From contig JAQWQF010000006.1 of assembly GCA_029244935.1 (NCBI GenBank), positions 35,093-99,092 of the forward strand: a stretch of 64,000 nucleotides of DNA, read 5' to 3'. The stretch comes from Methylophilaceae bacterium. Lineage in GTDB: Bacteria > Pseudomonadota > Gammaproteobacteria > Burkholderiales > Methylophilaceae. The notes under the pieces were generated by a model. That model was not told where the DNA came from and did not search any database. It saw nothing but the letters and a program-made list of their open reading frames with translations. The translations under genes were made by a program, and so were the position numbers. This document shows, piece by piece, positions 1-64,000 of this stretch (its first letter is position 1; each line of letters begins with the position of its first letter).

Positions 1-776
1 ATACGTAAACTTAATGTTTCTAAGCCCTTTAAGAACACCCATGCATTAAATGCGCTCATTGTTGGGCCAGCAGATCGTAAAAAAGAATAAACTTCCTTCA
101 TGTCATTCTTATTTCCTAATACGGCACCTCCAAGGCATCTCCCCTGACCATCTATATATTTTGTTGCTGAATGAATAATAATATCAGCACCGAATAAAAT
201 AGGCTTTTGAAGTGCTGGTGTACAAAAGCAATTATCAACAATTAACTTAATGTTTGATCTGTGAGCTATTTCCGCGAGAGATTTTATATCGCAGATCTCA
301 GTAAGTGGATTTGATGGGGTTTCTACAAAAAATAGTTTTGTATTCTTCTTTATTGCATGAGACCATTCATCTAAATTGGTAAAATTAACATATGTAACAT
401 CTAAGCCCCACCGACACAAAATGTTATTTAAGAGCTGAACAGATGTACCAAAAATACTTTTTGATATTACTACATGATCACCACTAGAACAAAGTGACAT
501 AAAGCAAGCCAAGATAGCAGACATCCCACTAGAAGTTGCTACACATTTTTCAGCTCCCTCCAGAGTAGCAAGACGCTCCTCAAACATTTTTACAGATGGA
601 TTTGTAAATCTAGAGTAAACATTTTCTTCCTCGGAACCTGAAAATCGATCGGAAGCTTCTTTAGCATTCTTAAACACAAAACTTGAAGTTAGGAATAAGG
701 CCTCTGAATGCTCTCCCTCTCCAGTCCTTATTGTTCCAGATCTAATGGCATCAGTGTTAAATTTAGTTTTATTCAT
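1..776 (-). CDS. metZ: O-succinylhomoserine sulfhydrylase (Cys/Met metabolism PLP enzyme), 3' end truncated by the window edge
   Basis: Minus-strand translation from ATG at 776: MNKTKFNTDAIRSGTIRTGEGEHSEALFLTSSFVFKNAKEA...SGMSAILACFMSLCSSGDHVV...VETPSNPLTEICDI...HSATKYIDGQGRCLGG; PLP-lysine motif SATKY present. Not in the ORF track because it runs off the edge. Confidence 0.9.
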   Translation of the reverse strand, partial: MNKTKFNTDAIRSGTIRTGEGEHSEALFLTSSFVFKNAKEASDRFSGSEEENVYSRFTNPSVKMFEERLATLEGAEKCVATSSGMSAILACFMSLCSSGDHVVISKSIFGTSVQLLNNILCRWGLDVTYVNFTNLDEWSHAIKKNTKLFFVETPSNPLTEICDIKSLAEIAHRSNIKLIVDNCFCTPALQKPILFGADIIIHSATKYIDGQGRCLGGAVLGNKNDMKEVYSFLRSAGPTMSAFNAWVFLKGLETLSLR

Positions 777-811
777 ATTTTTCTTATATTTAAAATTTAT
801 ATATTTATTGC

Positions 812-841
812 AAAAAAAAACCCGTTCAGCTATGACGGGTT
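812..841 (-). terminator. Intrinsic terminator in the metZ leader (SAM-II expression platform)
   Basis: Minus strand AACCCGT-CATAGCTGA-ACGGGTT followed by T's: perfect 7-bp stem (835-841 / 819-825), 9-nt loop, 9-nt T run including the stem end. Confidence 0.85.
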
Positions 842-846
842 ATCAT

Positions 847-900
847 CGCTTTAGCTGTTATTTTTATAGCGCCCGCAAGCTGTTATCTTCAAATCGGCGC
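847..900 (-). ncRNA. SAM-II-type riboswitch aptamer upstream of metZ
   Basis: Minus strand GCGCCGATTTGAAGATAACAGCTTGCGGGCGCTATAAAAATAACAGCTAAAGCG. P1 GCGCC/GGCGC; GATTTGA, GCTTGC and AGCTAAA blocks in the same order and spacing as the SAM-II consensus; GCTT/AAGC pseudoknot pairing possible; sits in front of a methionine biosynthesis gene. Confidence 0.85.
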
Positions 901-907
901 TTTTTGT

Positions 908-936
908 ATTATGAGGAAAATTATGTTGTGCGTCAA
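908..936 (-). promoter_or_regulatory. sigma70-type promoter for the metZ leader
   Basis: Minus strand TTGACG (931-936) - 17 bp - CATAAT (908-913), placing the start site just before the aptamer. Confidence 0.75.
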
Positions 937-947
937 GATACATTAAG

Positions 948-2495
948 TTATGCATGCTCTTGACCAAGCTCCTCGACTGATGAATTAATTAAATTCAAAT
1001 CAAGTTGTGCAGAAGAGTTTGAGGCTCTTTCTTTAGTCGAGTTTTCAGCTCTTCTCGATTCAATCTTACGTAGATAAGTATCATCAATATCACCAGTAAT
1101 ATATTTTCCATCAAAACATGAACAATCAAAATCCGTTAGTAAAGAATTTTCGTGGGTAATATTAGATTTTAAATCTTCCAAACTTTGATAAATCAGACCG
1201 TCAGCACCAATTTCATTGCTAATTTCTTTATCATTTTTCTCAAAAGCGATTAACTCGTTAAGCGTTGGCATATCAATACCATAAACATTAGCATACTTTA
1301 CGGGTGGGGCTGCTGAAGCAAAATATACATTGTTAGCCCCTGCATCACGCGCCATCTGTACAATTTCTCTAGACGTTGTTCCTCTAACAATAGAGTCATC
1401 AATCAATAAAACATTCTTATCCTTAAATTCAAATTTAATAGGATTTAATTTCTGACGGACCGATTTTTTTCTAAGTGCTTGGCCTGGCATAATGAAAGTT
1501 CTACCTATATATCTATTCTTAATAAATCCCTCACGAAAGTCTACTTTTAGATTTTTTGCCACCTGTTGCGCACATGGTCTACTGGTATCTGGTATTGGAA
1601 TAACTACATCTATCTTAATATCACTCCATTCCTTTTTGATTTTTTTTGCTAGTGTTTCACCCATATTTAGTCTTGTTTGATACACAGAGACCCCGTCAAT
1701 CATTGAATCGGGCCTTGCTAAATATACATATTCAAAAATACATGGGGACTTTAATGCGGAAGGGATACATTTCTTAGAATAAAAATTCCCATCCAGATCA
1801 ATAAAGATTGCCTCACCAGGTTCAACGTCTCTTAATAATCTAAAGCCTAAAACATCAAGGGCAACACTTTCAGATGCCACCATATACTCAGGACCATCCT
1901 GAGTTTCATTAATACCAATTACTAACGGCCTGATACCATGTGAATCTCGAAATGCAACTAAACCAAAATTAGCAACCATTGAGACTACCGCGTATGCTCC
2001 TTGGCACCTTTTAAAAACTGTAGTTACAGCATCAAAAATGATACCAGAAGTTAATACATTTTTTTGAGTTGCTTGCTCAATTGAGTGAGCTAAAACGTTT
2101 AATAGAACCTCAGAATCTGAGTTAGTATTGATATGCCTAAGATCTTGCTTAAAAATATCTTCTTTTAATCTATCAGCATTTGTTAAATTCCCATTATGAC
2201 CAAGAACAATTCCATAGGGAGAATTTACATAAAGAGGTTGAGATTCAGCATTTGATGAGGATCCTGCAGTTGGGTATCTTACATGGCCTATTCCAGCATT
2301 ACCAACAAGATTTCTCATATGCCTAGTGTGGAAGACATCCTTCACATAACCATTATTTTTATGCATATAGAAACGACCTTGGTCAGAGGTAACAATTCCT
2401 GCTGCATCTTGGCCGCGATGTTGAAGAACTAATAAGCCGTCGTAGAGCATCTGATTTACTGGTTTATTAGCTACAATACCTATAATTCCGCACAT
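948..2495 (-). CDS. purF: Amidophosphoribosyltransferase
   Basis: MCGIIGIV N-terminal nucleophile Cys; PRPP motif VLLIDDSIVRGTT. Confidence 0.97.
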   Translation of the reverse strand: MCGIIGIVANKPVNQMLYDGLLVLQHRGQDAAGIVTSDQGRFYMHKNNGYVKDVFHTRHMRNLVGNAGIGHVRYPTAGSSSNAESQPLYVNSPYGIVLGHNGNLTNADRLKEDIFKQDLRHINTNSDSEVLLNVLAHSIEQATQKNVLTSGIIFDAVTTVFKRCQGAYAVVSMVANFGLVAFRDSHGIRPLVIGINETQDGPEYMVASESVALDVLGFRLLRDVEPGEAIFIDLDGNFYSKKCIPSALKSPCIFEYVYLARPDSMIDGVSVYQTRLNMGETLAKKIKKEWSDIKIDVVIPIPDTSRPCAQQVAKNLKVDFREGFIKNRYIGRTFIMPGQALRKKSVRQKLNPIKFEFKDKNVLLIDDSIVRGTTSREIVQMARDAGANNVYFASAAPPVKYANVYGIDMPTLNELIAFEKNDKEISNEIGADGLIYQSLEDLKSNITHENSLLTDFDCSCFDGKYITGDIDDTYLRKIESRRAENSTKERASNSSAQLDLNLINSSVEELGQEHA

Positions 2496-2512
2496 AAGGC
2501 TCTCTTAAAAAG

Positions 2513-3013
2513 TTAGGTCAGCATACTGTCGTATTTTACATTGATACGCCATTCAAAAGGTAAATATGGCAAAGTTTTTTCCATAGTTTCTTTTAGTAAT
2601 AAAACTACTGATGATGTATACCATGATTCTGATAATGAAAATTCACTTTTCTCTACTAAATAGATAATAAGTATAGATATTAACAAGCCCCTTATAAATC
2701 CAAAAAAACCACCCATAAAAATATTAATGAAGCTTAATCCCGCTGATTTAATAAATTTATTAATTAATTTTATAATCAAGGCAGATAGTATTAAAACTAA
2801 AATAAAAATACAAAGATAGGTAATAATTTTATTTATAGGTGCATCAAAACCAAATGGAATATATGAAGTAAAAATAGTGCTATATTTATTCGCACAGTAA
2901 AATGCCAGTACAAGGCCGATCAAGGCAAGAAGCTCTCTTATAAAACCCCTATAAAAACCAAAAAATAGTGATATTAAAATGATGAATGCTAGAAAGTAAT
3001 CGATAAATACCAT
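2513..3013 (-). CDS. cvpA: CvpA family membrane protein
   Basis: IDYFLAFIILISLFFGFYRGFIRELLALIG; directly upstream of purF as in other proteobacteria. Confidence 0.9.
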   Translation of the reverse strand: MVFIDYFLAFIILISLFFGFYRGFIRELLALIGLVLAFYCANKYSTIFTSYIPFGFDAPINKIITYLCIFILVLILSALIIKLINKFIKSAGLSFINIFMGGFFGFIRGLLISILIIYLVEKSEFSLSESWYTSSVVLLLKETMEKTLPYLPFEWRINVKYDSMLT

Positions 3014-3018
3014 TTAGA

Positions 3019-3540
3019 TTATTCTCGCTTAATAATTCCAGGAAGATTAGCTTTTTTGAGAACACCTAATGCTGTTTGGGCTTCTACTTTTGAGTTAAAT
3101 ACCGTAGTAGATAACCTTAATTTATCCTTTCCAGAGATTTTGATCATCTCTAACCGAGCTTCATACCCCATAGACTTTATAATAGCTAACAATTTAGTTG
3201 CATTAGTTTCATCTGAAAAAATCCCTACTTGTATAAAATATGGTCCTTCATCCTTATTAAAACTTCGAGATTCTTTAATTTTTACCAAATGAGTTATTTC
3301 TTTTGTATTTGTTTTAGATAAATTCTCTGATTTAAAAATATTACTATCAATAATACTGTCATTATTTGTTTCTAGGAATGAAATTTTTATTGGGGCTTTT
3401 AAATTGATATTCGTTCTATCATTAAGAAAAAATATTGATAGTATGAATAATAAAATCAGAATAATAACAGCGCCAAACAAACGAATTTTTGCACGCCTTA
3501 TCATCACACTTTCTTGAAAAGATTCTTTATTTTCAGCCAT
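3019..3540 (-). CDS. dedD: SPOR-domain cell division protein (DedD-like)
   Basis: Single TM helix plus C-terminal SPOR repeat (YFIQVGIFSDETNATKLLAIIKSMGYEA); folC-dedD-cvpA-purF order. Confidence 0.8.
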   Translation of the reverse strand: MAENKESFQESVMIRRAKIRLFGAVIILILLFILSIFFLNDRTNINLKAPIKISFLETNNDSIIDSNIFKSENLSKTNTKEITHLVKIKESRSFNKDEGPYFIQVGIFSDETNATKLLAIIKSMGYEARLEMIKISGKDKLRLSTTVFNSKVEAQTALGVLKKANLPGIIKRE

Positions 3541-3546
3541 TAGGAA

Positions 3547-4815
3547 TTATTGTATTAAACATTCAGAAACAGTATAAAAGGAACCAAATACGATTATATT
3601 ATCATTAAGTGATGATTTTTCGTAGGCATTCATATAAGCTTCCTGCAAATTATCACTGTTATAAATTATGGCATCACGTTTACAAGACCTTATTGCATTA
3701 ATAATTTTAGTGGTGGGCATAGCTCTTTTTGAATTTATCTTAGAAATGTGCCATTCATCAACTAAGTTAATAAATAATCCAACAATGTCTTTAATAGATT
3801 TATCTTCTAAAATTGAAAATACTGCACAAACCCTACCCTTGTTCTTGTATTTAGATATAAAATTATACAAACATAGAGCGGCCTCTGGATTATGGGCAAC
3901 ATCCACTACTACAAATGGATTTTGTGAGAGGATTTCAAGCCTGCCCCTTAAATTACATTCTAATAATCCATTAACAATAGCTTCTTTTTTAATATCGAAA
4001 TTAATTTTTAGTAATTCAATACACCTTAAAACTCCTGCAATATTTCTTAGTTGATGCAAACCTTGAATACTTGGGTAAGGTAATTCAACTTCACTTCGGT
4101 CGGTTCCAATATAATCAAAATTCTCATGCTTGCAGTTAATTTTATAATCTGTATCAATAATTGAAACATTTGCACTAATATCATTTGCATATCCAAGAAC
4201 TGAACTTGGTGGGTTGTCAAAATTTATTATTGCATGTTTATTTTTTCTAAATACACCTGCCTTTTCATAGCCTATTTTCTCAACAGTATCTCCTAGATAA
4301 TCCTGATGATCTAAGCTAATCGAAGTTATTAATGAAATTTCTGGCTCAAATACGTTAACTGCGTCATGTCTTCCACCAAGACCCACCTCAAGGATAGCAA
4401 TATCAACATTTTCCTTAATCATCAAATCCATTGCAGCTAATGTCGTTATTTCAAAGTATGTAAGCAATATATTTTCTCTAGAATCATCAATATATTTAAT
4501 TGAGTCGACAATCAAATCACTAGATAATAATTTTTTATTTATGCTAATTCGCTCATTAAAATTAAAAAGATGTGGAGATGTGTAGCAGCCAACATTAAAC
4601 CCAGCCTGATATAAGATTGATTCGAGAAATTTACAGCATGAGCCCTTACCATTTGTCCCTGCAACAATAATAAGTGGAAAGTCTGGATTTAGATTACATA
4701 AATCCTTAATTTTTTTTACTCGATCAAGCCCTAGCGAAATAGTCTTTGGGTTGATTGAGTCTATGTATTCGAGCCAATCATTTAAAGAATTAGATAAAGG
4801 TGGGTCTATAGGCAC
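3547..4815 (-). CDS. folC: Folylpolyglutamate synthase / dihydrofolate synthase
   Basis: Mur-ligase ATP motif VAGTNGKGSCCKFLESIL; LEVGLGGRHDAVNV. Confidence 0.95.
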   Translation of the reverse strand: MPIDPPLSNSLNDWLEYIDSINPKTISLGLDRVKKIKDLCNLNPDFPLIIVAGTNGKGSCCKFLESILYQAGFNVGCYTSPHLFNFNERISINKKLLSSDLIVDSIKYIDDSRENILLTYFEITTLAAMDLMIKENVDIAILEVGLGGRHDAVNVFEPEISLITSISLDHQDYLGDTVEKIGYEKAGVFRKNKHAIINFDNPPSSVLGYANDISANVSIIDTDYKINCKHENFDYIGTDRSEVELPYPSIQGLHQLRNIAGVLRCIELLKINFDIKKEAIVNGLLECNLRGRLEILSQNPFVVVDVAHNPEAALCLYNFISKYKNKGRVCAVFSILEDKSIKDIVGLFINLVDEWHISKINSKRAMPTTKIINAIRSCKRDAIIYNSDNLQEAYMNAYEKSSLNDNIIVFGSFYTVSECLIQ

Positions 4816-5669
4816 TAATGAACTGTAAGGTTAGATATTAAATTTGCTAGCGATTTTCTTAACTGTCTTCTATCAACAATCATATCAATCGCACCATGAT
4901 CTAAAAGAAATTCAGACGTTTGAAAACCTTCTGGTAACTTCTCCCTTACTGTTTGCTCAATAACTCGTGGTCCTGCAAATCCTATTAAAGCCCTAGGTTC
5001 AGCAATTATTAAATCCCCAAGCATGGCAAAACTTGCTGAGACACCTCCCATCGTTGGATCAGTTAATAAAGAGATGAATGGGAGCTTGGCTTTACTTAAC
5101 TTAGTTAAAGATGCACTTGTTTTTGCCATCTGCATAAGTGACAAGAGGCCTTCTTGCATTCTTGCACCTCCACTAGATGTAGCACAAATAAAGGGGCATT
5201 TATTTTTAATTGCAGCATTAACAGCGAGAACAAACTTTTCACCAACGACCGAGCCCATTGATCCACCCATAAACTTAAATTCAAATACTGCAATAACAAT
5301 TGGCATAGACTCTATTAAACCTTGATAGACTACTAGCGCATCATTTTCATTGGTTTTATTTTGAGCCAAGGACAATCTTTCTTTATAGCTAATAGTATCC
5401 TTAAATTTTAGAGTATCTCTAGGTAGTATTTTATGGAAAAGCTCAATTTGCGCTGGGGTATCTAAAAGCAATTTGATTCTTTGTCGAGCACTAATTCTAT
5501 TATGAAAATTACAGTTTGGGCAAACCTCCATATTTTTTTCTAGATCAGAACGGTATAAAACAGATTGGCAAGATGCACATTTATGCCATAATCCCTCAGG
5601 TATATTCTTCTTAAGACTTCCAACAATCTTCTTAATTTTTGGTGGAACTACACTTTTCAACCAACTCAT
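4815..5669 (-). CDS. accD: Acetyl-CoA carboxylase carboxyltransferase beta subunit
   Basis: N-terminal zinc ribbon CASC...[38 protein letters not shown]. Confidence 0.97.
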
Positions 5670-5692
5670 ATAAATTTAACTCTCATTTAATT

Positions 5693-6487
5693 TTAAGAAA
5701 TAGTGCTTTTTATTTCAGTCATTAAACTTCGGATATTCTCCAGAAGATCTTCTTGGTTTGAATTTTCAACCTCTTTAATAATTCGACTTCCAATTACTAC
5801 AGCATCTGATATTAATGCAACTTGCTTTGCAGTCTCTGCGTCTTTAACACCAAAGCCAACTGCAATAGGTAAATTACTATATTTTTTAATATTATTAACT
5901 CGATCAGAAACTTGTTTTATATCAATATTTGCTGAACCTGTTACTCCTTTTAGCGATACATAATATAAAAATCCAGTTGCTTGCTCAGTAATAAGCTTAA
6001 TCCTATTATCTTCAGTTGTAGGTGATAAAAGAAAGATACTATCTATATCTTGTTCTCTTAATAATGTTACAAAATCTTTAGATTCTTCTGGGGGATAATC
6101 AACAGTAATAACTCCATCAACATCCGCCTCCTTAATTTGGTTAACAAAATCCTTAATCCCGATCGCCTCTATTGGATTTGCATAGCCCATTAGAATAATT
6201 GGGGTCTTAGTATCTTGTTTTCTAAATTCCTTTACTAGCTGAATTGTTTTTTTTATTCCTACATCATTTGCTAATGCCCTCTCACTTGCTCTTTGAATAA
6301 CTGGGCCATCTGCCATAGGATCTGAAAAAGGTATTCCTACCTCAATCATATCCGCTCCTGATTCAACAAGAGTGTGAAGCATATTTACAGTCATATCTGG
6401 ATGAGGATCACCTGCTGTGATAAAAGGAATTAACGCTTTTTTATTTTCACTTTTTAAGCGCAGAAAAGTAGATTCAATTTTTGACAT
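5693..6487 (-). CDS. trpA: Tryptophan synthase alpha chain
   Basis: IPFITAGDP, MIEVGIPFSDPMADGPVIQRAS. Confidence 0.97.
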   Translation of the reverse strand: MSKIESTFLRLKSENKKALIPFITAGDPHPDMTVNMLHTLVESGADMIEVGIPFSDPMADGPVIQRASERALANDVGIKKTIQLVKEFRKQDTKTPIILMGYANPIEAIGIKDFVNQIKEADVDGVITVDYPPEESKDFVTLLREQDIDSIFLLSPTTEDNRIKLITEQATGFLYYVSLKGVTGSANIDIKQVSDRVNNIKKYSNLPIAVGFGVKDAETAKQVALISDAVVIGSRIIKEVENSNQEDLLENIRSLMTEIKSTIS

Positions 6488-6489
6488 AT

Positions 6490-7692
6490 TTATAGACTGA
6501 GCCCTGCAATTCCCGCAACTGTATTAATATCCTTATCACCCCTACCCGATAAATTAACTAAAACAATCTGCTCTTTAGACATTGTTGCTGCAAGTTTTTC
6601 TGCATATGCTAAGGCATGACTCGTTTCCAGGGCAGGAATAATTCCTTCTATCAAACATAGATTATGAAATGCTTTTAATGCATCATCGTCGGTTACAGCT
6701 ACATATTCTGCTCTACCTGAATCCTTAAGCCAAGCATGTTCCGGCCCTACGCCAGGATAATCTAAACCAGCAGACACGGAATGAGTATCTATAATTTGTC
6801 CTTCATCATTTTGCATTAAATATGTTCTATTTCCATGTAAAACCCCTATAGGGCTATTAGATGTTAAGGGTGCAGCATGCCTACCTGTTTCAACTCCATC
6901 ACCCGCCGCTTCTACTCCTATTAATCGCACATTCTTATTATCAATATATGGATAAAATATTCCCATAGCATTTGAACCACCTCCAACACAAGCTAAAATT
7001 ACGTCTGGTTGTCTACCAGCTAATTCTGGCATCTGTGTCTTGCATTCTTTCCCTACAACTGAATTAAAGTCTCTCACCATCATAGGGTAAGGATGTGGTC
7101 CTGCAACAGTGCCAATAATATAAAAGGTATCTGATACATTGGTTACCCAGTCTCTTAATGCTTCGTTTAATGCATCTTTTAGAGTTTTAGAACCGCTTTC
7201 GACTGGTACAACTTTAGCGCCTAATAACTTCATCCTATAAACATTTGGTGACTGTCTTTTTATATCTTCCGATCCCATATACACAACACACTCAAGACCT
7301 AGTCTTGCAGCTATAGTAGCAGTTGCAACACCATGCTGACCGGCCCCAGTTTCAGCAATCACTCTCGGTTTACCCATTTTTTTTGCCAATAGTGCTTGGC
7401 CAACTGTGTTATTTACTTTATGAGCTCCGGTATGATTTAAATCTTCTCTTTTTAAAAAAATCCTTGCCCCGCCAATTTGGTTTGTTAGTCTCTCAGCATA
7501 ATATATGGGGCTAGGTCTCCCAACAAAATGTTTTAAATCATGATGAAACTCTTTTAAGAAGTCAGGATCGTCCTTGAATTTATCGTACATGTCCCTTAGT
7601 TCATCTAGTGCTTCGACAAGTGTCTCTGCTACAAAGGTTCCACCAAACTGACCAAAGTGGCCAAAAGCATCGGGTAAATCATATGCCTGCAT
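6490..7692 (-). CDS. trpB: Tryptophan synthase beta chain
   Basis: [36 protein letters not shown]. Confidence 0.98.
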
Positions 7693-8302
7693 TTGTAACT
7701 CCTAAAATAAATTCTTTCATTAACTTATAATCTTTTAAACCTTTATCAACCTCTATTCCACTACTAACATCAACACCATATGGACTAATTGTTTTCAGCA
7801 AAGTTTTTATATTATCTGGGGTTAATCCCCCAGCAACAATAAAAGGTTTTGAAGGATTTGGTGGGATTGCACCCCAATCAAAAACTTTTCCGCTGCCCCC
7901 TTTTTTATCTTTTGAGTAAGTATCAAGTAGAAGGGCTTTTGCAGAATCATAATCCTTAATACATTTTAACAAATTTACGTCAGATTTCATCGAAATTGCT
8001 TTTATATAGGGCAAATTAAACTGTTTGCAGAATAGTTCATCCTCGTCACCATGAAACTGAAGTAAATTTAATGGGCAGCCTTTTATCGCTTCTTCTACTT
8101 CAGATTTACTTTGATTTACAAATAAACCAACCGTTGTAATAAATGGAGGTAACTTTTTAATTATTTCATTTGCATTCTTTATAGTAATAAATCTAGAGCT
8201 TTCAGAATAAAAAACAAACCCTAAAGCGTCTGCACCTAATTCAGATGCACTAATTGCATCTTGTAAATTTGTAATACCACAAAATTTAACCTTAGCTATC
8301 AA
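7679..8302 (-). CDS. trpF: Phosphoribosylanthranilate isomerase
   Basis: [35 protein letters not shown]. Confidence 0.95.
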
Positions 8303-9090
8303 TCTAATTTTCCAAAAAATTTTAGTTTATTATTTGCCAGTGGTAAGCCCCATTTATCATCATACTTTATATTGGTTAGATATAAACCATTTGGCATAAA
8401 GGTGGGTGGAGCTTTTGATCTATCTTTTTGGGTTAATAATAAATTAATGAAATCAGGCTCTTTCAATTCACGCCCAACTAAAATTATAGCTCCAAGCATA
8501 TTTCTTATTTGATGATGTAAGAAGCCATTAGCTCTTACAGTAAAGATATAGTCATCACCAGATCGCCTAACATCAAAAAAATAAATTTCTCTAATTGGGG
8601 AAGTTGCTTGACATTCAGAAGACCTGAATGAACTGAAGTCATGCTCACCGATAAATTTAGTACACGCTAGATGCACCATATCATAATTCAATGGATAAAA
8701 ATTCCATCCAGCATATGCATTCCATAACGCAGAATTTATTGAATTATTAATAAGAAGGTATTGATATTCTCTCTCAACCACTGAATATCTTGAATGAAAC
8801 TCATCTGGAACCTCTTGAGCCCAGATAACCCTTATCGATTCAGGTAATAACGAATTAACTCCTTTTATCCAAGCACTAATAGGTCGAACAACATCAGTAT
8901 CAAAATGGATAACTTGGCCCAGTGCATGAACACCAGAGTCAGTTCTTCCTGCAGCAGATACAGTAATTTTCGATTGAGCAATTGAAGATAAAGCACCTTC
9001 AATTAATATCTGAATATTTGGTACATCGGTTTGTCTTTGCCAACCGCAAAATAATTGTCCATCATATTCTATTGAAGCAGCAATTCTCAT
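8299..9090 (-). CDS. truA: tRNA pseudouridine(38-40) synthase TruA
   Basis: AGRTDSGVHALGQV catalytic motif; FLHHQIRNMLGAI. Confidence 0.95.
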   Translation of the reverse strand: MRIAASIEYDGQLFCGWQRQTDVPNIQILIEGALSSIAQSKITVSAAGRTDSGVHALGQVIHFDTDVVRPISAWIKGVNSLLPESIRVIWAQEVPDEFHSRYSVVEREYQYLLINNSINSALWNAYAGWNFYPLNYDMVHLACTKFIGEHDFSSFRSSECQATSPIREIYFFDVRRSGDDYIFTVRANGFLHHQIRNMLGAIILVGRELKEPDFINLLLTQKDRSKAPPTFMPNGLYLTNIKYDDKWGLPLANNKLKFFGKLD

Positions 9091-9704
9091 AAAATCAAAA
9101 GCTGGATAGATATAATTGATAAAATAAAAATTATTACCCAGATGTAATCAATTGCTTCAGGTCTAATAATAGTAATTTTATTATTTAATTTATTAATATT
9201 TTTACTTTCTAATTGGCTTATTATGTCTACATTGATTGTAGATAAAGTAAATCTATGCTTTTTAAAAATTTCTAAATATTCAAAAGTAAGATAAATTCGA
9301 GAAGATAGACGCTCAATATTAATACCCATAAATGAAAATGGATAACAAACTTTTATCAAAAATCTTATAAAAAAATCTCTGGGCAGTATATCCATTAATA
9401 TCATAATAAGCATAAATATATTAATTAGACGGAATAAATTTTCTATAGCCATGAATATTCCCTCGTACGAAATTGATATAAACGAATAATAAAATACTAA
9501 TTCACCAGGAGTAGTTAATGGATAAATTATTATTAATGCAAATAAAAAATATTTTATTTTTTTAACAAGAGCAAGAGTTGAGAGATTCCTCATACTTGCA
9601 AAAAAAAATAGGAGAATGAAAATAAAGGCGTGAATTAAAAAAGAAACTTTCCCAATAATAAAAAGCAATACTAAGCCTAAAAATAATATAAATGAATTAA
9701 TCAC
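9087..9704 (-). CDS. Multi-pass membrane protein, possibly EcfT/CbiQ-like
   Basis: Several hydrophobic helices and a C-terminal coupling-helix-like segment (FLIKVCYPFSFMGINIERLSSRIYLTFEYLEIFKKHRF). Family call tentative. Confidence 0.4.
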   Translation of the reverse strand: MINSFILFLGLVLLFIIGKVSFLIHAFIFILLFFFASMRNLSTLALVKKIKYFLFALIIIYPLTTPGELVFYYSFISISYEGIFMAIENLFRLINIFMLIMILMDILPRDFFIRFLIKVCYPFSFMGINIERLSSRIYLTFEYLEIFKKHRFTLSTINVDIISQLESKNINKLNNKITIIRPEAIDYIWVIIFILSIISIQLLIL

Positions 9705-9712
9705 TTATACCT

Positions 9713-11173
9713 TCATCTTGGATTATTATCCTTATTATTATCAGAATTGAAGTTATCAGAATTAGTCGGGTCATTAAAAGTATCTTTTATAGTATTATTT
9801 TCATTCTGACTGACAGGATTTTCTTGTGATGAATCATCATGTAATGAATTTTTATCTATTGCAACATCACTAACTACCGATTCATTAGTTTCATCATCAC
9901 TAGCCCAAGATGAAACAGGGTCATGGTTAATCTCCTTCTTCTTTTTTCTAACAATAAATAACAAGCCGAGCAACAAGGTAAGAAGAAAGATAAGCGATAA
10001 TACAAAAATAGGCTTAATAGGCTTATTTTCAACTTCCTCATCAATAATAACTTCTTGAATAATATCCTGATTCTGATCTGTAATAGAAGATTGAAATGTA
10101 TTAGGCGCATCCTCAGCTGATTGTTCTTCATTATCCTTATTAGCTTCCTTAAGTGGAGCTTCTTGTAGCACATTAGAACCATCAATTGAATCAATAATAG
10201 TTTCTGTGACATTTATTTTTGATTCTTGAGGCTTAATGAGCTTTTGATTACTCTTCTCAATTGCTTTTAACACTTCGTTTTTTTCTGCTAATTTTTTATT
10301 TGCAATCTCAAGCTCTTTTTTGAGTCTTGATAGCTCATCTAAATCTTTATTCTTTTTTGCTAAATTATTTTTTGTTTTTGTTTTTTTTGAGAGACTCTTC
10401 CATAGGATATTTTCTTGCTTGAGAATTTTTCTTGCTTCGAGATGGGATAATTTTTTATAATAATCACGAAGAGGTAATATTAATTTCTTACCTTTTATTA
10501 AACCATTAAGATTGCCATCAAAAGCATTGGGGTTTGTCTGATATATTGAAATTACAATTTGCTCAGTAGTAATTCCTGCATAAGAATTTTCTCTTGCTAT
10601 CTGAAATAAGGTCTTTCCTGGTTTTGCTATTACCGTTTTCTTCTTTTTACTAACTTTGGTGCTTGGAATTTTTTTAACTATTTTTTTTGGCTCAACTTTT
10701 TTTATTTTCTTCAGTTTGTTTTCTATAGGAACTTCTTTCTTTTCTTGAATTTTTTTTCTAGGAACAACATTTAATGGTGGATCCAGAAGAACAGTGTATT
10801 CCCTTAAAATTTTCCCAGTTGGTGATTCAATTTGAATCAATAAATCTAGATACGATTCAGCAACTGGCATCTTGCTTGATAATCTTAATGAGGCTGTATT
10901 AGATTTTTTTTGGTTTAGGGTTAATGATAGAGAGATATCATCATGAATTTTTGTTCTCTCAATGCCTTGGGATTTATAATTTTCTCTTGATGCAATTGAT
11001 GGTTTTAATGTATCAATTTTATCTTCACTAGTAAGGTTTACTTTAATTTCTACATCTAACGGGGAGTTTTGATTTGATTTAAAAATAATTTCACCTAATT
11101 GAAGTGAATATGCATTAATTGATAAAAAAGTAACTACGCAAATTAGTAAAAATTTTATAAACTTCATAATCAA
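9713..11173 (-). CDS. fimV: FimV-like LysM-domain membrane protein
   Basis: FimV N-terminal pattern (LQLGEIIFKSNQNSPLDVEIKV), LysM-like GKTLFQIARENSYAGITTEQIVISIYQTNPNAFDGNLNGLIKGKKLILP, one TM near the C-terminus, acidic Asn-rich tail. Confidence 0.75.
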   Translation of the reverse strand: MIMKFIKFLLICVVTFLSINAYSLQLGEIIFKSNQNSPLDVEIKVNLTSEDKIDTLKPSIASRENYKSQGIERTKIHDDISLSLTLNQKKSNTASLRLSSKMPVAESYLDLLIQIESPTGKILREYTVLLDPPLNVVPRKKIQEKKEVPIENKLKKIKKVEPKKIVKKIPSTKVSKKKKTVIAKPGKTLFQIARENSYAGITTEQIVISIYQTNPNAFDGNLNGLIKGKKLILPLRDYYKKLSHLEARKILKQENILWKSLSKKTKTKNNLAKKNKDLDELSRLKKELEIANKKLAEKNEVLKAIEKSNQKLIKPQESKINVTETIIDSIDGSNVLQEAPLKEANKDNEEQSAEDAPNTFQSSITDQNQDIIQEVIIDEEVENKPIKPIFVLSLIFLLTLLLGLLFIVRKKKKEINHDPVSSWASDDETNESVVSDVAIDKNSLHDDSSQENPVSQNENNTIKDTFNDPTNSDNFNSDNNKDNNPR

Positions 11174-11174
11174 T

Positions 11175-12293
11175 TTATTTATCCTTATTAATTAAAATTT
11201 GTAACATTCTTCTTAATGGTTCAGCTGCACCCCATAATAATTGGTCCCCAACAGTGAATGCTGATATTAGATTATCGCCGAGTGCCAACCTTCTTATTCT
11301 TCCAATCGCTATATCAAGGCTACCTGATACAGCTGCTGGTGTTAGGTTATGTATAGTTGATTCCTTCTTGTTTGGGACTAGTTTTACCCAATTGTTAGCG
11401 GATTTAATTAAATCATTAATTTCTGTTAACTCATAATGTTTTTTAAGTTTTATCGTTAAGGCCTGACTATGAGAACGCATTGATCCAATTCGAGTGCAAA
11501 GTCCGTCAACATGAATTTTTTCATAATCATTCATTAAGATCTTATTTGTTTCTAATTGGCCCTTCCATTCCTCTTTACTTAATCCCTCCCCAAGATCTTG
11601 ATCAATCCATGGAATTAGATTCCCTGCAAGTGGAACCTGAAAATTTTCTTTACTAAAATCAGAAGAATGCATTTTATTTAATGCCATTTTATCGATATTA
11701 AGTATACTAAAATTTGTTTTTTTAATTTCTGATTCAGCAGATGAATAAAGCTCCCCCATTTGAACTAATAACTCTTTCATGTTGTTTGCGCCAGCCCCAC
11801 TAGCTGCTTGATAGGTCATACTTGAGACCCACTCTATTGCCCCCACTTTAAGCAGGCCATGAATTGCAAGGAGCATAAGTGATACGGTACAATTACCACC
11901 TACCCATGTTTTTATACCATTATTCAAAGCATTATTAATTGTTGATTCATTAATTGGGTCGAGAACAATAACAGATTCATCGGCCATTCTTAACGAAGAC
12001 GCAGCATCAATCCAGTGGCCCTCCCAATTCTCTTTTTTGAGAGCTAAGTAAACTTTTTCAGTGTAATCACCTCCCTGACACGAAAGGATAATATCCATTT
12101 TCGAAAGCGCCTTAACTGAATATGCGTCTAATAAAACATTATCTACATTTGAAATTTTTGGAGCCATCATTCCAACCTGTGATGTAGTAAAAAAGAAGGA
12201 ATTTATATTATTAAAGTCATTTTCTTCTTTCATTCTGTCTACTAAAACAGAACCAACCATTCCTCTCCATCCAACAAAACCAACTTTTTTCAT
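11175..12293 (-). CDS. asd: Aspartate-semialdehyde dehydrogenase
   Basis: VGFVGWRGMVGSVLVDRM; GGNCTVSLML active-site Cys. Confidence 0.95.
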   Translation of the reverse strand: MKKVGFVGWRGMVGSVLVDRMKEENDFNNINSFFFTTSQVGMMAPKISNVDNVLLDAYSVKALSKMDIILSCQGGDYTEKVYLALKKENWEGHWIDAASSLRMADESVIVLDPINESTINNALNNGIKTWVGGNCTVSLMLLAIHGLLKVGAIEWVSSMTYQAASGAGANNMKELLVQMGELYSSAESEIKKTNFSILNIDKMALNKMHSSDFSKENFQVPLAGNLIPWIDQDLGEGLSKEEWKGQLETNKILMNDYEKIHVDGLCTRIGSMRSHSQALTIKLKKHYELTEINDLIKSANNWVKLVPNKKESTIHNLTPAAVSGSLDIAIGRIRRLALGDNLISAFTVGDQLLWGAAEPLRRMLQILINKDK

Positions 12294-12296
12294 TTT

Positions 12297-13358
12297 TTAT
12301 CCCTTTAGCCTTTCAACGACAGCGTCACCCATCTCCTCACATCCTACTAATTTAGATCCCTCAGAATAGATATCAGCTGTTCGATAACCATCTAAAAGTA
12401 CTTTTTTAACAGCACAATCGATCAATTTAAATTTATCCTGATCATCAAATGTATATTTAAACATCATTGCTAATGACAGTATTGTGGCAAGAGGGTTTGC
12501 CTGATCCTTACCTGCAATATCTGGGGCAGATCCATGACTTGGCTCATACATGCCTTTATTGTTTTCATCTAAGGAAGCTGAGGGCAGCATACCTATAGAA
12601 CCTGTTAGCATTGATGCTTGATCTGATAATATATCACCAAAAATATTGCCAGTTACAACAACATCAAATTGTTTTGGATCACGAACCAGCTGCATTGCAG
12701 CATTATCAACATACATGTGACTCAGTTCAACATTAGGGTAATCAATTGCGGTTTCGGTAACAATTTTTCTCCATAATTCGGTTGCTTCAAGCACGTTTGC
12801 TTTATCGACCGAACATAGTTTTTTAGCTCTTTTATCTGCTGTTTTAAATGCTACATGGGCAATCCTTCTAATTTCAGACTCGGAGTAACGCATTGTATTA
12901 ATACCTTCTTGCTCTCCATTATCATTAATTGAAATTCCACGCGGTTGTCCAAAATAAATATCGCCTGTCAGCTCTCTGACAATCATAATGTCTAACCCTG
13001 AAACAACTTCAGGTTTAAGGCTAGATGTATGAACTAGCTCAGGAAACATTATTGCAGGTCTTAAATTAGCAAATAAGTTAAGGGCTTGTCTTATTCTAAG
13101 AAGACCTCTTTCCGGACGCATATCCCGTGGAAGTTTGTCAAACTTCCAATCACCAACAGCCCCAAGTAAGACAGCGTCTGCATTTAGAGCTAGGTTAAGA
13201 GTTTGTTCTGGGAGCGGGTCTTTAAATTCATCATATCCTGCCCCTCCGATTGATGCATATTCGATTGAATCAGTTAAGCTAAAAGCATCAAGAATTTTAA
13301 CAGCTTGTTTAATAATCTCAGGGCCAATTCCATCTCCAGGTAAAACTGCAATCTTCAT
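12297..13358 (-). CDS. leuB: 3-isopropylmalate dehydrogenase
   Basis: [38 protein letters not shown]. Confidence 0.97.
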
Positions 13359-13366
13359 AAATATTC

Positions 13367-14002
13367 CTATTTAGTAAGCCAGGGAAACTGACTATGATAA
13401 TTATTTTCAAAATTTTTAATATCAGCTTTGTTCTTTAATGTTAAACCTATCTCATCTAGACCTTCTAAAAGGCAATATTTTTTAAACATATCAATATCAA
13501 AACTATAACTATCATTACCATCAATAATTTTTTGAATTTCTAAGTCAATATTTAATCTTAAACCTTCTTCACTTTGAGCTTTCTCAAAAAATAAATCTGT
13601 TATATTTTTGTTAATAGGTATTGGAAGAATGCCATTTTTAAAGCAATTACCATAAAAAATATCAGCAAAGCTAGGTGCTAATATAATTCTAATACCGAAG
13701 TCTAACAAAGCCCAAGGAGCATGTTCCCTGCTTGATCCGCAGCCAAAGTTTTCTCTTGCTAATAAAATAGTTCCATTTTTATATTGGGGTTTATTTAAAA
13801 CAAATTCAGGATTAACTTTTCTTACAGCTAATTCTTTTCCAGGTTCACCTCGATCTAAATATCTCCATTCATCAAATAAATTAGGGCCAAAGCCCGACCT
13901 TTTAATTGATTTCAAAAATTGTTTAGGAATAATTGCATCTGTATCCACATTCGATCTATCCAGAGGAATAACGATGCCATCATGTTTATTAATTGGCAAC
14001 AT
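13367..14002 (-). CDS. leuD: 3-isopropylmalate dehydratase small subunit
   Basis: [30 protein letters not shown]. Confidence 0.97.
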
Positions 14003-15402
14003 TAATCGATCTCCCTAATATCTACAAATCTACCGTGGATAGCAGCTGCTGCTGCCATTTGCGGGCTTACTAGGTGAGTTCTCCCACCTTTACCTTGTCT
14101 ACCTTCAAAATTTCTATTAGAAGTAGAAGCACACCTTTCTTCTTTTTCTAATCTGTCAGCATTCATAGCAAGACACATAGAGCAGCCTGGCTCGCGCCAC
14201 TCAAAACCTGCTTCAATAAATATTTTATCTAGACCTTCTTTCTCAGCTTGTTTCTTTACTAGTCCTGATCCTGGAACCACTAATGCTTGCTTGATATTTG
14301 TTGCTACTTTTTTTTCTTTAACAATATTAGCTGCAACTCTTAAATCCTCTATTCGTGAATTTGTACATGATCCAATAAAAATTTTATCAAGGAATATATC
14401 AGTAATATTGGTACCCTGCTCTAACCCCATATATTCAAGTGCTTTTTCATAACCTTTTTTATTTGATTCTTTTACCTGTTGCTTAGGATTTGGTATTACT
14501 TCATTTATACCGCATACCATTTCCGGGGACGTGCCCCATGTCACCTGTGGCTGAATTATTGATGCATCTACATTAATAACTTTATCAAAAACTGCACCTT
14601 CATCACTTACTAAATTTTTCCAGTCATCTACTGCTTTATTCCATAAATCTCCATTTGGAGAGAATGGTCTCCCCTCTAGATAATCTATAGTTTTTGAATC
14701 AACGCCTATCAAGCCCACTCTTGAACCGGCTTCAATAGACATATTACATAATGTCATTCGCCCTTCCATGCTTAATTCATTTATTGTAGGCCCAGAAAAT
14801 TCTATTGCATAACCATTTCCCCCTGCAGTACCTATTTTTCCAATAATATGAAGCGCAATATCTTTAGCGGAAATATAGTCACTAACGTTACCAGTAACAT
14901 TAACCTGCATAGTTTTAAATTTCCTCACAATTAAGCACTGTGTAGCAAGAACATGTTCAACTTCCGATGTACCAATGCCCATTGCTAATGAGCCAAAAGC
15001 ACCGTGTGTACTAGTATGAGAGTCGCCACATACAATTGTCATTCCTGGAAGAGTCGAGCCTTGCTCAGGACCAATTACATGAACAATACCTTGCCGCTGA
15101 TCATTCATTTTGAACTGAGTTAATCTATATTGATCACAATTGCTATCTAGAGTATCAACCTGAATTTTAGATACTGGGTCTAAAATACCTAGCTTTCTAT
15201 CTGTGGTAGGAACATTGTGATCTGGAACAGCTAAAATAGAATTTGCTCTCCAAATTGATCTATTTGCACTTCTTAGCCCTTCAAATGCCTGAGGGCTAGT
15301 CACTTCATGAATTAAGTGGCGATCTATATAGATCAAAAAGGTGTCGTTATCTTCACGAACAACGTGCCTTTTAAATATCTTTTCGTATAATGTTGACGCC
15401 AT
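14002..15402 (-). CDS. leuC: 3-isopropylmalate dehydratase large subunit
   Basis: [38 protein letters not shown] Fe-S cysteines. Confidence 0.97.
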
Positions 15403-15411
15403 CTAAAAATT

Positions 15412-15906
15412 TTAATCTCTAAAGTTACCAAAATGTAATGGGAAGTTATTATGTTTTACTTTTACCGTTGAAATACATTCCTGTAGAACGTCTCTCTTAG
15501 CCCCATTAACCCTTACCTCGTCTCCTTGAATAGAACTTTGAACCTTAATTTTTGCGTCTTTAATTGTTTTAATAATATCTTTTGCTAGCTCAATCTCAAT
15601 TCCACTTTTAATGATTAGGTTCTGCTTTGACTTACTTCCAGAAACTGTTTCAATTTTTTCGGAGTCGATTCGCTTTGAGCTATCAGGCTCTTTCTTCTCC
15701 ATAGCCGGAAAAAGAATATCTTTTATTTGATTAATTTGAAATTCAGAATCTCCATTTAGTACAATCTTCATTTCTTTCTCAAATAATTCTACCTTTGCAC
15801 TTGTTCCTTTAAAATCATAACGATTAATAATCATTCTCATAGATACATCAACTGCATTTTTAATGTTTTCCATATTGGCTTTAGATGTAATGTCGAATGA
15901 AGGCAT
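15412..15906 (-). CDS. yajQ: YajQ family nucleotide-binding protein
   Basis: MPSFDITSKANMENIKNAVD; RYDFKGT. Confidence 0.93.
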   Translation of the reverse strand: MPSFDITSKANMENIKNAVDVSMRMIINRYDFKGTSAKVELFEKEMKIVLNGDSEFQINQIKDILFPAMEKKEPDSSKRIDSEKIETVSGSKSKQNLIIKSGIEIELAKDIIKTIKDAKIKVQSSIQGDEVRVNGAKRDVLQECISTVKVKHNNFPLHFGNFRD

Positions 15907-15917
15907 ATACTGATTCC

Positions 15918-17135
15918 TTATAATTTATTTTTTTTGTTAGCTATTTTTAGTCTTAGGGCATTAAGCTTAATAAATCCAGCAGCATCTTGATGATCAAAAG
16001 TACCACCATCATCCTCAAATGTGGCGATCTCTGGATCAAAAAGAGAATTGTCACTATCTCTTCCTAATATAGTTACATTCCCTTTATAAAAACTCATCCT
16101 TACCCATCCGTTGACGTTTTGCTGGGTATGATCAATTAATGTTTGCATTGCAATTCTTTCAGGGCTCCACCAATATCCATTATAAATTAACGCGGCATAT
16201 CTTGGCATCATCTCATCCTTTAAATGAGCAACTTCTCTATCTAAAGTAAGTGACTCAATAGCTCTATGAGCTTTCAGCAATATCGTTCCTCCGGGAGTTT
16301 CATAACAACCTCTAGCCTTCATCCCCACATACCTATTCTCTACAAGATCCAATCTTCCAATGCCATGCTTCCCCCCTATATCATTTAAAAACTCTAAAAT
16401 CTCATGCGGTAATTTATCATTACCATTTAAACTCACAGGATCACCACTCTTAAAACCTATCGTAATTTCTTCGGCATTATCAGGAGCATCTTTTGGACTT
16501 ACTGACCACCTCCACATAGATTCCTCAGGTGTATTTTTTGGGTCTTCAAGATGTCTTCCTTCATAGGATATATGAAGTAAATTTGCATCCATACTGTATG
16601 GGCTTCCGCCTGACTTATGTTTCATCTCCACTGGAATACTATTTTTTTCAGCAAACTTTAAGAGCTTTTCTCTACTTAAAAGATCCCACTCCCTCCACGG
16701 GGCAATAACTTTTATTTCTGGGTTAATTGCATAAGCACCAAGTTCAAATCTAACTTGATCATTCCCCTTTCCTGTTGCCCCATGAGATATTGTGTTGCTT
16801 CCTGTCTCATTTGCAATTTCAACTAACCTCTTTGCAATAAGAGGTCTTGCTATTGAAGTTCCTAGCAAATATTCACCCTCATAAATAGCATTAGCCCTAA
16901 ACATTGGAAAAACATAATCTCTTACAAATTCTTCCCTTAAGTCCTCAATAAATATTTCTTTTACACCAGCAGCCTCTGCCTTGTCTCTTGCTGGCTCTAT
17001 CTCTTCTTTTTGCCCAAGATCAGCCGTAAAAGTTACCACCTCACAACTATATTCCTGCTGAAGCCATTTTAAGATTACTGAAGTATCTAATCCTCCTGAG
17101 TAAGCAAGTACAATTTTATTAACATCTTTAATCAT
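15918..17135 (-). CDS. argG: Argininosuccinate synthase
   Basis: [34 protein letters not shown]. Confidence 0.98.
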
Positions 17136-18050
17136 TTATTTACTTCCTATTAACAAATATTCTAATAATGCTTTTTGAACGTGAAGTCTATTTTCTGCCT
17201 CTTCCCATACAATACTCTGGGGCCCATCAATGACTTCTGCAGTAACTTCTTCACCCCTATGCGCTGGTAAACAATGCATGAAAAGAGCATCTTTGTTTGC
17301 TAGCTTGATCATATCCTTATCAACCTGCCAGTCAGCAAAATCCTTAATTCTATCTTTCTTTTCATTCTCAAAACCCATACTGGTCCACACATCGGTAGTA
17401 ACTATATCTGCTCCTTTTGCAGCTTCCATAGGATCTTCAAATTCCTCAAAATGGTCCACTCCATAAAGCCCAGCTCTTTCAACCTCAACCTCATAGCCTT
17501 TTGGGGTCGACACATGTACATTAAAATCTAATAATTCAGCTGCCTGTAGCCAGGTATTGCACACATTGTTTGAGTCACCGATCCACGTTACTGTTTTTCC
17601 TTGTATTGAACCCCTTTGTTCAATATATGTAAAAATATCAGCAAGAATTTGACATGGATGATACTCATTCGTCAAACCATTAATAACAGGAACTCTTGAG
17701 TTCTCAGCAAATCTTTCAATAATTTCTTGCTCAAAGGTTCTAATCATTACAATATCGCACATTCTAGATATAACTTGGGCCGCATCTTCTACTGGTTCAC
17801 CTCTTCCTAATTGAGAGTCTCTTGTATTTAAATAAATAGCTGAACCACCAAGCTGCTGCATTCCTGACTCAAAAGATAATCTCGTTCTAGTGCTAGCCTT
17901 TTCAAAAATCATCACCAGGGTTCTATCTTGCAAAGGCCAATGCTTTTCATATGCTTTAAATTTAGCTTTAATCCATTTTGCTCTATCAAAAATTGATTCT
18001 AACTCTGCCTTATTTAGATCATTAAATTGTAAAAAGTGTTTCATCTTCAT
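17136..18050 (-). CDS. argF: Ornithine carbamoyltransferase
   Basis: FEKASTRTRLSFESGM; FMHCLPAHRGEEV. Confidence 0.97.
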   Translation of the reverse strand: MKMKHFLQFNDLNKAELESIFDRAKWIKAKFKAYEKHWPLQDRTLVMIFEKASTRTRLSFESGMQQLGGSAIYLNTRDSQLGRGEPVEDAAQVISRMCDIVMIRTFEQEIIERFAENSRVPVINGLTNEYHPCQILADIFTYIEQRGSIQGKTVTWIGDSNNVCNTWLQAAELLDFNVHVSTPKGYEVEVERAGLYGVDHFEEFEDPMEAAKGADIVTTDVWTSMGFENEKKDRIKDFADWQVDKDMIKLANKDALFMHCLPAHRGEEVTAEVIDGPQSIVWEEAENRLHVQKALLEYLLIGSK

Positions 18051-19246
18051 TTTAAATTCTTCTTTATGAAATTTATTATCAAATTACTTAACTTTTCTAC
18101 TAGCAAATCAGCTTCCTCTTTTTTAATAATAAGAGGTGGAAGAAGCCTTATAACTTTTTCAGCGGTAACATTTATTAACAATTTATCATTAAGAGCGACT
18201 TCAATTAAATCAACACAAGGTATATCCAGTTCAATACCTATCATAAGACCTTTATGTCTAATAGATTTAACATTATCATGTCCTCCAATCCTAAGCATCA
18301 ATTCCTTAGCAATTAAATCACCTTGAGTAATAGCATTTTCAATTAAGTTATCATTTTTTATAACCTTTAATGTTGTCAAGCCTGCAACACAGGCTAAAGG
18401 ATTACCACCAAAAGTTGAGCCATGCTTTCCTGGAAACATTAAATTAGAAGCCTTTTCATTTGTTAGGCATGCTCCAATAGGGATACCAGATGCTAGTCCT
18501 TTGGCTAATGTCATAACATCAGGTTTAATGTCACTGTGTTGATGAGCAAACCATTTACCAGTTCTTCCAATACCACATTGAACTTCATCTAACATCAGTA
18601 ACCAATTGTTTTTATCACATACATTTCTTAGTGATGACAAGTACCCATTAAAATCAGTCGGAATATTTATTCCTCCTTCACCTTGTACTGGCTCAACTAA
18701 AATAGCTGAAACCTTATTTTTTTTATTTGCTATTTTTTTAATCGAATCAATGTCATCATAAGGGACTCTAATAAAACCTGGCATTAAAGGTTCGAAGCCA
18801 GCTTGGTACTTTCTTCCTCCAGATGCTGATAAAGTTCCCATAGTCCTCCCATGAAAACCTCCTTCCATAACAATAATATTTGGTATATCAATATTTAAGT
18901 CATGGCCATGAAGCCTAGCTAATTTAATCGCCGCCTCATTTGCTTCACACCCTGAATTACAAAAAAATACTGAAGAAAGTTCTGAGATAGCTACTAATTG
19001 ATCAGCAAGCATAGATTGCTCATCAATGTGATAATAATTAGAAATATGTATTAATTTTGCAGCTTGTTCAGATATAGCCTTAACCAGCTCTGGGTGATTA
19101 TGACCCAAGGTATTAACTGCAACCCCAGATAATCCATCAAGATATTTATTTCCAGATTGATCAAACAGCCAGGCACCAGAACCTCTTTCAAAGGAGACTG
19201 GAAGCCTTTTATAGGTATTCAATAGCTTGTTTTTGATTAAACTCAT
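18047..19246 (-). CDS. argD: Acetylornithine aminotransferase
   Basis: FCNSGCEANEAAIKLAR; LDEVQCGIGRTGKWFAHQH; PLP-Lys MTLAKGLASG. Confidence 0.95.
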   Translation of the reverse strand: MSLIKNKLLNTYKRLPVSFERGSGAWLFDQSGNKYLDGLSGVAVNTLGHNHPELVKAISEQAAKLIHISNYYHIDEQSMLADQLVAISELSSVFFCNSGCEANEAAIKLARLHGHDLNIDIPNIIVMEGGFHGRTMGTLSASGGRKYQAGFEPLMPGFIRVPYDDIDSIKKIANKKNKVSAILVEPVQGEGGINIPTDFNGYLSSLRNVCDKNNWLLMLDEVQCGIGRTGKWFAHQHSDIKPDVMTLAKGLASGIPIGACLTNEKASNLMFPGKHGSTFGGNPLACVAGLTTLKVIKNDNLIENAITQGDLIAKELMLRIGGHDNVKSIRHKGLMIGIELDIPCVDLIEVALNDKLLINVTAEKVIRLLPPLIIKKEEADLLVEKLSNLIINFIKKNLK

Positions 19247-19257
19247 AATATAAATGA

Positions 19258-19285
19258 AAACGGCGGCCTAAAGCCGCCGTTTTTG
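19258..19285. terminator. Bidirectional-looking intrinsic terminator
   Basis: AAAACGGCGGC-CTAAA-GCCGCCGTTTTT: 11-bp stem, 5-nt loop, T tract on both strands. Lies between the end of the 19299 gene and the argD start. Confidence 0.85.
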
Positions 19286-19298
19286 ACTTTAGTTATTT

Positions 19299-19910
19299 TT
19301 ATAATCCAAGTAATGCTCGATGTGATAATCCATTCGTCATCAATAAAAGCATTGGTATTGAGAGCGCTGTATTAGTTCTAGATGCTAATAAAGCCACCCT
19401 TCTTGCCGAGGACTTTTCTTCATCTGTGGCTTTTTTCATACCTAGTATTTTTTGTTGGTTAGGCCAAATCAAGCCCCAAACATTAAATAACATTATGGTC
19501 CCCATCCATGAACCTATTCCGATAGCCTCATATCCAGGCCTTAAAAGAAATGCATCTGTAAAATTTGCGCCAAGTAAAGCCGCACCCGCAATCCATGTTG
19601 CTAAAGCTGCCCATCTGAACCATAAAAGAGCTAATGGTGCCACATGTTTACTTATGCCAGCACCAGTCCCGTCTGCAGTTGCAGCTTTCATAGCTGGTAC
19701 TTGAACAAAATTAAAGTAGTAAAGTAATCCAATCCATGCAACACCTGCGATAACATGAAAGAATCTCATAAACCCAAGATAAATTGAGCTTGCATCACCA
19801 AGAATTCCAGTCGTACCAATTTCATTCCAGTCTAAAATTACCAGTGAAGCTATTAGAATTACTATGCCTGCAATTATCGTACCCTTTATTGATTCTAATG
19901 GGTTTTTCAT
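19299..19910 (-). CDS. Urate oxidase N-terminal-like (PuuD-type) integral membrane protein
   Basis: Multi-TM; FMRFFHVIAGVAWIGLLYYFNFVQVPAM; RWAALATWIAGAALL; VWGLIWPNQQKILG. Confidence 0.7.
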   Translation of the reverse strand: MKNPLESIKGTIIAGIVILIASLVILDWNEIGTTGILGDASSIYLGFMRFFHVIAGVAWIGLLYYFNFVQVPAMKAATADGTGAGISKHVAPLALLWFRWAALATWIAGAALLGANFTDAFLLRPGYEAIGIGSWMGTIMLFNVWGLIWPNQQKILGMKKATDEEKSSARRVALLASRTNTALSIPMLLLMTNGLSHRALLGL

Positions 19911-20006
19911 ACCGTTTACTCCTCAAATAAATATAAAATAATTCAAAAGTCAGATTATACTTAATCTTCCATCATTAATACACATTAATTCATTTAATAC
20001 TTAATT

Positions 20007-20849
20007 ATGTTCCGAATTCATAAAGGCGTCCAATGGATGCTAATTTCTACTGTATGTTTTTCAATAATGGGTGCTTGCGTCAAATTTGGGGGAGGGTATT
20101 TTAGCCCATATGAATTGGTATTTTACCGTGCGTTAATAAGTTTAATTGTTATTACAGTAATAATGAAACTAACCAAGGTTAAATTTTCAAGTAATTACCC
20201 ACAATTACATATTGCACGCTCCATAGTTGGATCAATATCATTATTATTATTTTTTTATGCTATCTGCTATTTACCTCTAAGTACTGCTATGACATTAAAT
20301 TACACTTCCCCTTTATTTGTTGGGTTACTTATGCCATTTATACTTAAACGTAAAGTTAAAAATTGGTTATTTCTGGCAATTTTAGTAGGCTTCATTGGCG
20401 TTTTTTTTACTCTTAAACCTACATTTGACAATCAAAATTATTTAGCTGGATTTGTCGGGTTAATTTCAGGGTTTGGGGCTGCAATGGCATATTTGTTTGT
20501 AACACAGCTAGCTCAGCTTAAAGAGCCAGATATTAGAACCGTTTTCTATTTCACATTAATCTCAACTATTGGAGCAGGATTAATATCTTTATTAGACGGC
20601 TTTCATAAGCCACGAATAGAAGACCTTTTCTTTCTTTTTTTACTTGGTATATCAGCAACTGTTGCGCAATTAGCTATTACAAGAGCGTACCGAGTTGGAA
20701 ATACTTTGGGTAATGCAGGTCTGTCTTATTTAGCAATAGTTTTTTCAACGATTATTGGAGTATTTTATTTTAAAGAAATTATCGGTTGGAATGGTTTTGT
20801 AGGTATTACATTAATTATTATTAGTGGCTTGCTAGCCTCTAGGAGATGA
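20007..20849 (+). CDS. DMT-superfamily (EamA) transporter
   Basis: About ten TM helices; FSIMGACVKFGGGYFSPYELVFYRALISL; two EamA repeats. Confidence 0.88.
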   Translation: MFRIHKGVQWMLISTVCFSIMGACVKFGGGYFSPYELVFYRALISLIVITVIMKLTKVKFSSNYPQLHIARSIVGSISLLLFFYAICYLPLSTAMTLNYTSPLFVGLLMPFILKRKVKNWLFLAILVGFIGVFFTLKPTFDNQNYLAGFVGLISGFGAAMAYLFVTQLAQLKEPDIRTVFYFTLISTIGAGLISLLDGFHKPRIEDLFFLFLLGISATVAQLAITRAYRVGNTLGNAGLSYLAIVFSTIIGVFYFKEIIGWNGFVGITLIIISGLLASRR

Positions 20850-21488
20850 TTAAGGCTCCATTAAACCGCATCGTATTGCTATTAATGCAATTTCTGCTGA
20901 GTTATTTGCATTTAGCTTCTGTTTAATATTGTATAAGTGAGTGCCAACTGTTCTAGGGCTTAAACACATTGTGTCTGCTATTTCATTTGTGCTTTTTCCT
21001 TTTGCTAATGCTATAAATACTTCAAATTCTCTATCTGACAAAACTTCTACAGGGTTATTTTCTCCTGAAAGGTTTGTTATTGCCATTTGTTGTGCGATTG
21101 AAGCTTCTAAATATTTTTTTCTACTATGGACTGTCCGTATTGCTTTAATTAATTCTTCTGCAGCACTTCTTTTAGTTAGATACCCAAGGGCCCCAGCTTT
21201 TAATACCCTCTTGGGATGGACAGAGTCTTCATGGGCCGACAAGACAAGAATTCGTGCGCTTTTATCATTAGCCAAAATTCTATCAATTGCCTCAATTCCA
21301 CCAATTCCAGGCATTGTTATATCCATAATTACTAAATTAGGCTGCAACTCTTTAAATAACTTTATGCCTGACTCCCCTGACTCAGCCTCACCAATAACCT
21401 CCATATCTGGTTCAGCATTAATGAGCATCTTAAAGCCCATACGAACTACAGCATGATCATCTACTAGTAATACTTTAATCTTACTCAT
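20850..21488 (-). CDS. NarL/FixJ-family response regulator (partner of the upstream kinase; possibly MoxX-like)
   Basis: MSKIKVLLVDDHAVVRMGFKMLI receiver; GerE-type HTH LSDREFEVFIALAKGKSTNEIADTMCLSPRTVGTHLYNIKQKL. The ORF track start at 21608 lies inside the kinase gene; ATG at 21488 preferred. Confidence 0.92.
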   Translation of the reverse strand: MSKIKVLLVDDHAVVRMGFKMLINAEPDMEVIGEAESGESGIKLFKELQPNLVIMDITMPGIGGIEAIDRILANDKSARILVLSAHEDSVHPKRVLKAGALGYLTKRSAAEELIKAIRTVHSRKKYLEASIAQQMAITNLSGENNPVEVLSDREFEVFIALAKGKSTNEIADTMCLSPRTVGTHLYNIKQKLNANNSAEIALIAIRCGLMEP

Positions 21489-21492
21489 ATAT

Positions 21493-23244
21493 TTATTTTG
21501 CCTTTGCTTTTGCTTTTGCTTTTGCTTTTGCTTTTGATATGTTAATTGGAATATAAAATTTAAGTATAGTTCCTTTACCTTTTTTTGTAATGAGTTCAAA
21601 TTCTCCACCTAGAGAATTAACTCTTTCCTGAATTCCAATTAATCCAAATTGTTTAGTTTTACTTAAAATATTTTTGTTAAATCCAACACCATTATCTGAA
21701 AATTCTAGAAATAAATTCTTATTTTTTTCCTCAATTAAGATATTTACTTTTGATGCATCTGCATGTTTTAGGCAATTATTCATAGCCTCCTGAATAATAC
21801 GATAAACATTAATATTTATAGCTTCACCTAAATTATCAAGATTAGCATTAGCATCTAAAGTAATATCCAACGTTTTATGCTGCTTCTTCCAAGTTACCAC
21901 AAGATCTTTTAAAGTGTCTTTTAACCCCAGGTTATCCAGTGAGCCAGGCCTTAGTTTTCTAATAATATTATGCATCCCATCATAAATTTGATTGGCAGCA
22001 GCAGTCACTGAGATCGAACTTTCTTGTATATCATCATCTTTGCCCTTCGATCGATTAGTAATATTTTGAGCAAAAATCTTTATAGCTGAAACATACTGCC
22101 CAAGCTCATCATGCAATTCACGAGCAAGACTCCTTCTTTCATCTTCAATATGATCCTGAATAATTGTAGTTAGCTGTCTATTCTTTTCTAATTGTAATTG
22201 AGATTTTTTTGCAATTAATTTTTCAGAGATATCTCTTATGCTAACAATATCTCCAATAATTTTTTTACTTCTTGGATCAATAAGTGCAGATGCTGATATA
22301 GAAACATCTATTAATCTTCCGTTTTTTGCTAATCTTTGAGTTTCAAAATTTTTTATAATCTTATTTTTGTTAATAGCATTAAAATTTTCCTTAAGCTCAT
22401 TAGATCTATTTTTGGGAATAATTAACATTGCAGATTTACCAATAATATCTACCTTTTTATATCCAAACATTTTTTCAGCAGAGCTATTCCAGAATGATAC
22501 ATTAAGGTTACTATCATGGATAATAACTGCATCTGCTGTCTGCTCTGCAATTAAAGCCAACCTATTATTTTCTTTAATAAAACTCTCCAGAGAAACACCC
22601 ATTTTATTAAAGTTATCTGCAATTAGTTTAAACTCAGGAACAGAAAATTTTGGTAGTCTTACTGAAAAGTTACCCTTACCCATTTTTTCAATCGCATTAA
22701 GCATTGGAGTTATAGGTCTGAGCCATTTTCCTATCATTAAATACAAAATAACATTAAGTGCAATAAAGAAAAGTAGAACAGTAAAAAGCAATTGACTTGT
22801 CTCAGCCCATGCCTCCTTGATTGCTCCAGTAGGATTAGTTTGAACTACTAATCGTCCATAATTAATCAATCGAGATTTTGTCTCCATTGGTGGAGCTAGT
22901 AATTTTACGAACCATTTTGGTGGGGTTTCATTCATTCTGTAAGTACTATCTGGAGTTCTATAAATTAGACGATTTTGAAGGTCGTACAGAGAAATTGTAT
23001 TACTTCTGACATGTCCTAACTCCATGAGAAATCTACCTACTACCTTATCAGTGTTTCCCCATTCAGGATTTTGAATGGAGCTTGTTATTACTGTATCTAA
23101 TAATTGCATAGAGACCCTATTCGCAGATTCTACTCCTTCTCTAATTTGTTGCTTTGTTGTCGACATTGCGACGACAAACAATGCAAATATAAAGGTAAGC
23201 ATAATAATAGTTAGTAGAAAGTTTAATCGTAATCTTAAGGTCAT
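21493..23244 (-). CDS. NarX/UhpB-type sensor histidine kinase with LapD/MoxY-like periplasmic domain, HAMP, PAS, HisKA_3, HATPase
   Basis: Two TM helices; periplasmic segment with PPKWFVKLL and GRLVVQTNPTGAIKEAW; HAMP; PAS (DAVIIHDSNLNVSFWNSSAEKMFGY); ERRSLARELHDELGQYVSAIKI; ends in KAKAKAKAKAKAK. Confidence 0.85.
   Translation of the reverse strand: MTLRLRLNFLLTIIMLTFIFALFVVAMSTTKQQIREGVESANRVSMQLLDTVITSSIQNPEWGNTDKVVGRFLMELGHVRSNTISLYDLQNRLIYRTPDSTYRMNETPPKWFVKLLAPPMETKSRLINYGRLVVQTNPTGAIKEAWAETSQLLFTVLLFFIALNVILYLMIGKWLRPITPMLNAIEKMGKGNFSVRLPKFSVPEFKLIADNFNKMGVSLESFIKENNRLALIAEQTADAVIIHDSNLNVSFWNSSAEKMFGYKKVDIIGKSAMLIIPKNRSNELKENFNAINKNKIIKNFETQRLAKNGRLIDVSISASALIDPRSKKIIGDIVSIRDISEKLIAKKSQLQLEKNRQLTTIIQDHIEDERRSLARELHDELGQYVSAIKIFAQNITNRSKGKDDDIQESSISVTAAANQIYDGMHNIIRKLRPGSLDNLGLKDTLKDLVVTWKKQHKTLDITLDANANLDNLGEAININVYRIIQEAMNNCLKHADASKVNILIEEKNKNLFLEFSDNGVGFNKNILSKTKQFGLIGIQERVNSLGGEFELITKKGKGTILKFYIPINISKAKAKAKAKAKAK
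21497..21532. repeat. Hexanucleotide tandem repeat (CTTTTG)n
   Basis: tttgcctttgcttttgcttttgcttttgcttttgctttt: about six 6-bp units, encoding (Lys-Ala)n at the kinase C-terminus. Confidence 0.9.
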
Positions 23245-23367
23245 AATACTAATAATATCTTTTAAAATGATTATTTTAAATTTATTTAAAGACTTGTATC
23301 ATATGAACCTAAAAAATGACATGCGTGTAATCATTAAAATTTATTTTTTTGTATATTTTAAAAAAAG

Positions 23368-23385
23368 TACTCTTATATAAGAGTA
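23368..23385. promoter_or_regulatory. 18-bp perfect palindrome upstream of acs, candidate NarL-type regulator site
   Basis: TACTCTTATATAAGAGTA equals its own reverse complement; 44 bp before the acs ATG (23430). Confidence 0.5.
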
Positions 23386-23429
23386 TAGTAAAAGTATAAA
23401 TAAAAAAATTAAACTTGTTGGGGCAAAAA

Positions 23430-25403
23430 ATGGCTATAGAATCTATCCATCATGAGGAACGAATTTTCTCTCCGAGTAAGAAAATTCAAGAAAAATCAAC
23501 TATTTCTGGAATGAATAACTACAAAGAGCTATGTAATAAAGCGGCAACTGATTACGAAGGTTTCTGGTCTGATTTAGCAAAAGAATTATTAATATGGGAC
23601 AAGCCATTTACTAAAACATTGAATGAGGAAAATGCACCATTTTATAAATGGTTTGATGATGGTGAGCTTAACGCATCTTATAACTGTCTTGATCGCCACC
23701 TAAAAACTAAATCCAATAAAGTTGCTATTATATCAGAGGGCGATGATGGATTAATCACCAAAATAACCTATAAGGCTCTATATGAAAAAGTTTGTCAGTT
23801 CGCCAATGGTCTAAAAACACTTGGTCTGAAATCTGGTGACACTGTTGTTATATATTTACCTATGACAATAGAAGCTGTAGTTGCTATGCAAGCTTGCGCA
23901 AGAATCGGGTTAATACATTCGGTAATATTTGGTGGGTTCTCTGCAAAAAGCATTCAAGAACGAGTTGCAGATGTAAAAGCAAAGTTAATTATTACATCAG
24001 ATTTACAGTTTCGAGGAGGAAAATCTATCCCTCTTAAACCTGCCATTGATGAAGCTATTAATATGGGTGGATGTGAATCAGTTAAAAAGGTTATTGTCTG
24101 GAACCGAAATACCAAAAAACCCGAACAAAAAAGTTATGAAATTGATTGGCATGATCTAATCAATGGTATGGATTTATATTGCGAGCCTGTTTCGGTTAAT
24201 TCAGAGCACCCACTATTTATTCTTTATACATCCGGCTCTACAGGAAAGCCAAAAGGTGTTCAACATTCTACAGCGGGCTACTTACTTCATGCAATGAACA
24301 CTTGTCGTTGGACATTTGACCTTCATGATAATGATATTTATTGGTGCACAGCAGATGTAGGTTGGATAACAGGACATACCTACGTAGCCTATGGTCCAAC
24401 TGCTATGGGCGCAACACAAGTAATTTTTGAAGGTATCCCAACCTTTCCAGATGCAAGTCGTTTCTGGAAAATTATCGAGCATCATAAAGTTAGTATTTTT
24501 TATACTGCGCCTACTGCAATTAGGGCATTAATAAAAGCTTCAGAGATAAATCCAGATACTCATCCAAATAAATCTAACTTAAGTTCTTTGAGAATTTTAG
24601 CAACTGTGGGTGAACCAATTAACCCTGAGGCATGGATGTGGTACTACCGAGAAGTTGGTAATAATAAATGTCCAATTACAGATACTTTTTGGCAGACAGA
24701 AACTGGAGGGCATGTAATAACACCAATGCCAGGCGCAACCCCTTTAGTTCCAGGGTCATGCACACTTCCGTTTCCAGGCATAGAGATTGATGTTGTTGAC
24801 GAGGCTGGAGGGAACTTAGATTGGGGCAATGGTGGCCTCCTAGTAATTAAAAAGCCATGGCCATCTATGATTAGAAATATTTGGGGTGACCCAGAACGAT
24901 TCAAAAAGAGCTATTTTCCAACGGAGCTGGGTGGGAAATTATATCTAGCAGGTGATGGTGCCATAAGAGATAAGAAAACAGGTTACTTCACCATCATGGG
25001 AAGAATTGATGACGTCCTAAATGTTTCTGGTCATAGACTAGGAACCATGGAGATTGAATCTGCCCTTGTTGCAAACCCTTTAGTAGCAGAAGCTGCAGTT
25101 GTTGGCAGACCTCATGATGTAAAAGGTGAATCAATAATTGCTTTTGTTGTCCTCAAAGGAAATAGGCCAAAAAAAGAAGATGTAAAAGAAATTAATAACA
25201 AGCTAAGAGACTGGGTATCAAAAGAAATAGGCCCTATCGCAAAACCAGAAGAAATTCGCTTTGGGGACAATCTTCCCAAGACAAGGTCAGGAAAAATTAT
25301 GCGAAGGCTTCTCAGATCAGTTGCCAAAGGAGAGAAAATCACTTCAGATATTACAACGCTTGAGAATCCAGCAATATTAGACCAGCTTGGAGAAACACTA
25401 TAG
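23430..25403 (+). CDS. acs: Acetyl-CoA synthetase
   Basis: [49 protein letters not shown] track start 23415; [13 protein letters not shown] (23430) preferred. Confidence 0.95.
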
Positions 25404-25433
25404 AATAAGTGCTTGCAAAATTTAAAATTTTTA

Positions 25434-28400
25434 ATGAATCAACCACTTAAATTTTTATTAAAAAAAATACTACTTCCTCTTGGAATTGGTTTTTTAACTC
25501 TTGTCTTTTTAGGCTTTATATCGTTCTATTTATTAATCGACGACAACCTGGACAGTATAAAAACAAAAATTTTTCAACAGGTACAAGATAAGATTGGGCA
25601 TGAATTCACAGTCGAATCTCTAGAGGCAGATTGGAAGATCATTAACCCAAGCCTCACTTTGTATAACGTCTCAATTTATAATCAAGATAAATCACAATCA
25701 TTAAGCATAAAAAAAATACAAGCAGATATTTCCTGGCTTAGTTTAATCAAGTTATCACCAATCTTTGACGAAATAGCAATATATCAACCAGAGTTAGATA
25801 TCAAAAAAGAGATAAATGGAGACCTCTTTGTTAACGGAATATCAGTCAACCAGGAAAGAGATAGTGGCTTTTCGAACTGGTTAATAAATCAAGATGATAT
25901 TGTAATTTATGGTGCAACTATTTCATGGCTTGATATGACCAAAACAAGTGAAATACTGAAATTAAGTAACCTAGACCTTCATTACGGATCTTCAAAAATT
26001 TTTTCATATAAAGATCGAAGAACTTTTAGGGCTTCAACCAACACCTCTCATGGAACGGCAAACAAATTAATATTAAATGGCTATATTGATATTTCTACTA
26101 TTGCTGACATTAAAACCTCTAACGGCCAAATTAATTTAGATTTTTTAGAACTAGATATTGGAGCGGTTAAATTATGGACAAAATATTTATCCGAGATTAA
26201 ATCAGGTAAGGCTGACGGACTAATCAATCTCTATATTAATAACGGAACAATTAATGCAATTACCGGCAAGATTAATACAGATAACCTTAAGTGGTTAACC
26301 AATCAAAATAAAATGGTAATTATTGACAAACTTTCAGGATTAATTGGCTGGAAAAAAAATGAAGAGTATTCCTCAGTAAAATTATCCGAATTTAATATTA
26401 ACATCCAAAACAGTCTTTCATTTAAGGACGCAAAAATTGAATTAGAGGTTACTAATGAAAACTATATTAGGTTTGCTTCTCTTAATATTAATAGAATAAA
26501 CCTAGAAGCAATCAATAGCTTTATTCTTAAGCTCCCAGATAGTTTCACTGGTTTCTATACTAAATACTCTGCAATATCTCCATCTGGATTTCTTACTGGG
26601 CTCAAGCTAGACTGGGTAAAAAATCAAACCTTTAATTTAGATGCCAATGTTTTAGGTGTAAGCCTTATGCCTTTTGAAGGTTTTCCTGGGGTAACAAATA
26701 TTACTGGTGAAGTTAAAATTAACAACCAGAACGGCTATATAAAGTCTGTCTCAAATAATATTGCAATAAAAAATGAAAATATATTTAGAGAGCCATTAAG
26801 ATTTGACCAATTTTCAGGAATTATTTCTTGGGATAACAATATCTATAATTTTAAAGATGTAAATATTATAAATAATGATCTTCAGGCAGAAATTAATGGT
26901 GAGTATTCTCACAGATCAAATGAAGAGAGCGCTATCAACATGGAAATTAATATAGCAAACATTTTAATACCAGAATTAAAAAAGTATTACCCTAAACAAT
27001 TAGGCGATAAAGCCCTTAATTGGCTCGACACTTCCCTTCTTAAAGGTATAGCAAAAAAAACTGCTATTAAATTTGATGGTAAATTAGCAGACTTTCCTTT
27101 TACAGACGGAAATAACAAGCCTGATAGAAGTAAGGGTTTATTTACCATAAGCTCTAGCGTTAAGGATAGCTTTGTTGAATATGGATCAGGATGGCCTGAA
27201 ATTGAGGCATTTGATTTTAATATTGAAGTCAATAGTAATTACGTCAAATTTATTGGCCTAAATGGACATATACAAAATAACAGAATAAAAAATATTGAGG
27301 CAGTAATTGACAGTTTTAACGTCAAAAGTCCATTGATAAGTGTTAATACCATATTAGATGCTCCAGCTAACAAACTCATTAATGCGATCAATAATAGCCC
27401 CATAAAAGATTCAATGAAGGGAGTAACAAAAAATATGATAGGCCAAGGGCCAGGAGAACTAAATATATCTTTAGTAATACCTATGGATGATGTAGATAAT
27501 ATTAAATTTACTGGAGCATATGATTTTCAGGGAAGTAAAATTGAGAACCAAAAAATTGGAATACCAAAAATTGAAAATATTTATGGAATATTAGAATTTG
27601 ATAACAATAATATAAGCATCAAAAAAGCAAATGCAACCCTATACAATTCTCCACTTACTATTGAGTTGGCGACAAATAAGGGTGTAAATCAATTTAGAGT
27701 TAATGGGGTATTTAATAATGAATTTGTTGGAGAAATGTTTACCTCGCAATTTTCAAATAAAATTAATGGGGAGACTCCATGGATTGCGGAAATTAATTTA
27801 TTTAAGGATAAAACAGATATTAATATAAAATCCAACATGGCAGGTTTATCAATCAACTCTCTTGGAATACTAGATAAAAATTCAGATGATTTAAGAAGTT
27901 TTAATTTTTCGAAAAAATCTTCCGCTGGGAGCTATGAAAATATAAAATTTAAATACGGGGAATCAGTAACAGCAGAAATTACCCAAGAAAAAGATGGTGA
28001 TGGAACATTAATTAACAAAGTAGGATTAATATCAGTTAACTCTCCAAATAATGTAATGCCTAAGTCTGGAGTGAGACTAATAGCAAACCTTGACTATATT
28101 AATGTAGAAGATTATTTAAGTATTATTGATAATGATGGCGAGTCGTTCCTCACAGAGGCAAGTCTTTTAATTAAAGAGCTTAATATTATGAATTATAAGA
28201 TTCATAATGCATCTATAAAATATATGCCATCAACAAAATCAATAAAATATATGCCACAAAATGAAAATACAGTTATTAAAATTGAATCTAATGAAGTATC
28301 CGGCAACCTAAGTTGGAATAGCAATAAGAATTATTTAGTAGCCGAATTAGGAAAAGTACATCTTATAACTGAAAACGAGGAAAGTTATTATAGAGAACCC

Positions 28401-29348
28401 TTGAAGAATCCTCCAAAGCTTGATGTAAAAATTAATTCGCTTAAGGTAGATAGTGAAGATTATGGGTATGTAGAATTTAGAGGAAATAAAGCTGATTCTG
28501 TTTGGAATATTGATCATTTTACTATTGAAAAAGGTGGGTCACCAATATCAGGAAATGGTTATTGGGCAAGTGATTCCCAGAACCCGACAACTAACATAAA
28601 TTTTGATTGGAAAATGGGAAGTGTTGAGCATACTATGGAGAAACTTGGCTATCACAACCTAATAAAAAATGGTAAAAATGCAAGCATTACAGGCATACTA
28701 AATTGGGAAGGTAGTCCATTTAATTTTGACAGCAAGAATCTTTCTGGAAATTTTCTCTTACAAATCAATGATGGAACAATACTTGAATCTGAACCTGGTG
28801 TTGCAAGATTGTTTGGCTTATTAACCTTGCAGAACTTACCAAGACGTCTAAGTTTAGATTTTAGTGATATTTTTAGGAAAGGATTTGTATTTGATTCAAT
28901 TAGCGCAAACGTAAAGGCAGATAATGGAATTTTATATTCTGATAACTTCAAAATGAGCGGGCCTGCAGCAAATGTTCTAATGGGAGGACAAGTAAGTATA
29001 GCTGACCAAACCCAGGACATGCATGTCATCGTTAAGCCCCGTGTTAGTGATAGTTTGTCTTTGGCAGGTCTTGTTGGCGGACCATTAGTCGGTGCCGCGG
29101 CTTTCATTGCTCAGAAGATGCTTAAGGATCCATTAAATAAAATATTAACATCAGAATATAGATTAATAGGAACATGGGACGAACCGGAAGAAATCCCAAT
29201 TGAAGATTCTAATTCAAATAAAAATTTATATCGACATCAAGACGAGCTAGAAGAATTAAATGAAGATTCAGGCTTGTTTGGAAATATCATAGATAAAACT
29301 ATAGTAACCCCTGCCAGTGAGATCATTGATTTTCTAAACCCATTATGA
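25434..29348 (+). CDS. yhdP: YhdP family protein (AsmA-like/DUF3971, envelope lipid homeostasis)
   Basis: About 1300 aa, N-terminal TM, repetitive beta-rich body, C-terminal AsmA-like block (GNFLLQINDGTILESEPGVARLFGLLTLQNLPRRLSLDFSDIFRKGFVFDSI). ATG 25434 preferred over the non-ATG ORF start. Confidence 0.88.
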   Translation: MNQPLKFLLKKILLPLGIGFLTLVFLGFISFYLLIDDNLDSIKTKIFQQVQDKIGHEFTVESLEADWKIINPSLTLYNVSIYNQDKSQSLSIKKIQADISWLSLIKLSPIFDEIAIYQPELDIKKEINGDLFVNGISVNQERDSGFSNWLINQDDIVIYGATISWLDMTKTSEILKLSNLDLHYGSSKIFSYKDRRTFRASTNTSHGTANKLILNGYIDISTIADIKTSNGQINLDFLELDIGAVKLWTKYLSEIKSGKADGLINLYINNGTINAITGKINTDNLKWLTNQNKMVIIDKLSGLIGWKKNEEYSSVKLSEFNINIQNSLSFKDAKIELEVTNENYIRFASLNINRINLEAINSFILKLPDSFTGFYTKYSAISPSGFLTGLKLDWVKNQTFNLDANVLGVSLMPFEGFPGVTNITGEVKINNQNGYIKSVSNNIAIKNENIFREPLRFDQFSGIISWDNNIYNFKDVNIINNDLQAEINGEYSHRSNEESAINMEINIANILIPELKKYYPKQLGDKALNWLDTSLLKGIAKKTAIKFDGKLADFPFTDGNNKPDRSKGLFTISSSVKDSFVEYGSGWPEIEAFDFNIEVNSNYVKFIGLNGHIQNNRIKNIEAVIDSFNVKSPLISVNTILDAPANKLINAINNSPIKDSMKGVTKNMIGQGPGELNISLVIPMDDVDNIKFTGAYDFQGSKIENQKIGIPKIENIYGILEFDNNNISIKKANATLYNSPLTIELATNKGVNQFRVNGVFNNEFVGEMFTSQFSNKINGETPWIAEINLFKDKTDINIKSNMAGLSINSLGILDKNSDDLRSFNFSKKSSAGSYENIKFKYGESVTAEITQEKDGDGTLINKVGLISVNSPNNVMPKSGVRLIANLDYINVEDYLSIIDNDGESFLTEASLLIKELNIMNYKIHNASIKYMPSTKSIKYMPQNENTVIKIESNEVSGNLSWNSNKNYLVAELGKVHLITENEESYYREPLKNPPKLDVKINSLKVDSEDYGYVEFRGNKADSVWNIDHFTIEKGGSPISGNGYWASDSQNPTTNINFDWKMGSVEHTMEKLGYHNLIKNGKNASITGILNWEGSPFNFDSKNLSGNFLLQINDGTILESEPGVARLFGLLTLQNLPRRLSLDFSDIFRKGFVFDSISANVKADNGILYSDNFKMSGPAANVLMGGQVSIADQTQDMHVIVKPRVSDSLSLAGLVGGPLVGAAAFIAQKMLKDPLNKILTSEYRLIGTWDEPEEIPIEDSNSNKNLYRHQDELEELNEDSGLFGNIIDKTIVTPASEIIDFLNPL

Positions 29349-30778
29349 CAACACTAGATCTTTCAAAACAATTTATTCTTAACCCAGGAAGCATAAGTTT
29401 TTCTGACCTTGATAGAATAATGCAAAAAATTACTAAAAATAATGTTGACTACGCTGATCTTTACTTTCAATATTCCAAGAATGAATTCTGGTCAATCGAG
29501 GATAGTGCAGTTAATAACGGTACTTACTCTATAGATCAAGGTGTTGGAATTAGATCTGTAAGTGGAGAAAAAAGTGCCTTTACTTATTCTGATGATATTA
29601 ATATTAATGCTCTGGATGAAGCCTGTAAGATTGTTAATGCTATTAAGAATCAAGGCCAATCAAATAACGTCCCTTTAAGGACTTCAAAAAAGAGTAGCCA
29701 ACTATACTCAACTAGCAACCCTCTAGAAAGTCTAGATAGCTTATCAAAAATTAAGTTATTAGAAAAAGTAGAGCAAATAGCCAAATCGCTTGATCCGAGG
29801 GTTAAAAAAGTCTCGGCATCATTAGCTGCTCAATATGAAATTATTCTAATTAAGAATTTTCATGGGCAATTAATTGAAGATGTAAGACCACTTGTGAGGC
29901 TTTCTATCAGTGTAATAGCAGAAGCAGATGGAAAGAGAGAACAAGGGTCATCTGGAGGTGGTGGTAGATACAATCTTGACTACTTTACCGATGACATACT
30001 CACTAAATACGCCTCTGAAGCAGTTAAACAGGCTGTAATAAACCTAGATGCAACAGCTACCCCTGCTGGTTCAATGACTGTAGTTTTAGGGTCTGGTTGG
30101 CCAGGAATTTTACTTCACGAAGCAATCGGTCATGGTCTAGAGGGGGACTTTAACAGAAAAGGTACCTCTGCATTTTCAAATAAAATAGGTACACAAGTTG
30201 CCGCCAAGGGGATTACTGTTGTTGATGATGGCACAATCAAAAATAGACGGGGATCCTTAAATGTTGACGATGAAGGTAACCAAACCCAAAACACAACGTT
30301 AATTGAGGATGGAATGCTTGTGGGCTACATTCAAGACTCATTAAATGCCAGTTTAATGAATATGGAAATTACTGGTAATGCTCGAAGAGAGTCTTATGCA
30401 CATTTACCAATGCCAAGAATGACTAACACCTATATGTTGAATGGTAAGTACCATCCTGAAGAAATTATAAAGTCGGTTGAGAATGGATTATATTCAAACA
30501 ATTTTAGTGGTGGTCAAGTAGATATCACAAATGGAAAATTTGTATTTGCAGCATCTGAGGCATGGGTAATTAAAAATGGAAAGTTAACACACCCTGTTAA
30601 AGGTGCAACGATCATAGGCAATGGTCCAGATATATTGAATAAAGTTAGTATGGTTGGTAATGACATGCAATTAGACTCCGGAGTTGGGACTTGTGGGAAA
30701 GAAGGACAAAGTGTTCCAGTTGGAGTTGGACAGCCAACATTAAAAATAGATGAAATTATCGTTGGTGGAACCGGCTAG
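29345..30778 (+). CDS. tldD: Metalloprotease TldD
   Basis: HEAIGHGLEGDFNRKGTSAFS (HExxxH); VGKEGQ-type C-terminal block. Confidence 0.95.
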   Translation: MTTLDLSKQFILNPGSISFSDLDRIMQKITKNNVDYADLYFQYSKNEFWSIEDSAVNNGTYSIDQGVGIRSVSGEKSAFTYSDDININALDEACKIVNAIKNQGQSNNVPLRTSKKSSQLYSTSNPLESLDSLSKIKLLEKVEQIAKSLDPRVKKVSASLAAQYEIILIKNFHGQLIEDVRPLVRLSISVIAEADGKREQGSSGGGGRYNLDYFTDDILTKYASEAVKQAVINLDATATPAGSMTVVLGSGWPGILLHEAIGHGLEGDFNRKGTSAFSNKIGTQVAAKGITVVDDGTIKNRRGSLNVDDEGNQTQNTTLIEDGMLVGYIQDSLNASLMNMEITGNARRESYAHLPMPRMTNTYMLNGKYHPEEIIKSVENGLYSNNFSGGQVDITNGKFVFAASEAWVIKNGKLTHPVKGATIIGNGPDILNKVSMVGNDMQLDSGVGTCGKEGQSVPVGVGQPTLKIDEIIVGGTG

Positions 30779-30787
30779 ATAAAAAAA

Positions 30788-31360
30788 TTATTTAACTCTA
30801 TTTTTATATTCTAAAGTTCTTGTATCAATTTCAATCTTATCACCATTATCGCAAAATAATGGCACCATTAATTCCAAGCCTGTACTAATTTTTGCTGGCT
30901 TCATAACCTTACCAGAGGTTGTATCACCTTTAACCGCTGGCTCAGTGTAGGTAATTTCTCTTACGAGTGAATTTGGTAATTCTACAGAAATGGCCTTTTC
31001 TTCATAAAATACAACTTCACAATCCATCCCATCTTCAAGGAACTTAAGAGAATCTTCCATACTTTCCTTATCCACTTCATACTGATTAAAGTCACTGTCC
31101 ATAAATATATAATTTGGATCAGAATAATATGAATAATTAACTGCTTTCTTATCTAAAATTACAACATCAAACTTATCAGTGGCCTGAAATATAGTTTCAG
31201 TTGAATTATCTGTCAATAAATTTTTTAATTTCATTTTTACTATTGCAGCATTCTGCCTTCTACCTGATTTTGAGACATTATATTCAGATTTATGAACCAC
31301 CATAGGCGATGAATCTACCATAATTACATTACCTACCCTTACTTCCTGTGCCGTTTTCAT
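30788..31360 (-). CDS. efp: Elongation factor P
   Basis: [49 protein letters not shown]; arginine-type loop KSGRRQN. Confidence 0.95.
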
Positions 31361-31427
31361 AATAAAGAATCTTAACTATATTTTTTGATACTCAAATTAT
31401 ACTTGAAATTAACTTATCAACAATTTA

Positions 31428-31958
31428 TTAATAGTAAACCTCAAGCACTGAATAAGACCTTTCATCTTTGGTAGTCTCAACATTAACAATATCTCCTACA
31501 GACCTACCCATCAGTGATTTAGCTAAAGGTGAAATCCAGCTAATATTTTCAGGGGCGTGATTAATCTCTTGAGCCCCCACAATTCTTATGGTCAGTAACT
31601 TACTTTTAATATCATCATTTATAACAACAAATGCACCAAAAAAAATTTGCTTTTCGGGTGCTACAATATCTCGACGAACGATCTCAGCATCCTCTATATT
31701 AATAATCAAATATTTAATTCTAGAGTCAATCTGACGTAATTTTTTTTTACCGTATATATAATCGCCATTTTCACTTCGATCTCCATTACCAGCCGCCCAA
31801 CTTACAACCTTAACAATTCCTGGTCGCTCAATCTTTATCAATTGATTTAGTTCGTCCTGTAATTTTTTAAAACCTTCAGGTGTTATGTAATTTTTAATAA
31901 ATATTCTCTTATACTTAATTAGAACTAATTTCCTATTACTCGAGTTACAATTATCCAT
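31428..31958 (-). CDS. greB: Transcription elongation factor GreB
   Basis: NYITPEGFKKLQDELNQL...ERPGIVKVVSWAAGNGDRSENGDYIYGKKKLRQIDSRIKYL; GreA/B C-terminal domain. Confidence 0.93.
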   Translation of the reverse strand: MDNCNSSNRKLVLIKYKRIFIKNYITPEGFKKLQDELNQLIKIERPGIVKVVSWAAGNGDRSENGDYIYGKKKLRQIDSRIKYLIINIEDAEIVRRDIVAPEKQIFFGAFVVINDDIKSKLLTIRIVGAQEINHAPENISWISPLAKSLMGRSVGDIVNVETTKDERSYSVLEVYY

Positions 31959-34596
31959 GATGTTTACAAATTCTTATAATGCGATTTTATGCCAAACTGA
32001 AAATCAAGTTAATGATATTCAGATGATATTTAGGAATAAAAATAAAAATACCCCTATTCCAGAAATTAAAGTAATTGATCGTTGGCTATTTGAGAAATTT
32101 GAAGAATTCTGCATGATTAAATTTTCAGATAAAAATTACAAGTTACTTAATGGGATAGATGAAAAGTTTATATGGGAAGAAATTATAAAATCTGAGAAAG
32201 TCCTATCAAAACCTAATTTTGCACAACATGACATTGAAAACCTCTGTCAATTGGCGCGAACAGCAAATAAACAAATTGAAGAATATTGTATAAATAAAGA
32301 AGATTTAAGAGAAAATACTGCCACAAATGGAATTATTATGAAGTGGCGAGAGAAATTTAAAGAAAGATGTAAGCATCTCAAAATAAATCCATTGTATGAA
32401 TTTATACCTTTTTTTATTGAACAACAAAAAAACAAAAACATTATTAATGGGCAATCACTATGCATAATAGGTTCTGATACTAACCTAATTATTTATACCA
32501 AATTAATTGACATCCTAAGCAGAACAAATAATGTAACAAAGTACGAAGAGAATAATGGAGCTAGCAACAAAATAAAAGTATATGCATGCGATGACTATCA
32601 AGCAGAACTGCATGCTGTTACAGATTGGATCAAAGCGAAACATGACCAAAAACTAAACCATCTTCTAATAATTAGTCCAGTGTTAGAAAAATTTCAAATA
32701 AAACTACAAAATCATATCGATCGAGAAATTCAACCTAAAATATTTACAAATATTGAATATGAAAATATCTATAACTCAAGCCTCAGAAGACCTTTATCAA
32801 AAGAACCAATAATTAGCGCTACATTTAATCTAATAAAACTTAATATGAGCGGAGAAGTATCAACAGAAATTATTTGTGATTTACTTAAATTTAATAATTG
32901 GATTGATGATCAAGAACAACAAGATAGAGAGAAATTAGCCCATTATATTTCCAGTAAAAATATAAAAAAAATCAGCCTAAATAGGCTAATGGGCATAATT
33001 CGTAATGACACTAAATTAAAAGATTTAGGTCTCAATAAACTTGAAATTATCCTTAACGAAATTATAAAAAATCAGGAATTATGGGTTAATTCTAATTATA
33101 TTAATGAATGGGTAACTCTTACAAGATTGTTCCTAGATACCATTCAATTAGGAGAAATTAATAAATTATTACCATTTGAAATCAATAATATAGATACTTT
33201 TTATAAATCATTACATCAATTATATTTAAATAAAATATTTACAAAAAAAATTACATTTTCAGAGTATTTAGAGAAATTAAGCTTTTACTTAGAAGGCTTT
33301 GTTCCGGAGCCATATAACGATAATGCAACAATTGATATATATGGATTTGATGAATACCCAATAAAAAAATATGACGCGATTTGGGTAATGAATATGAATG
33401 ATACTTACTACCCTGGAAACAAGCAGATCAATCCATTTTTATCAAAAAAAATTCAAGATAAGTACCATATTAATGACAATCATAGTTTAAAAATTGACCT
33501 TGAGACTAAGCTAAAGAGAATAAAAAACTCTTCAGAAGACATAACAATTTCATACTCCAAAGAAGACCAAGATATAAGTCTTGAAAAAACTAAATTACCA
33601 AATGAAATTGATATTATTTCTGATGAGGATTATGTTGATAAAAAAGAACCGTATAATAATAGTGAAGATGAAGAAATTATTGAGGACCATTTAGCCCCTC
33701 CCCTGAATTCTGAGCTTGTTGAAATCCACCAAGGAATTAAATGCCTAGAGGCTCAGCTAATTTGCCCAGCATGGGCATTTTATAGCTTTAGGCTTGGTGC
33801 AGAAGGTTATGAATTTGATGTACAAGACGAAATATCACCAATGGCTAGAGGAAATCTCGCACATAAAGTATTAGAACTCTTTTGGAGGTCTATGAACCAC
33901 TCAGATAAACTTTTAAATATCCTAGATTCTGACCTGGCAATTAAAATTGATGAGATTGTTAATACTGCAATTACTGACTATAGAAAAAACTATCCATTGA
34001 TGCCAAAAGTTCTTATTGAAGTAGAAAGGAAGCAGCTTAAGCAGACCTTAACTAAATGGGTGGATGTTGAAAAAAAACGTAACCATGAGTTTGAAATCAT
34101 AAATACGGAAGAAAAACATCAAATAAATATTGATCGTATGCAATTTAATATAAAAATTGATCGAATTGATTTAATCGACTCTAATAAAAAAATTATTATT
34201 GATTACAAAACTGGAGAAACAGAATCAATCAATAGTCTCTATAAGGATAGTTTAAACAGTTTACAGCTACCTATCTACGCATGCTTTAGCAATCACAAAG
34301 ATATTGATGGAGTTGTGTATGCAAAATTAAACAGAAAAAAATACACGCTAAACGGTATATCGAGAGAAAAGCTTGCGGCCTACGTCAAATTTAATGATAA
34401 GAAAAACCCAAAAATTCGAACATGGGATGAATTATTAACATTTTGGCATAACAAAATTAATTCTATAGCCTCAGACTATCTATCAGGAAAGGCTGAAGTT
34501 GTTGTATTTGATGAGGATGATTTGAAATACTGTAAGGTAAAATCCATTCTTCGTTTATCTGATAGTAGCCACTATAACTCTGCAAACTCGGAATGA
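31957..34596 (+). CDS. AddB-like PD-(D/E)XK nuclease / inactivated-helicase subunit
   Basis: No Walker A at the N-terminus; C-terminal nuclease signature DRIDLIDSNKKIIIDYKTGE; followed by an AddA-like helicase overlapping by 4 bp. Confidence 0.8.
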   Translation: MMFTNSYNAILCQTENQVNDIQMIFRNKNKNTPIPEIKVIDRWLFEKFEEFCMIKFSDKNYKLLNGIDEKFIWEEIIKSEKVLSKPNFAQHDIENLCQLARTANKQIEEYCINKEDLRENTATNGIIMKWREKFKERCKHLKINPLYEFIPFFIEQQKNKNIINGQSLCIIGSDTNLIIYTKLIDILSRTNNVTKYEENNGASNKIKVYACDDYQAELHAVTDWIKAKHDQKLNHLLIISPVLEKFQIKLQNHIDREIQPKIFTNIEYENIYNSSLRRPLSKEPIISATFNLIKLNMSGEVSTEIICDLLKFNNWIDDQEQQDREKLAHYISSKNIKKISLNRLMGIIRNDTKLKDLGLNKLEIILNEIIKNQELWVNSNYINEWVTLTRLFLDTIQLGEINKLLPFEINNIDTFYKSLHQLYLNKIFTKKITFSEYLEKLSFYLEGFVPEPYNDNATIDIYGFDEYPIKKYDAIWVMNMNDTYYPGNKQINPFLSKKIQDKYHINDNHSLKIDLETKLKRIKNSSEDITISYSKEDQDISLEKTKLPNEIDIISDEDYVDKKEPYNNSEDEEIIEDHLAPPLNSELVEIHQGIKCLEAQLICPAWAFYSFRLGAEGYEFDVQDEISPMARGNLAHKVLELFWRSMNHSDKLLNILDSDLAIKIDEIVNTAITDYRKNYPLMPKVLIEVERKQLKQTLTKWVDVEKKRNHEFEIINTEEKHQINIDRMQFNIKIDRIDLIDSNKKIIIDYKTGETESINSLYKDSLNSLQLPIYACFSNHKDIDGVVYAKLNRKKYTLNGISREKLAAYVKFNDKKNPKIRTWDELLTFWHNKINSIASDYLSGKAEVVVFDEDDLKYCKVKSILRLSDSSHYNSANSE

Positions 34597-37500
34597 TGGT
34601 AAAAACAAACGAAATTGATGATGAAAATGTAAGAGCTGAAGTTATTAATGATCCTAGTTCTTTTATCCTTTCTGCCCCAGCAGGATCAGGAAAAACAACG
34701 TTACTAGCTAAGAGAATTGTAAAACGTCTATTAGAGGTTAATGACCCAAACGAAATTATCGCATTAACCTTCACAAAAAAAGCAGCAAATGAAATGAGTA
34801 ATAAAGTTAAGGCTGTTCTTAAAAGGACGGAAAAGACCTTTGATGGCCCTTTTATACAAGAACAATTAAATAAGCACTCCAAAAAAAATAATTGGGACGA
34901 TAACTATATAGGCAATTTAAAAATAATGACTTTAGATTCGCTAGCCTTTCAAATATTGCGAAAAGAACCACTTTTAAGTGATTACCCAAAAGTTGAAGAG
35001 TTGACTGAGACCCTTAATGACTTATATGAAATAGCCATTAATGAAGTTATTAAAGAACCTCAAAATTATCAGGATGTAGAGAAGGTACTTTTATATCTTA
35101 ATGAAAATCACCAGACTATTGTTAATGAGTTTGTGGAAATGTTAAAGAAAAGGGACCAATGGTTGCCGCCTCTTATTGAGCTATCAAAATTCAACGACAG
35201 CCAAATTGAGGAGTTTTACATTAGCTCCTACCATAAGGAAATGGGCAAAAGGATTGATGAGATTAATAAGTTATTTACGGCATTAGAGATTGAGGAATTA
35301 AGAGCAATTTACATAGAGCTAAAATCAAAAAAAAATCCTGAGTTACAACAGCAATTTGATCCTAAAAATACAGAATCCTGGAAAGATTTACTTAGTTTAA
35401 TCTATACGAAAGAGCATACTATTAGGGCTAAATTTAAGGATAAGATGCTTGAAAAAATTTCTAAAATATTTAATAAAAATATCAATAAAATTAGTATTTT
35501 AAAAGATTTTAATAATGTTTTAAATGAAGATAATATAAAAGATATTTTTCCAATAATGCCTTCCCTATTTAGATTATTAACGCTTATGTATGCCGAGCTA
35601 AAGATAGCACTTAAAGGGAAAAACCAAATTGATTTTACTGAGGTGCAATTGACAGCAATTGCCGTATTAAAAGAGCGTCCAATTGAGGTTGTTCTTGGTC
35701 ATGACGTCTCTCATATTTTCGTTGACGAATACCAGGACACCAATGACACACAGGAAGCCTTTTTAAAATTGATAACCAATAATTTTCATTATGATCCGAG
35801 TAAATCCTTGTTTATTGTTGGTGACTCAATGCAATCTATATACAGATTTCGTAAAGCTGAAGTTAAGCATTTTATTAATGCTAAGAGAGATGGTATTGGT
35901 GGATTAAAATTAAAGAATCGAGAGTTAAATAAAAATTTTAGGTCATGCGAAAAAATCATTAACTGGTGTAACGACTATATGCCTATGATATTCCCACAGG
36001 AAAATTCAGATAAAGGTGCAGCTCCTTATTTACCTTTTACTTATGGCGGCGAGGAGGTGGGGGATGGAACATCAATTCACTACCTCCAAACAAATGCTTT
36101 TACAAAAAAAAGCTTGTTTAGGGCAGAAGCAAAATTTGTCGTTGAGAAAATAGAATCGCTTAGAAAAGAAAAACCCGGTCTTGAAATAGCGATGTTAACT
36201 AGAACTCGACAAACTATAAGAGAGATTCTTAGTGAAATGCGCCGTAAAAAAATTCCCTTCAAGGCTATTGGAATTGATCAGGTTAAAGACCAACAAATAT
36301 ATCAAGATATTATGTCTCTCACTAAAGCACTTTACAATCTAGATGACAAGGTCCACTGGATAGCAATATTAAGAGCACCATGGTGCGGACTAGACCTTAG
36401 GTCTCTTTCTATCTTATTTGAATATAACCACAATAAAGATGCTTGGGAGGTCATTAATGACACTAATATCACTAATAAGCTTGATGAAGATAACAAGAAG
36501 AGACTATATTTCTTAAGAAATGTTATTACAAGAACAATAGGTTATAGAGGTAGGGTGTCTCATCGATTTTTCATAGAATCAGTTTGGAGAATGTTGATGG
36601 GTGATAAATGTTTAAGAGATAATGATGATTTAGATCATATAGACACATTTCTAGATCTAGTAGATGAATGTAGTAATTCATTATCAATAAATTTTAATAA
36701 ATTAGATAAGATCACGGATGAGATACATATTACAAATAATACAACCGGTAAAAATCCAGTTAAAATTTCCACGATACATGCTGCAAAAGGATTGGAATAT
36801 GATTGTGTGATTCTTCCAAACCTAAATAGAAGAGTAAAGCCTGATGATAAGCCCTTAATCCTTCTTGATGGGGATAATTTAATTTCAATTAAGAATAATA
36901 ACGAAAAGACAGAAAATCTTTTCAACTATAACTGGAAAAAAGAAAGAATTAGGATAGAAAATGAGCAGATAAGATTATTGTATGTCGCTATCACAAGAGC
37001 AAAAAAAGAGTGTCATTTAATTTTTTCAATTAATGAGAAGAAAATTGAAGAAGACGATGAAGAAATTACAATTAAGGAAGATAGGATTACAAAAATTGAG
37101 AATGACCCAAATATTGAAGGAAATAGTCTTCTTAAAATTTTATGGCCAATTGTCAGAGATAAAGAAATCATAAAAATTAAAGCAGAAAAACCCTTAAAAA
37201 TTGATGCCAATATTCCAAAATTAAGGCGCTTAAAGATAGAGCATTATTCTCAAGAAATAGAAGCACATCCTCCATCCCCTAAACATGAAATAAAGAAAAA
37301 CCATCAAAATAATATCCATACATTCACTGGGATATTAATTCATAAATATTATAAATTAATTATTAAAAATCAAGAAGATATAAATAAAATATTAAGTAAT
37401 AAATTAGATTTTATTATGGCATATTTTAATGATTATGGCTTCAAGCTCAACGAAATAAAAGAAGCAAAGAAGGTTATAACCAGCTCATTAAGTTCCTTAC

Positions 37501-37796
37501 TAAATAGCAAGGATGGAAAATGGATTTACCAACTTTACCAAGATGACATAATGGAAGCTGAGTATTTATTTGATGAAGAAAATATATTTGAAAAACGTAT
37601 CCCTGATAGAACTTTTATCCATGATAATAAAAGATGGATTGTGGATTACAAAGTCGTATTTAATGATAAAAATTTAATCCCAGAAGCAAAAAAGCATACT
37701 ACTCAACTTAAAAAGTATGAAGCATTATTTGATGATAAATATCAAATTCAAAAAGCAATTTATTTTACCGCTCAAGGTTATTTAGTTCTTCTTTGA
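34593..37796 (+). CDS. UvrD/AddA-like helicase-nuclease (RecB/AddA family)
   Basis: Walker A SAPAGSGKTTLLAKR; DEYQDTNDTQ; VGDSMQSIYRFRKAEV; HAAKGLEYDCVILPNL; LLYVAITRAKKE; C-terminal WIVDYKVV nuclease motif. Confidence 0.92.
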   Translation: MMVKTNEIDDENVRAEVINDPSSFILSAPAGSGKTTLLAKRIVKRLLEVNDPNEIIALTFTKKAANEMSNKVKAVLKRTEKTFDGPFIQEQLNKHSKKNNWDDNYIGNLKIMTLDSLAFQILRKEPLLSDYPKVEELTETLNDLYEIAINEVIKEPQNYQDVEKVLLYLNENHQTIVNEFVEMLKKRDQWLPPLIELSKFNDSQIEEFYISSYHKEMGKRIDEINKLFTALEIEELRAIYIELKSKKNPELQQQFDPKNTESWKDLLSLIYTKEHTIRAKFKDKMLEKISKIFNKNINKISILKDFNNVLNEDNIKDIFPIMPSLFRLLTLMYAELKIALKGKNQIDFTEVQLTAIAVLKERPIEVVLGHDVSHIFVDEYQDTNDTQEAFLKLITNNFHYDPSKSLFIVGDSMQSIYRFRKAEVKHFINAKRDGIGGLKLKNRELNKNFRSCEKIINWCNDYMPMIFPQENSDKGAAPYLPFTYGGEEVGDGTSIHYLQTNAFTKKSLFRAEAKFVVEKIESLRKEKPGLEIAMLTRTRQTIREILSEMRRKKIPFKAIGIDQVKDQQIYQDIMSLTKALYNLDDKVHWIAILRAPWCGLDLRSLSILFEYNHNKDAWEVINDTNITNKLDEDNKKRLYFLRNVITRTIGYRGRVSHRFFIESVWRMLMGDKCLRDNDDLDHIDTFLDLVDECSNSLSINFNKLDKITDEIHITNNTTGKNPVKISTIHAAKGLEYDCVILPNLNRRVKPDDKPLILLDGDNLISIKNNNEKTENLFNYNWKKERIRIENEQIRLLYVAITRAKKECHLIFSINEKKIEEDDEEITIKEDRITKIENDPNIEGNSLLKILWPIVRDKEIIKIKAEKPLKIDANIPKLRRLKIEHYSQEIEAHPPSPKHEIKKNHQNNIHTFTGILIHKYYKLIIKNQEDINKILSNKLDFIMAYFNDYGFKLNEIKEAKKVITSSLSSLLNSKDGKWIYQLYQDDIMEAEYLFDEENIFEKRIPDRTFIHDNKRWIVDYKVVFNDKNLIPEAKKHTTQLKKYEALFDDKYQIQKAIYFTAQGYLVLL

Positions 37797-40700
37797 TATT
37801 AAATCTTTTAAAATATTTCTCACAAACATGACTCTATCTTCAACCAACTCAATCGATATTGTAATTTTTAGTTTGTCTGGACCATTCATCTTGTAGCGTT
37901 GGTCAGACTGAATTAAATCAATAATTTTAATTGGGTCGATATCAATGTCTTTTGAGAATGTTAATTCAATAATACTCTTCCCAGCATCAACTTTTACTAT
38001 TTCATACCCATCAATATCTATTCTAAGCTGATGAAATAGAATCAAGTTCTTGGTTTGCTCTGGCATTAGACCAAATCGATCAATTAGCTCTTCCTTTAGT
38101 TCATTTAACTGCTCTTTATTATTTGTATTTGATAATCTCTTATAAATAATCAGTCGTTCATTTACGTTTTGGCAGTATGTGTGAGGTAGTATTGTTGGTA
38201 CATGTATATTAATATCTTTTGCTATATTTAGGGGTTTATCTACGTCTAATCTCTTGCCATCTTTTAATTGTTTTACTGCATGGTTTAGCATATCGATGTA
38301 AAGGTTAAATCCAATCTCATGTATTTCTCCACTCTGATTATCCCCCAATAATTCGCCTGCACCCCTTATCTCCAGGTCATGAATTGCTAAATAGTATCCA
38401 GCACCCAGATCCTCAAGCAACTGAATAGCCTCTAGCCGTTTTTTTGCATGAGATGTAATTTTTTTATCTTCATCTAATAGGAGATACGCATAGGCCTGGT
38501 GATGAGACCTCCCCACCCTCCCACGTAATTGATGAAGTTGAGCTAGTCCAAACTTATCTGATCTATTAATGATAATTGTATTAGCTGTCGGGATATCAAT
38601 GCCTGTTTCTATAATGGTTGTACACAGTAACAAATTAATTCTTTGCTGATGGAAGTCTTGCATAACATGCTCAAGCTCCTGCTCCCGTAATTGTCCATGA
38701 GCAACCCCTATACGAGCTTCGGGTAATAATTCTTCTAATTTTTCACAAATTGATTGAATAGTATTAACTTCATTATGTAAAAAATAAACCTGCCCCCCTC
38801 GATTAAACTCACGCAGAACTGCCTCTCTAATTATTCCTTTACTATGATCGACTACAAATGTTTTAATCGACAGTCTTTTTTGAGGTGGGGTGGCAATAAT
38901 AGAAAACTCTCTCAAACCCTCCATTGCCATTGATAAGGTTCTAGGAATAGGCGTTGCAGTCAGGGTTAATACATCTACATTTGTACGGAATGATTTAAGC
39001 TCTTCTTTTTGACGAACGCCAAAACGATGCTCTTCGTCAATAATCACAAGGCCCAAATCCTTAAATTTTATATCTGATTGCAAAAGTCGATGAGTTCCGA
39101 TAATTATATCTACTTGTCCTTGAGATAATTTTAGAATTGATTCGGCCTGCTCTTTCTTTGTCTTAAATCTTGATATTTCATTTATTTTTACGGGCCAACT
39201 TGCAAATCGATCACAAAAATTATTATAGTGTTGCTCTGCAAGTAAGGTTGTCGGAACCAGAATAACAACCTGCTTACCGCTCATTACAGATATAAATGCC
39301 GCTCTTAGCGCTACCTCTGTTTTGCCAAAGCCAACATCACCACAAATCAACCGATCCATAGGCCTTTTTGATTCCATGTCTTTAATAACACTTTCAATAG
39401 CCTCTTTCTGATCTGGAGTTTCTTCGAATGGAAAACCTTCCACAAAACGCTCGTAATCCACTAAATTTATTTTTGAACTGTACCCTTCTTTAAGCGATCT
39501 CTTTGAATATAAATTTAATAAATCTGCAGCAGTATCATGAATTTGAATTAATGCCTTTCTTTTAGCTTTTTCCCAAGTTCCTGAACCTAATTTATGGAGT
39601 GGTGCAGTCTCCATTGGGCCTCCAGAATACCTTGAGATTGAATGTAACTGAGAAACTGGTACATAAAGCTTATCCTCATTTGCATAGTGAAGTTGAAGAA
39701 ACTCTGTAACACCATCACCCAGATTAAGGTCAACTAATCCCTTATAACGACCAACACCGTGATGTTCGTGGACCACTGGATCGTCTATATTTAACTCCGT
39801 GAGATCCTTTACAATAACTTCACTATTAAAATTTTTATCTCTAGTTGAGCGCTTGGATTGCTTTATAAAGTTTGGAAATATCTCTGCTTCAGTGACCACT
39901 ATAAATTCATCAGAGACAAATCCATTATGTAATGGACTCACAATAAGGCTAAATTGATTCGGTTCGAGCAGAAAGTGAGACCATGTATCTACTGATTTAT
40001 GGTTTATCTCAGATTGATTTAGAAGATCAGACAAACTCTCTCTTCTACCAAGACCCTCTGCACATATTAGTACCTTTTTATTTTTCTGATCTTGATAATT
40101 TTTTAGTTTAAATAAAGGTAAATCTTTTGCTCTTTCAATACTTAGATCCGGCAAAGTTTCAAGCAATTCATTACTCTTCCTCTTTAACTCAGGATAGCAA
40201 TTAAGAGATTTAAAAAAAATATCAGGTCTTAAAAGTAAGTCTTCTGGACTTAGGATTGGTCGATCAGTGTCGTAAGCATATAATTTAAACCTACCTTCTG
40301 TCTCATCCCAATAATTCTGAGCAGAAGCAGCTAAGTTATTAGACTTTATGGTGATATCTTTTGGATCGAGGTAATCAAAAATGGTATTTGTCGTTTCATA
40401 GAATAAAGGTAAGTACCACTCCATACCGGCAAATGGGATGCCTTTGCTAATTGTCTTGTAAATTTTTGATTTAGAAGGATCACCTTCAAATTTCTCTCTA
40501 TAATTCTGCCTGAATGCAGTAACACCAGTATCATCAAGTGGGCATTCCTTTGCAGGCAAAAGTTTAATTTCATTAACTGGATATAAGCTCCTTTGAGTAT
40601 CAGCATCAAATGTTCTTATTGAGTCAATTTCATTGTCAAAAAAATCAATACGGTAAGGCACAATTGATCCCATCGGGAATAAGTCAATAATTCCACCTCG

Positions 40701-41192
40701 CATAGCGTACTCACCGGGATTTATAACCTTATCTACATACAAGTAGCCATTTGCGATTAAACGACCCTTAAAAGAGCTAATATCTACAGTATCGCCTTTT
40801 TTAAACTGAAAGCTATATTGTTCAATATAAGAGCGCGGCGGCATCCGATGTAAGACTGTTGATATTGGCAACAAATTTATGTCGAATTCTTTTTGAGTCA
40901 TCTGATAAAGAGTTAAAAGCCGCTCAGATGTTAAATCTGGATGTGGAGAAATTTGATCGAAAGGCAATGTCTCCCAGTCGGGTAGAAGGTTTACATTAAG
41001 TTCTGGATAAAACCATGAAATCTCTTCTTTCAGCTTAATCGCCTCAAACACACTAGATGTAATAATATTTATTGAGCGTTTGTCATTCTTTAAAAATTTG
41101 ACAAAAAATTTACCAATAGCAATACTAAGAGGCAATCTAGACTCAAGAAAAAGTTCTTTTGATGAAATGTTATTTACTATTGATGTAGTCAT
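37782..41192 (-). CDS. mfd: Transcription-repair coupling factor
   Basis: RPMDRLICGDVGFGKTEVALRAAF; IIDEEHRFGVRQKE; QLRGRVGRS; 1136 aa. Confidence 0.98.
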   Translation of the reverse strand: MTTSIVNNISSKELFLESRLPLSIAIGKFFVKFLKNDKRSINIITSSVFEAIKLKEEISWFYPELNVNLLPDWETLPFDQISPHPDLTSERLLTLYQMTQKEFDINLLPISTVLHRMPPRSYIEQYSFQFKKGDTVDISSFKGRLIANGYLYVDKVINPGEYAMRGGIIDLFPMGSIVPYRIDFFDNEIDSIRTFDADTQRSLYPVNEIKLLPAKECPLDDTGVTAFRQNYREKFEGDPSKSKIYKTISKGIPFAGMEWYLPLFYETTNTIFDYLDPKDITIKSNNLAASAQNYWDETEGRFKLYAYDTDRPILSPEDLLLRPDIFFKSLNCYPELKRKSNELLETLPDLSIERAKDLPLFKLKNYQDQKNKKVLICAEGLGRRESLSDLLNQSEINHKSVDTWSHFLLEPNQFSLIVSPLHNGFVSDEFIVVTEAEIFPNFIKQSKRSTRDKNFNSEVIVKDLTELNIDDPVVHEHHGVGRYKGLVDLNLGDGVTEFLQLHYANEDKLYVPVSQLHSISRYSGGPMETAPLHKLGSGTWEKAKRKALIQIHDTAADLLNLYSKRSLKEGYSSKINLVDYERFVEGFPFEETPDQKEAIESVIKDMESKRPMDRLICGDVGFGKTEVALRAAFISVMSGKQVVILVPTTLLAEQHYNNFCDRFASWPVKINEISRFKTKKEQAESILKLSQGQVDIIIGTHRLLQSDIKFKDLGLVIIDEEHRFGVRQKEELKSFRTNVDVLTLTATPIPRTLSMAMEGLREFSIIATPPQKRLSIKTFVVDHSKGIIREAVLREFNRGGQVYFLHNEVNTIQSICEKLEELLPEARIGVAHGQLREQELEHVMQDFHQQRINLLLCTTIIETGIDIPTANTIIINRSDKFGLAQLHQLRGRVGRSHHQAYAYLLLDEDKKITSHAKKRLEAIQLLEDLGAGYYLAIHDLEIRGAGELLGDNQSGEIHEIGFNLYIDMLNHAVKQLKDGKRLDVDKPLNIAKDINIHVPTILPHTYCQNVNERLIIYKRLSNTNNKEQLNELKEELIDRFGLMPEQTKNLILFHQLRIDIDGYEIVKVDAGKSIIELTFSKDIDIDPIKIIDLIQSDQRYKMNGPDKLKITISIELVEDRVMFVRNILKDLISKKN

Positions 41193-41256
41193 GCATTACT
41201 ATCTTTATTAATCGTAGCATTATAAACAACAATTTCTAACTAATAGGATTTATGTC

Positions 41257-41931
41257 ATGAATGATAAAGAATTAGTTGCACACGCAGCATTGGATTATGT
41301 AGAAGATAATATGATTATTGGTCTTGGGACAGGCTCTACAGCCAATTACTTTATTGATGGACTGGCAAATAAAATAAAATCTGAGGGTCTATCCATAAAT
41401 GTTGTTGCAAGCTCAACCGTAAGTCAAGAAAGGGCTAATGAGGCAGGCATAAAATATATATCAATTGATCAAATTGAAAAAATTGATCTTTATGTAGATG
41501 GCGCAGATGAGATAACAAATGATCTCGTCCTTCTTAAAGGAAGAGGTTATGACTTAGTTAAAGAGAAACTTTTAGCGTCTTCAAGTTCGAAATTTATTGT
41601 CATAGCTGATAAATCAAAAATTGTTGCTAAAATCAGCGAAAAGTTTCCAATTCCTATCGAAATTACGCCAATTGCATGGAAAATAACAAAAAATACTATC
41701 GAAAAAATATCTAAAACATGTGTTTTAAGGAAAAATGCTGCGGGTGATGCATACGCAATTACCTCATGCGGAAACTTTGTTTTAGATTGCCACATTGAAT
41801 ATGATGATATTCGTATACTTTCAAAGGTTATATCTGAAATACCTGGAGTGTTTGAACATGGTATCTTTTACAATTTACCTATCACCGCAATAATTGCTAA
41901 CCAAGGAAATATTAGTCAAATTAGCTATTAA
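41257..41931 (+). CDS. rpiA: Ribose-5-phosphate isomerase A
   Basis: IGLGTGSTANYFIDGL; LYVDGADEIT. Confidence 0.95.
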   Translation: MNDKELVAHAALDYVEDNMIIGLGTGSTANYFIDGLANKIKSEGLSINVVASSTVSQERANEAGIKYISIDQIEKIDLYVDGADEITNDLVLLKGRGYDLVKEKLLASSSSKFIVIADKSKIVAKISEKFPIPIEITPIAWKITKNTIEKISKTCVLRKNAAGDAYAITSCGNFVLDCHIEYDDIRILSKVISEIPGVFEHGIFYNLPITAIIANQGNISQISY

Positions 41932-41932
41932 T

Positions 41933-43216
41933 TTATTTAACGCAAATTATTTTTAGCCCGTCCATGTATGGTAAAAGCACAGTTGGGACCTCAATATCTC
42001 CATTTTCCAATTGATTGTTCTCAATTACAGCAACCAGAGCCCTTCCAACAGCAAGTCCAGACCCATTTAATGTATGCATTAATTTATTTTTTCCGTCAAT
42101 ATCTTTAAACCTTGCTTTTAATCTTCGAGCTTGAAAATCTTCGCAATTTGAGACTGAAGATATTTCTCTGTAGCATTGTTGTGAAGGAATCCAGACTTCA
42201 ATATCAAAGGTTTTTGCAGCACCAAAACCTATATCACCTGTGCATAAAGATACTACCCTATATGGTAAATCAAGTTTTTTAAGTATATTTTCAGCGTGAT
42301 TAACCATTTCATCTAAAGCTTCATAACTTTTTTCTGGATGAGTAATTTGAACCATCTCAACCTTATCAAACTGATGTTGTCTGATCATTCCTCTAGTATC
42401 TTTTCCATATGAGCCAGCCTCAGATCTAAAACATGGGGTTAATGCTGTGAGCTTTAAAGGAAGTTCATCATTAGTCAAGATTACATCACGCACAAAATTA
42501 GTTAAAGTTACTTCACCTGTCGGTATTAAATATAAACTTTCTTCACTATTACCTTTTTTTGTGCTGAATAAATCCTCAGCGAATTTTGGTAATTGCCCTG
42601 TGCCCAACAAGGAATCCTCATTAACCAAATAAGGTGTATAGCATTCTTCATAACCATGATCATTAACCTGAGTATCAATCATCATTTGACCTATTGCGCG
42701 ATGAAGTCTAGCTATATCTTTTCTCATTACTACAAATCTAGCTCCAGATAATTTAGATCCTAAATCAAAATCTAAACCATGCAATGCTCCAATATCAACG
42801 TGATCCTTCGGTGCAAAATTAAATGATTTAACAGAACCAAACTCTCTCACAATAAGGTTGTCATTTTCATTTTTCCCTTCTGGTACAGTTGGGTGTGGAA
42901 TGTTGGGTATATCTAATAAAAGAACTTGTAGATCACTTTGAATTTTTTCGAGTTGCTCCTCATAGGACTTTAAAGCTTCAGCAGTTGAATTAACTTGCTT
43001 CATCAATTCGTCAACTTTATTTCCTTTTGACTTTTCTAATCCTATCTTTTTTGAAACTTGATTTCTTTGTTCTTGCAATTCCTGTGCTTTGACTTGCATA
43101 GATTTTCGCTGCTGCTCTAGCTTTTCAAATTTTTCAGCATTAAGTTTGTAGCCACGTTTTCCTAATGCTAGTTTTACCTGTTCTGTTTGGTCTCTGAGTG
43201 TATTAATATTAATCAT
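41933..43216 (-). CDS. serS: Serine-tRNA ligase
   Basis: [23 protein letters not shown]; class II motifs [48 protein letters not shown] track start 43270 is upstream; ATG 43216 preferred. Confidence 0.97.
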
Positions 43217-44510
43217 TTTTTTTCCGGTTCTTTTCGTTATATTTTTTATCAAGGCTCCTAAGGTACTCAATTTTTTCTAAAATCTTTTTTTCAAGGCCGC
43301 GGTCTGTTGGTTTATAAAATTCTACAGCGTCTAAGCCCTCAGGAAAATAATTTTCTTCGGCAGCATATCCCTCAGGTTCATTATGAGCATATCGATAGTT
43401 TTTTCCATAATCTAGCTCTGACATTAATTTTGTTGGGGCATTTCTAAGATGTATAGGCACATCATAGTGCTTCTGGCCTCCTACAAAAGATTTAACCTGG
43501 TTGTATGCTACATATGATGCATTGCTTTTTGCAGCCATTGCTAGGTAAATGGTTGCATTACATAGGGCAAGCTCTCCCTCTGGGAAACCCAACCTTTCAT
43601 ATATCTGGTAAGCCTCTAAAGCAATTGACTGAGCCCTTGGATCAGCGAGGCCAATATCCTCAATTGCAATTCTAATAATTCTTCTAGCAAGATAAAGTGG
43701 GTCTGCACCTCCATCGATCATCTTAATTAACCAGTAAATTGATGCGTTTGGATCAGATCCTCTTACCGACTTATGCAGTGCTGATATTTGATCATAAAAT
43801 TGATCTCCACCTTTATCAAATTTTCTAGTTTTATCTGAAATTAATTTCTCTATTAACTCTTTGTTAACGACCAAATTTTTTGAATCACTTGAATTTATAA
43901 CCATCTCTGCTAAATTCAATAAACGCCTTGCATCTCCATTAGCATAAGAAATCATTAACTCTTTAGAAGTTTTATCAACAGTAATCTCATTACTAATAAA
44001 TGCTTTATTTAAAATTTCAAGTAGATCTTTATCAACTAAGGACTTTAATACATAAACTTGACATCGACTGAGTAATGCAGAATTTACTTCGAATGATGGA
44101 TTCTCGGTTGTTGCTCCAATAAAAGTAATTAGTCCAGATTCAATATGAGGGAGGAATGCATCTTGTTGGCTCTTATTAAAACGGTGAACTTCGTCAACAA
44201 ATAAAATAGTCTTTTTATTATGTTGGTCTCGAGCAAATTCTGCCCTTTCTATTGCCTCTCTAATTTCTTTTACCCCTGATAGCACGGCAGAAATTGAAAT
44301 AAATTCTGATTCAATAGTATTTGCAATAACTCTTGCAATAGTTGTCTTTCCTACACCTGGTGGACCCCAAAGAATCATTGATGGTAGCTTATTTGATTCT
44401 ATAGCAACCTTTAGAGACTGGCCTTCCCCTAATATATCAAGCTGACCAATAATTTCATCAAGTTTTTTCGGTCGTAATTCTTCAGCGAGAGGAGCACTAT
44501 TTTTTTGCAT
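43209..44510 (-). CDS. rarA: Replication-associated recombination protein A (AAA ATPase)
   Basis: [56 protein letters not shown]. Confidence 0.95.
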
Positions 44511-44513
44511 TAA

Positions 44514-45116
44514 TTAATTTTTAATTACTTCCACGTTTTCAGGGGTATTAAATAAGAAAAATTCATCATTAATTTTATTATTAACTACAAGATTCTTAAA
44601 AATAATAATAGTTGTTCGATTAAAGTTATCTAGTACTCTCATTTCTTTTATTTTATCAGCTTCAAAATTTATAAGCACACTCTTAAATGTAGTTAGTAAT
44701 TTGTCCTTAGGTGTAGCTTGAAACCAATTTTTTGACTCGATATTTTTTACATAATTAAGATCAAATGAATTAGAAATATCTCCACTAACAAGAAGCATTG
44801 CAGGGCTAATGCCACCCAATTTATCCAATGAACTAATAATAACCTGCTTTAAGTCAGGGTCATAAAGGTAAAGTAGCTCGCCATCTGAAATAATTTGACT
44901 TTCATAAGGTTCTTTATATCTCCATCTAAAAAAATTAGGTTTTTTAAAAGAAAATGTGCCTGAATCCTCTTGAACTAATATGCTATTTTGATCTATAACT
45001 TTCTGAATGAAATTCCCTTGGGCAGAATTCATTTTTTCAATAAGTTTTGAAAAATCATCTAGATCTTTTGCACAAATATTGAACGAGATTAATACAGCAG
45101 ACAAATACTTAATCAT
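44514..45116 (-). CDS. lolA: Outer-membrane lipoprotein chaperone LolA
   Basis: [13 protein letters not shown]...[41 protein letters not shown]; follows ftsK. ATG 45116 ([16 protein letters not shown] signal peptide) preferred over the ORF start 45149. Confidence 0.9.
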
Positions 45117-47412
45117 TGTTATTTGGTGCAACAATCTCACGATTACCATTGCTTTGCATTGGAGTTACTATGCCAGCTTTTTCCATATCCTCAATAATTC
45201 TTGCAGCACGATTGTAACCAATCCTTAGGTGTCTTTGTACATAAGAAATTGACGCTTTTTTAGTCTTCAAAACGATCGCAACTGCCTCATCATAAAGAGG
45301 ATCTTTTTCACCAGAACTGCTCGATTCATCTGAGGAAAACGATGCATCCCCCTCATTGGGATTCAAAATTTCATCTCGGTAAATAGGTTCGCCTTTTGTC
45401 TTCAGGAAATTTACAACCTTATGTACCTCTTGATCTGATACGAACGCACCATGAATCCTTACTGGATAACCGCTTCCAGGAGGCATATAAAGCATATCTC
45501 CTTTACCTAGTAATGTTTCTGCTCCCATTTGATCAAGAATGGTTCGTGAATCAATTTTGCTTGAGACCTGAAATGCAACCCGTGCCGGAATATTTGCTTT
45601 AATTAATCCAGTTATAACATCTACAGAAGGTCTTTGTGTAGCTAGTACTAAATGAATACCTGATGCCCTTGCTTTCTGGGCAAGTCTTGCAATAAGTTCT
45701 TCTATTTTTTTGCCCATCACCATCATTAGATCAGCTAGCTCATCAATTACAATAACGATTTGCGGAAGATCTTCAAGTGTCTCTGGATCTTCAGGGTTGA
45801 GAGAAAAAGGGTTAGTAAGTGGTGTATTCTGCTCGATAGATTTTTTTAGTTTTTCATTGAATCCAGCTAAATTTCTCACCCCAAATGTAGACATCAACTT
45901 ATATCGTCTTTCCATTTCTGCAACACACCAATTCAGTGCATGGCCTGCTTGCCTCATATCGGTAACAACTGGCGCAAGCAAATGAGGGATACCTTCATAA
46001 ACTGAAAGTTCGAGCATTTTTGGATCAATGAGAATCATTTTTACTTCCTTAGCATTCGCCTTATAAAGCAGACTTAAAACGAGTGCATTAATTGCTACTG
46101 ATTTACCTGAACCAGTTGTCCCTGCAATTAAAAGATGTGGCATTCTAGCGATATCAGCTACTTCAGCTTTACCTGAAATATCCTTGCCTAAAGCAACTGT
46201 AAGTAATGCGCTATTATCAGCAAACACTTTTGAGCTCATAATTTCTGATAAATAGACAACCTGTCTATTGGGATTCGGTATCTCTAAACCCATACAGGTT
46301 TTTCCAGGAATTGTTTCAACAACTCTTACACTAACTACCGATAATGCTCTAGCAAGATCTTTTGCTAAATTGATCACCTGGCTACCCTTAACACCGGGGG
46401 CCGGCTCAAATTCATAACGTGTTATAACTGGGCCAGGTTGAGCTGAAATTACTTTTGCCTCGATACCAAAATCTAATAATTTTTTTTCAATAAGACGCGA
46501 TATAAATTCAATTGTCTCTGAGGACTGAACCTCTAATTGTTTTGGTGGTTGATCTAAAAGATGAAGTGGAGGTAATTCGACTGTGTTATCACTAAAAAGA
46601 TTTGTTTGCTTTTCTTTGATAACTCTAACACTTTCCTTGATTGCTGTTTTTGGCTCAATAATCGCAACAGGGGGTCGACTTTCTAATCTTTTTCTTTCTT
46701 CGTCAACAAACTCACTTCGTTGCTGTTCAAATTTTTTTCCTTCTCTTCTATCTTGCCAATCATAAAATTTTTCATATACTAAACGACCAAGATTAAAAAT
46801 AAAATTACCTACACCTTCTGCAATATTAATCCATGACCAACCAGTAAATAAACTAAACCCAATAGCAAAGCTAATCAAAAGAAAAATTAATGACCCTATG
46901 TACCCAATTGTTTTTCTTAATAATTCATTTGCAAGATAACCTAACATGCCTCCTTGTTCTGATGGAAGGCTTACATCCAAATTTATAATATGTCCTGCCT
47001 CAAATGTAGAAGAAGATGTAATAAGAAGTAAAAAACCTAGGTAATGCACTAGTAGGATATGTTTAGTTTTATAATCTTCGTTTTCAATTCGAGGATAAAT
47101 CAAAAAAATACTATAAATACTTAAGAATACTAACCACCAGGATGACATTCCAAATATATATAAAGAAAAATCTGAGAAGTATGCCCCAAAAATTCCTCCT
47201 AAATTTGTTATTGTAAGATCAACATTTACTGCATTAGACCAAGATTGATCTGAAGGATTGAATGTAGCTAAAGCTAGGGTCATATATAACCCAATAAATA
47301 ATAAGACAAACCATGAGGCCTCACGAATAATTCTGTTAGCTAGGATCCGTGGAGAATTTTGGCTGACTAAATTTTTTTTAATATTTTTTTTTGATTTTTT
47401 ACTAGATAACAA
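45109..47412 (-). CDS. ftsK: DNA translocase FtsK
   Basis: N-terminal TM helices; [35 protein letters not shown]-terminal winged-helix gamma domain. Confidence 0.97.
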
Positions 47413-47575
47413 TTTTAGGTACTCTCATAAATTTTTATATTAAAATTATATCAGTATGTCTTCCAATTATTACCTACTACTATGTCAAACGAAAAAATAA
47501 AATTAAGGCTATATTTTATTAATTTGTTTGATTCATTATCACTACTCCACTAAGATTATAAATTAAATTTAATAA

Positions 47576-48534
<959 letters not shown>

Positions 48535-48535
<1 letters not shown>

Positions 48536-49068
48536 TGGCTGAAGATGATGACCTATTTTGGGAAGAAGTTAAGGACGTTAAACCATTAAAGGTTAAATCA
48601 AAATTAATTGATACGGCAAAAAAAAAGCCAAAACCTAGGCCTATTGCGCAACAACTTATCGAAGATGAAAGAAATGTACTTATTGAATCGTTAAGTGATG
48701 AATATATAAGTAACTCAATTGAATTAGATGAAGATTCATCTTACTTACGTAATGGTCACTCTCCAGATATTATCAAGAGACTAAAAAAGGGATACTGGAC
48801 AATACAAGGCTCTATTGACCTTCATGGAATGATTTCGAGAGAGGCTAAAGATTACATAGTTGATTATATTCAAGAGTGTAAAAAGAAAAAGGTAAGATGT
48901 ATTAGGATAATCCATGGCAAAGGCTATGGCTCAAAGAATAAAGAGCCCGTTCTTAAAAAAAAGGTTAGAAATTGGCTTATGCAAAAAGATGAAGTAATTG
49001 CCTACTCTGAAGCACCAAGACATGATGGCGGGAGTGGGGTTGTAATTGTATTACTTAAAGAGTACTAA
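48535..49068 (+). CDS. Smr-domain endonuclease-like protein
   Basis: SIDLHGMISREAKDYIVDYI...RCIRIIHGKGYGSK. Confidence 0.9.
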
Positions 49069-49547
49069 GAGTCAAAAGACTGAATAGTACAAATTGCTTG
49101 TGCAGCTATACCTTCTGCACGACCTATAAAACCAAGACCTTCTGTTGTTGTTGCCTTTATATTTATTTGCGTTAGTCCACACAAGCAATCTTCAGCGATA
49201 TTTTCAATCATTTCTTTAGTATAGGGTGAGATTTTTGGTAATTCACAAATTACAGTAGCGTCGATATTATTAATTTTGTAACCCTTATCTTGTACCAAGC
49301 CAACTACAACCCTTAAAATATCTCTTGAGCTCATATCCTTAAATTTTAGATCATTATCAGGAAAATGATTGCCAATATCTCCTAAACCTGCAGCTCCTAA
49401 AATAGCATCACTAATAGAATGGAGTAATACATCTGCATCTGAATGTCCATCTAACCCTAACGGATGATCAATAGTTACTCCACCAATAATGCAGGGGCGT
49501 CCAGCACTAAACTTATGAACATCAAAACCTTGCCCTACTCTAATCAT
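49065..49547 (-). CDS. ispF: 2-C-methyl-D-erythritol 2,4-cyclodiphosphate synthase
   Basis: RVGQGFDVHKF; GHSDADVLLHSISDAILGAAGLGDIG. Confidence 0.97.
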   Translation of the reverse strand: MIRVGQGFDVHKFSAGRPCIIGGVTIDHPLGLDGHSDADVLLHSISDAILGAAGLGDIGNHFPDNDLKFKDMSSRDILRVVVGLVQDKGYKINNIDATVICELPKISPYTKEMIENIAEDCLCGLTQINIKATTTEGLGFIGRAEGIAAQAICTIQSFDS

Positions 49548-50242
49548 TTTTTTCCTTTACTATCTGGATTAAATACTACTTTGATATGTTCCATGTCTTC
49601 AGGATAAGTAACCTTAAAGTTATTGGGGCTACCTAAAAATATTTTTGGTTTTTTTCCTAAAGACTCTACTGCCTCACATTCGTCTGTTGGAAAACCATTA
49701 AATTTTTCAATAGCTTGTTTTAGTAATTTATATCTAAACATTTGTGGTGTTTGAGCTAACCAAATCTCATTACGGTTTTCGGTACCTATAATTACACCCG
49801 ACTTGTCAACGCGCTTAACTGTATCTACAACTGGGATTGCCATAATGCCACCAACTTTATGACTACCTATTTCTGAAATAAAATTGTTAACCATCGACTC
49901 ATTAATACCTAATCGAGCAGCATCATGAATCATTATCCAATCACTTTTATCTACATTTTTTTTGATCTGATTTAAAGTATTTAATACAGTTGCTGAGCGC
50001 GTGCTACCGCCTGATTTATAAACCGTCGTTTTTGAAGAAAAACGATGTCTAATATTTTCAATATAATGCTCTTTAGGGCTAACTGCTATGGAAATAGAAT
50101 CTATAGAAGATACATTAGAAAAAATAAAGTCTATCCACTCAATTATCGTCTTACTACCTATGCTTGAAAATTGCTTGGGTATCGAATTACCAATTCTAGA
50201 ACCTGTTCCTGCTGCAGGAATAATAAGATGAATTTTTGCCAT
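49544..50242 (-). CDS. ispD: 2-C-methyl-D-erythritol 4-phosphate cytidylyltransferase
   Basis: IIPAAGTGSRIGNSIPKQF; MIHDAARLGI; overlaps ispF. Confidence 0.95.
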   Translation of the reverse strand: MAKIHLIIPAAGTGSRIGNSIPKQFSSIGSKTIIEWIDFIFSNVSSIDSISIAVSPKEHYIENIRHRFSSKTTVYKSGGSTRSATVLNTLNQIKKNVDKSDWIMIHDAARLGINESMVNNFISEIGSHKVGGIMAIPVVDTVKRVDKSGVIIGTENRNEIWLAQTPQMFRYKLLKQAIEKFNGFPTDECEAVESLGKKPKIFLGSPNNFKVTYPEDMEHIKVVFNPDSKGKK

Positions 50243-50281
50243 GATATGATTTTAGCATGGCAAAAATTCATAATTGATTAT

Positions 50282-51472
50282 TTAGTCTGAGGAAACAGAG
50301 TTGATTTTATGAATCGATATGTCAGCTCCATTAAACTCATCTTCTTGGCTTAGTCGAATATTAAAAAGTTTATGAACAATACTATAAATAAGAAATCCGC
50401 CAATGAGCGCCACAGAAATTCCCACTAGGGTTCCTACAAGTTGAGACATGAAGGTTACACCACCAAGCCCCCCCAGCATCTCTAGTCCAAAAATTCCTGC
50501 TGCTATTCCCCCCCAAGCTCCGCATATCCCATGTAGTGGCCAAACACCTAATACATCATCAATCTTCCATTTGTTTTGAGTAAGTGAGAATGTCAATACA
50601 AACAGTGCTCCTGCAACTAGGCCAACAACCAAGGCACCTAATGGATGAAATAAATTTGATCCCGCACAAACCGCAACTAAACCAGCAAGCGGTCCATTAT
50701 ATAAAAATCCAGGATCATTTTTTCCAACAATTAATGCAGCAAGTGTTCCTCCAACCATAGCCATAAGAGAATTTACAGCTACAAGTCCAGATAAGCCTTC
50801 AAGAGTCTGGGCAGACATCACATTAAAACCAAACCAACCAACAGTCAAAATCCATGAACCCAACGCTAGGAATGGAATACTTGATGGCGGAAAGGCATTT
50901 AATTTACCCTCCTTAGTGTATCTTCCATGACGTGCCCCTAGTATTAAAACTGCTGCCAATGCAATCCAACCACCCATCCCGTGAACTACAACTGATCCAG
51001 CAAAATCACTAAAAGGCGCACCAAATTGGTTAGTTAAGAATTCCTGAAAACCATAATTACCATTCCAAACAGTGCCCTCAAACAGTGGGTATAAAAAACC
51101 TACTAATAAAAACGAGGCAATTAACTGAGGATTAAAAGTTGCTCTTTCAGCAATACCACCAGAAATTATTGCAGGAATAGCCGCTGCAAATGTTAGAAGA
51201 AAAAAGAACTTAACTAGCTCATATGCACTTTTTTCACTTAATACTGAAGCGGCTCCATAAAAATCAATACCATACGCAATACTATAACCAATAAAAAAAT
51301 AGGCGATAGTAGATACAGAGAAGTCTGCCATAATTTTGGCAAGTGCATTAACTTGGTTTTTCTGCCTAACAGTACCTACCTCTAGAAATGCAAAACCAGC
51401 ATGCATTGCAAGAACCATAATAGCCCCTAATAAAATAAATAGAACATCACTTTGATTACCTAAACTTTCCAT
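50282..51472 (-). CDS. amt: Ammonium transporter (Amt family)
   Basis: GAIMVLAMHAGFAFLEVGTVRQKNQVNALAKIMADF; DFAGSVVVHGMGGWIAL; WPLHGICGAWGGIAAGIFG. Confidence 0.95.
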   Translation of the reverse strand: MESLGNQSDVLFILLGAIMVLAMHAGFAFLEVGTVRQKNQVNALAKIMADFSVSTIAYFFIGYSIAYGIDFYGAASVLSEKSAYELVKFFFLLTFAAAIPAIISGGIAERATFNPQLIASFLLVGFLYPLFEGTVWNGNYGFQEFLTNQFGAPFSDFAGSVVVHGMGGWIALAAVLILGARHGRYTKEGKLNAFPPSSIPFLALGSWILTVGWFGFNVMSAQTLEGLSGLVAVNSLMAMVGGTLAALIVGKNDPGFLYNGPLAGLVAVCAGSNLFHPLGALVVGLVAGALFVLTFSLTQNKWKIDDVLGVWPLHGICGAWGGIAAGIFGLEMLGGLGGVTFMSQLVGTLVGISVALIGGFLIYSIVHKLFNIRLSQEDEFNGADISIHKINSVSSD

Positions 51473-51527
51473 AACCCGACTTCCTTCAAAAAAAAATTTG
51501 AAATAATTTTAATGTAATTAACTAATA

Positions 51528-51603
51528 ATTTGCACCAAATAAGCAGTTAATAACTAAATTAGTGCAAATTAGAATAATTTACGTATTATTTTGGTGCAAA
51601 AAT
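51528..51603. promoter_or_regulatory. Three TGGTGCAAA-like elements in the amt upstream region, candidate NtrC-like sites
   Basis: ATTTGCACCAAAT (51528-51540), ATTAGTGCAAATT (51558-51570), ATTTTGGTGCAAAAAT (51588-51603); centres about 30-31 bp apart. Confidence 0.4.
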
Positions 51604-51645
51604 ATAAAATATTAATAGAGTGTAGATTGATTTACTATATAAATA

Positions 51646-51957
51646 ATGTTCGATTATTTTTTATTATTTCTTATTAGCCTTCTTCTTTTTTTTTGGTGGG
51701 ATACAATCACTAAAAGAGAAATTGCTATTCATCATGGTAAATTATTAGCAAAAAAATTTAATCTTCAACTTTTAGATGAAAGCGTTCACTGTAATAAAAT
51801 TACATTTGTGAGGACCCGTAATGACTGGTTATCTATTAGGCGTGTATATATGTTTAGTGTCAGCACCAATACAGAAGATAGGCTTAATTGCCAACTAACC
51901 TTAATTGGAAAATCTCTAACGGACTGGTTTGTCCCACCATATCCGCAAAAAAATTAA
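51646..51957 (+). CDS. DUF3301-like small membrane-anchored protein
   Basis: N-terminal TM then FLLFFWWDTITKREIAIHHGKLLAKKFNLQLLDESVHCNKI...WLSIRRVYMFSVS; upstream of gluQ. Confidence 0.7.
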   Translation: MFDYFLLFLISLLLFFWWDTITKREIAIHHGKLLAKKFNLQLLDESVHCNKITFVRTRNDWLSIRRVYMFSVSTNTEDRLNCQLTLIGKSLTDWFVPPYPQKN

Positions 51958-51959
51958 AT

Positions 51960-52859
51960 ATGTATATTGGACGTTTTGCACCGACCCCCTCAGGACCTCT
52001 TCACTTTGGCTCTATAGTTACAGCTATCGCAAGTTTTCTTGATGCCAAATCAAATGGTGGAAAATGGCTTGTAAAAATAGATGACATTGATCAACCAAGA
52101 GTTATTCGGGGAGCAGATGCAATAATTCTAAATAGCTTAAAAGAATTACATCTTTACTGGGACGCCCCCGTTGTATATCAAAGTCATAGAATCAATGAGT
52201 ACAACAAAAAAATAGACTATCTTAAAAAATTAAATGCGGCTTACTTGTGTGAATGCTCGAGAAGAGATATTAATAAATTAGCTATTACAGGAGTTGATGG
52301 TTTCATTTATCCTGGAATTTGTCGGGAGAAAAAAATTAATCTTAGCGATCGAGTTTCTCATCGAGTTGAAGTAAAAGATGAATTAATAATTACTCAAGAT
52401 TGCATACAAGGCATAGTTAAACAAAATTTATCCAGTGATATTGGAGATTTTATTATCAAACGATCTGATGGTTTATTTGCTTATCAGTTTGCTGTTGTGG
52501 TTGATAACTATTTAGATGGTGTTACAAATATTATAAGAGGATATGACCTAATACAATCTGTACCTCGGCAAGTCTTTTTGCATCAATTACTTGATATTGA
52601 TGTTCCAGAATTTAGTCACATTCCTATTGCTACTAAATTTGATCAAAAAATAAGTAAAAGCTGTGGTAATAAAATTATTATTAAAGGAAATGAAATATCT
52701 ATTTGGCTAAAATGTTTAGCTTTCTTAAATCAACCAATGGAAGCATATTCAAAGTCAATGAATATTGAAGATATTATTTGTGAAGCCATAAGGTGTTGGT
52801 CAAAAAACCTAATTAAACCGTTACGTCAGATTGAAATTGACGATAATATTCATACATGA
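51960..52859 (+). CDS. gluQ: Glutamyl-Q tRNA(Asp) synthetase
   Basis: GRFAPTPSGPLHFGSIVTAIASFLDAK; Zn site CECSRRD...YPGIC; no anticodon-binding domain. ATG 51960 preferred over ORF start 51888. Confidence 0.93.
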   Translation: MYIGRFAPTPSGPLHFGSIVTAIASFLDAKSNGGKWLVKIDDIDQPRVIRGADAIILNSLKELHLYWDAPVVYQSHRINEYNKKIDYLKKLNAAYLCECSRRDINKLAITGVDGFIYPGICREKKINLSDRVSHRVEVKDELIITQDCIQGIVKQNLSSDIGDFIIKRSDGLFAYQFAVVVDNYLDGVTNIIRGYDLIQSVPRQVFLHQLLDIDVPEFSHIPIATKFDQKISKSCGNKIIIKGNEISIWLKCLAFLNQPMEAYSKSMNIEDIICEAIRCWSKNLIKPLRQIEIDDNIHT

Positions 52860-53352
52860 CAATACTAGCAGCGGCACCGACATTTAGAGACTCAATGCCC
52901 TTGGTCATAGGTATAGTAATTTTTTTTGTAGATTTATCAAGAAGATTTCGACTCACTCCTTGACCTTCGCTTCCCAAAATTATTGCTACATTCTTAGGTA
53001 AGTCCTCCTTGTATAAGGATTCTCCCTTCATGTTTAAGGCGTAAACTGGAAACTCAAATAGCTCTATTAAGTGCTCAAGGTTTTGTTGCTCATAGCATGT
53101 CAGAAAAAAATGTGCACCCTGACTTCCTCTAAGCGTTTTTGGGGACCATATATCATTGCACTCTTTTGACAGGAATACTGAATTAACACCGACTGCTGCA
53201 GCTGTTCTGATAATACCTCCTAAATTACCAGGATCCTGAATTCTGTCCAGAAGCAGGCTTAGCCCATGAGGTTTTATAAAATTACTAGATGGTATATTAA
53301 TCAAAGCAATTAGACCTGTCACAGAACTAAGATCAGAAATTTTTACAAACAA
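52813..53352 (-). CDS. TrmH/SpoU-family rRNA methyltransferase, SPOUT catalytic domain (3' part of a split gene)
   Basis: LLLDRIQDPGNLGGIIRTAAAVGV, IILGSEGQGVS, IPMTKGIESLNVGAAASIVMYE; only a TTG start available; same frame as the ORF ending at 53392. Confidence 0.85.
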   Translation of the reverse strand: MFVKISDLSSVTGLIALINIPSSNFIKPHGLSLLLDRIQDPGNLGGIIRTAAAVGVNSVFLSKECNDIWSPKTLRGSQGAHFFLTCYEQQNLEHLIELFEFPVYALNMKGESLYKEDLPKNVAIILGSEGQGVSRNLLDKSTKKITIPMTKGIESLNVGAAASIVMYEYYRQFQSDVTV

Positions 53353-53391
53353 AGAATGTTGTATGATATGAATTTTAACATTTGGATTATT

Positions 53392-53613
53392 TTATATTAT
53401 TAAATTAATCTCATCCGACTCAATCGACACATCTTTTATTAACTCAAGAATCGTTCCACCACTTTTGATATAGGTCTTTATTAAATGCGGACCATCCAGA
53501 AGTGTTTGTGATATTTGTTTCCTAAAGGCCTTATTCGTAAAGATCTTTCGAACAACTTTAAAGGTCGAATTTTCAGAAGATTTAATTATTAAATCAGCCA
53601 TAAATTTATTCAA
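53392..53613 (-). CDS. TrmH/SpoU-family methyltransferase, N-terminal substrate-binding part (5' part of a split gene)
   Basis: FRKQISQTLLDGPHLIKTYIKSGGTILELI resembles the SpoU substrate-binding domain; ends at TAA, and the frame continues open into the SPOUT domain. Confidence 0.7.
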   Translation of the reverse strand: MNKFMADLIIKSSENSTFKVVRKIFTNKAFRKQISQTLLDGPHLIKTYIKSGGTILELIKDVSIESDEINLII

Positions 53614-54490
53614 TCCTTAGAGCATTAAGTTTATAGCCCTCAAGCTCAAATTGCTTTAACAATCCATTATTTCCAGCGAGATGAGACGCGCCAACTGCAA
53701 TAAATAAGCGATTATTTTTCGCTAACTTATGCGCCCTATTAAAAAATATCTTATTACGGTTAATTAAAATTTCTTTCTTTACCTTAATCCACATACTTTT
53801 AGATAATAGTTGACTTGTAATATCCTCATTGACATTAATTATCTTATTTAAATCCTGGGATAAATAAGCTGCCATTAGCTGCTCATAATCTTTTTCTTTT
53901 TGTTCAAATGATTTAGATAGCACCTTTTTCAAAAAAGCTATCTGTTCTGAAATAGAAAAATTATCTAGTACCTGAAAATGCTCTTCTGAAGTCTCTAGGC
54001 CTTTAATTACTAGGCCTAAATCTCTTGCCTTAGTTTTAAGAAGATTATCAAGATTAAATGGAGTTATAGGCCTGGGTGAATCAAAAATAACTGCTAACAA
54101 CCATGGCTTCATTTTCATAACTCTCTCAAAAGACATTGTATGAAAATCTGCTAATAACTTAATTTTATCTAGATCTTGATCGTCAAAATATAATGGATAT
54201 TGAATATTTTTCATTAATAATAAATTGGGGTTTGATATCTCCATTGTCTCCATTAAAAAAAACTGACTTGATTTGAGAGCATCTATTACTCTTTTATTGA
54301 TATCAGAAACACGATTATCATCTGTATGAATAGTGCCATATAGATAAGTCTCAAATCCATTAGGTGATGTCAGTTTCCAAAAAACTGAATTTTCAAGAGC
54401 ACTTATTGGAGAAAAATGGAAGATTAAAAATAGATAGAGTATAAATATTTTAAAATTAGAATGCATACAGACAATGTTAGTAAAATTCAT
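53606..54490 (-). CDS. TraB/GumN family protein
   Basis: Signal peptide; VFWKLTSPNGFETYLYGTIHTDD; FIAVGASHLAGNNGLLKQFELEGYKL. Confidence 0.85.
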   Translation of the reverse strand: MNFTNIVCMHSNFKIFILYLFLIFHFSPISALENSVFWKLTSPNGFETYLYGTIHTDDNRVSDINKRVIDALKSSQFFLMETMEISNPNLLLMKNIQYPLYFDDQDLDKIKLLADFHTMSFERVMKMKPWLLAVIFDSPRPITPFNLDNLLKTKARDLGLVIKGLETSEEHFQVLDNFSISEQIAFLKKVLSKSFEQKEKDYEQLMAAYLSQDLNKIINVNEDITSQLLSKSMWIKVKKEILINRNKIFFNRAHKLAKNNRLFIAVGASHLAGNNGLLKQFELEGYKLNALRIE

Positions 54491-54586
54491 GAAATTAGAT
54501 AATAACAGTATTCTGATTATGAGATATCGTCTATCAAATTAAAAATCGGGTAAAATAATCACTCAATTATAATTTAGCGAGTGGCG

Positions 54587-55312
54587 ATGAATTATCTTGA
54601 TAAAAATATCTTAGAAAAAATACAGTTTTATGTAACAACCAAGTATCCATGTGGTTATATCAATAATCATGAAGCTCAATCAATCGTAGCAACACCGTAT
54701 AAAAAAATTGATTCAGATAACTATTCTGACCTAATAAAAGACGGGTTTAGGAGAAGCGGGCAATATGTTTACAAGCCACAGTGTCATAAATGTAGTGCAT
54801 GTATTCCCATTAGGATATGTGCCAAAGAATTCAAAAAAAGCCAATCCCAAAAACGTACCCTAAAAAAGCATTCATATATTGACGCTAAAGTATTTCCGCT
54901 TAAATTTGAGGAGGAGCATTATAATTTATACGTAAACTATCAAAATAATCGCCACCGCCTAAGCTCTGAAACTAACAATGATATTACTGATTACAATGAT
55001 TTCTTAATAAAAAGTAACGTAAACACTAAAATAATTGAATTTAGAGCCGAAGAGAAGCTATTAATGGTTACTATAATAGATCAAGTAAAGAATGGTATAT
55101 CCGCAGTCTACACTTTTTATGACTGCAATGATTCTAGGTTGAGTTTAGGTACTTATTCAATTCTTTGGCTGCTAAATTTCTGTAAAAACGAAAATTTAGA
55201 TTACTTATATCTGGGTTATTGGATAAACGATAGTAAGAAAATGAAATATAAAATTAATTTTAAGCCTTATGAGTTAATGATAAATGGTGCATGGCAAGAG
55301 TCTCCAAATTAA
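54587..55312 (+). CDS. bpt: Aspartate/glutamate leucyltransferase (Bpt/Ate family)
   Basis: YPCGYINNHEAQSIVATP; FRRSGQYVYKPQCHKCSACIPIRI; YLYLGYWINDSKKMKYKINFKPYELM. Confidence 0.92.
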   Translation: MNYLDKNILEKIQFYVTTKYPCGYINNHEAQSIVATPYKKIDSDNYSDLIKDGFRRSGQYVYKPQCHKCSACIPIRICAKEFKKSQSQKRTLKKHSYIDAKVFPLKFEEEHYNLYVNYQNNRHRLSSETNNDITDYNDFLIKSNVNTKIIEFRAEEKLLMVTIIDQVKNGISAVYTFYDCNDSRLSLGTYSILWLLNFCKNENLDYLYLGYWINDSKKMKYKINFKPYELMINGAWQESPN

Positions 55313-55355
55313 CCAACATGATACAATTCCAGCATTTAATAAAGACAAAAATCCA

Positions 55356-56225
55356 ATGAAAAATATTCTAATATTTGGAGTAGGGCTTATTGGTGGTTCA
55401 ATTGCTCTTAAGTCCAAACATATCAAGTTATTTAAGCAAGTAGTGGGCGTTGAAAGAAAGGATGGTACAACGCTATCTCCATTTGTGAAGTCTGGTATGT
55501 TGGATCACATTTCAATTAATCTTGAGAATGACATAGCCAATGCAGATCTAATTGTAGTAGCAACGCCTGTTGCAAAAATTTATGGTATTTTAAAAAATAT
55601 ATATCCTCATTTAAAAACAAATACCGTTATTACAGATGTTGGAAGTACAAAGTCAAATGTAATGAATGATGCGAAAAGTGCTCTTAATGAAAAATCAAGC
55701 CAGTTTATTGGATCCCATCCTATAGCTGGTTCAGAAAAACATGGGCCTAGTGCAGCAATACAAGATTTATTTGAAGGTATGAATATTATTGTTACGCCAC
55801 CAACTGATTCAACAGACTTTATGAAAGAAAAAATAAATCAATTTTGGTCTGCAATGGGAGGGGAAATTACAGTAATGACACCTCAAGAACATGATAAAAT
55901 TTTTTCAACAGTCAGTCACCTACCACACATACTCGCTTTTAGTTTAGTAAATCTAATTAACAACAATAAGAAAAAAGAAATTCTTCTTAATTTTGCTGCT
56001 AGTGGGTTTCGCGACTTTTCAAGAATTGCTGCAAGCTCGCCGGAGGTTTGGCGAGATATTTCAATTGCTAATAAAAATGCCATACTTAATGATTTAAAGC
56101 TTTACCAAAATGAACTTACAAAAATTACTGACCTAATTAATAATGAAGACCAAGAAGGCTTAAAAAATTATTTTGCAAATGCTAGTTCGACAAGACAAAG
56201 TTGGGTTGGTAAAAAAATTGAATAA
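55356..56225 (+). CDS. tyrA: Prephenate dehydrogenase
   Basis: ILIFGVGLIGGSIAL; DVGSTKSNVM; FIGSHPIAGSEKHGP. ATG 55356 preferred over ORF start 55284. Confidence 0.93.
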   Translation: MKNILIFGVGLIGGSIALKSKHIKLFKQVVGVERKDGTTLSPFVKSGMLDHISINLENDIANADLIVVATPVAKIYGILKNIYPHLKTNTVITDVGSTKSNVMNDAKSALNEKSSQFIGSHPIAGSEKHGPSAAIQDLFEGMNIIVTPPTDSTDFMKEKINQFWSAMGGEITVMTPQEHDKIFSTVSHLPHILAFSLVNLINNNKKKEILLNFAASGFRDFSRIAASSPEVWRDISIANKNAILNDLKLYQNELTKITDLINNEDQEGLKNYFANASSTRQSWVGKKIE

Positions 56226-57495
56226 AAAAATTATAAAGCCGGTAATACAAGTAAACGGGACTATCTCACTGCCTGGATCGAAAAGTATCACGAACCGAAT
56301 ATTATTAATGGCTGCGCTAAGTAATGGAAAAACAACTATTAATAATTACTTAGAATCTGATGATACTAGCTATATGCTTGGCGCCCTGAAGGAGCTAGGT
56401 GTTGAATTCAGGGATACTGGGAATTCGCTAATAATTAATGGTATAAATCACAAATTTCCAGTTTTAAGATCTAAGTTATTTTTAGGTAACGCTGGGACTG
56501 CTTTTAGGCCTCTAACTGCAGTATTAGCAATGATGGGTGGAGACTATGAAATATCTGGGATAGACCGAATGCATGAAAGGCCTATAAAAGATTTAGTTAA
56601 TGGGCTCGAGCAAATTGGAGCCAAAATAAATTATTTGGGGGCTTCAGGGCTTCCTCCTTTAAAAATTTTACCTAGCAACATTACATATAAATCACCAATA
56701 AAAATAAACGGTAGTGTTTCGAGCCAATTTTTAACTGCACTTTTAATGGCTTGTCCCCTTGCTAACCAAGATTTAATTATTAAAGTTAATGGTGACCTTA
56801 TCTCAAAGCCATATATTAATATAACCCTCAAACTTCTTGAAAGGTTTGGTGTTCAATATAAAAATTTAAATTGGCAAACATTTCAGCTAAGTCATGGATC
56901 TCGCTATAAATCTTCAGGTGAAATTTCAGTTGAAGGAGATGCCTCATCAGCGTCTTATTTTTTTGCTGCAGCAGCAATTTTAGGGAAAATTGAGGTAAAT
57001 GGTATCAACGCAACTAGCATTCAGGGAGATTTAAACTTTCTAAAAGTTATTGATAGAATGGGCGCTAAAATTGAATACCTTAAGAATTCAGTAAAAGTTA
57101 CTCGACAATATGATTTAAAAGGCTTAGATATTGATTGCAAAGATATCCCTGATGCAGCAATGACATTAGCAGTAATGGCTATTTTTGCTAAAGGTAAAAC
57201 TATATTGCGAAATATTGGTAGCTGGCGAGTAAAAGAGACTGATAGAATTTATGCAATGCAAACTGAGTTAAAAAAATTAGGTGCTCATGTTGCTTCAACA
57301 GACGATTCGATATCAATTTCTCCTCCCAATATTATTAATAATAATATCGAAATAGATACATATAATGACCACAGGATAGCAATGTGTTTTTCATTGGTTG
57401 CATTGGCTAATAAAACTATCGTTATTAATGATCCTGAATGTGTAAACAAAACATACCCTAATTTTTTTAAAGATTTTGATGCTGTTACCTCATGA
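56173..57495 (+). CDS. aroA: 3-phosphoshikimate 1-carboxyvinyltransferase (start uncertain, may lie at TTG near 56218)
   Basis: SLPGSKSITNRILLMAAL; LGNAGTAFRPLTAVLA; DYNDHRIAMCFSL-type block. Confidence 0.95.
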   Translation: MQMLVRQDKVGLVKKLNKKIIKPVIQVNGTISLPGSKSITNRILLMAALSNGKTTINNYLESDDTSYMLGALKELGVEFRDTGNSLIINGINHKFPVLRSKLFLGNAGTAFRPLTAVLAMMGGDYEISGIDRMHERPIKDLVNGLEQIGAKINYLGASGLPPLKILPSNITYKSPIKINGSVSSQFLTALLMACPLANQDLIIKVNGDLISKPYINITLKLLERFGVQYKNLNWQTFQLSHGSRYKSSGEISVEGDASSASYFFAAAAILGKIEVNGINATSIQGDLNFLKVIDRMGAKIEYLKNSVKVTRQYDLKGLDIDCKDIPDAAMTLAVMAIFAKGKTILRNIGSWRVKETDRIYAMQTELKKLGAHVASTDDSISISPPNIINNNIEIDTYNDHRIAMCFSLVALANKTIVINDPECVNKTYPNFFKDFDAVTS

Positions 57496-58151
57496 CCTTA
57501 AAAAAAATACCCTACCTAATAGCAATTGATGGTCCAGCAGGCTCTGGAAAAGGAACTATTGCAAAATTAATCAGTAAAAAACTTAATTTAAATTATTTAG
57601 ATTCTGGGGCTATTTATCGAGTAATAGCTCTTGGTGCCACTATAAATAATATCTCCTCAGGTGAGGTAACAAAATTAATTTCTCTTGTTGGGAGCATTAA
57701 TATGAAATTTGAAGGAGAAGATGTGTTGCTTGATAATAAAGTAATCACAGATAAAATTAGGACCTCTGAAATAAGTAAATTTTCATCTGAAATTGCAGTA
57801 CACTCAAAGTTACGAGATGAAATACTAAGCCTTCAAAGAAGTTTTTATCATGGAAATGGTTTGGTTGCAGAGGGTAGAGATATGACTACGGTAGTTTTTC
57901 CTAATGCTGACCTCAAAGTATATTTAGATGCCAGCCCTTATGAAAGGGCTGAAAGAAGATATAAACAGTTGATATCAAAAGGAAACAGTGTTAATATTCA
58001 AGACCTTACTTCCGAGATTGAAGCAAGGGACAAAAGGGATAAACAAAGAAAAGCTTCCCCATTAAAAATTGCTGATGACGCAAAAGTTTTAAACACTGAT
58101 GACCTCACGATAGGTCAAACCGTCGATAAAATTCTCGCATTTATCATTTAA
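57492..58151 (+). CDS. cmk: Cytidylate kinase
   Basis: IAIDGPAGSGKGTIAKLIS; VAEGRDMTTVVFP. Confidence 0.96.
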   Translation: MTLKKIPYLIAIDGPAGSGKGTIAKLISKKLNLNYLDSGAIYRVIALGATINNISSGEVTKLISLVGSINMKFEGEDVLLDNKVITDKIRTSEISKFSSEIAVHSKLRDEILSLQRSFYHGNGLVAEGRDMTTVVFPNADLKVYLDASPYERAERRYKQLISKGNSVNIQDLTSEIEARDKRDKQRKASPLKIADDAKVLNTDDLTIGQTVDKILAFII

Positions 58152-58160
58152 TTTTGGTGT

Positions 58161-58186
58161 CAATGAGTCAAATTCATTGATTTTTA
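58161..58186 (+). terminator. Possible weak intrinsic terminator or leader hairpin between cmk and rpsA
   Basis: TCAATGA-GTCAAAT-TCATTGA followed by TTTTT; AT-rich stem. Confidence 0.45.
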
Positions 58187-58237
58187 TTAATTAACCCATC
58201 GCATGTTGGGACTTATCGTTTAAGGTTAAATATATTA

Positions 58238-59749
58238 ATGGCAACTACAGAAAAATCAAAAGCTTCTGACACAGAAAGCTTTGCAGCATTATTTGAAGAG
58301 AGTATGGCGCTTAAAGAAATGCGTCAAGGCGAAATTATTACAGCAGAAGTAATATCTGTTGAAAGTGATTTTATTATTGTTAATGCTGGGCTTAAATCTG
58401 AAAGCGTAATTAAAACTGAAGAGTTCCTTGATGATAAAGGTGATACAGAAGTTCAGGTTGGTGATTTTGTTAAGGTTGCAATTGAAAAATTAGAAGATGG
58501 TTATGGATCAACGATTCTTTCAAGAGTTAAAGCAAAGCAAATGCAAGCATGGTTAGATTTAGAAGATGCGATGAATGAAGGAACTATTATCAAAGGCTAT
58601 GTTAGTAGCAAAGTTAAAGGTGGATTAAGAGTTACAGTTAATGGAATTATGGCATTCCTTCCAGGTTCATTAGTTGATAGTAGGCCAGTAAAAGACACAA
58701 CTCCCTTTGAGAATAAAGAATGTGAACTAAAAATTATAAAAATTGATAGAAAAAGAAATAACGTTGTAGTTTCAAGAAAAGCTGTGATTGAAGAGCAACA
58801 AGGAGTCAATAGAGACTCTGTGCTTGAAACGATTGTTGAAGGCGCAACAGTAAAAGGCATTATTAAAAATATTACAGATTATGGCGCGTTCGTAGATTTA
58901 GGAGGAATTGATGGTCTACTTCACATTACAGATCTTGCATGGAAAAGGATTAAGCACCCATCTGAAATATTAAGCGTAGGAGATGAAATTGACGCACGAG
59001 TTCTTAAGTATGACCAAGAAAAAAATCGTGTTTCATTAGGCTTAAAACAACTTGATGAAGATCCTTGGATTGGTCTTAATAGACGCTACCCTGTAAAAAC
59101 TCGCATATTTGGAAAAGTCTCAAACCTAACTGATTATGGTGCATTTATTGAAATTGAAACTGGAATTGAAGGCCTTGTTCATGTATCGGAGATGGATTGG
59201 ACAAATAAAAATATCCATCCTACAAAAGCAGTGCAATTAGGTGATGAGGTGGAAGTTATGATCTTAGAAGTTGATGAAGGTAGAAGGCGCCTCTCATTAG
59301 GGATGAAACAATGCCAGGCAAACCCCTGGGATGAATTTGCATCAAAACATAATAAAGATGAAAAAATTTCTGGAAACATTAAATCAATAACTGATTTTGG
59401 TATTTTTATTGGTTTAGATGGTGGTATTGATGGACTGATACATTTATCAGATATCTCATGGACTGAAACTGGAGAAAAAGCTGTCCAGAAATTCAAAAAA
59501 GGTGATGATCTTGAGGCACTAATTATATCGATAGATGTTGAAAAAGAAAGAATCTCATTAGGTATTAAGCAGCTAACAGAAAATCCAAATCCAGAATCTG
59601 AAACAGCAACTAATGATATTGCTGAAAAGCCAGCTAAAAAGACCCCTAAAAAGGCATCTAAGAAAGAAACAGCATCAGACGAACTAAAAAATGGTGGGAC
59701 TACAAGTCTTGGCGCACTTTTAAAAGCAAAGCTTAATGATAAAAAATAA
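58238..59749 (+). CDS. rpsA: 30S ribosomal protein S1 (five S1 domains)
   Basis: Consecutive S1 repeats incl. [40 protein letters not shown] and [30 protein letters not shown]. Confidence 0.97.
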
Positions 59750-60027
59750 TGACTAAATCAAAACTTATTAACCTCTTAGCTGGAAGATTTTCACAGTTAG
59801 TTCATAAGGATGCAGAACTTTCTGTAAAAACAATCCTAGATGCAATGAGTAATTCATTAATGAAGAAACAAAGAATTGAAATAAGGGGTTTTGGGAGTTT
59901 TAGTTTGAACTATAGACCTCCTAGGATTGGTAGAAATCCAAAGTCAGGAGAAAAAGTTAATGTCCCAGAGAAATACGTACCACATTTTAAAGCAGGAAAA
60001 GAACTTAGAGCTAGAGTTGATAAATAA
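59749..60027 (+). CDS. ihfB: Integration host factor beta subunit
   Basis: [46 protein letters not shown]. Confidence 0.95.
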
Positions 60028-60045
60028 AGAAATAAGTTAATATTT

Positions 60046-60080
60046 AAAAGCATATCTCGACAAAAGATATGCTTTTTTTT
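60046..60080 (+). terminator. Intrinsic terminator downstream of ihfB
   Basis: AAAAGCATATCT-CGACAAA-AGATATGCTTTTTTTT: 12-bp stem, T tract. Confidence 0.9.
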
Positions 60081-60102
60081 AAAAATAAAGTAATGTTAAA
60101 TT

Positions 60103-61281
60103 ATGGTCGAATTCGAATTCTGGTGGCTTCTAATAATTCCATTATTTTTTGGTTTGGGATGGTTTGCAGCCCGAATTGATATAGCTCAAATTATTTCAGA
60201 GAGTACTGACTTCCCTTCAGCATACTTTAAGGGACTTAATTTCTTAATTAAGAACCAATATGAGAAAGCAGCAGAAGCATTTAGTCACGCTGTTAAAATA
60301 AATAATGAATCACTAGAAATACATTTTGTATTAGGTAGCCTTTACCGAAGGACAGGACAACTTGATAGAGCAATTAATTTACATATAGATTTACTTGAAA
60401 CAAGAGAGCTCACTCACCAACAACAAGAATCTGTGAAGGCAGAACTCGCACTTGACTACTTTAAAACTGGTTTATACGATCGAGCAGAGGAACTTCTTCT
60501 TGCTCTAAATAAAGATAGTTACCATCAATTTTCGCTCAATACATTGCTTGATATCTATAGTAAAGAGAGAGAATGGAATAAAGCAATTACAACAGCTACT
60601 GAGCTTGAAAAAATATCAGGCGTATCATTTCGAGAAAATATAAGTCATTTTTATTGTGAGATTGCTGTGATACATATTCTTGAAAAAAAGAATACCCAAG
60701 CAAATGAAATATTAAGAAAAGCTCTAGACGAACATAAGAACTGTGTAAGGGCAAATATCCTTCTAGGGGATATCTGTGAGAGTGAGGAGAGATTTGATGA
60801 GGCAGTTTCGCATTGGAAGAAAGTTGAGTACCAACAACCTGAATACCTTGGGCTTGTGGCTTCAAAAATTCTTAATGCGTATCAAAGGCAAGACAAGTTA
60901 AATGAAGGACTTACAATCTTATCAGGCTACTATGACCTATATAAGCTTAAAACATTATTAAGCATTTTATATTCAGCAATTATGTCAAATGAAGGACCAA
61001 AAAAAGCTGAAACTATTGCGCGCAATGAGTTAATACAAAGGCCTAGTTTATCTGCACTTGATCAGTTATTTGAGGCTCAAGCAATTGGAAAAACAAGTAA
61101 AATAAGTAATATTGAACTCATTCAGCAAACAATTAAAAATGCGATAGGTGATCGCCGTTTTTATTCCTGTAATAAATGTGGTTTCAAAGCAAGACAATTT
61201 CATTGGCACTGCCCAGCCTGTAATAGCTGGGAATCTCTTCCATCAGAGCCCATTGATATTATTATGGATAATAAAATTTAA
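60103..61281 (+). CDS. lapB: LapB (LPS assembly protein, TPR + rubredoxin-like domain)
   Basis: N-terminal TM, TPR repeats, C-terminal CNKCGFKARQFHWHCPACNSWES; pyrF follows. Confidence 0.93.
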   Translation: MVEFEFWWLLIIPLFFGLGWFAARIDIAQIISESTDFPSAYFKGLNFLIKNQYEKAAEAFSHAVKINNESLEIHFVLGSLYRRTGQLDRAINLHIDLLETRELTHQQQESVKAELALDYFKTGLYDRAEELLLALNKDSYHQFSLNTLLDIYSKEREWNKAITTATELEKISGVSFRENISHFYCEIAVIHILEKKNTQANEILRKALDEHKNCVRANILLGDICESEERFDEAVSHWKKVEYQQPEYLGLVASKILNAYQRQDKLNEGLTILSGYYDLYKLKTLLSILYSAIMSNEGPKKAETIARNELIQRPSLSALDQLFEAQAIGKTSKISNIELIQQTIKNAIGDRRFYSCNKCGFKARQFHWHCPACNSWESLPSEPIDIIMDNKI

Positions 61282-61976
61282 TGTTAACTAGTCCTAAATT
61301 ATTTGTTGCATACGATTTTAGTAATCCAAGTAAAGCTAAGGAATTTTCTAAGAAGATAAACCCAGAACAATGTGGAATTAAAGTTGGTAAAGAGCTATTT
61401 ACATCTGGTGGTCCAGCTATTGTTGAATGGCTCCAATCCAAAGGATTTAAAGTTTTTCTAGATTTAAAGTTTCATGATATTCCAACTACCGTTAAAAGAG
61501 CTTGTTATGTTGCATCGGAATTAGGTGTATGGATGTTAAATGTCCATGCTATGGGTGGGAATGATATGCTTAGCGCAGCAAAAGAAGGTGTAGATCAATC
61601 AAATCAAAATCCATACCTAATTGGAGTTACAGTGCTAACAAGCATGAACAATGATAACTTAAATGAGATAGGAATTAATCATTCAATGAATAAACAAATA
61701 TTGAAATTAGCGTTAAATGTCTCAACCCATAAACTTGATGGAATTGTATGTGGTGCAAGTGATATTAAAGGCATTAAACCTTCACTTCCCAAAGATTTCA
61801 TTTATGTAACCCCAGGCATTAGACTGTTATCAAATGCAAATAATGATCAAAAGAGAATTATTTCTCCAGAAGATGCAATTAAGGCAGGTTCTAGTATATT
61901 AGTTGTAGGTAGACCGATTACTGAATCTAAAAATCCAGCACTCACAGCAGAAGAGATAATTAAGAAAATTAGCTAG
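61281..61976 (+). CDS. pyrF: Orotidine 5'-phosphate decarboxylase
   Basis: VAYDFSN; FLDLKFHDIPTTVKRA; VTPGIRL; VVGRPIT. Confidence 0.96.
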   Translation: MLTSPKLFVAYDFSNPSKAKEFSKKINPEQCGIKVGKELFTSGGPAIVEWLQSKGFKVFLDLKFHDIPTTVKRACYVASELGVWMLNVHAMGGNDMLSAAKEGVDQSNQNPYLIGVTVLTSMNNDNLNEIGINHSMNKQILKLALNVSTHKLDGIVCGASDIKGIKPSLPKDFIYVTPGIRLLSNANNDQKRIISPEDAIKAGSSILVVGRPITESKNPALTAEEIIKKIS

Positions 61977-63636
61977 AATTTTGACCTAACATTAAATCAA
62001 TAGCATCCTTATCCAGCCGGGTCAGAAGATGATTGTAATCAGAAATATTTTTTATATTTTCATGAATAGCATCTATTGACTGATAACTCGACTCCCCATA
62101 GAATTCTGCAATCTTAAGTATTAAATCTGGCATGATAGGCGAATAATAGATTGAGAGAACTCTAAAGGCCTGGAGAGCTGCGGAACAAACCTGATGAAGT
62201 TGTGACATAGATCTATGTTCATCGTTGTTCTTTGCCAATACCCAGGGCTCCAATCGATTAACATACTCATTTACTTTTTCAGTATAAGACATTAATAATC
62301 GATTTAATTTGCTAAATAACCTTGCTTCGTAAAGAGAAATAACTTCATCTTTTATAGCAATTAAATCGTCAACAATTACCTTTGCATCCTGAATAGAAAT
62401 TTCATTAGTCGGAACTAATGTGTTATTAAAATATTTTTTTATAAATCCAGATGTTCTGCTAGGTATATTAATAAACTTCCCAACTAGGTCGCTGTTAACT
62501 TTTGCAATAAAATCTTCTAAATTTAAATCAATATCTTCCATTGAGTCATTTAGTTTAGAAAAATAATAATACCTTAGATAATCAGGATTTTTTATAGTAT
62601 TCAGGTAGCTCCTTGCGGTAATAAAAGTCCCCCTTGATTTTGACATCTTCTCGCCATTTACAGTTAGAAAGCCATGCGCATAGACTCTAGAAGGCACTCT
62701 AAAACCAGAATATGAAAGGGTAGCGGGCCAAAATAAAGCATGAAAATACAAAATATCCTTACCAATAAAATGAATTAATTCTGTATCACTACCCTTCTTC
62801 CAATATTCGTCAAAAGATAAATTTTTCTCGTCAGCTAATTTTTTAAAACTTGCCATATATCCAATTGGGGCATCAAGCCAAACATAAAAAAACTTACCTG
62901 GGGCATCTGGAATTTCAAAACCAAAATATGGTGCGTCTCTTGAAATATCCCAATTAGATAGACCTGCCTTGAACCATTCGTTAAGCTTATTGCTTGCTTC
63001 CGGTTGTAATGTACCTGACTTTGTCCACTTTTCTAGAAAATCTGTACATTCCGAAAGCTTAAAAAAATAATGGTCTGTCTTTTTTTTGATAGGTGCTGTA
63101 CCTGATATGACTGAATAAGCATTAATCAAATCGGTTGGGTTATAAGTTGAACCACATTCCTCACAAGAATCTCCATATTGGTCTACTGCCTTACATTTTG
63201 GACATTCTCCTTTGATATAGCGATCCGGAAGGAACATTTCTTTTTTTGAATCATAGAACTGTTCAATTTCTTTTTTCTCAATTTTATTATTACTGGTTAA
63301 TTTTTTATAAATAGTTTCGGAAAGCTCTTTATTTTCAATAGAGTTAGTTGAATAGAAATTATCAAAAGATACATTAAAATCAGAAAAGTCTTGAGAATGT
63401 TCCTGATGAACTTGCTCAACCAAATTCTCTGGAGTAATATTTTCCTTCTCGGCTCGTAACATTACTGGAGTTCCATGAGTGTCATCAGCGCAGACATAAT
63501 AAATTTCATTTGAAATCATTCGCTGATATCTGCACCAGATATCAGTTTGGATGTATTCGACTAGATGTCCTAGGTGTATACTTCCATTTGCATATGGTAA
63601 TGCTGATGTGACAAGAATTTTCCGCATTGAATTCAA
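61969..63636 (-). CDS. metG: Methionine-tRNA ligase, lacking the C-terminal dimerisation/tRNA-binding domain
   Basis: ALPYANGSIHLGHLVEYIQTDIWCRYQRM; CPKCKAVDQYGDSCEECGSTYNP; KMSKSRGTF. Confidence 0.97.
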   Translation of the reverse strand: MNSMRKILVTSALPYANGSIHLGHLVEYIQTDIWCRYQRMISNEIYYVCADDTHGTPVMLRAEKENITPENLVEQVHQEHSQDFSDFNVSFDNFYSTNSIENKELSETIYKKLTSNNKIEKKEIEQFYDSKKEMFLPDRYIKGECPKCKAVDQYGDSCEECGSTYNPTDLINAYSVISGTAPIKKKTDHYFFKLSECTDFLEKWTKSGTLQPEASNKLNEWFKAGLSNWDISRDAPYFGFEIPDAPGKFFYVWLDAPIGYMASFKKLADEKNLSFDEYWKKGSDTELIHFIGKDILYFHALFWPATLSYSGFRVPSRVYAHGFLTVNGEKMSKSRGTFITARSYLNTIKNPDYLRYYYFSKLNDSMEDIDLNLEDFIAKVNSDLVGKFINIPSRTSGFIKKYFNNTLVPTNEISIQDAKVIVDDLIAIKDEVISLYEARLFSKLNRLLMSYTEKVNEYVNRLEPWVLAKNNDEHRSMSQLHQVCSAALQAFRVLSIYYSPIMPDLILKIAEFYGESSYQSIDAIHENIKNISDYNHLLTRLDKDAIDLMLGQNSS

Positions 63637-63725
63637 TCGAGAGATTAGTTTAATAATGGATTATTCTATCAAATTACCAACCCAATCACATTACTTAAAA
63701 TTATTTTTTAGAAAGAAACTATTTT

Positions 63726-64000
63726 ATGGAAAACGAAATTAAAGAAATATTGTTAGGTTTAACAAATACTAATTATAAAAAAAAATTCATAAATAAAAAA
63801 AATATAAAATCTATTTTAATTAAAAAAGATAAGGTTGACATTTCACTTGAATTCAATTTTCCAATCACACTTTTATTAGAAGAATTTGATTCACTTATAA
63901 AAGAAGCATTAAAAACCTTAGTAAAACAACCATTAGAAATTAATTTATCACAAAAAATTAAGAGCCATCAAGCACAAAAAGGTATCAGTTTAATTGATGG
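63726..64000 (+). CDS. mrp: Mrp/ApbC family Fe-S cluster carrier ATPase, N-terminus only (runs off the window)
   Basis: Translation MENEIKEILLGLTNTNYKKKFINKKNIKSILIKKDKVDISLEFNFPITLLLEEFDSLIKEALKTL: MIP18/DUF59-like N-terminal domain; divergent from metG. Confidence 0.65.
   Translation, partial: MENEIKEILLGLTNTNYKKKFINKKNIKSILIKKDKVDISLEFNFPITLLLEEFDSLIKEALKTLVKQPLEINLSQKIKSHQAQKGISLID

Follow-up and report, generated by a model that had tools for sequence, protein, structure and literature searches.

The metZ leader described here is very likely a SAM-responsive switch of the SAM-II type that would stop transcription at high SAM, and sequence comparisons suggest that this switch occurs widely among Beta- and Gammaproteobacteria. 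It is of a known type and not a new kind of switch, and it corresponds almost certainly to the "metXZ" RNA of Leyn et al. 2014, judged by gene, taxon and architecture (PMC4239095). We consider it highly probable that this SAM-II riboswitch controls metZ through transcription attenuation, and the attenuation mechanism put forward in an earlier sequence-only reading of the locus is supported by our analysis. The basis is a conserved architecture, covariation in P1, an invariant pseudoknot core, covariation of the antiterminator in relatives and a predicted bistability; SAM as the ligand, the sign of the response and the kinetic competition are inferred.

Features of the metZ leader

The window, i.e., the whole stretch of 64,000 nucleotides that was analyzed, originates from a Methylophilaceae member, a methylotroph of marine waters that belongs to the OM43 group, so that the sequence-only reading was right in suspecting a betaproteobacterium. 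Its genus is OM43-like and includes beta proteobacterium KB13 and Methylophilaceae LSUCC0401. The attenuator leader lies complete on the minus strand between purF and metZ. The latter gene runs past the window edge, with an open frame of 409 codons in the genome. The features of the locus are as follows.

3 to 776, minus strand: metZ, O-succinylhomoserine sulfhydrylase (NCBIfam PRK08133, 445.8 bits with the partial protein)
812 to 825, minus strand: terminator 3' arm ACGGGUU (825 to 819) and U tract (T's at 820 to 812)
826 to 834, minus strand: terminator loop CAUAGCUGA, in which UAGCUG (827 to 832) is the predicted 3' strand of the antiterminator
835 to 841, minus strand: terminator 5' arm AACCCGU, whose CGU is predicted to double as part of the antiterminator
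847 to 859, minus strand: AACAGCUAAAGCG, the 3' box, which is the 3' strand of P2 (GCUAAA invariant); CAGCUA within it (852 to 857) is also the predicted 5' strand of the antiterminator
869 to 873, minus strand: P1 3' strand GGCGC, supported by the aligned family leaders
875 to 882, minus strand: CAGCUUGC, 5' strand of pseudoknot P2 (UUGC invariant), pairing with GC-U-AA of the 3' box
890 to 895, minus strand: GAUUUG, whose uridines would form the third strand of the SAM-binding triplex (T11 to T13 and G14 invariant and A10 present in at least 90% of 37 family leaders)
896 to 900, minus strand: P1 5' strand GCGCC, pairing with 869 to 873, with compensatory changes in relatives
908 to 936, minus strand: sigma-70-type promoter TTGACG-17-CATAAT
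948 to 2495, minus strand: purF, the upstream gene (TIGR01134, 515 bits)

The sequence-only reading had listed the promoter, which is present base for base at 936 to 908, and the aptamer hallmarks (P1, GAUUUG, CAGCUUGC and AACAGCUAAAGCG), all of which were found on the minus strand at the coordinates above. Its terminator hairpin AACCCGU...ACGGGUU also stands, but the adjoining run of nine T's had to be corrected, as two of the nine sit in the stem. The promoter begins 12 nt after the purF stop. A promoter at such spacing was found in 63 of 97 family leaders, compared to 1.5 expected from shuffles, nearly always 3 to 6 nt before the end point of the scan just upstream of P1. The predicted transcription start in the window is at P1 or just before it, and in most relatives, too, the promoter is so positioned that transcripts would start with the aptamer. 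The linkers of the window copy are short and AT-rich.

Scanners for -35/-10 elements and terminators were uninformative as stand-alone evidence. A simple terminator scan of the leader did not pick up the hairpin, since the scan permits loops of 3 to 8 nucleotides and the loop here has 9. Folding of the full leader yielded a z-score of only -1.8, and the element would therefore not have emerged from folding alone.

In the proposed mechanism, the transcript would start at the aptamer or just before it. With SAM bound, the 3' box CAGCUAAA would be locked in the P2 pseudoknot/triplex, the AACCCGU...ACGGGUU hairpin with its U tract would form and transcription would halt ahead of metZ. At low SAM, CAGCUA would pair with UAGCUG once the terminator loop emerges, with GCG/CGU stacked inside, and the 5' arm of the terminator would be retained in this antiterminator for as long as RNA polymerase has not cleared the U tract.

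The complementarity of UAGCUG (827 to 832) and CAGCUA (857 to 852) is exactly as had been claimed. An extension of this pairing by the flanking ATGA/TCAT, proposed at the same time, was not obtained by folding: RNAfold instead extends the antiterminator with GCG/CGU, by which it occupies part of the terminator 5' arm. An exact 6-nt complement to the box arose by chance in 0.3% of shuffles of the 9-nt loop, and the complementarity of loop and box is preserved across about 230 loci.

When growing transcripts were folded, the antiterminator CAGCUA/UAGCUG with the inner GCG/CGU was predicted between about positions 829 and 821, and the terminator took over at 819. At the U tract, with P1 in place, the two structures were nearly tied (-19.9 versus -20.4 kcal/mol, 0.5 kcal/mol apart), and most of the relatives that were folded followed the same order of events. 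In several relatives, among them G005, G025 and G027 of the genus, the pseudoknot-free fold of the full-length leader kept part or all of the box paired, which means that energies alone miss the balance. The predicted folding series fits a switch whose outcome would depend on whether SAM has secured the box in P2 by the time the loop appears.

Predicted antiterminator pairing in related leaders

The covariation between box and terminator loop that the sequence-only reading had anticipated was found in relatives. Among 213 related leaders in which an aptamer was recognized, 200 have a terminator after it, and the loop of this terminator, or the 5' edge of the loop, is complementary to the 3' box. 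The box/loop duplex had a mean energy of -10.0 kcal/mol; shuffled loops gave -6.35 kcal/mol (standard deviation [SD], 0.18), and loops swapped between leaders gave -9.2 kcal/mol (SD, 0.11). Since GCUAAA itself is invariant and cannot covary, covariation was sought in the flanks of the box. In the window's register (CXGCU/AGCYG), X and Y form a Watson-Crick pair in 36 of 54 leaders versus 19.6 ± 3.2 in shuffles, a count that was reached in 0 of 20,000 shuffles; these shuffle tests ignore kinship, and support comes from several separate lineages together with the changes in register.

In the register GCUAAA/UUURGC, rare changes in the next two bases are matched by changes in the loop. Thus, the changed box GCUAAACG faces the loop CGUUUGGC (G058), GCUAAACAG faces CUGUUUAGC (G766 and G781, before metK), and CUAAAACG faces CGUUUUAG (G459). 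Within the genus of the window, the tandem-bearing relatives described below have the box CUGCUAAA and the loop UUUUAGCA, corresponding to CAGCUA and UAGCUG in the window. A further relative with 84% MetZ identity (G009, locus L040) has a 7-pair antiterminator, CUGCUAA/UUAGCAG, by compensatory change. Its U tract is degenerate, and it is perhaps a switch that is losing its terminator.

Along the aptamer, the excess of complementarity over shuffled loops is highest at the 3' box, and a second, smaller peak lies over CAGCUUGC. This second peak, seen across relatives, is what would be expected if aptamer and terminator were real but the antiterminator were formed by the loop and the 5' P2 strand rather than the 3' box, an arrangement that we consider improbable. 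At many loci the terminator loop also complements CAGCUUGC, some loops, such as GCAAGCUGA (e.g., L242), are 9-nt complements of it, and in the window CAGCU (882 to 878) can pair with AGCUG (831 to 827). However, this pairing is the weaker one in the window, with 5 instead of 6 pairs and a greater distance between the strands; the excess over shuffled loops amounts to -2.6 kcal/mol compared to -3.6 kcal/mol at the 3' box, and the flank changes follow the 3' box.

Proposed assignment to the SAM-II class

An Rfam search of the window at the gathering threshold yielded no match. Below it, SAM_alpha (RF00521) matched over its full model length at 910 to 830 on the minus strand with 25.1 bits, under the cut-off of 36 (E = 7e-4 for all 4227 families and 251 bases). 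The covariance-model hit foreseen by the sequence-only reading was obtained where it had been expected and on the expected strand, at a score short of the Rfam threshold. Matches of Trp_leader, sRNA and snoRNA families in the leader were dismissed as sub-threshold chance matches or terminator look-alikes, and SAM-V (RF01826) was absent from the Rfam matches to this metZ leader stretch.

We collected metZ leaders from 105 genomes of the family and found the aptamer in nearly all of them; 37 representative leaders were aligned, and a covariance model (R1) was built from these metZ leaders. Most core letters are invariant in the alignment. The P1 pairing holds for 99.5% of cells, and two of its pairs show compensatory changes in relatives (GC to AU and CG to UA). 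The pseudoknot P2 core UUGC/GC(U)AA forms four pairs in 37 of 37 leaders, its invariance leaving no room for covariation. The window and the aligned leaders have the third-strand uridines of GAUUU and the A's of GCUAAA that are described as SAM contacts, the corresponding U's touching SAM in the solved structures of SAM-II and SAM-V (PMC6061858). P2a is paired in 89.6% of cells in the family, where other members carry CUC/GAG, and is reduced to a single C-G pair in the window, with a competing inner stem that fits equally. In long-loop relatives, the ACUC strand of P2a could instead pair with GAGU inside the loop. SAM-V works with two P2a pairs (PMC6061858).

R1 had matches in 211 of the 300 genomes from the order and 110 of the 229 from the class, as well as in a few genomes outside the class. 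At L009, L010, L366, L374 and L384, in five genomes, R1 and above-cut-off matches of Rfam SAM_alpha (45.2, 38.4, 39.0, 38.3 and 39.2 bits, respectively) mark the same place, a coincidence that links the window copy to SAM-II. The Rfam cut-off was reached by 2 of 61 relatives, so that, set against the R1 matches in the order, most beta-proteobacterial copies are missed by it. The view held in the sequence-only reading that SAM-II occurs mainly in Alphaproteobacteria is outdated, given the literature (PMC2258182, PMC2704228) and the order- and class-wide matches.

The genes seen downstream of the element are metZ, metX, metH and metK, all belonging to the methionine/SAM pathway; it is their position that suggests control by the element. 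The SAM synthetase gene metK is preceded by a SAM-II element and terminators at L234, L238 and L240 in the order and at L381 and L384 in the class. At five loci of the order (L023, L275, L320, L324 and L024), a second aptamer-like sequence, e.g., GCCGATTTAAGCAACAACTTGCAGGGCGG, is located just past the first terminator, a possible tandem of SAM-II elements. Bp2_287, an Rfam family for a Burkholderia sRNA candidate, gave a sub-cut-off match to the opposite strand of the element at L122 and L080 and may be an antisense reading of it.

Should metXZ be a class separate from SAM-II, the ligand might be a SAM-related compound other than SAM, e.g., SAH or homocysteine. Leyn et al. set metXZ apart from SAM_alpha and named no ligand (PMC4239095), but the nucleotides that hold SAM (UUU of the third strand, UUGC and GCUAAA; PMC6061858) are kept in the aligned family leaders and homologous loci exceed the Rfam SAM-II cut-off, making a ligand other than SAM very unlikely in our view. 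Hardly credible is a constitutive terminator, e.g., for the purF transcript, that leaves metZ without SAM regulation through the hairpin: the hairpin is located 107 nt past the purF stop and intergenic terminators are common, but promoter and aptamer intervene between the two, aptamer and hairpin recur before metX, metH and metK in other neighborhoods, and the complementarity of loop and box is kept by compensatory changes.

metZ leaders within the genus

The 26 metZ leaders of the genus were sorted into four arrangements. Eight, including the window, have SAM-II followed by a terminator (degenerate in G009). Eight others (L050, L051, L054 and L056 to L060, including KB13 and LSUCC0401) have SAM-II without a terminator, and the ribosome site follows immediately on the box (GCTAAACTGAGGA), which suggests that control shifted from transcription to translation within one genus. 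In four leaders (L045, L046, L047 and L049), SAM-II and its terminator are followed by a SAM-V-like aptamer at the metZ ribosome site, with the sequence AGGTG...CCAA(A/C)TTGC...CACCT, GACA/TGTC and GCTAAA. The remaining six (L052, L053, L055, L061, L062 and L063) have the SAM-V-like aptamer alone (GGGTGAATTTAGTCCAACTTGCTCCACCC...GCTAAAAAGGA). P1 is common to the SAM-V-like aptamers and shows a compensatory AU/GC change, and a CC/GG pairing covers the ribosome site in them. Rfam SAM_V had no match at the SAM-V-like metZ loci tested; near-identical elements elsewhere in the genus match RF01826 with 25 to 33 bits, below the cut-off of 41.

In the MetZ tree, the terminator type is basal, each of the other arrangements occupies one side of a branch, and the tandem and SAM-V-like-only types are sisters (100/97). 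From this one gene tree, the series reads as SAM-II giving way to a SAM-V-like switch via a tandem intermediate. On the whole, we think it probable that metXZ is the SAM-II of Beta- and Gammaproteobacteria and that metZ in this genus records a succession from SAM-II, acting first by a terminator and then at the ribosome site, through the tandem to replacement by the SAM-V-like element. The genus thereby offers natural constructs before one gene, i.e., terminator, ribosome-site, tandem and SAM-V-like forms.

SAM-V-like elements were also observed directly before small uncharacterized ORFs in OM43-like genomes (L355 with two copies, L354, L356, L357 and L358), and a tmRNA match is also present at L353 and L354. 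The ORFs following these elements had no Pfam match and a marginal PHROG match only. A phage origin of the elements was considered and rejected, as there was neither an exact match in viral_contigs nor a useful family match of the ORFs.

Comparison with known systems

SAM-II terminators in Beta-proteobacteria were already noted in 2007, when the gene-control mechanism of SAM-II was described as not established (PMC2258182). The window element resembles SAM-II (RF00521) in P1, GAUUUG, the UUGC/GCUAAA core, the methionine-pathway gene and the terminator after the aptamer, and it differs from it in a score of 25.1 bits at a cut-off of 36, an almost absent P2a and the short, AT-rich linkers. For the SAM-II riboswitch before metZ of S. 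meliloti, high SAM in cells leads to less read-through metZ mRNA and more of the terminated sRNA RZ (PMC9373788). The window likewise has SAM-II and a terminator before metZ, but S. meliloti is an alphaproteobacterium, and the likeness is drawn from the published description of its switch. The SAM-II/SAM-V tandem of Pelagibacter (PMC2704228, PMC9481103, PMC11508383) resembles the metZ leaders of the four tandem-bearing genus relatives; the window, in contrast, has the first unit only, and Pelagibacter belongs to a different bacterial class.

Our searches of the literature found the term metXZ in no other paper than that of Leyn et al., and they returned no description of metXZ as SAM-II, of a sliding antiterminator register or of a within-genus series from SAM-II through a tandem to a SAM-V-like element. 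In their 2014 paper (PMC4239095), Leyn et al. report SAM_alpha in Rhizobiales and Rhodobacterales only and, separately, the metXZ RNA, with a pseudoknot, a terminator and a proposed antiterminator but with no ligand given, before metZ of three Methylophilales, Nitrosospira and Thiobacillus and before metXW of other beta-proteobacteria. The family of the window shares the taxa and genes, the pseudoknot, the downstream terminator and the proposal of an antiterminator. As published there, metXZ differs in being called novel and apart from SAM_alpha, in an antiterminator guessed from other regions and in a terminator whose sequence is described as not conserved. The conserved metX or metZ leader with a terminator in beta-proteobacteria including Methylophilales, by which metXZ is recognized, was found in the family-wide leaders and the order-wide matches. 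Covariance-model, core and gene-context evidence suggests that metXZ is SAM-II, and SAM is thus the probable ligand for an RNA that has been without one since 2014. To the published systems, our analysis adds this identification of metXZ with SAM-II, the series within the genus and a specific, covarying antiterminator pairing whose register slides between lineages and by which the SAM-II expression platform becomes testable.
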